Shown piece by piece: positions 1 to 49,406 of a stretch of DNA of 49,406 nucleotides. Every line of letters starts with the position of its first letter. The first letter of the stretch is position 1. Both the position numbers and the translations under genes were made by a program. Origin of the DNA: Alphaproteobacteria bacterium (GTDB lineage: Bacteria; Pseudomonadota; Alphaproteobacteria; Micropepsales; Micropepsaceae); NCBI GenBank assembly GCA_021324545.1, contig JAJPIX010000001.1, forward strand, positions 1-49,406. The letters are read 5' to 3'. The notes below the pieces were generated by a model. The model was not told the origin of the DNA. It saw only the letters and a list, made by a program, of their open reading frames with translations, and did no database searches.

Positions 1-23
1 AAGTCGCGTTTTCGGAAGCGGGG

Positions 24-52
24 TTTATTGGTCAATCGCGGGCAAGTGTCAA
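24..52 (-). promoter_or_regulatory. putative sigma70 promoter reading out of the window to the left
   Basis: On the minus strand a perfect -35 box TTGACA (52 to 47) is followed after 17 bases by AATAAA (29 to 24), which matches four of six -10 consensus bases. It would drive a gene lying left of position 1. The rest of 1-112 holds no credible gene, only short GC inverted repeats near 60-90. This is an inference from sequence match alone. Confidence 0.4.
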
Positions 53-112
53 TACTAACCCCACGCCGGGGAACAGGAAAAATCCCCCGCGCGCGTCAGG
101 ACTTAGCAGACG

Positions 113-667
113 CTAGACCAGGGCCGGGAGCGAACGCAAGACGGGCTGCGGCCCCTTGGCCACGGGGGCCTGGGCCTCCTGCCCTCCGCAGCAATCGGCA
201 AGCCGCTTGAGGATATAGGGCCACTGGATGGCCATCAGGTTGCGGTATTCAAGCCCGGCCTTGCCATGGCGCAGGAAAAATCGGTGCTCCAGCTCAATGC
301 GGGTGGCGCCGTCCATGGCCACAAACCGGACTTCAACCTCGCTGGCCCGATTGGGGTTCGGCTCCGGCATATGGTCGGGGCCGACATGCCAGCGAAGCAC
401 AACCTTCTCCGGAGGAACCCAGCGAAGCACTCTGGCCATGTCGAATCGGATACCTTCCGGGCCGCGCTCCCAGATCATTCCGCCCTTGCGGCCTTCGAAA
501 AAGATGTCCTCCAGAACCTCGCCTGACCAGGTGAACTCGCATGGCCACCAGACATGAAAATCGTGCCGGAATTTTTCGAAGACGGCCGATTGCGGCAACG
601 GCACAACAATCTGGGCGCAGACCCGATCATCTGCCTGGAATTCTAGCGTACGGACTGGGGCTGTCAT
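113..667 (-). CDS. SRPBCC / AHSA1-like ligand-binding domain protein
   Basis: This 184-residue protein has the pattern of the START/SRPBCC fold in the AHSA1 branch: an N-terminal strand ending VVPLPQSAVFEKF, a tryptophan-rich loop (HVWWPCEF), central strands with GGMIWERGPEG, and a C-terminal helix (EYRNLMAIQWPYILKRL). These proteins bind hydrophobic ligands in a helix-grip pocket and are often cytosolic; the ligand here is unknown. I chose ATG 667 because GGAGG lies six bases upstream at 673-677; a longer frame to 691 lacks such a site. The C-terminal 25 residues after GGQEAQ are proline-rich and probably disordered. It is read away from the gene at 798, sharing a 130-base divergent promoter region. 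Family assignment is by sequence pattern; substrate is not inferable. Confidence 0.75.
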   Translation of the reverse strand: MTAPVRTLEFQADDRVCAQIVVPLPQSAVFEKFRHDFHVWWPCEFTWSGEVLEDIFFEGRKGGMIWERGPEGIRFDMARVLRWVPPEKVVLRWHVGPDHMPEPNPNRASEVEVRFVAMDGATRIELEHRFFLRHGKAGLEYRNLMAIQWPYILKRLADCCGGQEAQAPVAKGPQPVLRSLPALV

Positions 668-690
668 GGAAACCTCCGCTCGCCTAAACA

Positions 691-716
691 AACTCTAAGG
701 CGGCACATGCCGTTCC
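691..716 (-). promoter_or_regulatory. possible EcfG-type stress promoter for the SRPBCC gene
   Basis: GGAAC (716 to 712) is separated by 17 bases from AGTT (694 to 691) on the minus strand, close to the alphaproteobacterial general-stress sigma consensus GGAAC-N16/17-CGTT. It would start transcription roughly 15-20 bases before ATG 667. The -10 element has one mismatch, so this is tentative. Confidence 0.25.
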
Positions 717-797
717 CACTGGCGCGCGCGTCATGTAAAGGAACAATCTGAATCAAAGGCGGAAAAGGCCGGTTCTCCGGCGTTTTGGAGGTCCCGG

Positions 798-1538
798 GTG
801 CAACGTTGCTGGCCGCTTGTTCTGGGCATGATCGCCCTTGTGTCCGCCGCTCCGGTGCTGGCCGGCCCGCCCTATCAGACCGACGACGCCGAACCCACCG
901 AAACCGGACATTGGGAGATCTACGCTTTCGGCGACGGCGCCAGCTCCAGAGGCACGCTCGCCGGCGAAGCGGGACTCGACTTCAACTATGGCGGCGCCGA
1001 AGACCTTCAACTTTCGATGGTCATCCCGTTCGGCTACAGCCGGCCGGACGACGAAGGCTTCCGCTCGGGCTTTGGCGATATTGAACTGGGCGCCAAATAT
1101 CGCTTCGTCCGCCAGACCGACACACTGCCCGACATCAGCGTCTTTCCGTCGCTACAGATTCCGGTCGGTTCATCCAGCCAGTTCACGCCAAGCCATGTCA
1201 GCGAATTTCTGCCCGTCTGGGCGGAAAAGGATTTCGGCGCCTGGAGCCTGTTCGGCGGCGGCGGTTACGACATCAATCCCGGCGGCAGCAACCGCAACTA
1301 CTGGTTCTTCGGTGCAGCGCTGACGCGGCAGATCACGCCGCAGCTGCAGCTGGGAATCGAAGTTTTCCATGCCACGGCGGACACCGAGGGCGGCAAGGCC
1401 GCGACGGGCGTGGGTTTCGGCGCCGACTACGCCATCACCGACCACTATCATCTGATCGCCTCATATGCGCCGCCCTTGCAGAACATCGATTCGACGAGCA
1501 TTCACACCTATTATGCTGCGCTGGAGTTCAAAATCTGA
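798..1538 (+). CDS. predicted outer-membrane beta-barrel protein (phenol-degradation 'meta' transporter-like)
   Basis: The 246-residue product begins with a signal peptide (hydrophobic core LVLGMIALVSAAPVLA, cleavage near residue 22) followed by PPYQTDDAEPTETGHWEIY, the opening usual for the Phenol_MetA_deg-like outer-membrane family. The rest alternates polar and aromatic residues in short strands, ending in an aromatic/hydrophobic strand (YYAALEFKI), as beta-barrels do. Such proteins are thought to be channels, but the solute is not known. The start is GTG 798, preceded by GGAGG at 787-791. Its stop TGA overlaps the proposed CTG start of the next gene, which suggests the two are translated together. 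Confidence 0.7.
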   Translation: MQRCWPLVLGMIALVSAAPVLAGPPYQTDDAEPTETGHWEIYAFGDGASSRGTLAGEAGLDFNYGGAEDLQLSMVIPFGYSRPDDEGFRSGFGDIELGAKYRFVRQTDTLPDISVFPSLQIPVGSSSQFTPSHVSEFLPVWAEKDFGAWSLFGGGGYDINPGGSNRNYWFFGAALTRQITPQLQLGIEVFHATADTEGGKAATGVGFGADYAITDHYHLIASYAPPLQNIDSTSIHTYYAALEFKI

Positions 1539-2281
1539 CCCGCAAGCCCGATCACGCGCACCGGAAGGAATCCGGCCTTTGGCTTTACGGGCTGCATGCC
1601 GTGCGCGCGGCGCTGGCCAATCCGTCGCGCAAAATCATGCGTGCCGTGGTGACCGCACGCGCGGCCGAGGACATCGGAAAGGCGCTGCTTGGGCGCGTGC
1701 GCCACGAAATTGCGGACGCCGATGCGGTGGCGCGATTGCTGCCGCAGGGCGCGGTGCATCAGGGTGCCGCCCTGCTCTGCCAGCCCTTGCCGGCGCTGGA
1801 ACTGGCCGATGTGCTTGCCGAAAAGCCGGACCGCCGGCGAATTGTGCTCGTGCTGGACCAGATTTCCGATCCGCACAATGTGGGCGCCATTCTGCGGTCG
1901 GCCGCTGCGTTCGGCGTCAGCGCCGTCGTGGTGCAGGATCGTAACGCGCCGCCGGAATCGGGCGTGCTGGCAAAGGCGGCGTCGGGCGCGCTCGACATCG
2001 TGCCCTATATCACGGTTGTGAATATCGCCCGCGCACTCGAGAAGCTGGGCACGCTCGGCTTCTGGCGCGTTGCGCTTCTGGGCGACGGCGATGCGCCGCT
2101 CACCGACGCGGCGGTGAAAGGCGACATCGCGCTCGTGCTGGGGTCGGAGGGTTCGGGCGTCCGCAGGCTGGTACGCGAACGCTGCGACAGCTCGGCCTTC
2201 ATCCCGATCGATCCGCAGATGGAAAGCCTGAACGTTTCAAATGCCGCGGCCGTGGCGCTTTATGAGCTGCGCCGGGGATAA
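1535..2281 (+). CDS. rlmB: TrmH/SpoU-family rRNA (guanosine-2'-O-)methyltransferase, RlmB-like
   Basis: A SPOUT-class methyltransferase that uses S-adenosylmethionine to 2'-O-methylate RNA, most likely 23S rRNA. The three TrmH motifs are present: QISDPHNVGAILRSAAAFG (Asn and catalytic Arg), VLGSEGSGV, and the C-terminal IPIDPQMESLNVSNAAAVALYE knot. The first ordinary start codon in frame is GTG 1601, but that would cut off the conserved N-terminal LWLYGLHAV that begins the family's RNA-binding domain and is encoded in frame upstream. No ATG, GTG or TTG lies further upstream in that frame. CTG 1535 overlaps the TGA of the preceding gene (CTGA) and has GGAG at 1523-1526, so I annotate a 248-residue product from CTG; the fallback is 1601-2281. 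Convergent with the next gene, four bases apart. Confidence 0.85.
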   Translation: MTRKPDHAHRKESGLWLYGLHAVRAALANPSRKIMRAVVTARAAEDIGKALLGRVRHEIADADAVARLLPQGAVHQGAALLCQPLPALELADVLAEKPDRRRIVLVLDQISDPHNVGAILRSAAAFGVSAVVVQDRNAPPESGVLAKAASGALDIVPYITVVNIARALEKLGTLGFWRVALLGDGDAPLTDAAVKGDIALVLGSEGSGVRRLVRERCDSSAFIPIDPQMESLNVSNAAAVALYELRRG

Positions 2282-2285
2282 CCGT

Positions 2286-3467
2286 TCAGAACAGCGCCGC
2301 CACCACGTTCTCGCCGCCGAAGTTCTCGATGAAAACGAGAACCCTGTAGCCGTGCGCATATTCGAGATGCCCGCTGGCGTCGTGCAGCAAAAGGCCGTTG
2401 TTCGCCATGGTCGCCGTGCGCCGGTCGAAATCGAAGAGCGGCACATCGCCCTTGTAGTGATTGCGGATCAGATTGAAGAGCAGCTGCGCGTTCTGCGGCG
2501 CCAGCCTGACGCAGCCCGCGCTGGCCCGCGTTCCGAGCAGAGCGATGTCGCTGCCGGTTGCCCCGTGAATCGCAAGACCGGTCTTGGCGCCGTCATGCAC
2601 CCAGTTGAAGAACATGGCGTAGGGCATGGGCTGGTTCCACTGAATCGAATTGTAATGCGTGTAGAACCGCCTGGGATCGAGCTCGTAATAACCGGTGGGC
2701 GTGTAGCTGGGCAGGCGCAGGCCGGCGGCGTTGTACTCGACCTTTTCGCGGCCCGTTGAGACCGGCCAGTTGTAGAGCATCACAAGATTGCCGTCGGCCT
2801 TCTTGTCGAACACATACATGCGCTGCGCCCAGGGGCCGCTCTCGGCCTTGCTGACGTAAAGAAACAGATCGAAATTCGCGAGCATCTCGGCCGTCAGGCT
2901 GTCGCGAAGGCGGTCGGAAACGCGCGCAAGCTCCGCCGGACTCGGCTGGTGATTGTCGGCCGCCGGCGGATTGGGAATCGAACTGGTCGTCTGCGGCGGC
3001 GCGGTGGTTTGCGGCGCAAGTTCCAGATCCACGCGCGGCCGCGGGGGCGTTGCACCGGCTGTCACGCGCGGCTCGGTGATGGCCGGCCGAAGCGCGGGTG
3101 GCTGTTGCGTGGCAATGACATGCGGCACCGGCCGTTTCGCCGGCCGCTGAGCGACAACCGGATTTGTCTCTGGCGGCGTCTTTGCTTGCGGCGCCGCCTG
3201 CGATTGCGCCATCTGCGCCGGCTGAGGCTTCATCGCCTGCGCAATGCGGCGATAGAGGTCGGCCCCTTCCACCCGTGCAATCGCCCAGCCTGGCCGGATG
3301 ACATGTTCGTCAAGCGCGATGGCCACATCGCCGCCAATGCGCAAGGCCTGGGCGCCGGTATATTTTGCTTTCACGGCAAGCGCCGGATCATGCGAACAGG
3401 CGATGGCGACAGCATAAGCCGATGCGGCGGCGATATAGATCGCGCTCAGTTTCCGCAGTGAACTCAT
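2286..3467 (-). CDS. exported L,D-transpeptidase (YkuD domain)
   Basis: A 393-residue periplasmic enzyme expected to form 3-3 peptidoglycan cross-links or attach proteins to the wall. Residues 1-30 form an N-terminal hydrophobic anchor or signal (LSAIYIAAASAYAVAIACS). Residues about 80-180 are a proline/alanine/glutamine-rich linker. The YkuD catalytic domain spans about 200-375, with the active-site pair His301 (IHGATG) and Cys319 in ASAGCVRL. The next gene upstream on the same strand is a shorter paralogue, so the two look like a tandem duplication. The start is ATG 3467 with GGGGATGG a few bases upstream. Substrate choice among L,D-transpeptidase classes cannot be told from this sequence. 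Confidence 0.88.
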   Translation of the reverse strand: MSSLRKLSAIYIAAASAYAVAIACSHDPALAVKAKYTGAQALRIGGDVAIALDEHVIRPGWAIARVEGADLYRRIAQAMKPQPAQMAQSQAAPQAKTPPETNPVVAQRPAKRPVPHVIATQQPPALRPAITEPRVTAGATPPRPRVDLELAPQTTAPPQTTSSIPNPPAADNHQPSPAELARVSDRLRDSLTAEMLANFDLFLYVSKAESGPWAQRMYVFDKKADGNLVMLYNWPVSTGREKVEYNAAGLRLPSYTPTGYYELDPRRFYTHYNSIQWNQPMPYAMFFNWVHDGAKTGLAIHGATGSDIALLGTRASAGCVRLAPQNAQLLFNLIRNHYKGDVPLFDFDRRTATMANNGLLLHDASGHLEYAHGYRVLVFIENFGGENVVAALF

Positions 3468-3545
3468 CGTCCGGCCATCCCCAATCCGGTTTACAACCTA
3501 GCCGCCCAGCCGGCGGGCCGTCCCATTTCGGCGCAGCTTGCGGTT

Positions 3546-3570
3546 AACAGAATCGCCGGAAATTGGTTCC
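3546..3570 (-). promoter_or_regulatory. possible EcfG-type promoter before the first L,D-transpeptidase
   Basis: Minus-strand GGAAC (3570 to 3566), 16 bases, then TGTT (3549 to 3546) resembles GGAAC-N16/17-CGTT with one mismatch. It lies in the 121-base gap between the two transpeptidase genes and would give an 80-base leader. Tentative. Confidence 0.25.
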
Positions 3571-3588
3571 GCGGCAAGGCCTTGACGG

Positions 3589-4521
3589 TTAAGACTTTGC
3601 GACAGAGCCCGCCGCAGCGGGGTCCAATTCCGCCACCAGCGCCGGCGCGCCGGGGTAATCCTGGATGATCACGAGCACCCGATAACCCCAGTAAAGCTCC
3701 GGTTGGCCGGTGCCATCCGTCAGGATGGCCCCATCCTTCCGCGTGGTCGGACCGGCCGGGTCTACGGCAAAAACCGGGACCATCCCGCCCTCTTCGGCCT
3801 GGAAGCGCTTGAACAGGTATTCGGCCTGATCGGGGGGCAGCCGCACACAGCCGCCCGACGCGCGCTGGCCAAGGGGGACTTCATGTCCGGCCCAGGCATG
3901 CAAGGCAATTCCGGCGGCATGTCCATGAACGGTGTAGTTCAGGAACATCGCCCAGGGCATGGCTGCGCCATCCCAGACATGGCTGAAGTGCACCCGGTCG
4001 AATCGGTTTGGATCAAGCTCGAACAGGCCTTCGGGCGTGTCGGTGAAATATTTTTCGCGCCTCTCGCGGCCCGTGGAGACCGGAATGGCTTTCTCGAACA
4101 CCAATCCGCCGTCATTGCCCTTGTGGAAGATGAACATGTGTTGCGCCCATGGACCGGCCACGGCCTTGCTCACGTACAGAAACACATCGAAATAGGGATA
4201 AAGTTGTGCAGGCACGCTCTCGCGCACGCGCAGTGCCACTTCATCCGGCGAAGCCTGAAACGGCGGCGATGCCTCGGGCCTTGGCGGCGGCTGCACTTTG
4301 GTCGCGGCGGGCCGTTCGGACTGTACGTCCTTGACCGGCAAGGCGGCCGGATCGTTCGATGCAAGGCGGACAGGTTCGGGCGTCGGACGGCCAAGCATTG
4401 CGAAACTGATATGGGCCGACTGGATTGCCATCGCGACGGCCATCGCCACGAAAGCCACCGAAGCGACGCCCGCAAGCTCCCGGATACGCAGCAAGAACGA
4501 ACCCCCGCAACTCCCGAACAT
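3589..4521 (-). CDS. second L,D-transpeptidase (YkuD domain), membrane-anchored
   Basis: The 310-residue paralogue of the neighbouring gene has a hydrophobic N-terminal segment (about residues 16-38), a short proline-rich linker (about 65-92) and a YkuD domain from about 95 with His208 (LHAWAG) and catalytic Cys225 (ASGGCVRLPPD). Both proteins share the VFLYVSKA..GPWAQ entry strand and the STGRE loop, supporting recent common origin. ATG 4521 directly follows the TGA of the MFS gene (TGAATG), so it is probably translated by coupling. An alternative TTG start at 4494, preceded by a GGGGG run, would remove nine residues and leave a more ordinary signal-anchor. The product should act in the periplasm on peptidoglycan. 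Confidence 0.88.
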   Translation of the reverse strand: MFGSCGGSFLLRIRELAGVASVAFVAMAVAMAIQSAHISFAMLGRPTPEPVRLASNDPAALPVKDVQSERPAATKVQPPPRPEASPPFQASPDEVALRVRESVPAQLYPYFDVFLYVSKAVAGPWAQHMFIFHKGNDGGLVFEKAIPVSTGRERREKYFTDTPEGLFELDPNRFDRVHFSHVWDGAAMPWAMFLNYTVHGHAAGIALHAWAGHEVPLGQRASGGCVRLPPDQAEYLFKRFQAEEGGMVPVFAVDPAGPTTRKDGAILTDGTGQPELYWGYRVLVIIQDYPGAPALVAELDPAAAGSVAKS

Positions 4522-5838
4522 TCAACGTGGCGCGGACGCCAGCCGTTCCAGATCGGCCTTGAGGCTGCGCGACGCGCGCCAGTAACAGAACGCCGCCATC
4601 GAACCCGAAACCATGGTCGTCATCAATGCCCACCGCAGCGAATCATCGCCCAGCGCGGGATGCAAAAGCGAGCTGATCGTGCCTACGGTCAGCGGGCCGA
4701 GGCCAAGGCCGATCATGTTGAGAATGAAGAGAAAAAGGGCAACAGACGTGGCCCGCATGCGCACCGGCACAAGGCTCTGGGTCACCGCCAGGCCGGGCCC
4801 CACATAAACCGCCCCCATCAGCGCGGGAATGACCGCACCCATTAACGTAACCGCCGTATCTGGCGAGAGATACACGAGGGGCGCAAAGGGCACGGCGATC
4901 ATCTGTCCGACCATGGGCACGAGGATGAGCGCGCGTATGTCGCGCCTGCCATAGCGGTCCGCCAGCCAGCCCGCCGAAAACGTTCCGATCGCGCCGGGCA
5001 CGCCCGCAAGCAGCGCCAACGCCAGCCCGATCTGCACCGGCTGAAGATGATGCGAAACCGAAAGGAAAAGCGGAAAAAAGGCGACAAGCGAATATCCGCC
5101 GAATGCGCTCAAGCCGGTTGCCACTGCCAGCCACAGAAACGACGGCCGCGACAAAAGAAGGCTCACAACGGACCAGAAGGGCGGCGCCTTTCCTTCATCC
5201 GCAATGTTTTCGGCGCTGCCCCGCACAGGTTCGCGCACCGTGGCAATCACGAGAACGGCCAGCGCAAGCCCCGGAATGCCCGCAGCAAGAAAGGCGGGCC
5301 GCCATCCGTAATGCTGCGCGATCCAGCCGCCCCCGAAGAAGCCGAGCAGAAGCCCGATGTTGAGGCCCGCGGAGTAGAACGACAGCGCGGTGGCCCGATG
5401 TCTCGGCTCGTAATAGTCGGTGAGGATGGAGTTGATGGATGGCGCAGTGCCGGCTTCGCCGATGCCGGTGCCGAAACGCGCCACGACGAGGTGCCAGAAA
5501 CGCGCAGCCAACCCGCTGAACACGGTCATGAGGCTGAAGACCGCAAGCGAGGCCGCGATGATGTTCCGGCGGTTCATGCGGTCGGCGAATATCGCCAGCG
5601 GCACGCCAAGGGTTGCATAGACGACCGCGAACACCGTTCCCGAGAGCGCGCCCAGGGCCCAGTCGGGCAGCATGAATTCGGCTTTGATCAGCGGCAGCAG
5701 GATGCCCAGGATCTGCCGGTCGAGGTAATTGACGACATAGACGAGCGTCAGGACGACAAGGACGTAGTGCCTGTAACCGCGCCAGGCGGCGATGCCCGCC
5801 GCATCCGGTGCGTCTGCCGCCGCCTGCTCAACGCTCAT
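4522..5838 (-). CDS. MFS transporter, Spinster-like family
   Basis: A 438-residue, 12-helix inner-membrane carrier of the major facilitator superfamily. The first helix reads VYVVNYLDRQILGILLPLIKAEF, the typical opening of the Spinster-like group common in alphaproteobacteria. The loop 2-3 motif A is FADRMNRRNI and its second-half counterpart is LADRYGRRDI. The transported solute is unknown; bacterial relatives sit in lipid or aromatic catabolism contexts. I chose ATG 5838 (MSVEQAA) because GAGG lies just upstream and the frame to 5922 adds an unlikely cysteine- and proline-rich leader. Its 3' end abuts the second L,D-transpeptidase without a gap, suggesting co-transcription. Confidence 0.85.
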   Translation of the reverse strand: MSVEQAAADAPDAAGIAAWRGYRHYVLVVLTLVYVVNYLDRQILGILLPLIKAEFMLPDWALGALSGTVFAVVYATLGVPLAIFADRMNRRNIIAASLAVFSLMTVFSGLAARFWHLVVARFGTGIGEAGTAPSINSILTDYYEPRHRATALSFYSAGLNIGLLLGFFGGGWIAQHYGWRPAFLAAGIPGLALAVLVIATVREPVRGSAENIADEGKAPPFWSVVSLLLSRPSFLWLAVATGLSAFGGYSLVAFFPLFLSVSHHLQPVQIGLALALLAGVPGAIGTFSAGWLADRYGRRDIRALILVPMVGQMIAVPFAPLVYLSPDTAVTLMGAVIPALMGAVYVGPGLAVTQSLVPVRMRATSVALFLFILNMIGLGLGPLTVGTISSLLHPALGDDSLRWALMTTMVSGSMAAFCYWRASRSLKADLERLASAPR

Positions 5839-5916
5839 CGGGGCCTCTTCGGGCGGTTCTTCCGGCCCGACCCTAACAGAAGTTGAGCAGGCGCAAAGCG
5901 GATTGGCGCGTGTTGC

Positions 5917-5990
5917 CCTCATCCTTCGGCAGGCTCAGGATGAAGATGGTCAGCCGAGAGTCCTCACGCTGAGCCTGCCCTGGCATGAGG
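5917..5990. repeat. REP-like palindromic repeat, copy A (paired arms)
   Basis: Two inverted arms (5917-5943 and 5962-5990) both carry the core GGCAGGCTCAG, one on each strand, bounded by CCTCATCC and GCATGAGG. The core recurs at 14042 and 15434. The right arm ends three bases before the GGAG ribosome-binding site of the acyl-CoA dehydrogenase gene at 6004. It sits in the divergent region between the MFS and aidB-like genes. Confidence 0.8.
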
Positions 5991-6003
5991 ATGGAGTGTC
6001 CGC

Positions 6004-7653
6004 ATGAGCCCGCTTCGCCCCGAGACACATCTGGAAACCCATGACGTCACCAATCAGCCGCCGCCGTTCGAGAACATCAATCTGTTCACGTCCGACCGCG
6101 CGCTCGCCGATGCGGTGGCGCGGCATGGCGGAGTTGCCCATCGCGACAGGCTGACCGCCTTTGGCGCGCGCTGCGGTTCGGCCGAGGTGATCGAATGGGC
6201 CTTCGCCGCCAACCGCAATGTGCCGCAGCTGAAGACCTTTGACCGCTATGGCGAGCGGATCGACGAGGTGGACTTCCATCCCGCCTATCACGAACTCATG
6301 AAACTGGGGCTCGAAAGCGGAATCGCCGCGGTTGGCTGGAACGGTACGCCAAACGGCCATGTGCTGCACACGGCCATCGAATTCCTGATGTCACAGGCCG
6401 AGCCGGGTGTCTGCTGCCCCATGACCATGACCTATGCCGCGCTGGCCGCCCTGCGCCACCAGCCGGACCTGTTCGCCGAATGGAAGCCGCGCGTGACAGC
6501 GGCCAGATACGATCCGTCGTCGCAGCCGGCAAAGGACAAGACGGGTGTCACCATCGGAATGGCGATGACCGAGAAGCAGGGCGGGTCTGACGTGCGTGCC
6601 AACACCACGCGCGCCACGAGAAATGCGGACGGAAGCTACACGCTGGTCGGGCACAAATGGTTCTGCTCCGCGCCGATGTGCGACGCCTTTCTCACGCTCG
6701 CCTACACCGACAGGGGCCTGACCTGCTTTCTGGCGCCGCGCTGGAAGCCGGACGGCAGCCGCAATCCGATCTACATCATGCGGCTGAAGGACAAGATGGG
6801 CGACCGCGCCAATGCCTCATCCGAGATCGAGTATCACCACGCCTGGGCGCAAATCGTGGGCGAGGAAGGACGCGGCGTGCGCACTATCATCGAGATGGTG
6901 CACCACACCCGCCTTGACTGCATCCTGGCGCCGGCAGCGTTCATGCGTCAGGCCCTGGCGAACGCGGTGTGGCATGCCGCCCATCGCACGGCCTTCCAGA
7001 AGAAGCTGATTGATCAGCCTCTGATGCGAAACGTGCTTGCCGACATGGCCGTGGAGTCGGAGGCGGCAACGGCCCTTACCTTCCGCATTGCGCAAAGCTT
7101 CGACGAAAGCGAGGCGGCGGGCGAAACGACGCCGTTTTCGCGGATCGCCACGCCGGTCGGCAAATACTGGATCAACAAGCGTGTCGTGAACTTCGTCTAC
7201 GAGGCAATGGAAGCCCATGGCGGCAACGGCTATGTGGAAGACAGCGTGGTGCCGCGCATCTTCCGCCAGTCGCCGCTGAATTCCATCTGGGAAGGATCGG
7301 GCAATGTCATCTGTCTGGATGTGCTGCGCGCGATGACGAAGGAAACGGACACAACCGCTGCCTTCATCGACGAGCTGGAGGAAGCCCGTGGCGGAGACCG
7401 GCGGCTCGATGCGGCCATTGACGCGCTCAAGAACCGCGTGGTCCAGCCGCCGGACGAGCGTTTCGCGCGCCGGCTTGTGGAGGACATGGCCGTTGCGTTG
7501 CAGGCTTCGCTGCTTGTGCGCTTCGGGCCGGCCGCCGCCGCCGATGCCTTCTGCGCCACGCGCCTGACCCGGAATGCCGGTTACGCCTATGGCGCGCTCG
7601 ACGGCAAAATAGATGTTGATGCGCTCATTGTCCGCGCCATGCCCCAAATCTGA
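6004..7653 (+). CDS. aidB: AidB-like acyl-CoA dehydrogenase (adaptive alkylation response homologue)
   Basis: A 549-residue flavoprotein of the acyl-CoA dehydrogenase superfamily. It follows Escherichia coli AidB throughout: the opening THDVTNQPPPFENINLF, the FAD-binding block GMAMTEKQGGSDVRANTTRA, VGHKWFCSAPMCDAFL, the middle block RLKDKMGDRANASSEIEYHH and the C-terminal SIWEGSGNVICLDVLRAM. Length matches AidB (about 540), which is longer than ordinary acyl-CoA dehydrogenases because of its extra C-terminal domain. AidB binds FAD and DNA and is induced by alkylating agents, but its in vivo reaction is unsettled. The start ATG 6004 has GGAG at 5993-5996, immediately after repeat copy A. No ada or alkB lies nearby, so its regulation here is unknown. 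Confidence 0.88.
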   Translation: MSPLRPETHLETHDVTNQPPPFENINLFTSDRALADAVARHGGVAHRDRLTAFGARCGSAEVIEWAFAANRNVPQLKTFDRYGERIDEVDFHPAYHELMKLGLESGIAAVGWNGTPNGHVLHTAIEFLMSQAEPGVCCPMTMTYAALAALRHQPDLFAEWKPRVTAARYDPSSQPAKDKTGVTIGMAMTEKQGGSDVRANTTRATRNADGSYTLVGHKWFCSAPMCDAFLTLAYTDRGLTCFLAPRWKPDGSRNPIYIMRLKDKMGDRANASSEIEYHHAWAQIVGEEGRGVRTIIEMVHHTRLDCILAPAAFMRQALANAVWHAAHRTAFQKKLIDQPLMRNVLADMAVESEAATALTFRIAQSFDESEAAGETTPFSRIATPVGKYWINKRVVNFVYEAMEAHGGNGYVEDSVVPRIFRQSPLNSIWEGSGNVICLDVLRAMTKETDTTAAFIDELEEARGGDRRLDAAIDALKNRVVQPPDERFARRLVEDMAVALQASLLVRFGPAAAADAFCATRLTRNAGYAYGALDGKIDVDALIVRAMPQI

Positions 7654-7664
7654 TCCGGGTTTGC

Positions 7665-7711
7665 CAAAAAAACGACCGGCAACTGCCGGGGGACGGAGCA
7701 ATTGCCGGTCG
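7665..7711 (-). terminator. intrinsic terminator of the 64-residue orphan gene
   Basis: The arms CGACCGGCAA (7673-7682) and TTGCCGGTCG (7702-7711) form a perfect ten-pair stem. Read on the minus strand, the stem is followed by an uninterrupted T7 run (7671 to 7665). It lies between the convergent aidB-like gene and the small gene ending at 7740 and may also stop the former. Confidence 0.75.
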
Positions 7712-7739
7712 AGGTACGCCCTTTTGGGGGCGCCCCGGC

Positions 7740-7934
7740 TTATTCGTTTTGCACGTCTTCGCGCGTGGGAGCTGCCGTGTGCGCCAGGTCGTCGGCGATT
7801 CTCAGGAGCGCTTCGCGATGTGGAAATTCGCCCGCCATGGCCAGCGCCCGCATTTCATCCGCCTTCCGCGACAGGAAATCGCGAAAGAGACAGGCTGAAA
7901 GTTTCAGATCGTGTAGCTCAAAATGTTCGGCCAC
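7740..7934 (-). CDS. small hypothetical protein, 64 residues
   Basis: I do not recognise this protein. It begins at GTG 7932-7934 (MAEHFELHDLKLSACLFRDF) and is predicted to be largely helical, charged and cytosolic, with one cysteine and no membrane span. Support for it being real: a good terminator follows its stop, it fills the only space between aidB and parC, and its composition is protein-like. Against it: no convincing Shine-Dalgarno sequence precedes the GTG. The upstream 130 bases carry repeated TACCTA/TACGTA motifs that could be regulator sites. Confidence 0.55.
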   Translation of the reverse strand: MAEHFELHDLKLSACLFRDFLSRKADEMRALAMAGEFPHREALLRIADDLAHTAAPTREDVQNE

Positions 7935-8063
7935 GGCACGCGTCCCACATCAGAAGATGCAAGACTGACCAAAATCAGAGGACATTCGTAGCCGGGGGAA
8001 GTACCTATGCGGCGGCGGCCTGGACCTGCCGGAATACGTAGTCCTACCTATGGGCCCGCCCGA
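7935..8063 (-). promoter_or_regulatory. non-coding patch with repeated TACCTATG / TACGTA motifs
   Basis: This gap between the parC stop and the 64-residue gene codes for nothing I can support. It holds a direct repeat TACCTATG at 8002-8009 and 8045-8052 (43 bases apart, about four helical turns) and a TACGTA at 8035-8040. On the minus strand the elements read TACTTCCCCCGG and TACGTATTCCGG. The pattern resembles paired sites of NarL/FixJ-family response regulators, but this is only a resemblance. Confidence 0.35.
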
Positions 8064-10283
8064 TCAGCCGAATTTCTTGCTCTTGGCCCAGCCGTGCGGA
8101 ACGATGCGGCCGGCCTGGGCGCGCGCGCCCTTCCAGTCCTTCAGCTCGTCGGGGCCGAAATTGCGGCCATTGGCGTCACGCAACCCGTCCTTCCACATGA
8201 ACACTGTTGCATCAGCCAGACCGCCATCCTTGTAGCGTTGCAGGCGAACGCCCTGCCCGCGCGCGAGCTCCGGCACCTCGGACAGCGGGAAAATCAGAAG
8301 TTTGCGGTTCTCCCCAACGACGGCGACACTGTCGCCGGCGACAAACCTTGCAACCGCCGCTTCCGCGCCGGCCTTGACGTTCATCACCTTCTTGCCGGAC
8401 CTGGTCATCGCCACGGCATCGTCTTCGCCGGTGACAAAACCGTGGCCCGTGGTGGCCGCCAGCAGAAGCTTGCGGCCTTCCACATGCGGGAACATTGCAA
8501 CGATGTCCGCCTCAGGCGGTAAATCGATGAACGTGCGGATCGCCTCACCGTTGCCGCGGCCGCCCGGCAGCTTCGCACAATCCAGCGTGAAAAACCGGCC
8601 GTCGGTGGCAAACATCATCAGCTTGTCGGTCGTCTGCGCATGCACCCAGAATTTCCGCCGGTCGCCCTCGCGGTATTTGACGGTGTCGTTCTCCTCCTGG
8701 TGGCCCTTGAAGCTCCGGAGCCAGCCTTTCTCGGAGCAGACGACCGTGATCGGCTCCTTCTCGACAAAGTTCTCGATCGCGGCCGCTTCCTCTGCGATGG
8801 CCGGCGCCAGCGCAAACTGCGTGCGGCGCGCGCCAATTCCGGTCTTGAGCCCGAACTTCGCGTCGATCGCTTTCATTTCGGCAATCAGTTTTTCGCGCAT
8901 GAGCGCCTCGGAGCCGAGAAGCTTCTTCAGCTCCTTCTGTTCCCTTGTCAACGCATCGTGCTCGCGGCGGATTTCCATTTCCTCGAGCTTGCGCAGGGAT
9001 CGCAGCCGCATGTTGAGAATTGCTTCGGCCTGCACGTCGCTGAGCCTGAACGCCTTGATCAGCCGGGGTTTCGGCTCGTCTTCATTGCGGATGATCCTGA
9101 TGACCTTGTCGAGATCGAGATAGACGATCAGGTACCCGTCCAGCACTTCCAGGCGCGCGGCAATCTTCTCGAGCCGGTGCTTCGACCGCCGCTCAAGCAC
9201 GTTGCGGCGATGATTGACGAAGGCCTGCAACGCGTCCTTCAGGCTCATCACGCGCGGAACAAGCCCGCCGTCGAGCACATTCATGTTGAGCGGAATGCGG
9301 GCTTCGAGATCGGTTTGCCGGAACAGCTGTTCCATCAGGATTCGGGCATCGACGGCGCGGTTTTTCGGCGAGAGCACGATTCGGATGTCTTCGGTGCTTT
9401 CGTCATGCACATCATCGAGCAGCGGCAGCTTCTTCTGTTCGATCAGTTCGGCGATCCGCTCAATGAGCCTGGATTTCTGCACCTGGTAGGGAATCTGATC
9501 GACAACGATCTGATAGACGCCGCGGGCGCCTTCTTCCTTCTTCCACCGCGCCCGTACGCGGAACGATCCGCGGCCGGAGCGGTAGGCTTCGGCAATCGTT
9601 GCCGGATCGTCCACGACGATTCCGCCGGTCGGAAAATCGGGACCCTTGATGTATTTCAGGAGCGTTGCATCTCGCGTGTTCGGATTTTCAATCAGCGCGA
9701 TGGTGGCGGCGCAAAGCTCGCCCAGATTGTGCGGCGGGATGTTCGTGGCCATGCCGACTGCAATGCCGCTTGCGCCGTTCGCCAGAAGATTGGGAAAGGC
9801 GGCCGGCAAGACCACCGGTTCGCGATCCGCGCCGTCATAGCTGGGGCGGAAATCGACCGCATCTTCGTCCAGACCTTCGAGCAGCGCTTCCGCGATTTCG
9901 GTCAGCCGTGCCTCGGTGTAGCGATAGGCTGCGGCGCTGTCGCCATCCACATTGCCGAAGTTGCCCTGCCCGTCCACCAGCGGATAGCGGATGGCAAAAT
10001 CCTGCGAGAGGCGAACAAGGGCGTCATAGATCGCCTGATCGCCATGCGGATGGAATGCACCCATCACGTCACCCACGATCTTGGCGCTTTTCTTGAATGC
10101 CCCATTCGCATCGAGCCGCAACAGCCGCATGCCGTAAAGAATGCGGCGATGCACGGGCTTGAGCCCGTCGCGCGCGTCGGGCAGCGCGCGCTGGGTGATC
10201 GTGGAGAGCGCATAGGCGAGATAGCGCTGCGAAAGCGCCTCGGCCAGCGGTTCGGTCAGCACATTGTCTTTGGGTTGGGCCAT
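8064..10283 (-). CDS. parC: DNA topoisomerase IV subunit A
   Basis: ParC is the DNA-cleaving subunit of topoisomerase IV, which unlinks daughter chromosomes after replication; it acts with ParE, absent from this window. The 739-residue length suits ParC rather than the longer GyrA. The N-terminal breakage-reunion domain begins [20 protein letters not shown]; catalytic Tyr122 lies in [11 protein letters not shown]. The C-terminal part (about 500-739) has the degenerate beta-pinwheel blades of ParC and no GyrA box. In the quinolone-determining loop [10 protein letters not shown] the usual serine is Gln83. The start ATG 10283 lies eight bases after the recO stop, so it is the last gene of the lepB-rnc-era-recO-parC series. 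Confidence 0.95.
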
Positions 10284-10291
10284 GGTTCTTT

Positions 10292-11026
10292 TTACTTCGA
10301 TTCGCGCGCCATCTCATCGAGGCGCAGGCGCGCGGGCGGAAGATCGCGATCATGCGGACGCAACACGCGCTCCTGAAGGAAATGCCCTGTCAGCCGAAGC
10401 CCGGCGGCGATGTCGGCGCGCGAGGGCTTGGCGTTCTGCGAGCCGAGCAGGAACCCCGGCAGCGCAAACAGCCTGTCGCGGTAGGCATGCCCTGCCTGCC
10501 GCGAGACGGCGCGACCTGTTCTCGGACTCACATATAAAAGATCGCCGGTTGCGCCGGTGGAAGCGCATTGCGACAGATCAAGGCCAAATCCCAGCGCTTC
10601 CAGAAGGCCCGCTTCCCACCGCACATAGAGCGGCCCCCAATGTTCCCAGCTTTCGCCCGCCATTGCATCAAGCAGAATCTCCGCCGCCGCAAAGACCGGC
10701 GCATGCGGCTCGCGTTCGGGCAGCGCAAGACTGGCGACGCTTGCAAAGGCGTTCAGGCCGGCGAGCGCTGCGCGATCATCCATCAGCGTGCCGGCGCGGG
10801 ACTTCATGGGCTCCACGGCATAATTGCCGAGATGTTCCGAAAGCCGCGCCCGCCAGTGCACCCGCACCGTGTTTCCGGATTGCAGGACGGCGCGGTTTCT
10901 TCGCGAGCCGCCGCCATGCACAAGGCCAAGATGACGGCCATGCCCCCGCGTCAGCGCTTCGAGAATTGCGCCGCTTTCGCCATGCCGGCGCACCTGAAGC
11001 ACAAGGGCATCATCGGACCAGTCCAC
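10292..11026 (-). CDS. recO: DNA repair protein RecO
   Basis: RecO anneals single strands and, with RecR, loads RecA onto SSB-coated DNA in the RecFOR gap-repair pathway. The 244-residue length and the N-terminal OB-fold opening (DDALVLQVRRHGESGAILEALTRGHGRHLGLVHGG) are typical, as is the helical domain with LLEALGFGLDLSQCASTGA. It starts at GTG 11026, seven bases after an AGGAG site that overlaps the era stop codon. The neighbouring era and rnc genes are the usual alphaproteobacterial partners, so it is almost surely in one transcript with them. Confidence 0.95.
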   Translation of the reverse strand: MDWSDDALVLQVRRHGESGAILEALTRGHGRHLGLVHGGGSRRNRAVLQSGNTVRVHWRARLSEHLGNYAVEPMKSRAGTLMDDRAALAGLNAFASVASLALPEREPHAPVFAAAEILLDAMAGESWEHWGPLYVRWEAGLLEALGFGLDLSQCASTGATGDLLYVSPRTGRAVSRQAGHAYRDRLFALPGFLLGSQNAKPSRADIAAGLRLTGHFLQERVLRPHDRDLPPARLRLDEMARESK

Positions 11027-11029
11027 GCG

Positions 11030-11953
11030 CTACTCCTGCGGAAATTCCAGACCCCATTCGGCGTAGTGTTCTCGGGACTCTGTCCATTTCTCATCCACTT
11101 TCACGAACAGAAACAGGTGCACGCGGCGGCCAAAAAGCTGCTCCATCTCGGCGCGCGCAAGCTCGCCGATCTTCTTGATCGTGGCGCCGCCCTTGCCAAG
11201 CACGATGGCCTTCTGCCCTTCCCGCTGGACATAGATCACCTGATCGATCCTGACGGAACCGTCCTTGCGCTCCTCCCACTTCTCCGTAAGAACCGCGCTG
11301 GCGTAAGGCAACTCGTCATGCAGGCGCAGATAAAGTTTTTCGCGCGTGATTTCGGCGGCGAGCAGGCGCAAGGGAATGTCAGCGGCCTGATCTTCGGGGT
11401 AGAGCCAGGGGCCTTCGGGCATGCGCGCGGCCATCCAATCGGCCACATCGTTTACATGGTCGCCCTTGAGCGCCGAGATCATGAACACCGCGTCGAACGC
11501 GCCTTCAGCGCTCAGCCTGTCCGCGAGCGGCAAGAGCTGTGCACGCGGCAGCGCGTCGATCTTGTTCAGCACCAGCGCAGCCTTGCGGCCGCCGGCCTTC
11601 AGGCCTTCGACAATGGACCAGGTGTCGCGCGCCGCGAGGCCATCGGGATTCTTCGCCATCTCGGCTGCGTCCACGATCAGCACGACAGCATCGGCATCGC
11701 CCGCCCCGGCCCAGGCAGCTTTCACCATGGCGCGGTCCAGCCTGCGCCGCGGCTTGAAAATGCCGGGCGTATCCACGATCACGATCTGCGTGTTGCCGCG
11801 CATTGCCACGCCGCGCACGGGCATGCGCGTGGTCTGCACTTTCGGCGTGACAATGGAGACCTTGCCGCCGACAATTGCGTTGACCAGCGTGGATTTGCCG
11901 GCGTTGGGCGCACCGATCACGGCCGCAAAGCCGCAACGTGTTCCGCCGCTCAT
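11030..11953 (-). CDS. era: GTPase Era
   Basis: Era is an essential GTPase that binds the 3' end of 16S rRNA and helps mature the 30S subunit. The 307-residue protein shows G1 GAPNAGKSTL, G3 DTPGI and G4 NKID, followed by the C-terminal KH RNA-binding domain (VLGKGGATIKKIGELARAE and the LFLFVKVDEKW strand). Its ATG overlaps the rnc stop codon by four bases (ATGA), the classical coupled rnc-era arrangement, which ties Era output to RNase III. Confidence 0.97.
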   Translation of the reverse strand: MSGGTRCGFAAVIGAPNAGKSTLVNAIVGGKVSIVTPKVQTTRMPVRGVAMRGNTQIVIVDTPGIFKPRRRLDRAMVKAAWAGAGDADAVVLIVDAAEMAKNPDGLAARDTWSIVEGLKAGGRKAALVLNKIDALPRAQLLPLADRLSAEGAFDAVFMISALKGDHVNDVADWMAARMPEGPWLYPEDQAADIPLRLLAAEITREKLYLRLHDELPYASAVLTEKWEERKDGSVRIDQVIYVQREGQKAIVLGKGGATIKKIGELARAEMEQLFGRRVHLFLFVKVDEKWTESREHYAEWGLEFPQE

Positions 11954-12612
11954 GCCAAACCCAGGCGCTTCAGCATCGCTTTCGCCGCCGCCTGTTCCGC
12001 CTCGCGCTTTGACGCGCCCGCGCCCAGCGCCGGCTCCTCGCCCGAAACGCTCACCTCGATTTCAAACCGCGGCGCGTGATCCGGGCCTTCCCGCTTTACC
12101 AGGCGGTATTGCGGGGGGCTGCCGCCCTTGCGCGCCTGGGCCCATTCCTGAAGGGCCGTCTTGGGATCGCGCAAGTCGGCGCCGAGCGTGGTGAAGGCGT
12201 CTTTCCAGTAACGCTCGATGAATCCTCGGGCCGCCGCGAAGCCGCCGTCGAGATAAAGCGCGGCAATCACCGCCTCGCAGGCGCCGGCAAGGATCGCCGC
12301 CTTCTGCCGACCGCCGCTTCCCGCTTCGGAGCTGGCCAAAATCAGGTGATTGGCGATGCCGGCCGCTTCCGCTGCCGCCGCGCAGGTTTCGCGCCGCACA
12401 AGCGCATTCAACTTGACGGCCAGCACGCCCTCGGGATCGTCGGGGTAGGCTGCGTACAGCTTTTCCGCAACGATGAGTCCAAGCACCCGGTCGCCCAGGA
12501 ATTCCAGCCGCTCGTTGGATTTCCTCTCGCTGGCGCTGGCATGAGTGAGCGCGCGCGTGAGGAACGCAGGATCGGCGAAACGGTGTCCCAGACGGTTTTC
12601 GAGGTCAGTCAA
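11950..12612 (-). CDS. rnc: ribonuclease III
   Basis: RNase III cleaves double-stranded RNA in rRNA processing and mRNA turnover. The catalytic motif is NERLEFLGDRVLG, with the acidic residues in place; the C-terminal double-stranded RNA-binding domain ends in KREAEQAAAKAMLKRL. Two starts are possible. ATG 12684 would run 80 bases into lepB and add a 24-residue glycine/serine/lysine leader. TTG 12612 overlaps the lepB stop by eight bases (TTGACTGA) and gives a 220-residue protein starting TDLENRLGHRF, the usual family length and opening. I chose TTG; neither has a clear Shine-Dalgarno site, which fits translational coupling to lepB. Confidence 0.93.
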   Translation of the reverse strand: MTDLENRLGHRFADPAFLTRALTHASASERKSNERLEFLGDRVLGLIVAEKLYAAYPDDPEGVLAVKLNALVRRETCAAAAEAAGIANHLILASSEAGSGGRQKAAILAGACEAVIAALYLDGGFAAARGFIERYWKDAFTTLGADLRDPKTALQEWAQARKGGSPPQYRLVKREGPDHAPRFEIEVSVSGEEPALGAGASKREAEQAAAKAMLKRLGLA

Positions 12613-13570
12613 TGACGGTGAAGAGCCGGGTCCAGCGGATTGCTTCCGGCCATTTCCAGACTTCCCAGAGTTCCGCGCTGCCATCGGTCGAGAAAAAGAT
12701 CAGCTCGGCCTTGCCGACAAGATTCTCCGCCGGAACGTAGCCTACATCGGCCCTGCTGTCGTCGGAATTGTCGCGATTGTCGCCCATCATGAAATAATGG
12801 CCGGGAGGCACCGTGTAGACGTCGGTGTTGTCGAGCGGACCATCAGGATCCCGGTCCAGCACGTAGTAGCTCTTGCCGTTCGGCAGCGTCTCGCGATAGC
12901 GCGGCACGTGATGGGGAACGCCGAATTCGTCGGTTTCAACATAGTCGGCCACGCGCACCTTCGGCACCGGCTTGTCGTTGATGTAGAGCTGGCCATTCAG
13001 CACCTGGATATGGTCGCCGGGAAGGCCGATCACGCGCTTGATGTAATCCGTGGAGTCGTCGCTGGGCAGCTTGAATACCACCACGTCGCCGCGCTCGGGC
13101 TCGCCGCCGAAAATCCGGCCGAAAGACGGAAAGATGCTTCCAAACGGCATGGAAAAGCGGCTGTAACCATAGGCAAATTTCTCGACGAACAGGTAATCGC
13201 CGACCAGGAGCGTGTTCTCCATCGAGCCGGAGGGGATGTTGAAGGGCTGGATGAAAATCGTGCGGATAACGAGCGCAATCAGCAGCGCGTAGACGATGGT
13301 CTTGAGCGTTTCGCCCCAGGATTCGCGCCTCTTCGGAGGTTTGGCGGAAATCGGCGCCGCCGCTTGCGGTGGCGGAACCGACGCAGGGGGCTCCTGCGGC
13401 CCGGGCTCCGGTTGCGGCGCCGATTCAGGCTTGTCGTTTTCGCCGCCGATCAATTCATTAAGGATGGCCTCGGGGCTGTCGCCGTCCTGCGCGGGGGCCG
13501 CGCCCGTGTGCGCGCCCGGGGCGGGCGCAGAATCGCGTTCGTCGGTCTCGGTCTTGTCTTGCATGTTCAT
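12605..13570 (-). CDS. lepB: signal peptidase I
   Basis: LepB removes signal peptides from exported preproteins on the outer face of the inner membrane. The 321-residue protein has an unusual acidic/proline/alanine-rich cytosolic leader of about 80 residues, one membrane span (TIVYALLIALVIRTIFI), then box B with the catalytic serine (PSGSMENTLLVGD), box D with the general-base lysine (DYIKRVIGLPGD) and box E (MMGDNRDNSDDSR). The start is ATG 13570 or the nearby ATG 13564. It lies 53 bases after acpS and runs into rnc, so secretion, RNA processing and repair genes share this transcript. Confidence 0.95.
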   Translation of the reverse strand: MNMQDKTETDERDSAPAPGAHTGAAPAQDGDSPEAILNELIGGENDKPESAPQPEPGPQEPPASVPPPQAAAPISAKPPKRRESWGETLKTIVYALLIALVIRTIFIQPFNIPSGSMENTLLVGDYLFVEKFAYGYSRFSMPFGSIFPSFGRIFGGEPERGDVVVFKLPSDDSTDYIKRVIGLPGDHIQVLNGQLYINDKPVPKVRVADYVETDEFGVPHHVPRYRETLPNGKSYYVLDRDPDGPLDNTDVYTVPPGHYFMMGDNRDNSDDSRADVGYVPAENLVGKAELIFFSTDGSAELWEVWKWPEAIRWTRLFTVID

Positions 13571-13623
13571 CCGTGTGGAAAGAGCCGATAGGCGGGCCCC
13601 GCGTCAAGCGCGGCCTGCCCTAA

Positions 13624-14037
13624 TTATGCACGGGGTGGCGGGTTCGCCACAGCCGAGATGATGACGATGGCCTGCGCCAGCGGAAAATCATCGGTTATCG
13701 AAAGATCGATGACGGCGGTGTGACCCGGCGGCGTGATTTCCTGAAGCCGTTTTAATGCGCCACCGGTAAGCTTCATGCTGGGCTTGCCGCCCGGCAGATT
13801 CACCACGCCCATGTCGCGCCAGAATACGCCTTTGCGCAGGCCTGTGCCGAGCGCCTTGGAACAGGCTTCCTTGGCCGCGAAACGCTTGGCGTAGCTGGCG
13901 GCACGCTGGGCCCGCCTGTCGGATTTCGCGCGTTCCACCGGCGTGAAGATGCGGCCGAGAAACCGCTCGCCGAACCGTTCGATGGAGTGTTCCACGCGGC
14001 GGATATCGATCAGATCGGAGCCGATGCCGATGATCAT
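13624..14037 (-). CDS. acpS: holo-[acyl-carrier-protein] synthase
   Basis: AcpS moves 4'-phosphopantetheine from coenzyme A to the serine of acyl carrier protein, activating fatty-acid synthesis. The 137-residue product has the two family signatures: the Mg-binding opening [16 protein letters not shown] and the helix [14 protein letters not shown]. The start is ATG 14037; the only purine-rich site before it, GGATGAGG, is the end of REP-like repeat copy B. It lies between pdxJ and lepB, the common alphaproteobacterial order. Confidence 0.95.
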
Positions 14038-14041
14038 GCGC

Positions 14042-14068
14042 CCTCATCCTTCGGCAGGTTCAGGAGGA
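14042..14068. repeat. REP-like repeat, copy B (single arm)
   Basis: A single arm, CCTCATCC followed by TTCGGCAGGTTCAGGA, in the 49-base gap between pdxJ and acpS. It matches copy A's left arm with two or three differences. On the minus strand its end reads GGATGAGG, four bases before the acpS ATG, in the position of a Shine-Dalgarno site. Confidence 0.75.
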
Positions 14069-14086
14069 AGACGGCATGAATTGTCT

Positions 14087-14839
14087 TCATCGGGTGCTTG
14101 CCGAGCCATGAGAAGCCCTTGCTTCATCCATCAGCTGCCGCATCTGCCGGATGCTCCGCTCCAGGCCCACGAAGATCGCCTCGCCCACCAGGAAATGGCC
14201 GATGTTCAGTTCGCGGATCTCGGGAATGGCGGCGATGGGTTTCACGGTGTCGTAGCTGAGACCATGCCCGGCATGAATTTCAAGGCCGAGCGAAGCGCCA
14301 TAGGCCGCGCCTTCGCGGACGGCTTTCAGATGCTTTTCGCGCTCGGCTCCGCGGGTGTCGCAATAGGCGCCGGTGTGGATTTCCACCACCGGCGCGCCAA
14401 GCGATTTCGCGGCGTCGAACTGTTCCTTCTTCGCTTCGATGAACAGCGAGACGCGGATGTTCGCTTTGCCTAGCCTTGCGACAATCGGCGCCAGGCGGTT
14501 GTGCTGGCCGTGCGCGTCTATGCCGCCTTCGGTCGTGCGCTCCTCGCGCCTTTCGGGAACGATGCAGGCGGCATGCGGCTTGTGCTTCAGCGCAACCGAA
14601 ACCATCTCCTCGGTCGCCGCCATTTCCAGGTTGAGGGGAATTTTCAGCTCGCGTGAAAGCCGCGCGATGTCTTCGTCGGAGATATGCCGCCGGTCTTCGC
14701 GCAGATGCGCGGTGATGCCGTCGGCACCCGCTTGTTCGGCAAGCTTCGCGGCGCGCACCGGATCGGGAAACGCTCCGCCGCGCGCGTTCCTTATCGTCGC
14801 CACATGATCGATATTCACGCCAAGACGAAGGGCGTTCAT
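14087..14839 (-). CDS. pdxJ: pyridoxine 5'-phosphate synthase
   Basis: PdxJ condenses 3-amino-2-oxopropyl phosphate with deoxyxylulose 5-phosphate in the last ring-forming step of DXP-dependent vitamin B6 synthesis. The 250-residue TIM-barrel shows [17 protein letters not shown] at the start, [19 protein letters not shown], the EIHTGAY strand and the C-terminal phosphate loop [16 protein letters not shown]. The start ATG 14839 overlaps the pyrE stop by four bases (ATGA), so the two are coupled. The open frame extends further upstream to 15037, but only within pyrE and without family similarity. Confidence 0.96.
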
Positions 14840-15420
14840 GCCAGCCCCCTGCTCCCCGGCTTCACGGCCTTGGTGTTCTTCAGGTGCGCAGGCAATTTGT
14901 CGGCTTCCCAGGCCGGGAATTTTACCGTCGCCAGCGGCACGAATTTCACGCCGAGCTTCGCCTTGCCGCCGGACCGGTCGATCAGGCAGGCCGCCGCGAC
15001 GGGCTTGCCCCCCGCTGCGCGGATCGCATCCAGACATTCGCGCGAGGAAAGGCCTGTGGTCACGATGTCTTCCACCATCAGCACCGGCTGGTTTTTTTCC
15101 AGATGAAAACCGCGCCGCAACTGGAATTTCCCTTCCTGTCTTTCGACATACATGGCCGGCAATCCCAGCTGCCGCCCCATTTCATAGCCGGGCACGATGC
15201 CGCCCACCGCCGGCGACACGATGGCAGTGAATTTCTGCTTCACCTCTTCCCGAACCTTCGCGGCGAGCGCCTTGCACAGCTTCGCCGTGATCTTCGCATC
15301 CTGGAACACAAGCGCCTTCTGCAGAAAGACGTCGGAATGCAATCCGCTCGACAGAATGAAATGACCGCGCAAGAGTGCGCCGGCTTTCTCGAATTCTTTC
15401 AGAACCTGTTCGGGAGTCAT
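14836..15420 (-). CDS. pyrE: orotate phosphoribosyltransferase
   Basis: PyrE attaches phosphoribosyl pyrophosphate to orotate to give OMP in pyrimidine synthesis. The 194-residue protein carries the PRPP-binding loop [14 protein letters not shown] and the opening [21 protein letters not shown] found in the proteobacterial/thermophilic type. The ATG 15420 is preceded by GATGAGGGC from REP-like copy C, about ten bases away. It lies downstream of rsh and is coupled to pdxJ. Confidence 0.95.
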
Positions 15421-15433
15421 GTTGTTGTCTTGC

Positions 15434-15498
15434 CCTCATCCCTTCGGCTCAGGGCGAGGAAACAGAAATCCTCATGCCGAGCCTGTCGAAGCATGAGG
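15434..15498. repeat. REP-like palindromic repeat, copy C (paired arms), overlapping the rsh 3' end
   Basis: Two inverted arms (about 15434-15460 and 15470-15498) match copies A and B; the second carries GCCGAGCCTGTCGAAGCATG. The second arm encodes the last residues of Rsh, giving the C-terminal peptide PHASTGSA and its TGA stop. The first arm lies upstream of pyrE and supplies the purine run before its ATG. Confidence 0.8.
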
Positions 15499-17772
15499 CC
15501 CCTCGTCCGCCGGCCCGCGCACGCGATCGACCGATTCGACCACGGCGTTCACCCGTAGCGCGCCAAGGATGTTCTGCAAATGCGCCACGTCGCGCACCTC
15601 CACGTCCACCTGGAAGTCGAAGAACAGCGGGTTGCGGCCCGTGGTGGAGAGGTTGAAGATGTTGCCGCCGTTGTTGGCGATCACCGTCATCACCGCGGCC
15701 AGGGCGCCGGGCTGGTTCTTCACGCGGATGTGGATGCGTGCAACCGATGGACCGATCTCGGCCGCATGCGTGTCCCATGCGACATCCAGCCACTCGGCCA
15801 TGTTCGGCGCATGCGCGAGCTCTCCGCAATCGATCGTGTGGATCACTGCGCCTTCGGGGCCCATGACGCCCACAATGCGGTCGCCTGGCAGGGGGTGGCA
15901 GCACTGGCCCAGCCGGTAGGCGATGCCTTCGGTGAGGCCCTTGATCGAAATCTGCTTGCCGCTTCGTGAGGCCTCGTAGGTTTTTTTCCGCCGCGCCGGA
16001 TCGCGCTTGAGTTCCGGATACACCGCCTCGAGCACTTCGCCGGCGCGCAACGCGCCGCGGCCGACATCGGCATAAACATCCTCGGCCTTGGCGTGGCGCA
16101 ACTTTTTTGCAACCTCCTCGATCGCCTTGTCCGTCAGCTCGGCGTTTTCGTCCGCAAACACTTTTTCCAGAATCTTGCGGCCGAATTTCACGTGCTCCCC
16201 GCGCTCAGCCAGCCGCTTGTGGCGGCGGATTTCCGACCGCGCGCGTCCGGTGACGACGAATTGCTCCCACAGCGGGGAGGGGGTCTGATCCTTGGTGCGG
16301 ATGATCTCGACCTGGTCGCCGTTCTTCAGTTGCGTATGCAGCGGCACGTGCACGCCGTTCACGCGCGCGCCCACCGTCGTGTTGCCGATGTCGGTGTGCA
16401 CCATATAGGCGAAATCGATGGGGGTTGCCCCGCGCGGCAGCGCGATCAAATCGCCCTTTGGCGTGAAGCAGAAGACCTGATCCTGGTACATGGAAAGGCG
16501 CGAATGTTCGAGGAATTCCTCCGCCGAGTCGCCCCGTTCCAGAAGCTCCACCATGTCCCGCAGCCATTCGAGCGCGCCATCGGCTGCGTCGCCTTCGACG
16601 TGCTCGCGGTAGCGCCAATGCGCGGCCACGCCCCGTTCGGCCACCTCATGCATTTCTTCGGTGCGGATCTGCACTTCCACGCGCTGCCCCTCCGGCCCGA
16701 TCACCGTGGTATGGATGGAGCGGTAGCCATTGGCTTTCGGCAGCGAGATGAAGTCCTTGAAACGGTCGGCGACCATGTGCCAGGTCGTGTGCAGGACGCC
16801 GAGGGCGCGATAGCATTCCTCTTCCGATTTCACGATCACGCGGAACCCGAAAATGTCGGACAGCTGCTCGAAATTGAGCTGCTTGTCCTTGAGCTTGCGC
16901 CAGATCGAGAAGGGGCGCTTGGCGCGGCCCTGAACCGTCGCTTCGATCCCGCGTTCGGCGAGCTTGGCCTTCAGGGACTCGGCAATGCGCTCCACGCGCC
17001 CGCCGGAATGACCTTCCAGACGCTTGAGGCGCGTGACGATGGAGTTGCGGGCATCAGGATCCAGTTCGGCAAAGGCAAGGTCTTCGAGTTCCTCGCGCAT
17101 GTTCTGCATGCCGATGCGCCCGGCCAGCGGCGCATAGATTTCCACCGTCTCCTGTGCGATGCGGCGGCGCTTTTCGGCATTTTCGATGTAGTTCAGCGTG
17201 CGCATGTTGTGCAGACGGTCGGCGAGCTTCACCAGGAGCACGCGAATGTCGCTCGACATGGCGAGCATCAGCTTGCGGAAGTTCTCCGCCTGCTTGGTGC
17301 GCTCGCTGAACAGTTCCAGCTGCGACAGCTTGGTGACGCCGTCCACGAGATTGGCGATGGTCTCGCCGAAATTTTCCTTCACGTCGTCGATGGTGACGTA
17401 AGTGTCTTCCACGGTGTCGTGCAGCAGCGCGGTCACGATTGTAGGCACATCCAGCTTGAGGTCCGTGAGGATCGCGGCCACTTCCAGCGGATGGGTGAAA
17501 TAGGGGTCGCCAGAGGCACGGAACTGCTTGCCGTGCGCCTTCATGGCATAGACATAGGCCTTGTTCAGCAGATCCTCGTCGGCCTCGGGGTCATAGGCCT
17601 TCACCCGCTCGACAAGATCGGTCTGCCGCATCAGTTTGCGGGCGGGCTTGAGCCGGTCCACCAGACCCCTTGCGGCGGACGCAAGCGGAGCAACCAGTGC
17701 AGCCGAGGGTTGAATCAGGGCTTGCACCGCGCCTTTGGTCTTGGCGGGCCGCGACGGCGTGCTCATCGTCAT
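15472..17772 (-). CDS. rsh: bifunctional (p)ppGpp synthetase/hydrolase Rsh
   Basis: This 766-residue RelA/SpoT homologue makes and degrades the alarmone (p)ppGpp. In order: a hydrolase HD domain with intact ALLHDTVEDT; a synthetase domain with YRSIHTTVIGPEGQRVEVQIRT and AAHWRYRE; a TGS domain (VFCFTPKGDLIALPRGATPIDFAY); a CHPLPGDRI zinc-finger/helical region; and a C-terminal ACT domain (HIRVKNQPGALAAVMTVIANNGGNI). Both catalytic halves look active. ATG 17772 (MTMSTP) lacks a Shine-Dalgarno site and sits six bases after TATATA, suggesting a leaderless mRNA; ATG 17766 or 17631 are alternatives. Its last residues come from a REP-like repeat. A terminator separates it from rpoZ. Confidence 0.95.
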   Translation of the reverse strand: MTMSTPSRPAKTKGAVQALIQPSAALVAPLASAARGLVDRLKPARKLMRQTDLVERVKAYDPEADEDLLNKAYVYAMKAHGKQFRASGDPYFTHPLEVAAILTDLKLDVPTIVTALLHDTVEDTYVTIDDVKENFGETIANLVDGVTKLSQLELFSERTKQAENFRKLMLAMSSDIRVLLVKLADRLHNMRTLNYIENAEKRRRIAQETVEIYAPLAGRIGMQNMREELEDLAFAELDPDARNSIVTRLKRLEGHSGGRVERIAESLKAKLAERGIEATVQGRAKRPFSIWRKLKDKQLNFEQLSDIFGFRVIVKSEEECYRALGVLHTTWHMVADRFKDFISLPKANGYRSIHTTVIGPEGQRVEVQIRTEEMHEVAERGVAAHWRYREHVEGDAADGALEWLRDMVELLERGDSAEEFLEHSRLSMYQDQVFCFTPKGDLIALPRGATPIDFAYMVHTDIGNTTVGARVNGVHVPLHTQLKNGDQVEIIRTKDQTPSPLWEQFVVTGRARSEIRRHKRLAERGEHVKFGRKILEKVFADENAELTDKAIEEVAKKLRHAKAEDVYADVGRGALRAGEVLEAVYPELKRDPARRKKTYEASRSGKQISIKGLTEGIAYRLGQCCHPLPGDRIVGVMGPEGAVIHTIDCGELAHAPNMAEWLDVAWDTHAAEIGPSVARIHIRVKNQPGALAAVMTVIANNGGNIFNLSTTGRNPLFFDFQVDVEVRDVAHLQNILGALRVNAVVESVDRVRGPADEGPHASTGSA

Positions 17773-17778
17773 ATGCAA

Positions 17779-17784
17779 TATATA
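17779..17784 (-). promoter_or_regulatory. -10 element of rsh, giving a possible leaderless start
   Basis: Minus-strand TATATA (17784 to 17779) ends six bases before ATG 17772, so +1 would be the A of the start codon. No convincing -35 box or Shine-Dalgarno sequence is visible. Confidence 0.4.
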
Positions 17785-17816
17785 GGATTCCCGGGCCGTT
17801 TTCGCGGCAGGATGTG

Positions 17817-17839
17817 AAAAAGGCGGCCGATCGGCCGCC
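17817..17839 (-). terminator. intrinsic terminator after rpoZ
   Basis: A perfect 18-base palindrome (17822-17839) folds as GGCGGCC / GGCCGCC around a GATC loop and is followed on the minus strand by T5. It lies 35 bases after the rpoZ stop and separates rpoZ from rsh. Confidence 0.8.
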
Positions 17840-17873
17840 CGTTCCAATTTTCATCTTCCGGACGAGGCGCCGC

Positions 17874-18257
17874 TTATTCCTCGTAATCGCCTTCCGGTTC
17901 CGGTTGCGGCTCGGCCCGGCGCTGGGCTTCGGACGTCAGAGCGCGCAGCAGCTCTTCTTCCGTCACCTGACGCTGGTGCACGTCCTCGCGGACATCCTCC
18001 TCGCTGGGAGCCTCTTCCGGCTCGTCAACCTCGGCGTGTTTCTGCAGGGATTTGATGCATTCTTCCTTCAGGTCTTCCGGCTTGAGAACCTTTGCGGCGA
18101 TCTCCCGAAGCGCCACGACCGGGTTCTTGTCGCGGTCGCGTTCGACGATCGGTTCGGCCCCGCCCGAAAGCTGCCGGGCGCGGAAGGCCGACAGGAGCAC
18201 CAAGTCAAAGCGGTTCGGAATCTTGTCGACGCAATCTTCAACGGTAACGCGGGCCAT
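17874..18257 (-). CDS. rpoZ: RNA polymerase omega subunit
   Basis: RpoZ binds the beta-prime subunit and aids RNA polymerase assembly. The 127-residue product opens with [30 protein letters not shown] and includes [10 protein letters not shown], the omega core; the C-terminal 60 residues form a highly acidic tail usual in alphaproteobacterial omega. ATG 18257 has GAGGA six bases upstream; an open extension to 18320 has no such site. It precedes rsh as in most proteobacteria but has its own terminator, so rsh is probably transcribed separately. Confidence 0.95.
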
Positions 18258-18457
18258 CGGAATCCTCGGAAGGCATTTCAGGAAGCGGCGGAACCTATAG
18301 GAAACGAACTGGCGGGGCAAGGACCTGTTTCAAACCGTTAAAGCCTGCCCGTTGCCGGTGAGGCTTCTTTAACGAACCCTTCCAAATTCCACGACTTTCC
18401 GGAACGGACCTGCCGCCTCCGGATTTCCCTAGCGGCACGAAGAACAGGAGTCGCCGG

Positions 18458-18748
18458 ATGGGTCATGATGGAAGGGCACCAAGAGCAGCCTATGTGATCG
18501 GGCCGGATGGCAACCCCATGACGGCTGCGGATCTTCCCGCGCCCGATACCAAGCGGTGGGTGGCGCGGCGCAAGGCGCAGGTGGTGGCCGCCGTGCAGGG
18601 CGGCCTGCTGACGCTCGAAGGCGCCCTTGAGCGCTACAATCTGACGCTCGAGGAATTCCTCTCCTGGCGCTATGCGATCAACCGCTTCGGGATGGCGGGC
18701 CTGCGCGTAACACATGCGCAGGAATACCGCGCGCCGGCACAGCACTGA
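18458..18748 (+). CDS. sciP: SciP-type CtrA inhibitor (DUF1153)
   Basis: A 96-residue protein matching the DUF1153 family, whose Caulobacter member SciP binds CtrA and blocks its transcription activation early in the cell cycle. The signature AYVIGPDGNPMTAADLP is followed by the helix-turn-helix region TKRWVARRKAQVVAAVQGGLLTLEGALERYNLTLEEFLSWRYAI. Start ATG 18458 has GGAG seven bases upstream. Two CtrA-like TTAA half-sites (18338 and 18369) lie in the promoter region, but without the TTAA-N7-TTAA spacing. Its presence implies a CtrA-based cell-cycle circuit. It faces the slipin gene with one base between the two stop codons. Confidence 0.92.
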   Translation: MGHDGRAPRAAYVIGPDGNPMTAADLPAPDTKRWVARRKAQVVAAVQGGLLTLEGALERYNLTLEEFLSWRYAINRFGMAGLRVTHAQEYRAPAQH

Positions 18749-18749
18749 A

Positions 18750-19499
18750 CTATTTCTTCTCCGAAAGGGCGCGGGCGGCCTCGACGAATTCGCTCGGCAT
18801 CATGATGACCGTCATCGTGTTCTGCTCGGCGCCGATTTCGGTGAGCATCTGCATACGGCGCAGCTCGAGCGAGGCGGGCGTCTTCATGATCTCGTCGGCC
18901 GCCTCGCGCAGCTTCAGCGCGGCATCATGCTCGGCCTCCGCCTTGATGATGCGCGCCCGCTTCTCGCGCAGCGCTTCGGCTTCCTGGGCCATGGCGCGCT
19001 GCATGGTGGGTGGAATCTCCACATTTTTCATCTCGACATTCTGCACTTCCACGCCCCAACCTTCGGTGACCTGGTCCACGCGCTGCTTCAGCAGGGCCGC
19101 GATCTTTTCGCGCTCCTTCAGCACATCGTCGAGAGAGTGCTGGCCGATGGCGTTGCGCAAGGTGGTGAGCGCCACCTGAATGACGGCATTGCGCACGTTC
19201 TGCACCTCGATCACGGCAAGATCGGGCTTGACCACGCGGTACCAGATCACCGCATTGGCCTTCACCGGCACGTTGTCCAGCGTCATCGCTTCCTGCTGTT
19301 CCACCCCGTCGGTGAACACGCGCATGTCCACCTTCACCGCCTTCTCGATTCCCAGCGGAATGATCCAGAACAGCCCCGGCCCCTTGGTCCCCATGTAACG
19401 GCCGAACCGGAACACCAGCGCGCGCTCATATTGCTGCGCGATGCGAAAGCCCGTGAGGCCCAGGAAGATCAGGACTGCCACGATGATGGCCAGGGTCAT
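18750..19499 (-). CDS. slipin (stomatin-like SPFH/band 7 protein)
   Basis: A 249-residue membrane scaffold protein: one N-terminal span (TLAIIVAVLIFLGLTGF), then an SPFH domain (QYERALVFRFGRYMGTKGPGLFWIIP through ALTTLRNAIGQHSLDDVL) and a helical, glutamate/alanine-rich C-terminal coil. Slipins organise membrane microdomains and often work with an NfeD-type protease partner encoded next to them. No nfeD is present here. ATG 19499 follows GGAGGAGG by five bases; the longer frame to 19526 lacks a site. Confidence 0.9.
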   Translation of the reverse strand: MTLAIIVAVLIFLGLTGFRIAQQYERALVFRFGRYMGTKGPGLFWIIPLGIEKAVKVDMRVFTDGVEQQEAMTLDNVPVKANAVIWYRVVKPDLAVIEVQNVRNAVIQVALTTLRNAIGQHSLDDVLKEREKIAALLKQRVDQVTEGWGVEVQNVEMKNVEIPPTMQRAMAQEAEALREKRARIIKAEAEHDAALKLREAADEIMKTPASLELRRMQMLTEIGAEQNTMTVIMMPSEFVEAARALSEKK

Positions 19500-19581
19500 T
19501 TCTGCCTCCTCCGAAATCAGGACCATAGGTAGGCGCTGCGCGGGTGTTTGGAAAGCGCGAAGGCCGTCTGCGCGAATCGCT

Positions 19582-19587
19582 TAGAAT
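19582..19587 (+). promoter_or_regulatory. -10 element giving a possible leaderless start for the gene at 19594
   Basis: TAGAAT ends exactly six bases before ATG 19594, so the predicted +1 is the A of the start codon. No Shine-Dalgarno site precedes the ATG and no clear -35 box is visible. Confidence 0.35.
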
Positions 19588-19593
19588 ATCGCC

Positions 19594-19998
19594 ATGAAAA
19601 CAGCCCGGCGCATCATTGGCGTTCTGCTCATTGCCGCGGCGGCCGTGACCGCCTTCTATTGGTGGAGCTATTTCAGCGGAGGCGATGTTCGCGTCACGGA
19701 TGCGCGCTGGTACACCGCCTTCGAGTCGAGCTTCCCGATCGCCGATGGCTGGATGGCGCTGTGCTCTGCGCTCGCCGGCGCCGGGTTCCTGTCGGGCCGC
19801 CGATGGGCGACGCGCTTTGGCCTGATGGCGGGCTCGGCGATTCTCTATCTCGCCGCCATGGACATCACATTCGATGTCGAAAATGGCCTTTACGCCCTGG
19901 CGCCCGCCAATGCCGCGATGACATTCGAGATTTTCATCAACGCGAGCTGTGTTCTTCTCGGGCTCGCGACGCTGGCAGTTTCGTGGCAGAGCGCCTAA
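19594..19998 (+). CDS. hypothetical membrane protein, four predicted spans
   Basis: I do not recognise the family. The 134-residue product has a span near residues 7-27 (IIGVLLIAAAAVTAFYWWSY), a short periplasmic loop with acidic and aromatic residues (RVTDARWYTAFESSFP), and three further hydrophobic segments (about 50-67, 74-92 and 106-130). It has no recognisable catalytic motif. It overlaps the end of the convergent DUF1453-like gene by four bases. The start ATG lacks a Shine-Dalgarno site and may be leaderless. Confidence 0.7.
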   Translation: MKTARRIIGVLLIAAAAVTAFYWWSYFSGGDVRVTDARWYTAFESSFPIADGWMALCSALAGAGFLSGRRWATRFGLMAGSAILYLAAMDITFDVENGLYALAPANAAMTFEIFINASCVLLGLATLAVSWQSA

Positions 19999-20567
19999 GC
20001 CTCCGGCGACGCTGAACTGGCGGCGGCCTTCTGCGCCTTGTGCGCCTCAATAAGCGGGCGGGTGCGCAGGAACGTCGTCGCCGCACGCGCCAGCAGCATG
20101 GCCGTCGAGAAGATCAGGCCGGCGTCGGTCCACGCGAGCACGTCGGCGCTCGGATGTACCATGGGGCCGCCGTAGGCATAGCCGCCACTCATCTGCGGGA
20201 ACGCAAACCTCAGGGCGTAACGCACAGCGAACAATCCGGCGAACAGTATCAGCCCGATCGGCGTGGCGCGGCTTGTGATCGTGCCCGTTTCATAGTCGAT
20301 AGAAAATTCCTGGTGGTGCGACGTGAGGAACCCGATCGTTCCTCCCAGCGCAGCGGCGGCGGCAAAGCCCACTATCCAGAAAAGTTGGGGCATCGGCGCC
20401 ATGGCGAGCGTGGTGCCGGTTCCCAACAGCGCGATCATGGGCGCAACCCACAGGCTTGCGATGCGCACCTTGCGCGGCGGATTGCGGATGATGCGCCGCG
20501 CCATCAGCGCCACAACGAGCAACGGGACAAGATAGGGAGCGATTTGCTTCAAAAGCTGCGGATCCAT
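19995..20567 (-). CDS. DUF1453/CcdC-like membrane protein
   Basis: A 190-residue inner-membrane protein with about five spans: APYLVPLLVVALM at the N-terminus followed by RRIIRNPPRKVRIASLWV, then two helices, the soluble loop HHQEFSIDYETGTITSRATP, and further helices. The order of a short basic motif after the first helix and the IDYETGTI loop resembles the DUF1453 family that includes Bacillus CcdC, whose role is unclear. Substrate and function cannot be stated. It is divergent from the exported protein at 20645. Confidence 0.65.
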   Translation of the reverse strand: MDPQLLKQIAPYLVPLLVVALMARRIIRNPPRKVRIASLWVAPMIALLGTGTTLAMAPMPQLFWIVGFAAAAALGGTIGFLTSHHQEFSIDYETGTITSRATPIGLILFAGLFAVRYALRFAFPQMSGGYAYGGPMVHPSADVLAWTDAGLIFSTAMLLARAATTFLRTRPLIEAHKAQKAAASSASPEA

Positions 20568-20632
20568 GGCAACGGCTCATATACGGTGCAGCGCGTGACA
20601 AAACCAGCTTCGCGCGGCCCGCAAATCTGGTC

Positions 20633-20638
20633 TATGAT
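20633..20638 (+). promoter_or_regulatory. -10 element giving a possible leaderless start for the gene at 20645
   Basis: TATGAT, five of six consensus bases, ends six bases before ATG 20645; the predicted +1 is the A of that ATG. No Shine-Dalgarno site is present. Confidence 0.4.
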
Positions 20639-20644
20639 TTGGTT

Positions 20645-21298
20645 ATGAAAAGCGCGTTCGCATTGGCCGCCCTGCTGGCTGCGCCTGCTTTCGCAGGCAA
20701 CCAGCCCGCAGCGACGCCGGCCGCGCCGCAGCCGGCCGCACCGGCTGCCGCATCCGCCGCCGCGCCGACCCCGGCCGGCTGGCCATCCTACAAGGCTACG
20801 GGGTTTTCCATTTCCTATCCGCCGGGTTTCATTGTGGACAGGCATCACGAATATGAAGGCATCGGCAACGGCAACGCGATCCTCGGCACAGCCTTCTTCA
20901 TTCCTCCGGCGCTTTACACGGGCACGAACCTTTCTTCGGATTCATATTTGAGTGTCGAAATGTTCCCGCAGGTCACCTGCACGCCGCACGCCTTTCTCGC
21001 CAGCTATCAGGACTTGCCGCCCGTCAATGAATCCGGACGCAAATGGCTGGTGGCGTCCGACAACGAGGGCGCGGCCGGCAATCTTTATCGCGAAACGGTG
21101 TATGCCCTGGCCGGGAGTGTGCCATGCATCGGCGTCCGCTATTTCATTCATTCAACGGAGGTCGGGAACTACGATCCCGGCACCGTGCAGCCTTTCGACA
21201 TCAACCGGGTGACCGCAATCTTTGACAGGATGCGCCAATCGCTGAAACCGGCCATGCCGCCGTCAAATCCGGGCCAGGCTGCGGCCGGCAGCCGGTAG
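20645..21298 (+). CDS. exported hypothetical protein
   Basis: A 217-residue protein with a clear signal peptide (MKSAFALAALLAAPAFAG), then an alanine/proline-rich linker of about 35 residues and a globular domain containing ATGFSISYPPGFIVD, two cysteines (VTCTP, VPCIG) that could pair in the periplasm, and FDINRVTAIFDRMRQSL near the end. I cannot assign a family. TTG 20639 lies in frame but ATG 20645 gives the better signal peptide. Its last 36 bases overlap the end of folK on the opposite strand. Confidence 0.75.
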   Translation: MKSAFALAALLAAPAFAGNQPAATPAAPQPAAPAAASAAAPTPAGWPSYKATGFSISYPPGFIVDRHHEYEGIGNGNAILGTAFFIPPALYTGTNLSSDSYLSVEMFPQVTCTPHAFLASYQDLPPVNESGRKWLVASDNEGAAGNLYRETVYALAGSVPCIGVRYFIHSTEVGNYDPGTVQPFDINRVTAIFDRMRQSLKPAMPPSNPGQAAAGSR

Positions 21299-21748
21299 CG
21301 CTGCGATTAATTCCTCGACAGACTGGCCGGAAACAGGATGCCGCCAGTCCGGCGCGACGTCGCGCAGGGGGACAAGCACGAAAGCGCGTCTCGCCATCCG
21401 TGGATGCGGCAAGACAAGCGGCCCGTTTTCGGCGCACCCATTGTAATCCAGAAGGTCGAGATCAAGCGTGCGCGGCGCATTGCGCCGCACGCGTGTGCGC
21501 CCGAAGGCATTTTCAACGGCCTGCAGAACCTTCGCCAGCTCCGGGGGCGACAGCGTTGTCCCTATGCGGGCCACGGCATTCACAAATTCCGGATCGCTCG
21601 GGTCGGGCCAGGCGGGCGACCGGTAATAAGGCGACACTGCAAGCGTGCGTACACCGCGGGCCTTCAATGCAACCAGCGCGGCATCCAGCGTGTCCTTCGG
21701 CGAACCCGCGCGCGATGCAAGATTGCTTCCGAGTCCGATCAAAATCAT
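21263..21748 (-). CDS. folK: 2-amino-4-hydroxy-6-hydroxymethyldihydropteridine pyrophosphokinase
   Basis: FolK transfers pyrophosphate from ATP to 6-hydroxymethyl-7,8-dihydropterin in folate synthesis. The 161-residue protein has the HPPK signatures: GLGSNL at the start, SPYYRSPAW, the metal/substrate block RNAPRTLDLDLLDY and LPHPRMARRAFVL. ATG 21748 faces the NYN-domain gene across a 115-base divergent region. The 3' end overlaps the convergent exported-protein gene. Confidence 0.95.
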   Translation of the reverse strand: MILIGLGSNLASRAGSPKDTLDAALVALKARGVRTLAVSPYYRSPAWPDPSDPEFVNAVARIGTTLSPPELAKVLQAVENAFGRTRVRRNAPRTLDLDLLDYNGCAENGPLVLPHPRMARRAFVLVPLRDVAPDWRHPVSGQSVEELIAALPAAGRSLARI

Positions 21749-21863
21749 GCGATTCTCAACGGGAACATTTGCATCTTGTCCGCAATATCATAGAAGGATC
21801 CCGGCCGCCGCGGGGATTGCGCGGCACGCCGCAATAATTGCTTCCGTATTGCTGGAGAAGCTC

Positions 21864-22442
21864 ATGCTGTTCTACCCCCAGGAAAAACTCGCTCTGTTTA
21901 TTGACGGCGCAAACCTCTACGGCGCCGCCAAAGGCCTGCAATTCGACATCGACTACAAGCGCCTGCTGGAGCTATTCGCCCGGAAGGGCGTGCTGGTGCG
22001 CGCCTTCTACTATACCGCCGTGGCGGAGAATGAGGATTTCTCGCCCCTGCGCCCGCTCGTGGACTGGCTTGACTACAATGGCTTTGCGGTTGTCACCAAG
22101 CCGCTCAAGGAATTTACCGACGCGCAGGGCCGCCGCCGCGTGAAGGGCAACATGGATATCGAGCTGGCCATTGACGTGATGGAAATGGCCGATCAGGTGG
22201 ACCATATCGTCATTTTCTCCGGCGACGGCGATTTCCGGCGGCTTGTGGAGGCCGCCCAGCGCAAGGGCCGCCGCGTCAGCGTGGTGTCCACCATTCGCAC
22301 GACGCCGCCCATGGTGGCCGATGAGCTGCGGCGCCAGGCTGACAACTTCATCGAACTGGACGAACTCAAGCCGATGATCATGCGCGAAGGGGGCCCGCGC
22401 ACGATGCAGCAGCAGGCACAAGCCTTCGCGCAAAGCGCGTGA
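21864..22442 (+). CDS. NYN-domain protein (LabA/DUF88-like)
   Basis: A 192-residue protein of the PIN-like NYN nuclease superfamily. It opens with LALFIDGANLYGAAKGL, where the aspartate and asparagine are the usual metal site, and continues with NMDIELAIDVMEMA and the acidic motif IFSGDGDFRRLVEAAQRKGRRVSVVS. Family members are thought to be RNases, but few are tested. The start ATG 21864 is preceded by GGAGAAG; the frame extends to 21645 without support. Its stop overlaps the GTG of a uracil-DNA glycosylase (GTGA), so both are made from one message. Confidence 0.9.
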   Translation: MLFYPQEKLALFIDGANLYGAAKGLQFDIDYKRLLELFARKGVLVRAFYYTAVAENEDFSPLRPLVDWLDYNGFAVVTKPLKEFTDAQGRRRVKGNMDIELAIDVMEMADQVDHIVIFSGDGDFRRLVEAAQRKGRRVSVVSTIRTTPPMVADELRRQADNFIELDELKPMIMREGGPRTMQQQAQAFAQSA

Positions 22443-23095
22443 GCGCGGCCTCTGGCGCGGAGCCGCCGCGCGATTGCCCGCTGTGCCCCAGGCTTGCGCA
22501 ATTCCGCGCGCAGAATCGCCGGCAGTATCCGGATTACTTTAACGATCCGGTGCCGGTCTTCGGCACGAACGACGTGCGGCTTCTGATCGTGGGGCTTGCA
22601 CCCGGCCTGCACGGCGCCAATCGCACGGGGCGGCCCTTTACCGGCGATTACGCCGGCGACCTTCTTTATTCCACACTGAAAACGCAGGGACTCGCGCGCG
22701 GCCACTATCGCGGGCGTGGCGACGACCGCTTTGCACTTGTCGATTGCGCCATCACCAACGCCGTGCGTTGCGTGCCGCCCGAGAACAAGCCGTTGCCGGC
22801 GGAAATCGGCACCTGCCGCCAATTTCTTTCGGCGCAGATCGCGGCCATGCCGAACCTCAGGGCCATTCTGGCGCTTGGCAAGATCGCACACGACAGCGTG
22901 TGCACAGCCCTTGGCCTGCGCAAGAGCGCGCACCCCTTTGCCCATGGCGCAGTTTACAGGACGCCACCTATCGCGCTTGTCGCGAGCTATCACTGCTCCC
23001 GCTACAACACGAACACCGGCGTGCTCACGGCAGACATGTTCGCGGCAGCGGTCCGGAAGGCGAAAGAGGCCGCGTTCCAGAACGCGCCTGCCTGA
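22439..23095 (+). CDS. uracil-DNA glycosylase, family 5 (UdgB-like)
   Basis: A 218-residue base-excision repair enzyme that should remove uracil and possibly other deaminated bases from DNA. The family 5 motif A is LIVGLAPGLHGANRTGRPFTGD, lacking the polar catalytic residue of families 1 and 4, and the C-terminal motif is SYHCSRYNTNTG, where many relatives have HPS. Four cysteines (CPLC at residues 13-16, RCVPP and GTCRQF) fit the iron-sulfur site of families 4 and 5. The GTG start overlaps the NYN-gene stop by four bases, indicating translational coupling. Confidence 0.9.
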   Translation: MSAASGAEPPRDCPLCPRLAQFRAQNRRQYPDYFNDPVPVFGTNDVRLLIVGLAPGLHGANRTGRPFTGDYAGDLLYSTLKTQGLARGHYRGRGDDRFALVDCAITNAVRCVPPENKPLPAEIGTCRQFLSAQIAAMPNLRAILALGKIAHDSVCTALGLRKSAHPFAHGAVYRTPPIALVASYHCSRYNTNTGVLTADMFAAAVRKAKEAAFQNAPA

Positions 23096-23202
23096 TCGCG
23101 CGTGCCGTTTCGGGACAGGCAGACCCGGCAGGCCGCCCGCAATCGCCAATGGCATATCCCTTGCGGCAATCCGGTCTGGCGTATCGAACCGGGACTTGCC
23201 CC

Positions 23203-23667
23203 ATGTCCGTCATTCTGGCCGCCGCGGCCGCCGCAACGCTTGCGATGCTCAATCCGTCGGTGCCGCAGCAAACGACGCTCTCGCCCGCCCAGGCCGTGGC
23301 CAGCATCCGCGCCGGCCATCATGACTGCCCGCACTGCAACCTGGCCGGTGCCGATCTCACCAACACCTGCGTGAAACAGGGCAATCTGGAAGGCGCGGAT
23401 TTCGACCGCGCCAAGGCCGTTCTGATGTGCATGTCCTACGCGGACTTCACGAACGCCAGCTTCCGCAACACCGATCTTTCCGCCGCCAACCTCGCGCACG
23501 CGAAAATGGACGGCGCAGACTTGACTGGCGCCGACATGACCATCACCTCGATCAGGGGCACCGATCTGCGTCATGTAAAAGGCCTGACACAGATCCAACT
23601 TGATCAGGCCTGCGGCGACTCCGGTACGAAAGTTCCTTCCGGCCTGCGCGTGAAGGCCTGCAACTGA
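23203..23667 (+). CDS. pentapeptide-repeat protein
   Basis: A 154-residue protein with an N-terminal hydrophobic stretch (VILAAAAAATLAML, possibly a signal peptide) and a right-handed beta-helix built of A(D/N)LxxA units: LAGADL, LEGADF, YADFTNASF, DLSAANLAHAKMDGADLTGADM and GTDL. Five cysteines (for example HDCPHCNL and DQACGD) could form disulfides if it is periplasmic. Function of such repeats is structural and diverse; no specific role can be given. The ATG 23203 has no good ribosome-binding site, and an in-frame start further upstream would overlap the glycosylase gene. A strong terminator follows. Confidence 0.75.
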   Translation: MSVILAAAAAATLAMLNPSVPQQTTLSPAQAVASIRAGHHDCPHCNLAGADLTNTCVKQGNLEGADFDRAKAVLMCMSYADFTNASFRNTDLSAANLAHAKMDGADLTGADMTITSIRGTDLRHVKGLTQIQLDQACGDSGTKVPSGLRVKACN

Positions 23668-23728
23668 ATTCCTCCGGCTGCCGCCGATGCTGATCCGGTG
23701 GCGGCGACTTGATGACCCTCCAGACTTG

Positions 23729-23766
23729 CCCCGTCCGCGGATGTACCGGGCGGGGTTCTTTTTTAT
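23729..23766 (+). terminator. intrinsic terminator after the pentapeptide-repeat gene
   Basis: CCCCGTCCG (23729-23737) pairs with CGGGCGGGG (23747-23755) around a nine-base loop and is followed by TTCTTTTTTATT. It ends the plus-strand NYN - glycosylase - pentapeptide series. Confidence 0.85.
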
Positions 23767-25035
23767 TGATTCAGGTCGAGCCGGCCGTTGCGGATCTGGC
23801 AGCTGTTATGCTCGCTGCCCACGATGCCCGGAAGATAAAGCGGGAGCCCGCGCGCCATCGGAACGGTGGAAACAAGCCGCGCCTGCCGGCCGCCTTCGGC
23901 CTGCGAATAGACGACGCCTGTCCCGAGCGTCATGGCGTAGTCGGGCTTCCAATCCGCATAGATGATGCTGACGGCTCTGCCCTTTTCATCTGTTCCGTTC
24001 CAGTGCTGCACGGCGGGCGCCGGGGAATTGCCGGACCGTGTGCAGCGTTCCGTCGAGATCAATGGCAATCTGGTCGAAATCGGCTCGCTTCAGCGGATCG
24101 CCCTCGAACGGATTTTTCAGCACCCACACTTCCAGATGCGAGCCGCTGATCCAGCTCTTGCCGGCTCCGGCGGGCGACGGCGCGGGATCGTAAACCGAGA
24201 ACAGCAGCGAATGACTGGTCGGCGCGATGACCCGCATCTCGGCTGCGTTGTTCGCGGCCGGCTGGCCGAAAACGATGAAACCCGATCCTCCGCCGGTTGA
24301 CAGGGTGGTTGCGCAGGTGCCGGGAGCGGTGCCCGCGGGCAATCTGGCGAATTCCACATCGCCGTCGTTCGGCGTGAGCACATTGATCGCGCCGATGGTC
24401 TTGTTGTCGTAGCGCGGCTTGGGCTGCGCAAACATGGCGGGCCTGGTGTCGGGGCAGCCCATGTCGTCGTTTTCGCCCCAATGATAGGTCGGGTCTTTTG
24501 CCACGGTTACCACGCTGAAGCGGACGTAATCGGAATAGCTCGCCGCACCCTGCTTTGAATCGCCGTCGAAATACGAACAGCCCAGCGTGTTCAGCGTGCG
24601 AAACGGGGAAAGGCTGATCGTATCGGTGTTCCACCAGCGCCAGTTGGAACCGCCTTCCTGATGATGGATCATGCGGTTGTCGGCGAACCTCACTTCGTCC
24701 TCGCCGACGCCAGCGGCGCCATAGCCGTCGTTGCACAGCTTGAGCACCAGCGCCGGTTTGGCGGCGAGCAGCCAGTATTCCACGCCGCCGTCCTTCTTCT
24801 CGCTGTCGGGATTGGTCATGCAGCCGTCGCCGGGCGCATCCTCTGGCTTGTCTTTCAGCCCGAAATGTACTTCGGCGACCTGAAAGCTTCCGCCCTTGCG
24901 CAGCGCCGTGATCGCGCAAGTCGTGCGCTTGCCGCAGATCGCCGCCTTCTGCGCCGGTGGAATGGAAGGTGCGGCGGCAAATGCCGCGCCGGTGAGCGAC
25001 ACCGCTCCGAGAATGGAGAAGAAAAGACGCCTCAT
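23763..25035 (-). pseudogene. exported protein of unknown function, interrupted by a frameshift
   Basis: Two overlapping minus-strand frames look like one gene. The first (25035 to 23986) has a signal peptide (FFSILGAVSLTGAAFA) and a secreted domain with several cysteines (AICGKRTTCAI, DGCMTN, KLCNDG, LGCSYFDGD, MGCPDT), ending in a short, arginine-rich tail after VRQF. The second frame resumes with PAPAVQHWNGTDEKGRAVSIIYADWKPDYAM and runs to 23763. Dropping one base from the run of four Gs at 24022-24025 joins them into a 423-residue product. I do not recognise the family. It begins 21 bases after gcvPB on the same strand. It may be a true pseudogene, an assembly error, or, least likely, programmed slippage at CCCC. 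Confidence 0.7.
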
Positions 25036-25056
25036 GGCTTCCCCGAATACGTGAGA

Positions 25057-26625
25057 TCACTCCGCCGCGTGCGGCAGCCCTTTCGGCTTCCAGCGTAGCA
25101 CGGGGGCACGCGCGGCGCGCGTCTCGTCCAGCCGCCGCCGCGGGGCAAGGTGTGGCGCGCCTTCGAAGCGCGCGGTTCTGCCGGCCTTTGCTTCTTCCGC
25201 CATCGTGCGCAGCACATGGATGAAGCGGTCGAGCGACTCTTTCGATTCCGATTCCGTCGGCTCGATCAGCATCGCGCCATGCACCACCAGCGGGAAATAC
25301 ATCGTCATCGGATGATAACCTTCGTCGATCATCGCCTTGGCGAAATCGAGCGTGGTGACGCCAGTCTCTTCCAGGAACGTATCGTCGAACAGCGCCTCGT
25401 GCATGCAGGGGCCTTCGCCAAACGGCGCGCTCATCACATCCTTGAGCGAGGCCAGAATGTAGTTGGCGGAGAGCACCGCATCCTCGCTCGCCTGTCTGAT
25501 GCCATCCGCCCCGTGTGAAAGCATGTAGGCCAACGCGCGGACGAACATGCCCATCTGGCCGTGGAATGCGCACATGCGGCCGAACGGCTTTGCGCCTTCC
25601 GGCAGATCGCCGCGATCTTCGATCAGGCGGAAGCCTTTTTCGTCATGCACCAGAAGCGGCAGCGGCGCGAACGGCGCGAGCGCCTTCGACAGCACCACAG
25701 GCCCCGCCCCCGGCCCACCGCCGCCATGCGGCGTGGAAAACGTCTTGTGCAGGTTGATGTGCATGGCATCCACGCCCAGATCGCCGGGGCGCACGCGGCC
25801 CGCGATGGCGTTGAAGTTGGCGCCGTCGCAATAGAAATAGCCGCCGGCCTTGTGAACCGCGTCGGCCATCTCCTTGATGTGCGGCTCGAACAGCCCGCAG
25901 GTGTTCGGATTGGTCAGCATGATCGCCGCCACGTCGGGCCCGAGCTTGGCCTTCAGGGCTTCGTCATCGACATGGCCGTCGCCCTTGGGCGGCACCTCGT
26001 CCACGGTAAAGCCGGCCATCGCCGCCGTGGCCGGGTTGGTGCCATGCGCGGACGACGGCACGAGCACGCGCTTGCGCCGGTCGCCGCGCGCCTCCAGCGC
26101 CGCCCGGATCGTCAGCATGCCGCAAAGTTCGCCGTGCGCACCGGCCTTGGGACTCATCGCCACAGCCGGCATGCCGGTCAACACGGTGAGCCAGCGCATC
26201 AGTTCCGAGATCAGCTCCAGTGCGCCCTGGATGGTTTTCTGCGGCTGGAGCGGATGCACATCGGCAAAACCCGGCAGCCGCGCCATCTTCTCGTTCAGCC
26301 GCGGATTATGCTTCATCGTGCAGGAGCCGAGCGGATAAAGCCCGCTGTCGATCGCGTAGTTCATGCGCGACAGCCGGACATAGTGGCGGATCACTTCGGG
26401 TTCGCTCAGCCCTGGCAATCCGATTGGGGCTTTGCGCTTCTGCCCGCCCAGCCGGTCCTGCGAGACTTGCGTTTCGGGCAGATCCACGCCGGTCACGCCC
26501 TTGCGGCCCAGCTCGAAGATCAACGGCTCCTCATGATCGAGTCCGCGGTCGCCGGAGATCGTCGGCAATTCGCGGATTTCGGCCGTGCCTGCGGCGCTCG
26601 GCCGTCCTTGCGTGTTCAGGGTCAT
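25057..26625 (-). CDS. gcvPB: glycine dehydrogenase (decarboxylating) subunit 2
   Basis: The 522-residue catalytic half of the split P-protein of the glycine cleavage system. PLP forms a Schiff base with the lysine in [22 protein letters not shown]; other family blocks are [12 protein letters not shown] and [21 protein letters not shown]. With GcvPA it decarboxylates glycine and passes the aminomethyl group to lipoyl-GcvH. ATG 26625 overlaps the gcvPA stop (ATGA) and follows GGAGGTGCTGTC, so the two subunits are coupled; the frame extends to 26976 only within gcvPA. It is the last recognised gcv gene of the riboswitch-led transcript. Confidence 0.97.
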
Positions 26626-27968
26626 GACAGCACCTCCGCCAGCGCCTTGCCGAAGGCGTCTATGTCTTCGTCCGTATTGGTTTCGGTCGCCGCCACAATC
26701 AGCATGTTCTTCACGGCCGGTTCGTGCGGCATCAGCCGCGAGGCGCGCACACCCGCGACGATGCCCCTGTCTGCCAGCGCATCCGCCACGCCTTGTGCAT
26801 CGCGCGGCATGCCGATCGTAAACTCGTTGAAGAAATTCGGCGTGACCAGCGATACACCTTTCACCTTCGTCAGCCGGTCGGCGAGCCGGCTTGCGCGGGC
26901 GTGATTGAGCCGCGCCAGCCGCGTGAAACCTTCCTCGCCCAGCAGCGACAGATGAATCGTGAAGGCAAGACAGCACAAGCCGCTGTTGGTGCAGATGTTG
27001 CTCGTCGCCTTTTCGCGGCGGATATGCTGCTCGCGGGTGGAGAGCGTCAGCACATAGCCGCGTTTGCCGGCCGCATCCACCGTTTCGCCGGACAGCCGCC
27101 CCGGCATCTGGCGCACGAATTTCTCGCGCGTGGCGAACAGTCCGACATAGGGCCCGCCGAAATTCAGCCCCACGCCGATGGATTGACCTTCCGCCGCCAC
27201 GATGTCGGCGCCCTGCGCTCCCGGCGGCTCGAGCAGCCCGAGCGAGACAATTTCGGTCACAACCGCGATCAGCAACGCGCCTTTCGCATGCGCCGCATCG
27301 GCAACTGGCTTCAGATCGCGGATCAGCCCGAATACATCAGGGCTTTGCACCACGACACAAGCCGTCTGGTCATCGATCAGCGATGCGATGTCTTCGGCCT
27401 TCCCCGGCGTTACCGGCGCACGTCTCACGGTGCCCGACAATCCCGCCACGGTTTCCACGGTTTCGGCATAATGCGGATGCAGGCCGCCGGAGAGAATGGC
27501 TTTCGGGCGGCGCGTGATCCGCTGTGCCATCAGGACGGCTTCCAATGTTGCGGTCGAGCCGTCGTAGAGCGAGGCGTTTGCCACTTCCATGCCGGTGATC
27601 AGCGCCACCTGCGTCTGGAATTCGAACAGATATTGCAGCGTGCCCTGCGCAATTTCCGGCTGATAGGGCGTGTAGCTCGTCAGAAATTCCGAGCGCTGGA
27701 TCAGGTGATCCACCGCCGCCGGCACGTGGTGGCGATAGGCGCCTGCGCCGCAGAAAAACGGCACTGATCCCGCCGCCACGTTTTTCGCGGCCATGTGCGA
27801 CAGCGCGCGCTCCACGTCGAGCTCGCCTTTCGTATCCGGCAGATCGAAGGCGGCGCGCGAGACCACCGCTGACTTCGGCACGTCACGGAACAGGGCATCG
27901 ATGTCGCGCGCGCCGATTTTGGCGAGCATCGCCTTGCGGTCATCCGGCGTAAGCGGCAGGTAACGCAT
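26622..27968 (-). CDS. gcvPA: glycine dehydrogenase (decarboxylating) subunit 1
   Basis: The 448-residue N-terminal half of the split P-protein, which lacks the PLP lysine but completes the active site with GcvPB. It opens with the typical [23 protein letters not shown] and carries [38 protein letters not shown] and [23 protein letters not shown] 27968 lies three bases after the gcvH stop (TGATCCATG). The split form is normal in many bacteria. Confidence 0.97.
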
Positions 27969-27971
27969 GGA

Positions 27972-28346
27972 TCAGAGCCCTTTCACGAACTCGTCGTATT
28001 GCGCGCGGGTCATCAGCTTGGCGAACTCGCTCCGGTTGAGCCCCTTGAGCTTGAAGAACCAGCCATCGCCTTCCGGGTCGGCGTTCACCCTGGCGGGCTC
28101 TGCGGAAAGCGCGTCATTGGCGGCCGACACCTCGCCGCCCACGGGCGCGTAGACTTCGCTGGCGGCCTTTACGCTTTCCACGACAGCCGCCTCGCCGCCC
28201 TGCCCCACCTTGCGGCCGGCCTCAGGCAGCTCGACATAGACGACATCGCCCAGCTGTTCGGCGGCATATTTGGTAATCCCGACCGTGGCTTCATCGCCGT
28301 CGATGCGCACCCATTCATGCTGATCGGTGTAACGCACTTCGCTCAT
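27972..28346 (-). CDS. gcvH: glycine cleavage system H protein
   Basis: The 124-residue lipoyl carrier that shuttles the aminomethyl group between the P and T proteins. It has the family start MSEVRYTDQHEWVRIDGDEATVGITKYA and the lipoylation site VVESVKAASEVYAPVGGEV, where the lysine in ESVKA carries lipoate. It sits between gcvT and gcvPA in the operon. Confidence 0.97.
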   Translation of the reverse strand: MSEVRYTDQHEWVRIDGDEATVGITKYAAEQLGDVVYVELPEAGRKVGQGGEAAVVESVKAASEVYAPVGGEVSAANDALSAEPARVNADPEGDGWFFKLKGLNRSEFAKLMTRAQYDEFVKGL

Positions 28347-28359
28347 GTTCTGGCTCCGA

Positions 28360-29478
28360 CTATCCCCTCTTGTACCGGTGCGGAACGAACGGCATCGGCG
28401 CCACGCGCGCGGGCATTGCCTTGCCGCGCACGATCAGATCGATTTCCGTTCCATCCTTCGCGAACCTGCTGTCTATATATCCCATGGCGACTGGGCGGTT
28501 CGCGCTCGGCCCGAAACCGCCGCTGGTGATCCGGCCGATGATCCTGCCGTTCTTGTCGGCGATCTCTGTGCCTTCGCGCGCGGGCGCCTTGCCGTCTGGC
28601 AGGATGCCGACGCGCTTTCGCGCAACACCGCCTGCAATCTCGTCCATGATCTTTTGCGCGGCCGGAAAATCCCTCGCTTCCTTCCGCCGCTTGCCGATGG
28701 ACCAGACAAGATTGGCTTCCACCGGATCGGTCGTCTCATCGATGTCATGGCCATACAGGCAAAGGCCGGCTTCCAGCCGCAGGCTGTCCCGCGCACCGAG
28801 TCCGATGGGCAGGACGGCGGGATCAGCCAGGAGCGCGCGCGCTACACGTTCCGCATCACGTCCGTCCAGCGAAATTTCGAAACCGTCTTCGCCCGTGTAA
28901 CCTGACCGGCTGACAATGGCCGGTGCGCCGGCAACCTCGGCGCGCGTGACCTGCATGAACACAAGCCTGCCGATGCCCGGCGAAATCTTCTCCAGCACAT
29001 CGCCCGCCTTCGGGCCCTGCAGAGCCAGAAGCGCCCGATCCGGCCGCGGCGTGAGCGTGGCAATGCCCTTCAGCTTTTCGGAAATGTACCGGAAATCGCC
29101 TTCCTTGGTTGCGCCGTTCACCACGAGATAAAGATCCGTCTCGCCCGCAAGCTTGGTGAACATGAAATCGTCGATGATCGTTCCGCGGTCGTTTAGCAGC
29201 AGGCCATAGCGCTGCATCCCGTCCTTCAGGCCGCGAACATCGGCGGGCGTCAGCCGTTCCAGCGCCCCCGCGGGATCGGTGCCCGACAAGAACGCCTGCC
29301 CCATGTGCGACACGTCGAAAAGGCCGGCGCTCGCGCGCGTATGCAGATGCTCTTTCAGGATGCCAGCGGGATATTGCACCGGCATTTCATAGCCCGCGAA
29401 CGGCACCATCTTGGCGCCGAGCTCCAGGTGCAGCGCATGAAGCGGCGTGCGGCGCAGATCCTGATGTGTGTCTGTCAT
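28360..29478 (-). CDS. gcvT: aminomethyltransferase (glycine cleavage T protein)
   Basis: GcvT releases ammonia from the aminomethyl-lipoyl intermediate and transfers the one-carbon unit to tetrahydrofolate. The 372-residue protein opens LRRTPLHALHLELGAKMVPFAGYEMPVQYP and has LFDVSHMGQ, the folate-binding GYTGEDGFEI and LRLEAGLCLYGHDI. The start ATG 29478 is the first gene of the gcv operon; the frame continues into the riboswitch to 29880, which is not credible as coding. Translation or transcript elongation is probably controlled by glycine through the upstream aptamers. Confidence 0.96.
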   Translation of the reverse strand: MTDTHQDLRRTPLHALHLELGAKMVPFAGYEMPVQYPAGILKEHLHTRASAGLFDVSHMGQAFLSGTDPAGALERLTPADVRGLKDGMQRYGLLLNDRGTIIDDFMFTKLAGETDLYLVVNGATKEGDFRYISEKLKGIATLTPRPDRALLALQGPKAGDVLEKISPGIGRLVFMQVTRAEVAGAPAIVSRSGYTGEDGFEISLDGRDAERVARALLADPAVLPIGLGARDSLRLEAGLCLYGHDIDETTDPVEANLVWSIGKRRKEARDFPAAQKIMDEIAGGVARKRVGILPDGKAPAREGTEIADKNGRIIGRITSGGFGPSANRPVAMGYIDSRFAKDGTEIDLIVRGKAMPARVAPMPFVPHRYKRG

Positions 29479-29527
29479 GAGGCCCGAATGTGGTTTTGAG
29501 TCCGCGCGGGCTCCGAAGCCGGAATCC

Positions 29528-29766
29528 CGCGCCCCTCTGTCATCGGACCTGAGAGATTTCCCCGCGCCGCACCGGCAACGCGGATTACCCCTTCGGTGGA
29601 AGCCGCGAAAAGCCGCAGCCCCGCTTTCCAGAATTTTGTCGCCCTTGCGGTCCTTTTGCCTGAGAGTTTCCGGGGCGGTTGCTCCTTCGGCCCCCCGCCA
29701 CCGTCTTGCCCGGACGCTCAAAAAGCGTGGGCGCAAAACTTGGCAGGGCGTCTCCCGCACGGGAGT
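29528..29766 (-). ncRNA. tandem glycine riboswitch of the gcv operon
   Basis: Two adjacent glycine aptamers read leftward. Aptamer 1 (about 29766-29641) contains GGGAGACGCCC, GCCGAAGGAGCAA and AACTCTCAGGCAAAAGGACCG; aptamer 2 (about 29635-29528) contains CACCGAAGGGGTAA and AAATCTCTCAGGTCCGATGACAGAGG. These are the conserved cores of the gcvT class, and two gcv aptamers in tandem is the standard form. Between the second aptamer and ATG 29478 lies a short hairpin-forming stretch (GGCTTCGGAGCC) but no T-run, so control may be at translation rather than termination. In the family, glycine binding usually turns the operon on. Confidence 0.92.
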
Positions 29767-29818
29767 AAAAGCTTGCCGCGCAGAATGCGCCTCACGGCGG
29801 ACTCGCGCGTTGACGGAC

Positions 29819-29846
29819 ATCATAGAAGGCGGCGGGGGATAGTCAA
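29819..29846 (-). promoter_or_regulatory. sigma70-type promoter of the gcv operon
   Basis: On the minus strand TTGACT (29846 to 29841) is followed after 16 bases by TATGAT (29824 to 29819): five of six matches at each box. Transcription would start near 29812, about 45 bases before the riboswitch and some 335 bases before gcvT. Confidence 0.75.
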
Positions 29847-29927
29847 TTACACCGGAAAACCGGGCGTTTCCGCCGCGCATCGCCGCATCCGCAACCTTGC
29901 GGCCGATGCAATTGCAATGTCCGGCCC

Positions 29928-29952
29928 GGAACTTGCCGCCCGACCATTGGTT
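29928..29952 (+). promoter_or_regulatory. possible EcfG-type promoter for the gene at 30035
   Basis: GGAAC (29928-29932), 16 bases, GGTT (29949-29952): one mismatch from the GGAAC-N16/17-CGTT stress-sigma consensus, about 80 bases before the start. Tentative. Confidence 0.25.
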
Positions 29953-30034
29953 TTTGAGTCGATCCCGATCCGTGGAGAGGGTGGCCGGAAGACCTGCTGC
30001 CAGCGCAGATCGGGCGGCTTCTATGGAGAACGCA

Positions 30035-30421
30035 ATGACCTATCTCGATGTGAGTCCGATGACGGTCTCGCTGCGCACGCGGCCGGAAGAATTCGACCTG
30101 AAAAATCGCTGGCTGCGCCACAATCCCAGCCGGCATTGCTTCAAGTTCGAACCCAGCGGGCATGTTACCATCCGCGCCGGCTGCGATTGCGCATTCTTGA
30201 TGATTCATCCCGATCAGGAACGGGAACTGACGGATTCGTACCGGAGCTGGCTTGTCAATTACTGGCGGCCGCTCGAAATCAATCGCGAATTTGCATCCCA
30301 CTTCAGGGGACGCTCGCGCTTGCGCCGGGCGCTGATTGCATTTGCCGCATGGTTGCACCGCCGGCTGACACTGCAGGACGACAAGGGGTATCCGGCGGAG
30401 GTGATTTATCCGGCGAGCTGA
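30035..30421 (+). CDS. hypothetical protein, 128 residues
   Basis: I do not recognise the family. The product (MTYLDVSPMTVSLRTRPEEF) is soluble in character, rich in arginine and aromatic residues, with NRWLRHNPSRHCFKFEPSGHVTIRAGCDCAFLMI in the middle and an amphipathic arginine-rich helix (RGRSRLRRALIAFAAWLHRRL) near the end. It has no signal peptide or clear membrane span. ATG 30035 is chosen because GGAG lies five bases upstream; ATG 30023 and a longer frame to 29897 are less supported. It converges on argS with six bases between the stops. Confidence 0.7.
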   Translation: MTYLDVSPMTVSLRTRPEEFDLKNRWLRHNPSRHCFKFEPSGHVTIRAGCDCAFLMIHPDQERELTDSYRSWLVNYWRPLEINREFASHFRGRSRLRRALIAFAAWLHRRLTLQDDKGYPAEVIYPAS

Positions 30422-30427
30422 CGGCGG

Positions 30428-32191
30428 TTACATCCGTTCGGGAATTTCGATGCCCAGGATGCCAAGCACTCTGGTCAGGAATCGCAATGTCAGCAGACAA
30501 AGGCCCAGCCGCGCCGCTTTGAGCTGCGCATTTGCTTCGGACAGGATGTGGTGCTCGGAGTAGAAGCGGCTGAAGGCCTGCGCCAGCGTGAAGGCGTAAT
30601 CGCACAGCACATTGGGGGCCCGCCGCGCTTCGGCGGCCTCAAGAGCGTCCGGCAGTGCCAGGATGTGCAGCGCCAGCGTGCGCTCCTCCGGCGACAGCAC
30701 GGCCGGACAGCCCGGTTCCAGCCCTTCGCCCTGCGCCTTGCGCAAGATCGACTGAATGCGCACCGCCGCATATTGGAGATAGGGCCCTGTCTTGCCTTCG
30801 AAGCGGGTAAAGCGTTTCAAGTCGAAAATGTAGTCGGATTGCCGGTGGTTCGAGAGATCGGCGAACTTCAGCGCGCCGATTCCCACTTTGCGGGCGATTT
30901 CTGCGCGCTCTTCGGCCGGATATTCGGAGGCAAGGCCCGCCTCGATCAGCCGCGCTTCGGCTTCGGCCGTCATCATGGCGATCAGGTCGTAAAGCTTCAT
31001 CACGCCGCCGGCGCGCGTTTTGAAGGGTTTGCCATCCGGGCCGTTCATCGTGCCAAAGCCGGCATGTTCCAGCTCGGCCTTGCCGTTCAGATGCGCCTTC
31101 TTCGCCGCACGAAACACCTGCTCGAAGTGTCCGTGCTGGCGCTGGTCCACGACATAGAGGATGAGATCGGGATTTTGCGATTTCACCCGGTCGATGATGG
31201 TTGCCAGATCGGTGGTTCCGTATAGAACCGCGCCGTCGGATTTCACCAGAATGAGCGGCGGCACCTCCTTCTTGTCGGTCGGTTCAGCCACCTGAACGAC
31301 GAGCGCGCCTTCGCTTTCGACCGCAAGCCCGCTCTTCTTCAGCTTCTCGATCATGGGCCCGATCAGAGGCTCCACGCTCGCCTCGCCCTTCCAGAGATCG
31401 AAATGGATGCCGAGGCTGCCCCACTCCCGTTCGAGCCCCACGCGCGAGACATCGAAAAAATGCTGCCACAGCGCGCGATAGCCGGGCCGTCCCGCCTGAA
31501 GCTCCGCCGTCGCCTTGCGCGCTTCTTCAAGCCGCGCGGGATCGGCCTTGCACGCGGCCGAGGCCGCCGGATAGATCTCTTCCAGATCGTCCATCGTCAC
31601 CGGCGATTCTTTCGGATAGGGCCCGGTGTAGTTTGCGTCGAAATAGATTGGCGCAATGCCGCGGTGACCGATCTCGGAGATCAGCTGGCCCATCTGAAGA
31701 CCCCAGTCGCCCAGATGCACGTCGCTCACCACGTGCCAGCCATTGGCGCGAAAGAGCCGCTGAAGGGAGTCTCCGATCACCGACGAGCGCAGATGCCCCA
31801 CATGCATGGGCTTGGCGACGTTGGCCCCGCCGAAATCGATCACGACGGTGCGACCCTGGCCCGTGTTGGTGCCAGGGATCGTTTCGTTGTCGCACAGGAA
31901 TGCGATGCGCGCATCCAGCGCGGCGTCAGCCACGTTGAGATTGATGAACCCGGGGCCGGCGATCTCGACTTTCGAAAGGATGGCGTTCTGTCTCAGCCGA
32001 GCTGCGATTTTTGCCGCAATCGCGCGCGGATTGGCCTTGGCGATCTTCGCGGCCGAGAGCGCGCCATTGCACTGGAATTGTGCGAGATCGGGCCGGTCGG
32101 CCACCGTGACCAGGCCGAGCTCTTCGGGAAGGCCCTCGGCCGCGAACGCGGCCCCCGCGATCGCCGAAAGCTCTGCAGTCAACGAGGTCAT
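30428..32191 (-). CDS. argS: arginyl-tRNA synthetase
   Basis: ArgS charges tRNA-Arg. The 587-residue class I synthetase shows the N-terminal Add1 domain, the HIGH-like signature KPMHVGHLRSSVIGDSL, the editing-free catalytic core (LILVKSDGAVLYGTTDLATI) and the C-terminal anticodon-binding helical domain ending with LRFLTRVLGILGIEIPERM. As in most ArgS there is no canonical KMSKS. Its ATG overlaps the stop of an upstream lipoprotein gene (ATGA) and has no independent Shine-Dalgarno sequence, so translation is probably coupled. Confidence 0.97.
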   Translation of the reverse strand: MTSLTAELSAIAGAAFAAEGLPEELGLVTVADRPDLAQFQCNGALSAAKIAKANPRAIAAKIAARLRQNAILSKVEIAGPGFINLNVADAALDARIAFLCDNETIPGTNTGQGRTVVIDFGGANVAKPMHVGHLRSSVIGDSLQRLFRANGWHVVSDVHLGDWGLQMGQLISEIGHRGIAPIYFDANYTGPYPKESPVTMDDLEEIYPAASAACKADPARLEEARKATAELQAGRPGYRALWQHFFDVSRVGLEREWGSLGIHFDLWKGEASVEPLIGPMIEKLKKSGLAVESEGALVVQVAEPTDKKEVPPLILVKSDGAVLYGTTDLATIIDRVKSQNPDLILYVVDQRQHGHFEQVFRAAKKAHLNGKAELEHAGFGTMNGPDGKPFKTRAGGVMKLYDLIAMMTAEAEARLIEAGLASEYPAEERAEIARKVGIGALKFADLSNHRQSDYIFDLKRFTRFEGKTGPYLQYAAVRIQSILRKAQGEGLEPGCPAVLSPEERTLALHILALPDALEAAEARRAPNVLCDYAFTLAQAFSRFYSEHHILSEANAQLKAARLGLCLLTLRFLTRVLGILGIEIPERM

Positions 32192-32733
32192 TGGGCGTAG
32201 TGCCCCAGCGTGCGATTGTACTCGAGCTGCTGCTTGGTCAACTGCAGCCCCGCGAACAGCGAATAGGCATAGGCCTTTTCACCGCGGCGCAGCGCGATGT
32301 CGATGGAATCCACCGAATCGGTAAAGTCCGCCACCGCCTGCCCCGGTGCAAAGGAAAACTCCACCGTGTAGGGATACTTCGCAATGACCTTGTTGTCGGG
32401 ACCGGTAACTGCCACGAAATAAGGCACGGTATAGCTCACCGCTTCGCCATTGGGCGCGCGCGTGGCGCGAAAATCTATCTCGAGGCTCGACTGGACCGAA
32501 TCCTGACGCTTGGCGATGTCGCAATCCGGCTTCACGTCGACAATCTTCACAGTGTACAGAACCGATGAAAGATCGATCGGCGCCCCCGGCTTGAAGACGG
32601 TCATCGAAGCGGCGTCGGGCGCAAGCGCCGCGCCAGATGGACACAGGGTCAGGTCTTTGTGCGTGCAGCCCGCCAGCAAAAGACCCGCCGAAACGGCCAA
32701 AATGAAACTGCCAAATGAGGCCCGCCCGGCCAT
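32188..32733 (-). CDS. predicted lipoprotein
   Basis: A 181-residue protein with a lipoprotein signal ([14 protein letters not shown]) whose lipobox LAGC gives a lipidated cysteine near residue 23. The mature part has a single domain with [39 protein letters not shown] and [33 protein letters not shown] do not recognise a named family. ATG 32733 has a GAGGG site upstream; the frame runs on to 33000 without support. It lies upstream of, and overlaps, argS, and is divergent from ispH. Confidence 0.8.
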
Positions 32734-32823
32734 CGCGCAATCCCTCTGTTGACTTTTACCCAGCCTGGACCGACTGAAAGGCCGCTGGCGAAGCGGGGCG
32801 GAATGTATCGAAGCGGGTTGGCC

Positions 32824-33801
32824 ATGAAAAGCCAGACGAACGGAAAGTTGCGCGCGGCGCGGCCGCCGCTCAAGGTGCTTCTTGCCAGCCCGCGCGGCTT
32901 TTGCGCCGGCGTAGAACGCGCGATCCGGACGGTGGAGCTGGCCCTTCAGAAGTTTGGAGCGCCCGTCTATGTGCGCCACGAGATCGTTCACAACCGACAC
33001 GTGGTGGAGCGGCTCGAGCGCATGGGCGCCATTTTCATCGAAGAGCTGTCAGAAGCGCCGGAAAACGCGCCGGTGATCTTTTCGGCCCATGGCGTGCCCA
33101 AGTCCGTCGCCGAAGAGGCGCGCCGCCGAAAACTGAATGCCCTGGATGCCATCTGTCCCCTGGTCTCAAAGGTGCATGTGGAGGCCGCGCGCCACCATCG
33201 CGCCGGCCGGCAGATTCTCCTGGTCGGACATGCCGGCCATCCCGAGGTGGAAGGCACGATGGGCCAGCTTCCCCAGGGCGCGGTGGTTCTGGTGCAGACG
33301 ATTGCCGATGTGGAGGCCTTCACGCCACGGGACGCGGAAAAGCTCGCCTTCATCACGCAGACCACGCTCTCGGTGGACGACACCGCGGATATCGTCGCCA
33401 CGTTACGCCGCCGTTTTCCGCACATCGCGGGCCCTCACAAGGAAGACATCTGCTACGCGACCGCCAACCGCCAGGACGCGATGAAGGCCGTGGCGCCGCG
33501 GGCGGACGTCGTGCTGGTGATAGGCGCTCCCAATTCCTCGAATTCGCGCCGGCTGGTGGAAGTGGCGCTGCGCGCCGGCGCGCGCCAGGCCTTCCTGGTT
33601 CAGCGCGCCGCCGAAATTGACTGGCGCGCGCTCGAAGGCGTGAAAATCGTGGCGCTTTCCGCGGGCGCTTCCGCACCTGAAATCCTGGTCGAAGAGGTGC
33701 TGGACGCGCTCGCGCAACGCTTCGAGATCGCCGTGGAAGAAGTCACTGTCGCGCGCGAGGATATGGAGTTCAACGTTCCCCGCGCGCTTGCGCCCGCATG
33801 A
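32824..33801 (+). CDS. ispH: 4-hydroxy-3-methylbut-2-enyl diphosphate reductase
   Basis: IspH is the last enzyme of the non-mevalonate isoprenoid pathway and converts HMBPP to IPP and DMAPP. The 325-residue protein keeps the three iron-sulfur cysteines in [22 protein letters not shown] and [11 protein letters not shown], the HGVPKSV motif and the proton-donor region [15 protein letters not shown] 32824 (MKSQTNG) is taken as the start; ATG 32803 is also possible. Its stop overlaps the ATG of rnhA (ATGA). Confidence 0.96.
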
Positions 33802-34229
33802 AGCGCGTCGACATTTTCACCGATGGCGCCTGCTCAGGAAATCCCGGCCCGGGTGGCTGGGGCGCAATCTTGCGTTATGGCGATCACGAAAGGGAAATCT
33901 CCGGCGGTGAACCGCTTACCACCAACAACCGCATGGAGCTGACCGCGGCCATCCGCGCGCTGGAAGCGCTGAAAGAACCGGCGAGCGTGACCATCCACAC
34001 CGACTCCCGCTATCTCATGGACGGCGCGAGCCTTTGGCTGAAAAAGTGGAAGGGGAACGGCTGGAAAACCGCCGACAGAAAACCCGTGAAGAACGGCGAT
34101 CTGTGGCGCGCGCTGGACGATGCGGCCGCCCGCCACGAGGTGAAATGGCGCTGGATCAGGGGACACTCCGACCATGTTGAAAATGAGCGCGCCGATGCGC
34201 TCGCCCGCGCGGCAATTCCTCCGGCATGA
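33798..34229 (+). CDS. rnhA: ribonuclease HI
   Basis: RNase HI degrades RNA in RNA-DNA hybrids. The 143-residue enzyme shows all catalytic acids: [36 protein letters not shown] and ERADALAR, plus RGHSDH with the histidine. Its start overlaps ispH by four bases, so it is translated from the ispH message. The next gene is convergent, 58 bases away; that gap holds no clear terminator. Confidence 0.96.
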
Positions 34230-34287
34230 CCGAGCCCTGCACTGATTGCCTGCGGTACTGACGGCCCCCACCGTTCCCGGAGCGGCC

Positions 34288-34770
34288 TTACAGCTGCTTC
34301 AGCATGTGCTCCGCGCTGGAAACGGAAAACGCGCCCGGTTCTTCAACATTCAGCTGCTTCACGACACCGTGATCCACGATCATGGAAAAGCGCTGGCTGC
34401 GCTTGCCCATGCCGAACTTCGTGGCATCCATCTCAAGCCCGAGCGCACGCGTGAAGTCGCCGTTGCCGTCGGCCAGCATGTGCACCTTGCCTTCGGCGCC
34501 CTGCTGCTGGCCCCAAGCGCCCATCACGAAGGCGTCGTTTACCGAGATGCAGGCAATCGCATCGACGCCCTTCTTCCTGATCTCGTCGGCGTGCTGGACG
34601 AATCCGGGCAAATGCTTGGCAGAACAGGTCGGTGTAAAGGCGCCGGGCAGCGCAAAAACGGCAACCTTCTTGTCTTTGAAAAAGTCGTCCGTGCTCACCG
34701 GCGTGGGCTTGCCATCCTTCATTTCCATCAATGTTGCCGAGGGGATGCGGTCTCCTGCCTTGATCGTCAT
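34288..34770 (-). CDS. Prx5-type peroxiredoxin
   Basis: A 160-residue thiol peroxidase of the Prx5 subfamily that reduces hydrogen peroxide and alkyl peroxides, probably with glutaredoxin or thioredoxin. The active-site block is VFALPGAFTPTCSAKHLPGF with the peroxidatic cysteine; a second cysteine lies in AIACISVND. Family features VNDAFVMGAWG and RSQRFSMIVDHGVV are present. ATG 34770 follows AGGAG by about six bases; the open frame to 35337 is antisense to yqgE and not credible. Confidence 0.93.
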   Translation of the reverse strand: MTIKAGDRIPSATLMEMKDGKPTPVSTDDFFKDKKVAVFALPGAFTPTCSAKHLPGFVQHADEIRKKGVDAIACISVNDAFVMGAWGQQQGAEGKVHMLADGNGDFTRALGLEMDATKFGMGKRSQRFSMIVDHGVVKQLNVEEPGAFSVSSAEHMLKQL

Positions 34771-34838
34771 TTGCCGTCTCCTTATGCGAAGCCGCGCTGC
34801 TTTTAGCCGAAAGGGCCCGGCGCGGCAAAGCCCCACGC

Positions 34839-34866
34839 TTGCCATAACGCCCATGCGCGCTAACCT
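34839..34866 (+). promoter_or_regulatory. promoter placing +1 at the yqgE start codon
   Basis: TTGCCA (34839-34844), 16 bases, TAACCT (34861-34866). The -10 box keeps the key TA...T positions and ends six bases before ATG 34873, so the mRNA could be leaderless. No Shine-Dalgarno sequence precedes the ATG. Confidence 0.4.
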
Positions 34867-34872
34867 GTCCCC

Positions 34873-35454
34873 ATGGCATCGCGGGACGCGGCCGGCAATT
34901 TTCTGGAGGGCAAGCTTCTGATCGCTCTGCCCGGCATGCCTGATCCGCGTTTCGAAAAGAGCGTCATTTTCGTGTGCGCCCATTCGCCCGAAAACGGCTC
35001 GATGGGCATCATCGTGAACAAGCCCATAGAAGGGCTTTTGTTCAGCGACGTCGTCAAGTCGCTCGATGTGGACGTCACGGCCAAAACCCCCGATACACCG
35101 GTGCTCTATGGCGGGCCGGTCGGCACGGGCCGCGGCTTTGTCCTGCACAGCGGCGAGTATGGCGACCGCCAGGCGACGTTGCCGATCGTGACCGGAATTT
35201 CGCTCACCACGACCGTCGAAATCCTGCGCGCCATCGCCCAGGGCCGGGGACCGCAGCGTTCCATCTTCGCACTGGGCTATTCGGGCTGGGGGCCCGGCCA
35301 GATCGAAGCGGAGATGCAGACCAACGGCTGGGTCCACTGTGACGCGGATCCGGAACTTGTGTTCGGGCCGGATCCGGATTCCAAATGGACGAAAGCGCTG
35401 GGCCGGCTGGGTGTTGACGTGTCCGGTCTATCCGCCGAGGCCGGCCGCGCCTGA
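34873..35454 (+). CDS. yqgE: YqgE/AlgH family protein
   Basis: A 193-residue protein of the UPF0301 (YqgE/AlgH) family, widespread and conserved but without a settled biochemical role. The signatures are GKLLIALPGMPDPRFEKSVIFVCAH, GSMGIIVNKP, LYGGPVGTGRGFVLH and ALGYSGWGPGQIEAEM. ATG 34873 has no ribosome-binding site and may begin a leaderless mRNA. Its last 27 bases overlap the end of the convergent EAL-domain gene. Confidence 0.93.
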   Translation: MASRDAAGNFLEGKLLIALPGMPDPRFEKSVIFVCAHSPENGSMGIIVNKPIEGLLFSDVVKSLDVDVTAKTPDTPVLYGGPVGTGRGFVLHSGEYGDRQATLPIVTGISLTTTVEILRAIAQGRGPQRSIFALGYSGWGPGQIEAEMQTNGWVHCDADPELVFGPDPDSKWTKALGRLGVDVSGLSAEAGRA

Positions 35455-38355
35455 TTTCGGGCCGATGCGCGCGTGATGGGCCAAAAAATCGCCCACGCGG
35501 GATTCCGGCATCGGTTCGGCAAAGAAGAACCCCTGTCCGTATTCGCAATTCAGATCGCGCAACCAGGCCGCATCCTTTTCGTTTTCCACGCCTTCGGCCA
35601 CGACCGCACGATTGAGCTCGTGGGCAAGCGCGATGATGGAGCTCACGACGGCTGCGCTGTCCCTGCCCTCGGCTTTCAGGAAGCTCTTGTCGATTTTCAC
35701 GATCTCGAACGGCTGATCCCTTAGCTGCTTCAGCCCGGAAAGCCCGGTTCCGAAATCATCGAGCGCAAGGCCCGCCCCCATCCCCGCAAGGCGTCCAAGT
35801 TCGTCATGCAGGTCGCCATCGGCCGTCACGGAACTTTCCGTGATTTCGAGCTTCAGCGTGCCGGGCTTGATGCCGCTCTGCCCGATCAGGGCTTTCAGGA
35901 ACGGTTCAAAGTTGGCGTCGCGCAACTGGCGCCGCGAGACGTTCACGCTCGCGAAAACGGGGGGCTGAACGGGAAAATATTTCTGCCAGCGCGCCAGGGT
36001 CTGGGCGGCGCGCCCCAACGCGAATTGCCCGAGGGCGACAATCAGGCCGGACTGTTCGGAATGCGTGACGAATTCATCCGGCGCAAGCAATCCCCTGGCC
36101 GGATGCCGCCACCGCAACAGCGCCTCAAAGCCGGCGACCGTGCTGTCGGAAAGGCGAATGATGGGCTGCCAGAACAGCTCGAGCTGCTGGGCCGACAGGG
36201 CTTCGCGCAACTCGCTCTCCAGAGCCACGGGATCGGCGGGCGAGCCCTCTTCCAGATCGCGGTGATAGACGCGCGTGCAGGCGCCGCCCTGACGTTTGGC
36301 CTGGCTCAACGCAAGCTCGGCATTGCGCAGCAAATGGAGCGCGTCGCCTGCATCGCCGGCCTTCACAATGCCCACGCTTGCCGGGGCAAACACGTTGCGC
36401 CCACTGACAACGAACGGCGCGGCACACACATCCACAAGTTCGGCCCCCAGGGCCTCGGGGCTGCCGGAGGCCTGCTGAAACACAAGCGCGAAAGCATCGC
36501 CGCCGACGCGGTACAGATCCGCAAGTCCGCCGAAGCGCTTGATCAGCCGCTCCGACACGGCCTTGAGCACGGCATCGCCGCCTTCATCGCCGAGACTGGC
36601 GTGCACGGCCTTGAAACGGTCAAGGTCCAGCAGCGCAAAGGTGCAAGCTGCAAGCCTGTCACCCATTCGCTCGAGCGCTTCGGTGAGCGCGACCCGGTTG
36701 CCCAGACCGGTCAACACATCGTGCAGCCCGCGGTCGGTCACCGCGGCTTCGGATTCCTTTCGGGCGGTAACATCCGCGATCAGGCCCAGGCAGCGCGTGG
36801 CCACTTTGCCCTCGCCGATCATGGTGGCACGCAGTTCAAACCACGGGTAACGCCCGCTTTCGCTGCGGGCGCGGAATTCGATACGGAACGCCAGGCCCGG
36901 GTGAACGCGGTAATCTGTCATCGCCTGCTTGTAGATTTCCCGATCGTCCGGATGGACGCGCGCAAGCCAGGCGGTCTGCGGAAAAGTCTCTGCGTTTTTG
37001 ATGCCGATCAAGGCTGAAGCATCGGCCGAAAGCCGCAGAATTCCATTGCGGAAATCATAGTCAAACACGCCCTGATGCGATGCGCCGATCGCCTGTATGG
37101 CCGTCTGACCGAGCGGTGTCGGGGGCGGCCCGGGCGGGCTGGCCGGAACCGGCTTGGCAACGGCAATGGAAGGACCGGCCTTCTGGAAGGCGGGAATGAC
37201 AGCCAGCCCTTCGCCGGCCGCGATTGCGAGCGCCAGCAACACGCCCCCGGCGGCTGCAAATCCGCCGATGATCATGGGCGCCATGATGTTTTCGACAAAA
37301 CCGCCGAGCGCGGTCAACGCCGCCGCTGCCATGACGAGGGCGAAAATCGCCGCGCTGGGAGCGATCACGCGCGCGGGCTGCGACCCCAGGCGGCCGCGAT
37401 GCACGAGATACGCGGTGATGGCCGCAGAGCCGGCCACCAGCACAATGTCCAGCAACAGCGTCGCGCCAGGCAGGCCCAGAAAAGCCAGAACCGAAAGCGC
37501 AACCAGCGCCCAAAGCGCCTGACTCACGCGTCCCTTCGCCCATGACCACAGCTGTTCGACGGGCGCAGTCACATCAGTGAGCTTGAGCGCCGCGGCCAGC
37601 GCGAGCCCCGCGAACATCGCCGTGGTTCCATAAGGGCCGCCCACCGCTTCCATCCAGCCCGCATCGAACATGCCCGTGGATGAAAGATGCGCCAGAAAAA
37701 CGCCGGCCAGCATCGCGGCCGCCCAGCGCGGGGCAATGTGGCCCGTCATGAACGCCAGCCCCGCCATGACGAGCATGACGGCGCCCAAAAGGCCGGCAAC
37801 CGCCGAAACATAGATGGCCACCTGCCGGCTGTGCGCGACCAGCGCGGGCTCCGTCCATGCCAGGACCGAGGGCTGGGCATATCCGTTGTCCACGCGAATG
37901 GCCAGTTGTGCCGTCGTGGCGGGCGGAAGCGTTACGCGCCACGCATGGCGGCCATAGGCCTTGGTCAGCTCCACAATGACGGCGGAATCCGAGCTTGCGA
38001 CCTGCGTGATCGCCGGCCGCGTGGCGCGCGGAAAAAACCGCAAGCCCGCGCCGGCCGGCTGCCCGGTGAGCAGGATGCGCGTCGATGGCCGGACGGAGTC
38101 GTTGGACACGCCGGTCATGTACCAATGGGAATTGGCCTCATCCGCAACGCCAGGCGTGTGATAGGGCTTCAGATCGGCCTGCAATTCGATCACGGCGTCG
38201 GCCGAAGCGAAATTGACGCCGGAGCTTCCCTGCGCAATCGCCTTCGGCATCATCACGGTCGCGGCCAGCAAGCAGATCAGCAGGATTCCCGCGCCGCATG
38301 ACCACGGGCGGCCGGATTTCTTGCGGTCGGTGAACGTCAGCGCCGGAATGATCAA
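35428..38355 (-). CDS. membrane c-di-GMP phosphodiesterase with PAS, degenerate GGDEF and EAL domains
   Basis: A 975-residue signalling protein. It has a signal or span (about 20-42), a periplasmic sensory region (about 43-178), a set of about seven membrane helices (178-380), a PAS domain (about 420-535), a GGDEF domain (545-705) and an EAL domain (715-960). The EAL domain looks active: Glu744 in EALLRW, Asn805, Glu837 in LEITES, Asp866-Asp867, Lys887 and Glu921 in EGVE. The GGDEF domain does not: the signature is GGDAF (618-622) and the nucleotide-binding FKxxND is FKAVHA. It should lower cellular c-di-GMP in answer to a periplasmic or membrane signal. It lies 15 bases after the GNAT gene. 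Confidence 0.92.
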   Translation of the reverse strand: MIIPALTFTDRKKSGRPWSCGAGILLICLLAATVMMPKAIAQGSSGVNFASADAVIELQADLKPYHTPGVADEANSHWYMTGVSNDSVRPSTRILLTGQPAGAGLRFFPRATRPAITQVASSDSAVIVELTKAYGRHAWRVTLPPATTAQLAIRVDNGYAQPSVLAWTEPALVAHSRQVAIYVSAVAGLLGAVMLVMAGLAFMTGHIAPRWAAAMLAGVFLAHLSSTGMFDAGWMEAVGGPYGTTAMFAGLALAAALKLTDVTAPVEQLWSWAKGRVSQALWALVALSVLAFLGLPGATLLLDIVLVAGSAAITAYLVHRGRLGSQPARVIAPSAAIFALVMAAAALTALGGFVENIMAPMIIGGFAAAGGVLLALAIAAGEGLAVIPAFQKAGPSIAVAKPVPASPPGPPPTPLGQTAIQAIGASHQGVFDYDFRNGILRLSADASALIGIKNAETFPQTAWLARVHPDDREIYKQAMTDYRVHPGLAFRIEFRARSESGRYPWFELRATMIGEGKVATRCLGLIADVTARKESEAAVTDRGLHDVLTGLGNRVALTEALERMGDRLAACTFALLDLDRFKAVHASLGDEGGDAVLKAVSERLIKRFGGLADLYRVGGDAFALVFQQASGSPEALGAELVDVCAAPFVVSGRNVFAPASVGIVKAGDAGDALHLLRNAELALSQAKRQGGACTRVYHRDLEEGSPADPVALESELREALSAQQLELFWQPIIRLSDSTVAGFEALLRWRHPARGLLAPDEFVTHSEQSGLIVALGQFALGRAAQTLARWQKYFPVQPPVFASVNVSRRQLRDANFEPFLKALIGQSGIKPGTLKLEITESSVTADGDLHDELGRLAGMGAGLALDDFGTGLSGLKQLRDQPFEIVKIDKSFLKAEGRDSAAVVSSIIALAHELNRAVVAEGVENEKDAAWLRDLNCEYGQGFFFAEPMPESRVGDFLAHHARIGPKSGAAGLGG

Positions 38356-38370
38356 CCTCGATGTTGCTGG

Positions 38371-38979
38371 TCAGCCTAACTGCGCCTCGTCGGAGAGCAA
38401 GGCGAACAGAACGTGGTCCTGCCACTCTCCGTTGATCAGAAGATAGCGTCGCGCCAGACCCTCCTCATGAAAACCGAGCTTGAGCAAAAGGCTCTTTGAC
38501 GCTTCGTTGCTCGGCAGGCATGCGGCTTCGATTCGGTGCAGGCCCAGGGTGGCAAACACGAACGGAATCAGCACGCGCAATGCGTTGAACATGTAGCCCT
38601 GTCGCGCAAATCGCTCGCCGATCCAGTATCCCAGCGCGCAGCACTGCGTCACGCCGCGGCGCACATTCGAAAGCGTGCAGCCGCCCATCAGGGCATCATC
38701 GCTCTTGCGGAACACAAAAAAGGCGTAAGCGGAATCAAGGCGCGCCTCCTTTGCATAGCGCTTCAACCGCCGGCGAAAGGCCCCGCGCGTCAGCTCGTCG
38801 CTCGCCCACACCGGTTCCCATGGGGCAAGGAACGAGCGGCTCTCGCCACGCAGCCGCGCCCACGCCAGATAATCGGTCATCCGCGGATAGCGCAGATACA
38901 CGCCGTCGCCTTCGATCACCGGCTGGAGCCCGCCGGGGAACGTCAGGCCCCGCATGAATGCCATCGCGCGCGTGCTCAT
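38371..38979 (-). CDS. GNAT N-acetyltransferase, RimJ-like
   Basis: A 202-residue acetyltransferase of the RimJ/RimL group, which acetylates N-termini of ribosomal or other proteins. The body runs GVYLRYPRMTDYLAWARLRGES, FVFRKSDDALMGGCTLSNVRRG, LGYWIGERFARQGYM (acetyl-CoA loop) and ALRVLIPFVFATLGLHRIEAACLPSNEASKSLLLKLGF. Alphaproteobacterial RimJ-like enzymes commonly lie next to the M16 protease gene as here. The ATG overlaps the protease stop codon (TAATG), so it is coupled. The acceptor substrate is not known. Confidence 0.88.
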   Translation of the reverse strand: MSTRAMAFMRGLTFPGGLQPVIEGDGVYLRYPRMTDYLAWARLRGESRSFLAPWEPVWASDELTRGAFRRRLKRYAKEARLDSAYAFFVFRKSDDALMGGCTLSNVRRGVTQCCALGYWIGERFARQGYMFNALRVLIPFVFATLGLHRIEAACLPSNEASKSLLLKLGFHEEGLARRYLLINGEWQDHVLFALLSDEAQLG

Positions 38980-40259
38980 TATTCGGCTGCGTACCTTGCG
39001 GCGCCAAAGCGCCGGGCGAAATTCTCATACGTCTCGAGCTTGCCGATGGGCCCAAGCGCCGCAATCGTCGGCGCGGGAGTTTCCATGACACGCGCGCCGA
39101 AGCGCCGCACCGCGGCCGCATCCACCGCGTCGAGCCGCGCGATCAGCTCGGCGACGGGCAGCACGCGGCCATAGACAAAAAGCTGCGCCGCGATCTGTTC
39201 GGCGCGCGTGGCGGGCTTTTCGAGCCCCATGAGCAGGCCGGATTTCATCTGCGCTTTGGCGCGCGCGACCTCCTGTTCGGTGGCCCCGTCCGCGAGCGCG
39301 GCCATTTCGCCCGCGACTACGGGCGCGATCTCTTCGGCTTCCCGCTCACCCGTTCCGGCATAAACGCCGATAATGCCGCCGTCCCGGAACGATTGCGAAA
39401 AAGCGTAGATCGAATAGCAGAGGCCGCGCTTCTCGCGAATTTCCTGAAAGAGCCGCGAGGACATCCCACCGCCCAGCGCCGTCGCATAAACCTGCGCGAC
39501 GTAGAAATCTTCATCCGCGCTCGCGACACCAGGAAACGCGAATGTCAGATGCGCCTGCTCGAGATCTTCCGCAGTGCGCTTGTCGCCGCCTGCGTAGCGG
39601 GCAGGCACAGGCGCCGCCGCTGACCCCTCCCTCAGGCCGGCGAACTTCTCGGTGGCCAGGGCCACGATCTGCGAATGGCTGACCGCGCCGGAGGCGACAA
39701 GGACCATGCTGCGCGCGCGATAGTTTGCGGCCATGTAGGTCCTGAGCTGTTCGCGCGTAAAGGCGCCCACGGTTTCGTCGAGACCCAAAACCGGCCAGCC
39801 CATCGGCTGATCGGGAAAGATCGTCGCCTGGAGGTGGTCGAAGATGATGTCATCGGGCGTGTCCCGCGCCTGGCCGATCTCTTGCAGCACAACCTGGCGC
39901 TCGCGCTCGAGCTCCATCTGCTCGAACGTGGGATGGATGAGGATGTCGGACAGGATGTCGATCGCAAGCGGCACGTCGGCTTTCAGCGTGCGCACATGGA
40001 ATGCGGTCTGCTCGCGGCCGGTATAGGCGTTCATGTAGCCGCCCACCGCTTCGATCTCTTCGGCGATTTCCCGCGCGTTACGCCGTTCGGTTCCCTTGAA
40101 CGCCATATGCTCCAGCATGTGGGAGACGCCCATCACCGGCCTTGTTTCATTCCGCGCGCCCGTTCCGACCCAAACGCCCACGGCGGCCGTTTCAAGCCCG
40201 GGCATGGGATCGCTGACGACGGTCAGGCCATTGTTCAGCGTGGTGATTTCGACGATCAT
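38979..40259 (-). CDS. M16 zinc protease (mitochondrial processing peptidase-like)
   Basis: A 426-residue pitrilysin-type protease close to the mitochondrial processing peptidase beta subunit. The inverted zinc motif HMLEH lies at about residues 47-51, with the distal glutamate in LERERQVVLQEIGQARD; the conserved LNNGLTVVSDPMPGLETAAVGVWVGTGARNE opens the protein. The natural substrates in bacteria are poorly known. ATG 40259 is preceded by AAAGGGTGAC; the frame to 40331 is less likely. Confidence 0.93.
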   Translation of the reverse strand: MIVEITTLNNGLTVVSDPMPGLETAAVGVWVGTGARNETRPVMGVSHMLEHMAFKGTERRNAREIAEEIEAVGGYMNAYTGREQTAFHVRTLKADVPLAIDILSDILIHPTFEQMELERERQVVLQEIGQARDTPDDIIFDHLQATIFPDQPMGWPVLGLDETVGAFTREQLRTYMAANYRARSMVLVASGAVSHSQIVALATEKFAGLREGSAAAPVPARYAGGDKRTAEDLEQAHLTFAFPGVASADEDFYVAQVYATALGGGMSSRLFQEIREKRGLCYSIYAFSQSFRDGGIIGVYAGTGEREAEEIAPVVAGEMAALADGATEQEVARAKAQMKSGLLMGLEKPATRAEQIAAQLFVYGRVLPVAELIARLDAVDAAAVRRFGARVMETPAPTIAALGPIGKLETYENFARRFGAARYAAE

Positions 40260-40343
40260 GTCACCCTTTCCGATCGATCGGGATGGAACCGTTCCGCCAC
40301 CCTGTAGAGGCCAACTCGCCTCCCGCGGCAAGAGCAGATTTTC

Positions 40344-41066
40344 TCAGGTTTTCCGGGCAAATCCCAGTCTGCCCCGGGACAGGTGCCACGAGAAATAGAT
40401 GCACACCAGCGCCCAGGCCAGCCCGAACCATGTGATGGCGTAGGAGAAATGGTTGTTCGGAAGGTCCACGACGGTTTGGCCGCCTTTTGGCCATCCGCCG
40501 GGATTTGGCGTGGCATCCGCCTCAATGATGACGGGCGCAGCAAGTTGCACGCCATCGGCCCTAGCGATTCCCGCAAGATCGCGGGCGTACCAGATGCGGC
40601 GCACCAGGTTCGGCTTGGGCGTGAATGGACCCAACCGGTCCGGCGTTCGCCACACGCCCACGATCCTGCGCACGCCGTTCAGCTCGCCGGCCGCGCGCAT
40701 CTTCGGATCAAGCATGGCCGTGGGGATCAGGCCGCGATCCACAAGCACGGCTTGGCCATCCTCGAGAATGAAAGGCGTAAGCACATGGTACACGGGTTCG
40801 CCGTTCGGCCCGGTCGTGAACAGGTAGGCTTCCTTGCCGTTGTCGAACCGGCCGGTCAGCCGCACGCGGCGATATTGCGCGGCATCGCCCGCGCGCAGCG
40901 CCTGGGAAAGCGTCAGCGGCGGCTTGGCGAGATTGCCATGCATCTCCGCAATCAGTCCGAGTTTCCAGTGCAGCCGCTCGATCTGCCAGGTCCCGAGCGC
41001 GATGAGCGCGATCAGGATCGGAAGGACGGCGAGCGTAAAGCTCCAGTGTGGACGGAAGTGGAGCAA
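40344..41066 (-). CDS. SURF1 family protein
   Basis: A 240-residue inner-membrane assembly factor that helps heme a insertion into cytochrome aa3 oxidase. One span near the N-terminus (FTLAVLPILIALIALGTWQIERLHWK), the periplasmic SURF1 domain with RRVRLTGRFD and GPNGEPVYHVLTPF, and a C-terminal span (HFSYAITWFGLAWALVCIYFSW) fit the family. It starts at TTG 41066 with GGAG five bases upstream, overlapping the end of the DUF983 gene. It lies at the end of the oxidase cluster. Confidence 0.93.
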   Translation of the reverse strand: MLHFRPHWSFTLAVLPILIALIALGTWQIERLHWKLGLIAEMHGNLAKPPLTLSQALRAGDAAQYRRVRLTGRFDNGKEAYLFTTGPNGEPVYHVLTPFILEDGQAVLVDRGLIPTAMLDPKMRAAGELNGVRRIVGVWRTPDRLGPFTPKPNLVRRIWYARDLAGIARADGVQLAAPVIIEADATPNPGGWPKGGQTVVDLPNNHFSYAITWFGLAWALVCIYFSWHLSRGRLGFARKT

Positions 41067-41068
41067 GC

Positions 41069-41434
41069 TTACTCCGCGAGGCGCCCCTCGCGCGCCTGGT
41101 GCTTGTATTGCAACACGAGCAGCGTGGATTTGGCCAGACGCAGAAGACTGAACGAAAGGACAATGATCGCAGGGAGCCAGATTGCGGCGTGAACCCAGTA
41201 CGGCGGTTGCCAGGTGAACTCCACGAACAAGGCGCCGCCCGCAACGATCGCGCCAACGATCAGAATGACGAAAACGGCCGGCCCGTCACCCGGATCGAAA
41301 ATCGAATAGTCGAGGCCGCACGCCGGGCAGCGCAAGGCCACCTTCAGATAGCCGTTGAACAGCGGACCCTTGCCGCACCGCGGGCACCGGCCGAGAAGCG
41401 CGGTCCTGAACGTCGATGGCGGCGCGTCGGCCAT
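41069..41434 (-). CDS. DUF983 zinc-ribbon membrane protein
   Basis: A 121-residue protein with a CPRCGKGPLF / CPACGLDYS zinc ribbon, then FDPGDGPAVFVILIVGAIVAGGALFVEF and a second span IHAA-like segment (AIWLPAIIVLSFSLLRL). The family regularly sits between ctaE and SURF1 in alphaproteobacteria, suggesting a part in oxidase assembly that is not proven. ATG 41434 lies four bases after the ctaE stop with no site of its own, implying coupling. Confidence 0.92.
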   Translation of the reverse strand: MADAPPSTFRTALLGRCPRCGKGPLFNGYLKVALRCPACGLDYSIFDPGDGPAVFVILIVGAIVAGGALFVEFTWQPPYWVHAAIWLPAIIVLSFSLLRLAKSTLLVLQYKHQAREGRLAE

Positions 41435-41438
41435 TCGA

Positions 41439-42350
41439 TCAGGTGGCGACGATGGGCCCGGCGCCCCAGACATAAATGCAGGAGAACAGGAACAGCCAGA
41501 CGACGTCGACGAAATGCCAGTACCAGGCCGCGGCCTCGAAGCCGAAATGCCGCGTCGGCGTGAACTGGCCGGCGATCGCCCGGCCAAGACAGACGATCAG
41601 AAACGTCGTGCCGATGATCACATGCAGGCCGTGGAACCCCGTCGCCATGAAGAAGGTCGAACCGTAAATCGCGCCCAGATAGCCCACGCCCGCCGTCAGC
41701 GATGCATGCGCCGGATCGGTGAACGGCGTGAGCTGCGCGCCGTTGAAGCCGAAGGTGAACGGCGCGTGGCTGTACTCGTAGGCCTGGATGCAGGTGAACG
41801 AGATTCCCAGAAGCACGGTCAGGATCAGGCCCTGAATGGCGCCCTTGCGGTCATTGTGCAGGATCGCGTGGTGCGCCCAGGTCACCGTCGTGCCCGAGCA
41901 CAACAGGATGAGCGTGTTGAGCAGGGGCAAATGCCACGGATCGAGCGTCACCACCCCGTTCGGAGGCCAGGTGCCGATCGAGACATCGTGCGGGAACAGC
42001 GCCGAATTGAAATACGCCCAGAACCACGCAACGAAGAACATCACTTCCGATGCGATGAACAGCACCATCCCGAAGCGCAGGCCAAGCTTCACCACCGGCG
42101 TGTGGTCGTGTTCCACCACGGATTCGCGGATCACGTCGCGCCACCATCCCGCCATCGTGTAGAGCACGAGCACAAGACCGATGACGAAGATCCACGGCTG
42201 GCCGTTCAGCGGCACACCGAATCCCTGGTAACCGGAATTCATCCAGAAGACGGCGCCGATCAGCATCGTGAAGGCGCCGATGGAGCCCACGATCGGCCAC
42301 GGGCTCGGGTTCACGAGATGATAATCGTGCTTCACTTCCGTATGCGCCAT
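41439..42350 (-). CDS. ctaE: cytochrome c oxidase subunit III
   Basis: A 303-residue seven-helix subunit of the aa3-type oxidase. The start is [23 protein letters not shown], followed by typical [37 protein letters not shown] and the C-terminal [13 protein letters not shown] and [16 protein letters not shown] 42350 has AGGA upstream. It follows a 49-residue single-span gene after 16 bases; ctaG, usually found just before ctaE, is not here. Confidence 0.96.
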
Positions 42351-42366
42351 GACGCGTCCTGCCTCT

Positions 42367-42516
42367 CTAGTCGAACCATTCGGCCACGTGCCCGCCAAGC
42401 CGGACCATGGTCATCAGGAAAAACAACAATACAAGCCCGCCAAGCACGAGCGCGATGGCGATGTTCCGCTTCTTCCGCTCGCGCGCATTCCGCTCGTCCT
42501 CATGCCTCTCATCCAT
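42367..42516 (-). CDS. 49-residue single-span membrane protein in the oxidase cluster (CoxF-like position)
   Basis: A short gene in the 170-base gap between ctaB and ctaE. It encodes [18 protein letters not shown], a strongly charged cytosolic head; one span, [20 protein letters not shown]; and a short tail [11 protein letters not shown]. It starts four bases after the ctaB stop with GAGGAG before it, and is followed by ctaE. Tiny single-span proteins occupy this site in other alphaproteobacterial oxidase clusters and are sometimes called CoxF; their role is unknown. The even composition, tight spacing and membrane topology make it very likely real. Confidence 0.8.
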
Positions 42517-42520
42517 CTCC

Positions 42521-43458
42521 TCACATCCACGCCCCGGACAAATGGGCGCCCAGCGGGGCGATGCTCAGAAGATGTTCGCAAATCAGGGCGGCAAACAGCG
42601 CGAAAAGATAACAGATCGAGACGCTGAAGAGCCGGCGCGCGGCCGGCTCGCGCGTCTCGTCGGTTTCCCGCAACACGGCGAAGGACTCGCGGATCATCCA
42701 GCACCCGAAGAGCGCGGCAACCGCCAGATACAGAATGCCTCCCAATCCGACAAATGCCGGCAAGAGACCCACCGGCACGAGCGCCAGCGTGTAGCCAAAT
42801 ATCTGGCGGCGCGTGAAAGCCTTGCCGTTTACATTTGGCATCATCGGCACGCCTGCGCGTGCGTAGTCGTCGGAGCGGAAAAGCGCCAGCGCCCAGAAAT
42901 GGGGCGGCGTCCAGAGAAAGATGATGAGCACAAGCACCAGCGGCGCCGGCGAGAGCGAGCCCGTGACGGCAGCCCAGCCGATGGCCGGCGGCAGCGCGCC
43001 GGCAAGCCCGCCGATCACGATGTTCTGCGGCGTCCGCCGCTTGAGCCAAAGCGTGTAGATCGCGACATAGAAGAAGATCGTGAACGCAAGCAGCGCGCCC
43101 GCCAGGATGTTCACCAGCAAGCCCATGATGCCGACGGCGCCGGCCGCCAGCCACCAGCCGAAGATCAACGCGTCTTCGCGGGCGATATGCCCCATGGCCA
43201 CGGGCCTTGCGGCCGTGCGCGCCATCAGCCGGTCGATATCGGCGTCATAGGCCATGTTCAGCGCGCCCGAGGCGCCCGCCCCGACGGCGATGCACAGAAG
43301 CGCGGTGAAGGCCGTCAGCGGATGCACATAACCGGGCGCCACGACAATCCCGGCCAGGCCCGTGAAAATGACAAGCGACATCACGCGCGGCTTCAGCAGC
43401 GTGAAGAAGTCGCCGACAGTGGCGGCGCGGTAACCCGGTGCGTAGGCCGCCGTTATCA

Positions 43459-43459
<1 letters not shown>
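42521..43459 (-). CDS. ctaB: protoheme IX farnesyltransferase
   Basis: CtaB (CyoE) farnesylates heme b to heme o, the precursor of heme a. The 312-residue UbiA-family protein has the prenyl-diphosphate site [19 protein letters not shown] and the second acidic loop [14 protein letters not shown], with about nine membrane helices. Its ATG overlaps the ctaD stop by one base (TGATG). Confidence 0.96.
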
Positions 43460-45911
<2,452 letters not shown>

Positions 45912-45977
45912 CCGGCGACCTCGCGAAGCTGCGGGGCGAAGCGGCAAGTCCGCTACCCCCTTTGATTCCGGTGCCGA

Positions 45978-46000
45978 TTTAGGAGAGCCAAGCCCCTAAA
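45978..46000. repeat. inverted repeat in the ctaC-tldD divergent region
   Basis: TTTAGG (45978-45983) and CCTAAA (45995-46000) form a perfect 6-11-6 inverted repeat 67 bases before the ctaC start. The size and place suit a regulator operator, but chance cannot be excluded. Confidence 0.35.
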
Positions 46001-46104
46001 GTCATTGCGACCTTATGACACGCGCGTTTGCGTCCAAACCGCATGAGTGCGGGAATTTGGCGGAAAGCGCATTATGTAACGGAACAGCACAGCGGAGACC
46101 CGAC

Positions 46105-47526
46105 ATGGCGGCAAACGACCTGTTCTTCAGTCCGTCCGGCCTCGACCGGAAACGCGTTCAGGACGTGGTCAACGAGTCGCTGAAGGATGCCGACGACGGC
46201 GAGCTCTTTCTGGAATACCGCCAGAGCGAAGCGTTCAGCTTCGACGACGGCCGGCTGAAAGCCGCCAGCTTCGATACGACGCAAGGCTTCGGCCTGCGCG
46301 CGGTGGCGGGCGAAGCCACGGGCTATGCGCATGCCACCGATCTTTCCGAGGACGCGATCCGCCGCGCCGCCGAGACCGTCCGCGCCGTGCAGCATGGCTA
46401 TTCGGGCGTGGCGGCGGTGCCGCCCGTTCGCACCAACAAGAAACTGTATCCCGATATTGACCCGCTTCAGAGCGCGTCGTTCGAAGCCAAGGTGAAACTG
46501 CTTCAGGAAATCAACGAATACGCCAGGGCCAAAGACCCGCGCGTGAAACAGGTGTCCGCGTCGTTGTCGGGCGAATGGCAGAATGTGGAAATCCTGCGTG
46601 CCGGCGGCGAGGCGTATCGCGATGTCCGTCCGCTCGTGCGCATCGGCGTTTCCGTGGTGGTTGAAGAAAACGGCCGGCAGGAAGCCGGAAGCTTCGGCGG
46701 CGGCGGACGCGGCGGCTACGAGAAATATCTCGACCCGCAGTATTGGCGCGACGCCGTGGACGAGGCGCTGCGCCAGGCGCTCGTGAATCTGAAGTCGATC
46801 CCCGCGCCCGCGGGCGAGATGACGGTTGTGCTTGGACCCGGATGGCCGGGCATCCTTCTGCACGAGGCGATCGGCCACGGCCTCGAAGGGGACTTCAACC
46901 GCAAGAAGACAAGTGCGTTCGCGGGCCTGCTCGGCCAGCGCGTCGCAGCCCCCGGCGTGACGGTGGTGGATGACGGCACGATCGACGGGCGCCGCGGTTC
47001 GCTCACCATCGACGATGAAGGCACGCCGACATCCCGCACCGTCCTGATCGAAGACGGAATCCTGAAGGGCTACATGCAGGACCGCCAGAATGCGCGGCTC
47101 ATGGGCATGAAGCCCACCGGCAACGGGCGGCGGCAATCCTTCGCCGCGTCGGTCATGCCGCGCATGACCAACACCTACATGCTGGGCGGCGACAGGACGC
47201 CGGAGGAAATCCTCAAGAGCGTGAAGAAAGGTATCTACGCCACGAATTTCGGCGGCGGACAGGTGGACATTACCAACGGCAAGTTCGTGTTCTCCTGCAC
47301 CGAAGCCTATCTGATCGAGGACGGAAAGCTTGGCGCGCCGATCAAGGGCGCGACCTTGATCGGCAACGGCCCCGATGCGCTGACGCGCGTCAGCATGATC
47401 GGCAACGACATGAAGCTCGATACCGGCGTGGGTACCTGCGGCAAGAACGGGCAATCCGTGCCCGTGGGCGTGGGTCAGCCGACGATCCGGCTCGACGGCC
47501 TCACGGTGGGCGGAACCGCGGCGTGA
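46105..47526 (+). CDS. tldD: metalloprotease TldD
   Basis: TldD, with TldE (not in this window), forms a zinc protease that trims peptides, including microcin precursors and CcdA. The 473-residue protein has the HExxxH motif at residues 253-258 (HEAIGHGLEGDFNRKK) and the C-terminal GTCGKNGQSVPVGVGQPTIRLDGLTVGG block with its cysteine. ATG 46105 is preceded by GGAGA; the frame to 46015 is less likely. It is divergent from the oxidase operon. Confidence 0.95.
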   Translation: MAANDLFFSPSGLDRKRVQDVVNESLKDADDGELFLEYRQSEAFSFDDGRLKAASFDTTQGFGLRAVAGEATGYAHATDLSEDAIRRAAETVRAVQHGYSGVAAVPPVRTNKKLYPDIDPLQSASFEAKVKLLQEINEYARAKDPRVKQVSASLSGEWQNVEILRAGGEAYRDVRPLVRIGVSVVVEENGRQEAGSFGGGGRGGYEKYLDPQYWRDAVDEALRQALVNLKSIPAPAGEMTVVLGPGWPGILLHEAIGHGLEGDFNRKKTSAFAGLLGQRVAAPGVTVVDDGTIDGRRGSLTIDDEGTPTSRTVLIEDGILKGYMQDRQNARLMGMKPTGNGRRQSFAASVMPRMTNTYMLGGDRTPEEILKSVKKGIYATNFGGGQVDITNGKFVFSCTEAYLIEDGKLGAPIKGATLIGNGPDALTRVSMIGNDMKLDTGVGTCGKNGQSVPVGVGQPTIRLDGLTVGGTAA

Positions 47527-47586
47527 CTTGATGTGCAGGCCCCGTCTGCATACGCTGCGCGCGCCATCGCTTGTCGCGGCGCCCGC

Positions 47587-47961
47587 ATGCAGCTTTTCAA
47601 GATCCTTGCCAGGAAGGAATGGAACGCGGCGAAAAAGGCCGGCGTTTATCGCGGCTCGGCCGACGACGTGCGCGACGGATTCATTCACCTTTCCACATCG
47701 GCGCAGCTGGCGGAAACCCTGTCGCGCCATTTTGCGCATGCAACCGATCTTGTCCTTGTGTCGCTCGACAGCGATTCCCTGGGCGCGGCGCTGAAATGGG
47801 AGCCGGGCGGCCACGGGACCGACTTCCCCCATCTCTACGGCGAGATCGATCCATCGCGCGTCCTGTGGAGCGAACCGATCGGGCTGAAATCGCCCGGCGT
47901 GTTCCGGCTTCCCGTCCGCGCATATGTGGACCGCAAGGATCTCCTCGACCGTCCAAGCTGA
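47587..47961 (+). CDS. DUF952 family protein
   Basis: A 124-residue cytosolic protein of the DUF952 family: LFKILARKEWNAAKKAGVYRGSADDVRDGFIHLST, LVLVSLDSDSLGAALKWEP and FPHLYGEIDPSRVLWSEPI. The fold is small and compact; the function is unknown. The family often lies next to dihydroorotate dehydrogenase genes, which are not seen here. Start ATG 47587 was chosen by family length; ATG 47533 is also in frame. Confidence 0.88.
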   Translation: MQLFKILARKEWNAAKKAGVYRGSADDVRDGFIHLSTSAQLAETLSRHFAHATDLVLVSLDSDSLGAALKWEPGGHGTDFPHLYGEIDPSRVLWSEPIGLKSPGVFRLPVRAYVDRKDLLDRPS

Positions 47962-47967
47962 CGCCGC

Positions 47968-48222
47968 TCATCCGTAGCGGATCTTGAAGCCCAGAATGAT
48001 CGCCGACAGCACGAAGGTGACGGCATTGGCCGCAATCACCGGCAAATCGGCCGTCAGCAATCCGTAAAGCAGCCAGAGAAAGATGCCGATCGTGAAGACC
48101 AGAAACATGCTGAGCGAAATGTCTTCAGTCGAGCGCGTGCGCCAGGTCCGCATCACCTGCGGCACGAAAGAGACGGTGGTGCAGAACGCGGCGGCAAGGC
48201 CAATGAATGTGATGCCGGACAT
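47968..48222 (-). CDS. SemiSWEET-type transporter
   Basis: An 84-residue, three-helix protein of the PQ-loop/SemiSWEET family that dimerises to form a sugar pore in known relatives. The signature is TTVSFVPQVMRTWRTRSTEDISLSMFLVFTIGIFLWLLYGL. The solute is not predictable here. ATG 48222 is chosen by alignment; the frame to 48276 adds a non-conserved leader. It converges with DUF952, six bases apart. Confidence 0.9.
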   Translation of the reverse strand: MSGITFIGLAAAFCTTVSFVPQVMRTWRTRSTEDISLSMFLVFTIGIFLWLLYGLLTADLPVIAANAVTFVLSAIILGFKIRYG

Positions 48223-48270
48223 GGGAAATTCTTTCGTCGGAACAAAGCGATTCACGGTGAAGCCAACGCA

Positions 48271-48297
48271 TAGCACGGCCGGGATGCTTCCGTGCTA
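48271..48297. repeat. perfect inverted repeat between SemiSWEET and the two-span gene
   Basis: TAGCACGG (48271-48278) and CCGTGCTA (48290-48297) form a perfect 8-11-8 palindrome in the 110-base divergent region, 35 bases before ATG 48333. It could be an operator for both promoters, or a hairpin at the 5' end of a transcript. Confidence 0.5.
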
Positions 48298-48332
48298 GAC
48301 TGGCAAAAACCGCGAAAACGGGGGGAACAACG

Positions 48333-48548
48333 ATGCGCGGACTTGTCCTGCTTGTGGGCTTCGTCGCCCTGGTTGCCGGCGTGATCTTCGCCGGACAGGG
48401 ATCGGGTTATCTGACCTATACGCCGCCCGGAATGCACCCGAGCTTCATGATCGGCGACATGCACTGGACCTATTACGGCATTGCCATCGCCGTGGTCGGC
48501 CTGCTGCTGATCCTGATCGGCCGCCGCCGCCGCGACATGCGGGGCTGA
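48333..48548 (+). CDS. small membrane protein with two predicted spans
   Basis: A 71-residue protein: span one GLVLLVGFVALVAGVIFAG, a short exterior loop YLTYTPPGMHPSFMIGDMHWTYYG, span two IAIAVVGLLLILIG and a basic tail RRRRDMRG. No family recognised. ATG 48333 is preceded by GGGGGGAA. It stops directly before the end of gshA on the other strand. Confidence 0.75.
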   Translation: MRGLVLLVGFVALVAGVIFAGQGSGYLTYTPPGMHPSFMIGDMHWTYYGIAIAVVGLLLILIGRRRRDMRG

Positions 48549-49406
48549 TCAGAGGAAATTGTATTCCTCAAACAGCGGCTTCATGTCGCCGTTCCAGCGC
48601 GTGCGGAAGTGATCGAGCAGTTCTTCCGCGCGGGTCTGGCGGCGGTCCACCAGCTCGCGCAGCGGCACGAGGAATCCTTCTTCGGTTGTGCCGATGGAAT
48701 CCGATTGTGCGCGGCGCCGCAGGCCCGCGGCGGAAATCTCCAGCATCTCCTTTGCGAGATCGCCCAGGGTGCGGCCGCGGAACGGCGTCCGGAACGCCTG
48801 CCTCGGGACGGAATCCCGCATGGCCTGGCGTTCCTCCGCCGTCCAGTCCTTCACCATGTCCCAGGCGGCGTCGAGCGCCGTCTGATCGTAGAGAATGCCG
48901 ACCCACAGCGCGGGCAAGCCGCAGATGCGCCGCCAGGTGCCGCCGTCGGCGCCGCGCATCTCCAGAAATGTCTTCAGCCGCACTTCGGGAAAAATCGTGG
49001 TGAGGTGATCGGCCCAGTCGGCCATCATGGGCGTGACGCCCTTCAGTTCGGGAATCCGCCCTGCGAGGAAATCGCGGAAGCTCTTGCCGGCGACGTCGAT
49101 ATACCTGCCGTCGCGATAGATGAAATACATCGGCACATCGAGCGCGTAGTCCACATAGCGTTCAAAGCCCATTCCCTCTTCGAACACCCAGGGCAGCATG
49201 CCCGCGCGCTGGTTGTCGGTGTCCGTCCACACATGCGAACGGTACGACAGAAAGCCGTTGGGCATTCCCTCGCGGAAGGGCGAGTTGGCGAACAGCGCGG
49301 TGGCCACCGGCTGCAGCGCAAGGCCGACGCGAAATTTTTTCACCATGTCGGCTTCGCTGCCGAAATCCAGGTTCACCTGCACGGTGCAGGTGCGGAACAT
49401 CATCTC
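48549..49406 (-). CDS. gshA: glutamate-cysteine ligase, plant/alphaproteobacterial type (partial)
   Basis: The C-terminal about 286 residues of a glutamate-cysteine ligase, which makes gamma-glutamylcysteine in glutathione synthesis. The visible part starts in the [20 protein letters not shown] block and continues with [34 protein letters not shown] and [28 protein letters not shown], typical of the plant-type enzyme. The gene continues beyond 49406, so its start and the N-terminal ATP-grasp-like part are not in the window. Confidence 0.93.

Follow-up and report, generated by a model that had tools for sequence, protein, structure and literature searches.

The stretch of DNA analysed here (the window, 49,406 nucleotides) carries on its minus strand rsh, which encodes a RelA/SpoT homologue (15472..17847, the longest open reading frame giving 791 aa, with the Pfam domains HD_4, RelA_SpoT, TGS, AH/RIS and ACT_4), followed by pyrE (14836..15420, minus strand, with a phosphoribosyltransferase domain in Pfam), whose ATG, as part of an ATGA, starts at 15420. 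From a reading of the sequence and its open reading frames, the junction of the two genes is bridged by a REPIN-like, two-armed inverted REP at 15434-15498 on the minus strand. In the sense of rsh, a first arm of 29 nt (15470..15498, minus strand), which agrees with the consensus arm at 27 of 29 positions, is followed by a spacer of 10 nt that was read from the sequence (15460..15469, minus strand) and by an inverted, slightly shortened second arm (15434..15459, minus strand), which was recognised by sequence reading and by the fold, its core being too short to count in the arm scoring. The last eight codons of rsh and its stop lie inside the element: the first arm, CCTCATGCTTCGACAGGCTCGGCATGAGG (15470-15498, minus strand), is read in the rsh frame as CCT CAT GCT TCG ACA GGC TCG GCA TGA, the stop occupying 15472-15474, and the protein finishes as ...VRGPADEG-PHASTGSA. 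At the level of the open reading frame, the element thus supplies both the tail and the stop of Rsh. An earlier note on this DNA had claimed that the element encodes the C-terminal PHASTGSA and the TGA, with which sequence and open reading frame agree, and that the same element precedes the pyrE start, which is also borne out, the GATGAGG end of the second arm lying 13 nt upstream of the pyrE ATG, a distance that would be long for a ribosome-binding site. It had picked out the correct coding arm but called it the second, because the plus strand had been read; in the sense of rsh it is the first.

Further copies were found in the window on the plus strand. One (5917..5990), with its first arm recognised by arm scoring and its second by an inverted-repeat search, sits between the two genes of a divergent pair that encodes an MFS transporter and an AidB-like acyl-CoA dehydrogenase. 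The other (14042..14070), with a single recognised arm, lies between pdxJ and acpS, after the stop of the former and 4 nt from the ATG of the latter, and its GGATGAGG end is a possible ribosome-binding site. An Rfam scan at gathering scores returned no match at the element; the sole match was elsewhere, a glycine riboswitch aptamer (RF00504, 29638-29767 of the window, minus strand, 53.4 bits).

The element belongs to a family that is abundant in the genome from which the window comes (G000, a 2.7 Mb draft in 68 contigs, 97% complete). With a 22-nt pattern and up to 2 mismatches, 47 arms were found there and none with the reversed pattern as a control; with a looser 15-nt pattern and 1 mismatch, the counts were 89 and 4. 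A chance resemblance is thereby excluded. Of 60 genomes from the genus, 19 contain an exact 26-nt form of the arm. The arrangement of the arms was surveyed in a sample made up of the window, 23 further stretches of its own genome that together with it covered all 47 arms, and, for the other 18 genomes, 120 stretches surrounding 121 of their 138 listed exact arms. This sample contained 145 clusters (107 with two recognised arms, 30 with a single arm and 8 with more than two), and 98 of the 107 two-arm clusters were inverted, with one C-type and one G-type arm; the gap between the arms was 12-15 nt in 77 of the 107. This is the anatomy of a REPIN, as judged from the arrangement of the arms. In four stretches of the same genome (L139, L141, L146 and L148), tandem 16-nt arm cores (CTTCGACAAGCTCATG-like) were seen beside normal arms.

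Like the REP and REPIN sequences, the elements are short, multicopy palindromes that occur as inverted pairs with a short spacer near the 3′ ends of genes (PMC3733652), and their position, mostly at gene ends and extragenic, was evident from 131 of 179 genes, predicted with a basic codon score for which the window was the training set, that read toward the 145 clusters and stop 0-40 nt before them; 4 more overlap a cluster partly. They differ in the features that mark the known families: the GTAG/CGTC tetranucleotide tag was absent from the ends of the elements in 102 oriented pairs, the arms ending CCTC...GAGG; no flank or target motif was found over these 102 pairs (at most 0.15 bit per position); and a search for the Y1 transposase (PF01797, RAYT) gave no gene in the G000 draft, PF01797 being present in 5 of 12 genomes of the genus and in 8 of 19 genomes overall. 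The 15-nt arm core, used as a text query, matched no paper in the literature searched. That the ends of REPs can donate stop codons has already been published, the stop there being a TAG in the tag, as opposed to a TGA within the palindrome here (PMC3733652). The rsh case is an already known kind of event, here brought about by another palindrome family with its TGA inside the arm.

The notion that the rsh case might be unique was ruled out by the same tails on other genes, both in the same genome and in relatives. Apart from the genes that stop before or partly overlap a cluster, 44 of the 179 read at least 27 nt into one, and in 19 of these the stop is precisely the TGA at the distal end of the first arm; one of the 19 (L199) has the arm in reverse orientation. 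Several of the read-through cases probably reflect false frames lying opposite genuine genes. Twelve proteins from the 19 TGA-ending genes, besides rsh, were scanned, and ten had a Pfam domain, the matches including four ABC ATPases as well as pantothenate kinase, PrmA and tRNA pseudouridine synthase. Three of these ATPases, each from a different genome, share 82-86% identity and carry their REP tails at the same place, and the copy in the genome of the window is 73-75% identical to those three over 193-194 aligned residues. In this genome, the same phase is seen at the ends of at least three further genes, which encode an ABC ATPase (L129), a MaoC-like protein (L138) and a protein of the IF-2B family (L139), and a fourth open reading frame that ends at an arm (L142) has a weak gene score. 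The ABC ATPase gene (L129, 2358-3092, minus strand) is apparently frameshifted shortly before its end and still finishes in the element arm. The event in rsh is accordingly less special than had been implied, because other genes carry the same tails. Against an expectation of one third, the in-phase share was 19/44 for all genes (p = 0.11), 13/27 (p = 0.079) and 12/23 (p = 0.048) at gene scores of 25 and 40, and 8/12 (p = 0.019) and 7/8 (p = 0.0026) at scores of 60 and 80; for selection of the phase in the genus, these values, with their weak excess at the loose thresholds, are suggestive only, because the genes are related, and thus non-independent, and the thresholds were compared post hoc.

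The state of the junction before the insertion was approached by a census of 55 distinct rows, the window included, in which pyrE was sought within 420 nt of the rsh stop. Dropped before this count were 14 duplicates, one short fragment (L036), four rows in which no stop was reached (L038 and L091-L093) and the outgroups (L026-L035 and L094-L118); L037 is without a C-terminal match. The pyrE starts were taken from a motif and the nearest start codon, so a wrongly placed start may lie behind the three overlaps of 14 nt. The gene was located in 41 of the 55 rows, and in 22 of the 41 it overlaps rsh, by exactly 4 nt in 19. Four of the 55 rows are carriers, with an arm across the rsh stop, and in all four the two genes are separated, by 51 nt in the window, 57 nt in L020, 55 nt in L059 and 10 nt in L065; gapped junctions (0 nt or more) also occur in 15 of the 37 non-carriers in which pyrE was found, some of them with other palindromes. 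Palindromes of other kinds (GGCCCGCGAATGCGGGCC-like and similar) directly follow the rsh stop in L015, L018, L044, L060 and L075, so several repeat families enter this junction.

When the element plus two bases is excised from the window, the join reads VRGPADEGKTTT, and its TGA then overlaps the pyrE ATG; with 0, 1 or 3 extra bases the frame fails to fit. The window has retained the ATGA at the pyrE start, which is in the rsh frame after this excision, and the TGA within it is likely to be the former rsh stop. The earlier note had assumed that the native stop was overwritten. Given the overlap at 22 of the 41 junctions, the retained ATGA and the empty-site join, overwriting is less likely than displacement: since the overlap is common in relatives and the ATGA is kept, the old stop was probably bypassed. 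The strength of this argument is modest, because two extra bases are needed, which is one choice in three, and because any ATG followed by an A yields ATGA.

The preferred reading, to which we give a probability of roughly 85%, is that a REPIN-like element inserted near the end of rsh and supplied its tail and stop, with the native stop displaced and the tail probably neutral. A non-autonomous palindrome of this kind would have entered the last few rsh codons, just ahead of the pyrE overlap. As the sequence shows, its first arm is read in the only frame in which the TGA of GCATGAGG is encountered, so translation ends within the element once eight of its own codons have been read. The original stop, overlapping the pyrE start, would now lie some 50 nt further downstream, no longer used. 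As likely consequences, the stop/start overlap, which may couple pyrE to rsh translation, would be lost, and the hairpin that holds the rsh stop may delay termination or shield the 3′ end. Such insertions would recur because the elements collect at gene ends and because the TGA of the arm lets one frame in three survive with a short tail.

It is plausible that the element affects the translation of rsh or its coupling to pyrE, and one could go further and suppose that the element was selected at the rsh stop as a translational attenuator, its hairpin stalling terminating ribosomes and/or uncoupling pyrE, which would explain its recurrence. PMC12306157, citing Liang, Rudd and Deutscher 2015, reports that REPs less than 16 nt from the stop lower translation in E. 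coli; the present element is like these in that a palindrome lies within 15 nt of the stop, and differs from what is described there in that the stop codon is inside the palindrome. The same junction was hit in probably three or four insertions, and on its own the element forms a strong fold (-35.3 kcal/mol, z -3.9, matched by 0 of 200 shuffles). The fold is unexceptional when the element is placed in a context of 116 nt (z -0.27, 73 of 200 shuffles as good), 51 of the 55 rows do without the element, and the position at gene ends is general to the family, as the 131 of 179 genes illustrate; selection as an attenuator is therefore regarded as unlikely.

The number of insertions was judged from the carriers themselves and from an Rsh tree of 57 rows, in which 3 outgroup rows were kept and from which the 14 duplicates, the short rows L036 and L090, and L038 and L091-L093 were left out. 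The carriers are separate tips on this tree, so that 4 changes are needed, 4 of them forced by starred branches. All four carriers share the same phase (offset 33), the other forward matches reaching at most 16/29. The C-type arm comes first in L059 and the G-type arm first in the window and in L020; the reversed order makes L059 a separate insertion, unless the element was inverted in place. The left boundary GAAGCGGATGCTTCG is common to L020 and L065, which might therefore share one event, and for this reason three or four insertions are claimed: the sequences at the four rsh stops probably represent that number, one of them in the opposite orientation. A single old insertion, already present in the common ancestor of the genus and precisely deleted from the non-carriers, would account for the shared phase and for the GAAGCGGATGCTTCG boundary of at least these two rows, and label changes on a tree read alike for gain and for loss; it is nonetheless quite improbable, as the tree requires 4 changes, the carriers are nested among clean 4-nt overlaps and the arm order of L059 is reversed.

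Some relatives have rsh ends that resemble the element in other ways. In L013, L055, L057 and L086, which are relatives of L065, an eroded arm seems to be still coding, in a shifted frame that gives tails of the form ADASASSSHEG..., with the 4-nt overlap with pyrE in use; here the repeat has apparently turned into coding sequence. The rsh tail of L056, APTGSA-TAG, resembles the arm peptide with mostly synonymous differences and may be a relic of the L059 insertion or chance. Its junction and that of L059 are both 55 nt long and identical at 37 of 85 positions, for which 4 of 20000 shuffles were as good in a fixed register, and this junction is more diverged than the third positions of rsh (118 of 388 differ).

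In an alignment of 39 Rsh C-termini, including 7 outgroup rows, the conservation reaches VDRVR(GP) and then ceases, so that homology ends at VDRVRGP, shortly ahead of the element; all 7 outgroup rows finish at the DRAR/ERAR block or one residue later, and the remaining rows have dissimilar tails that run 4 to 23 residues beyond VDRVR. The tail of the window was found in none of the 51 distinct relatives without the element, the nearest being the APTGSA of L056; the finding that the earlier note had named as refuting its claim thus did not turn up. The Pfam match to ACT_4 stops at residue 775 of 791, and in a structure predicted for the last 125 residues the mean pLDDT is 92-97 in blocks over residues 41 to 110, falls below 50 at residues 114-121 and averages 55 over the last five. 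The tail is outside the ACT domain and predicted to be disordered; following that domain in a stretch without conserved sequence, it would probably be neutral for Rsh. That it is a functional, retained extension tuning the control by the ACT domain, as several species with similar Rsh tails, the APTGSA of L056 (the sister of L059, with equal junction length, matching the generic arm at 14 of 21 nt with differences mostly synonymous) and the eroded arm retained as coding sequence in L013, L055, L057 and L086 might suggest, is highly improbable, for the tails vary in length and sequence, the outgroups have none, the predicted confidence is low, the L056 and L059 junctions are identical at only 37 of 85 positions, and similar tails occur on unrelated proteins, namely an ABC ATPase, an IF-2B family protein, pantothenate kinase, PrmA and tRNA pseudouridine synthase.

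Rickettsia palindromic elements (RPE), which PMC3733652 mentions, are described as inserts within genes, in contrast to the element here, which terminates the protein. The two are alike as selfish palindromes that are translated into protein. A broader and tentative proposal, on the doubtful side at present, is that the family acts across the genus as a "stop and tail cassette": insertions at gene ends would persist mostly when the TGA of the arm is in frame, would at rsh disrupt the overlap with pyrE time and again, and would in a single clade have let the arm drift until it became a genuine coding tail that ends at the native stop, making the repeat a source of new ends for core proteins. 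The rsh case adds another palindrome family to the selfish repeats that remodel the termini of core proteins in bacteria and disrupt stop/start overlaps, and the natural species pairs with and without the element at rsh/pyrE would make effects on translation measurable. It also calls for caution with annotated C-termini such as ASTGSA, ASTSSA and HPSTSSG, which can be derived from repeats.
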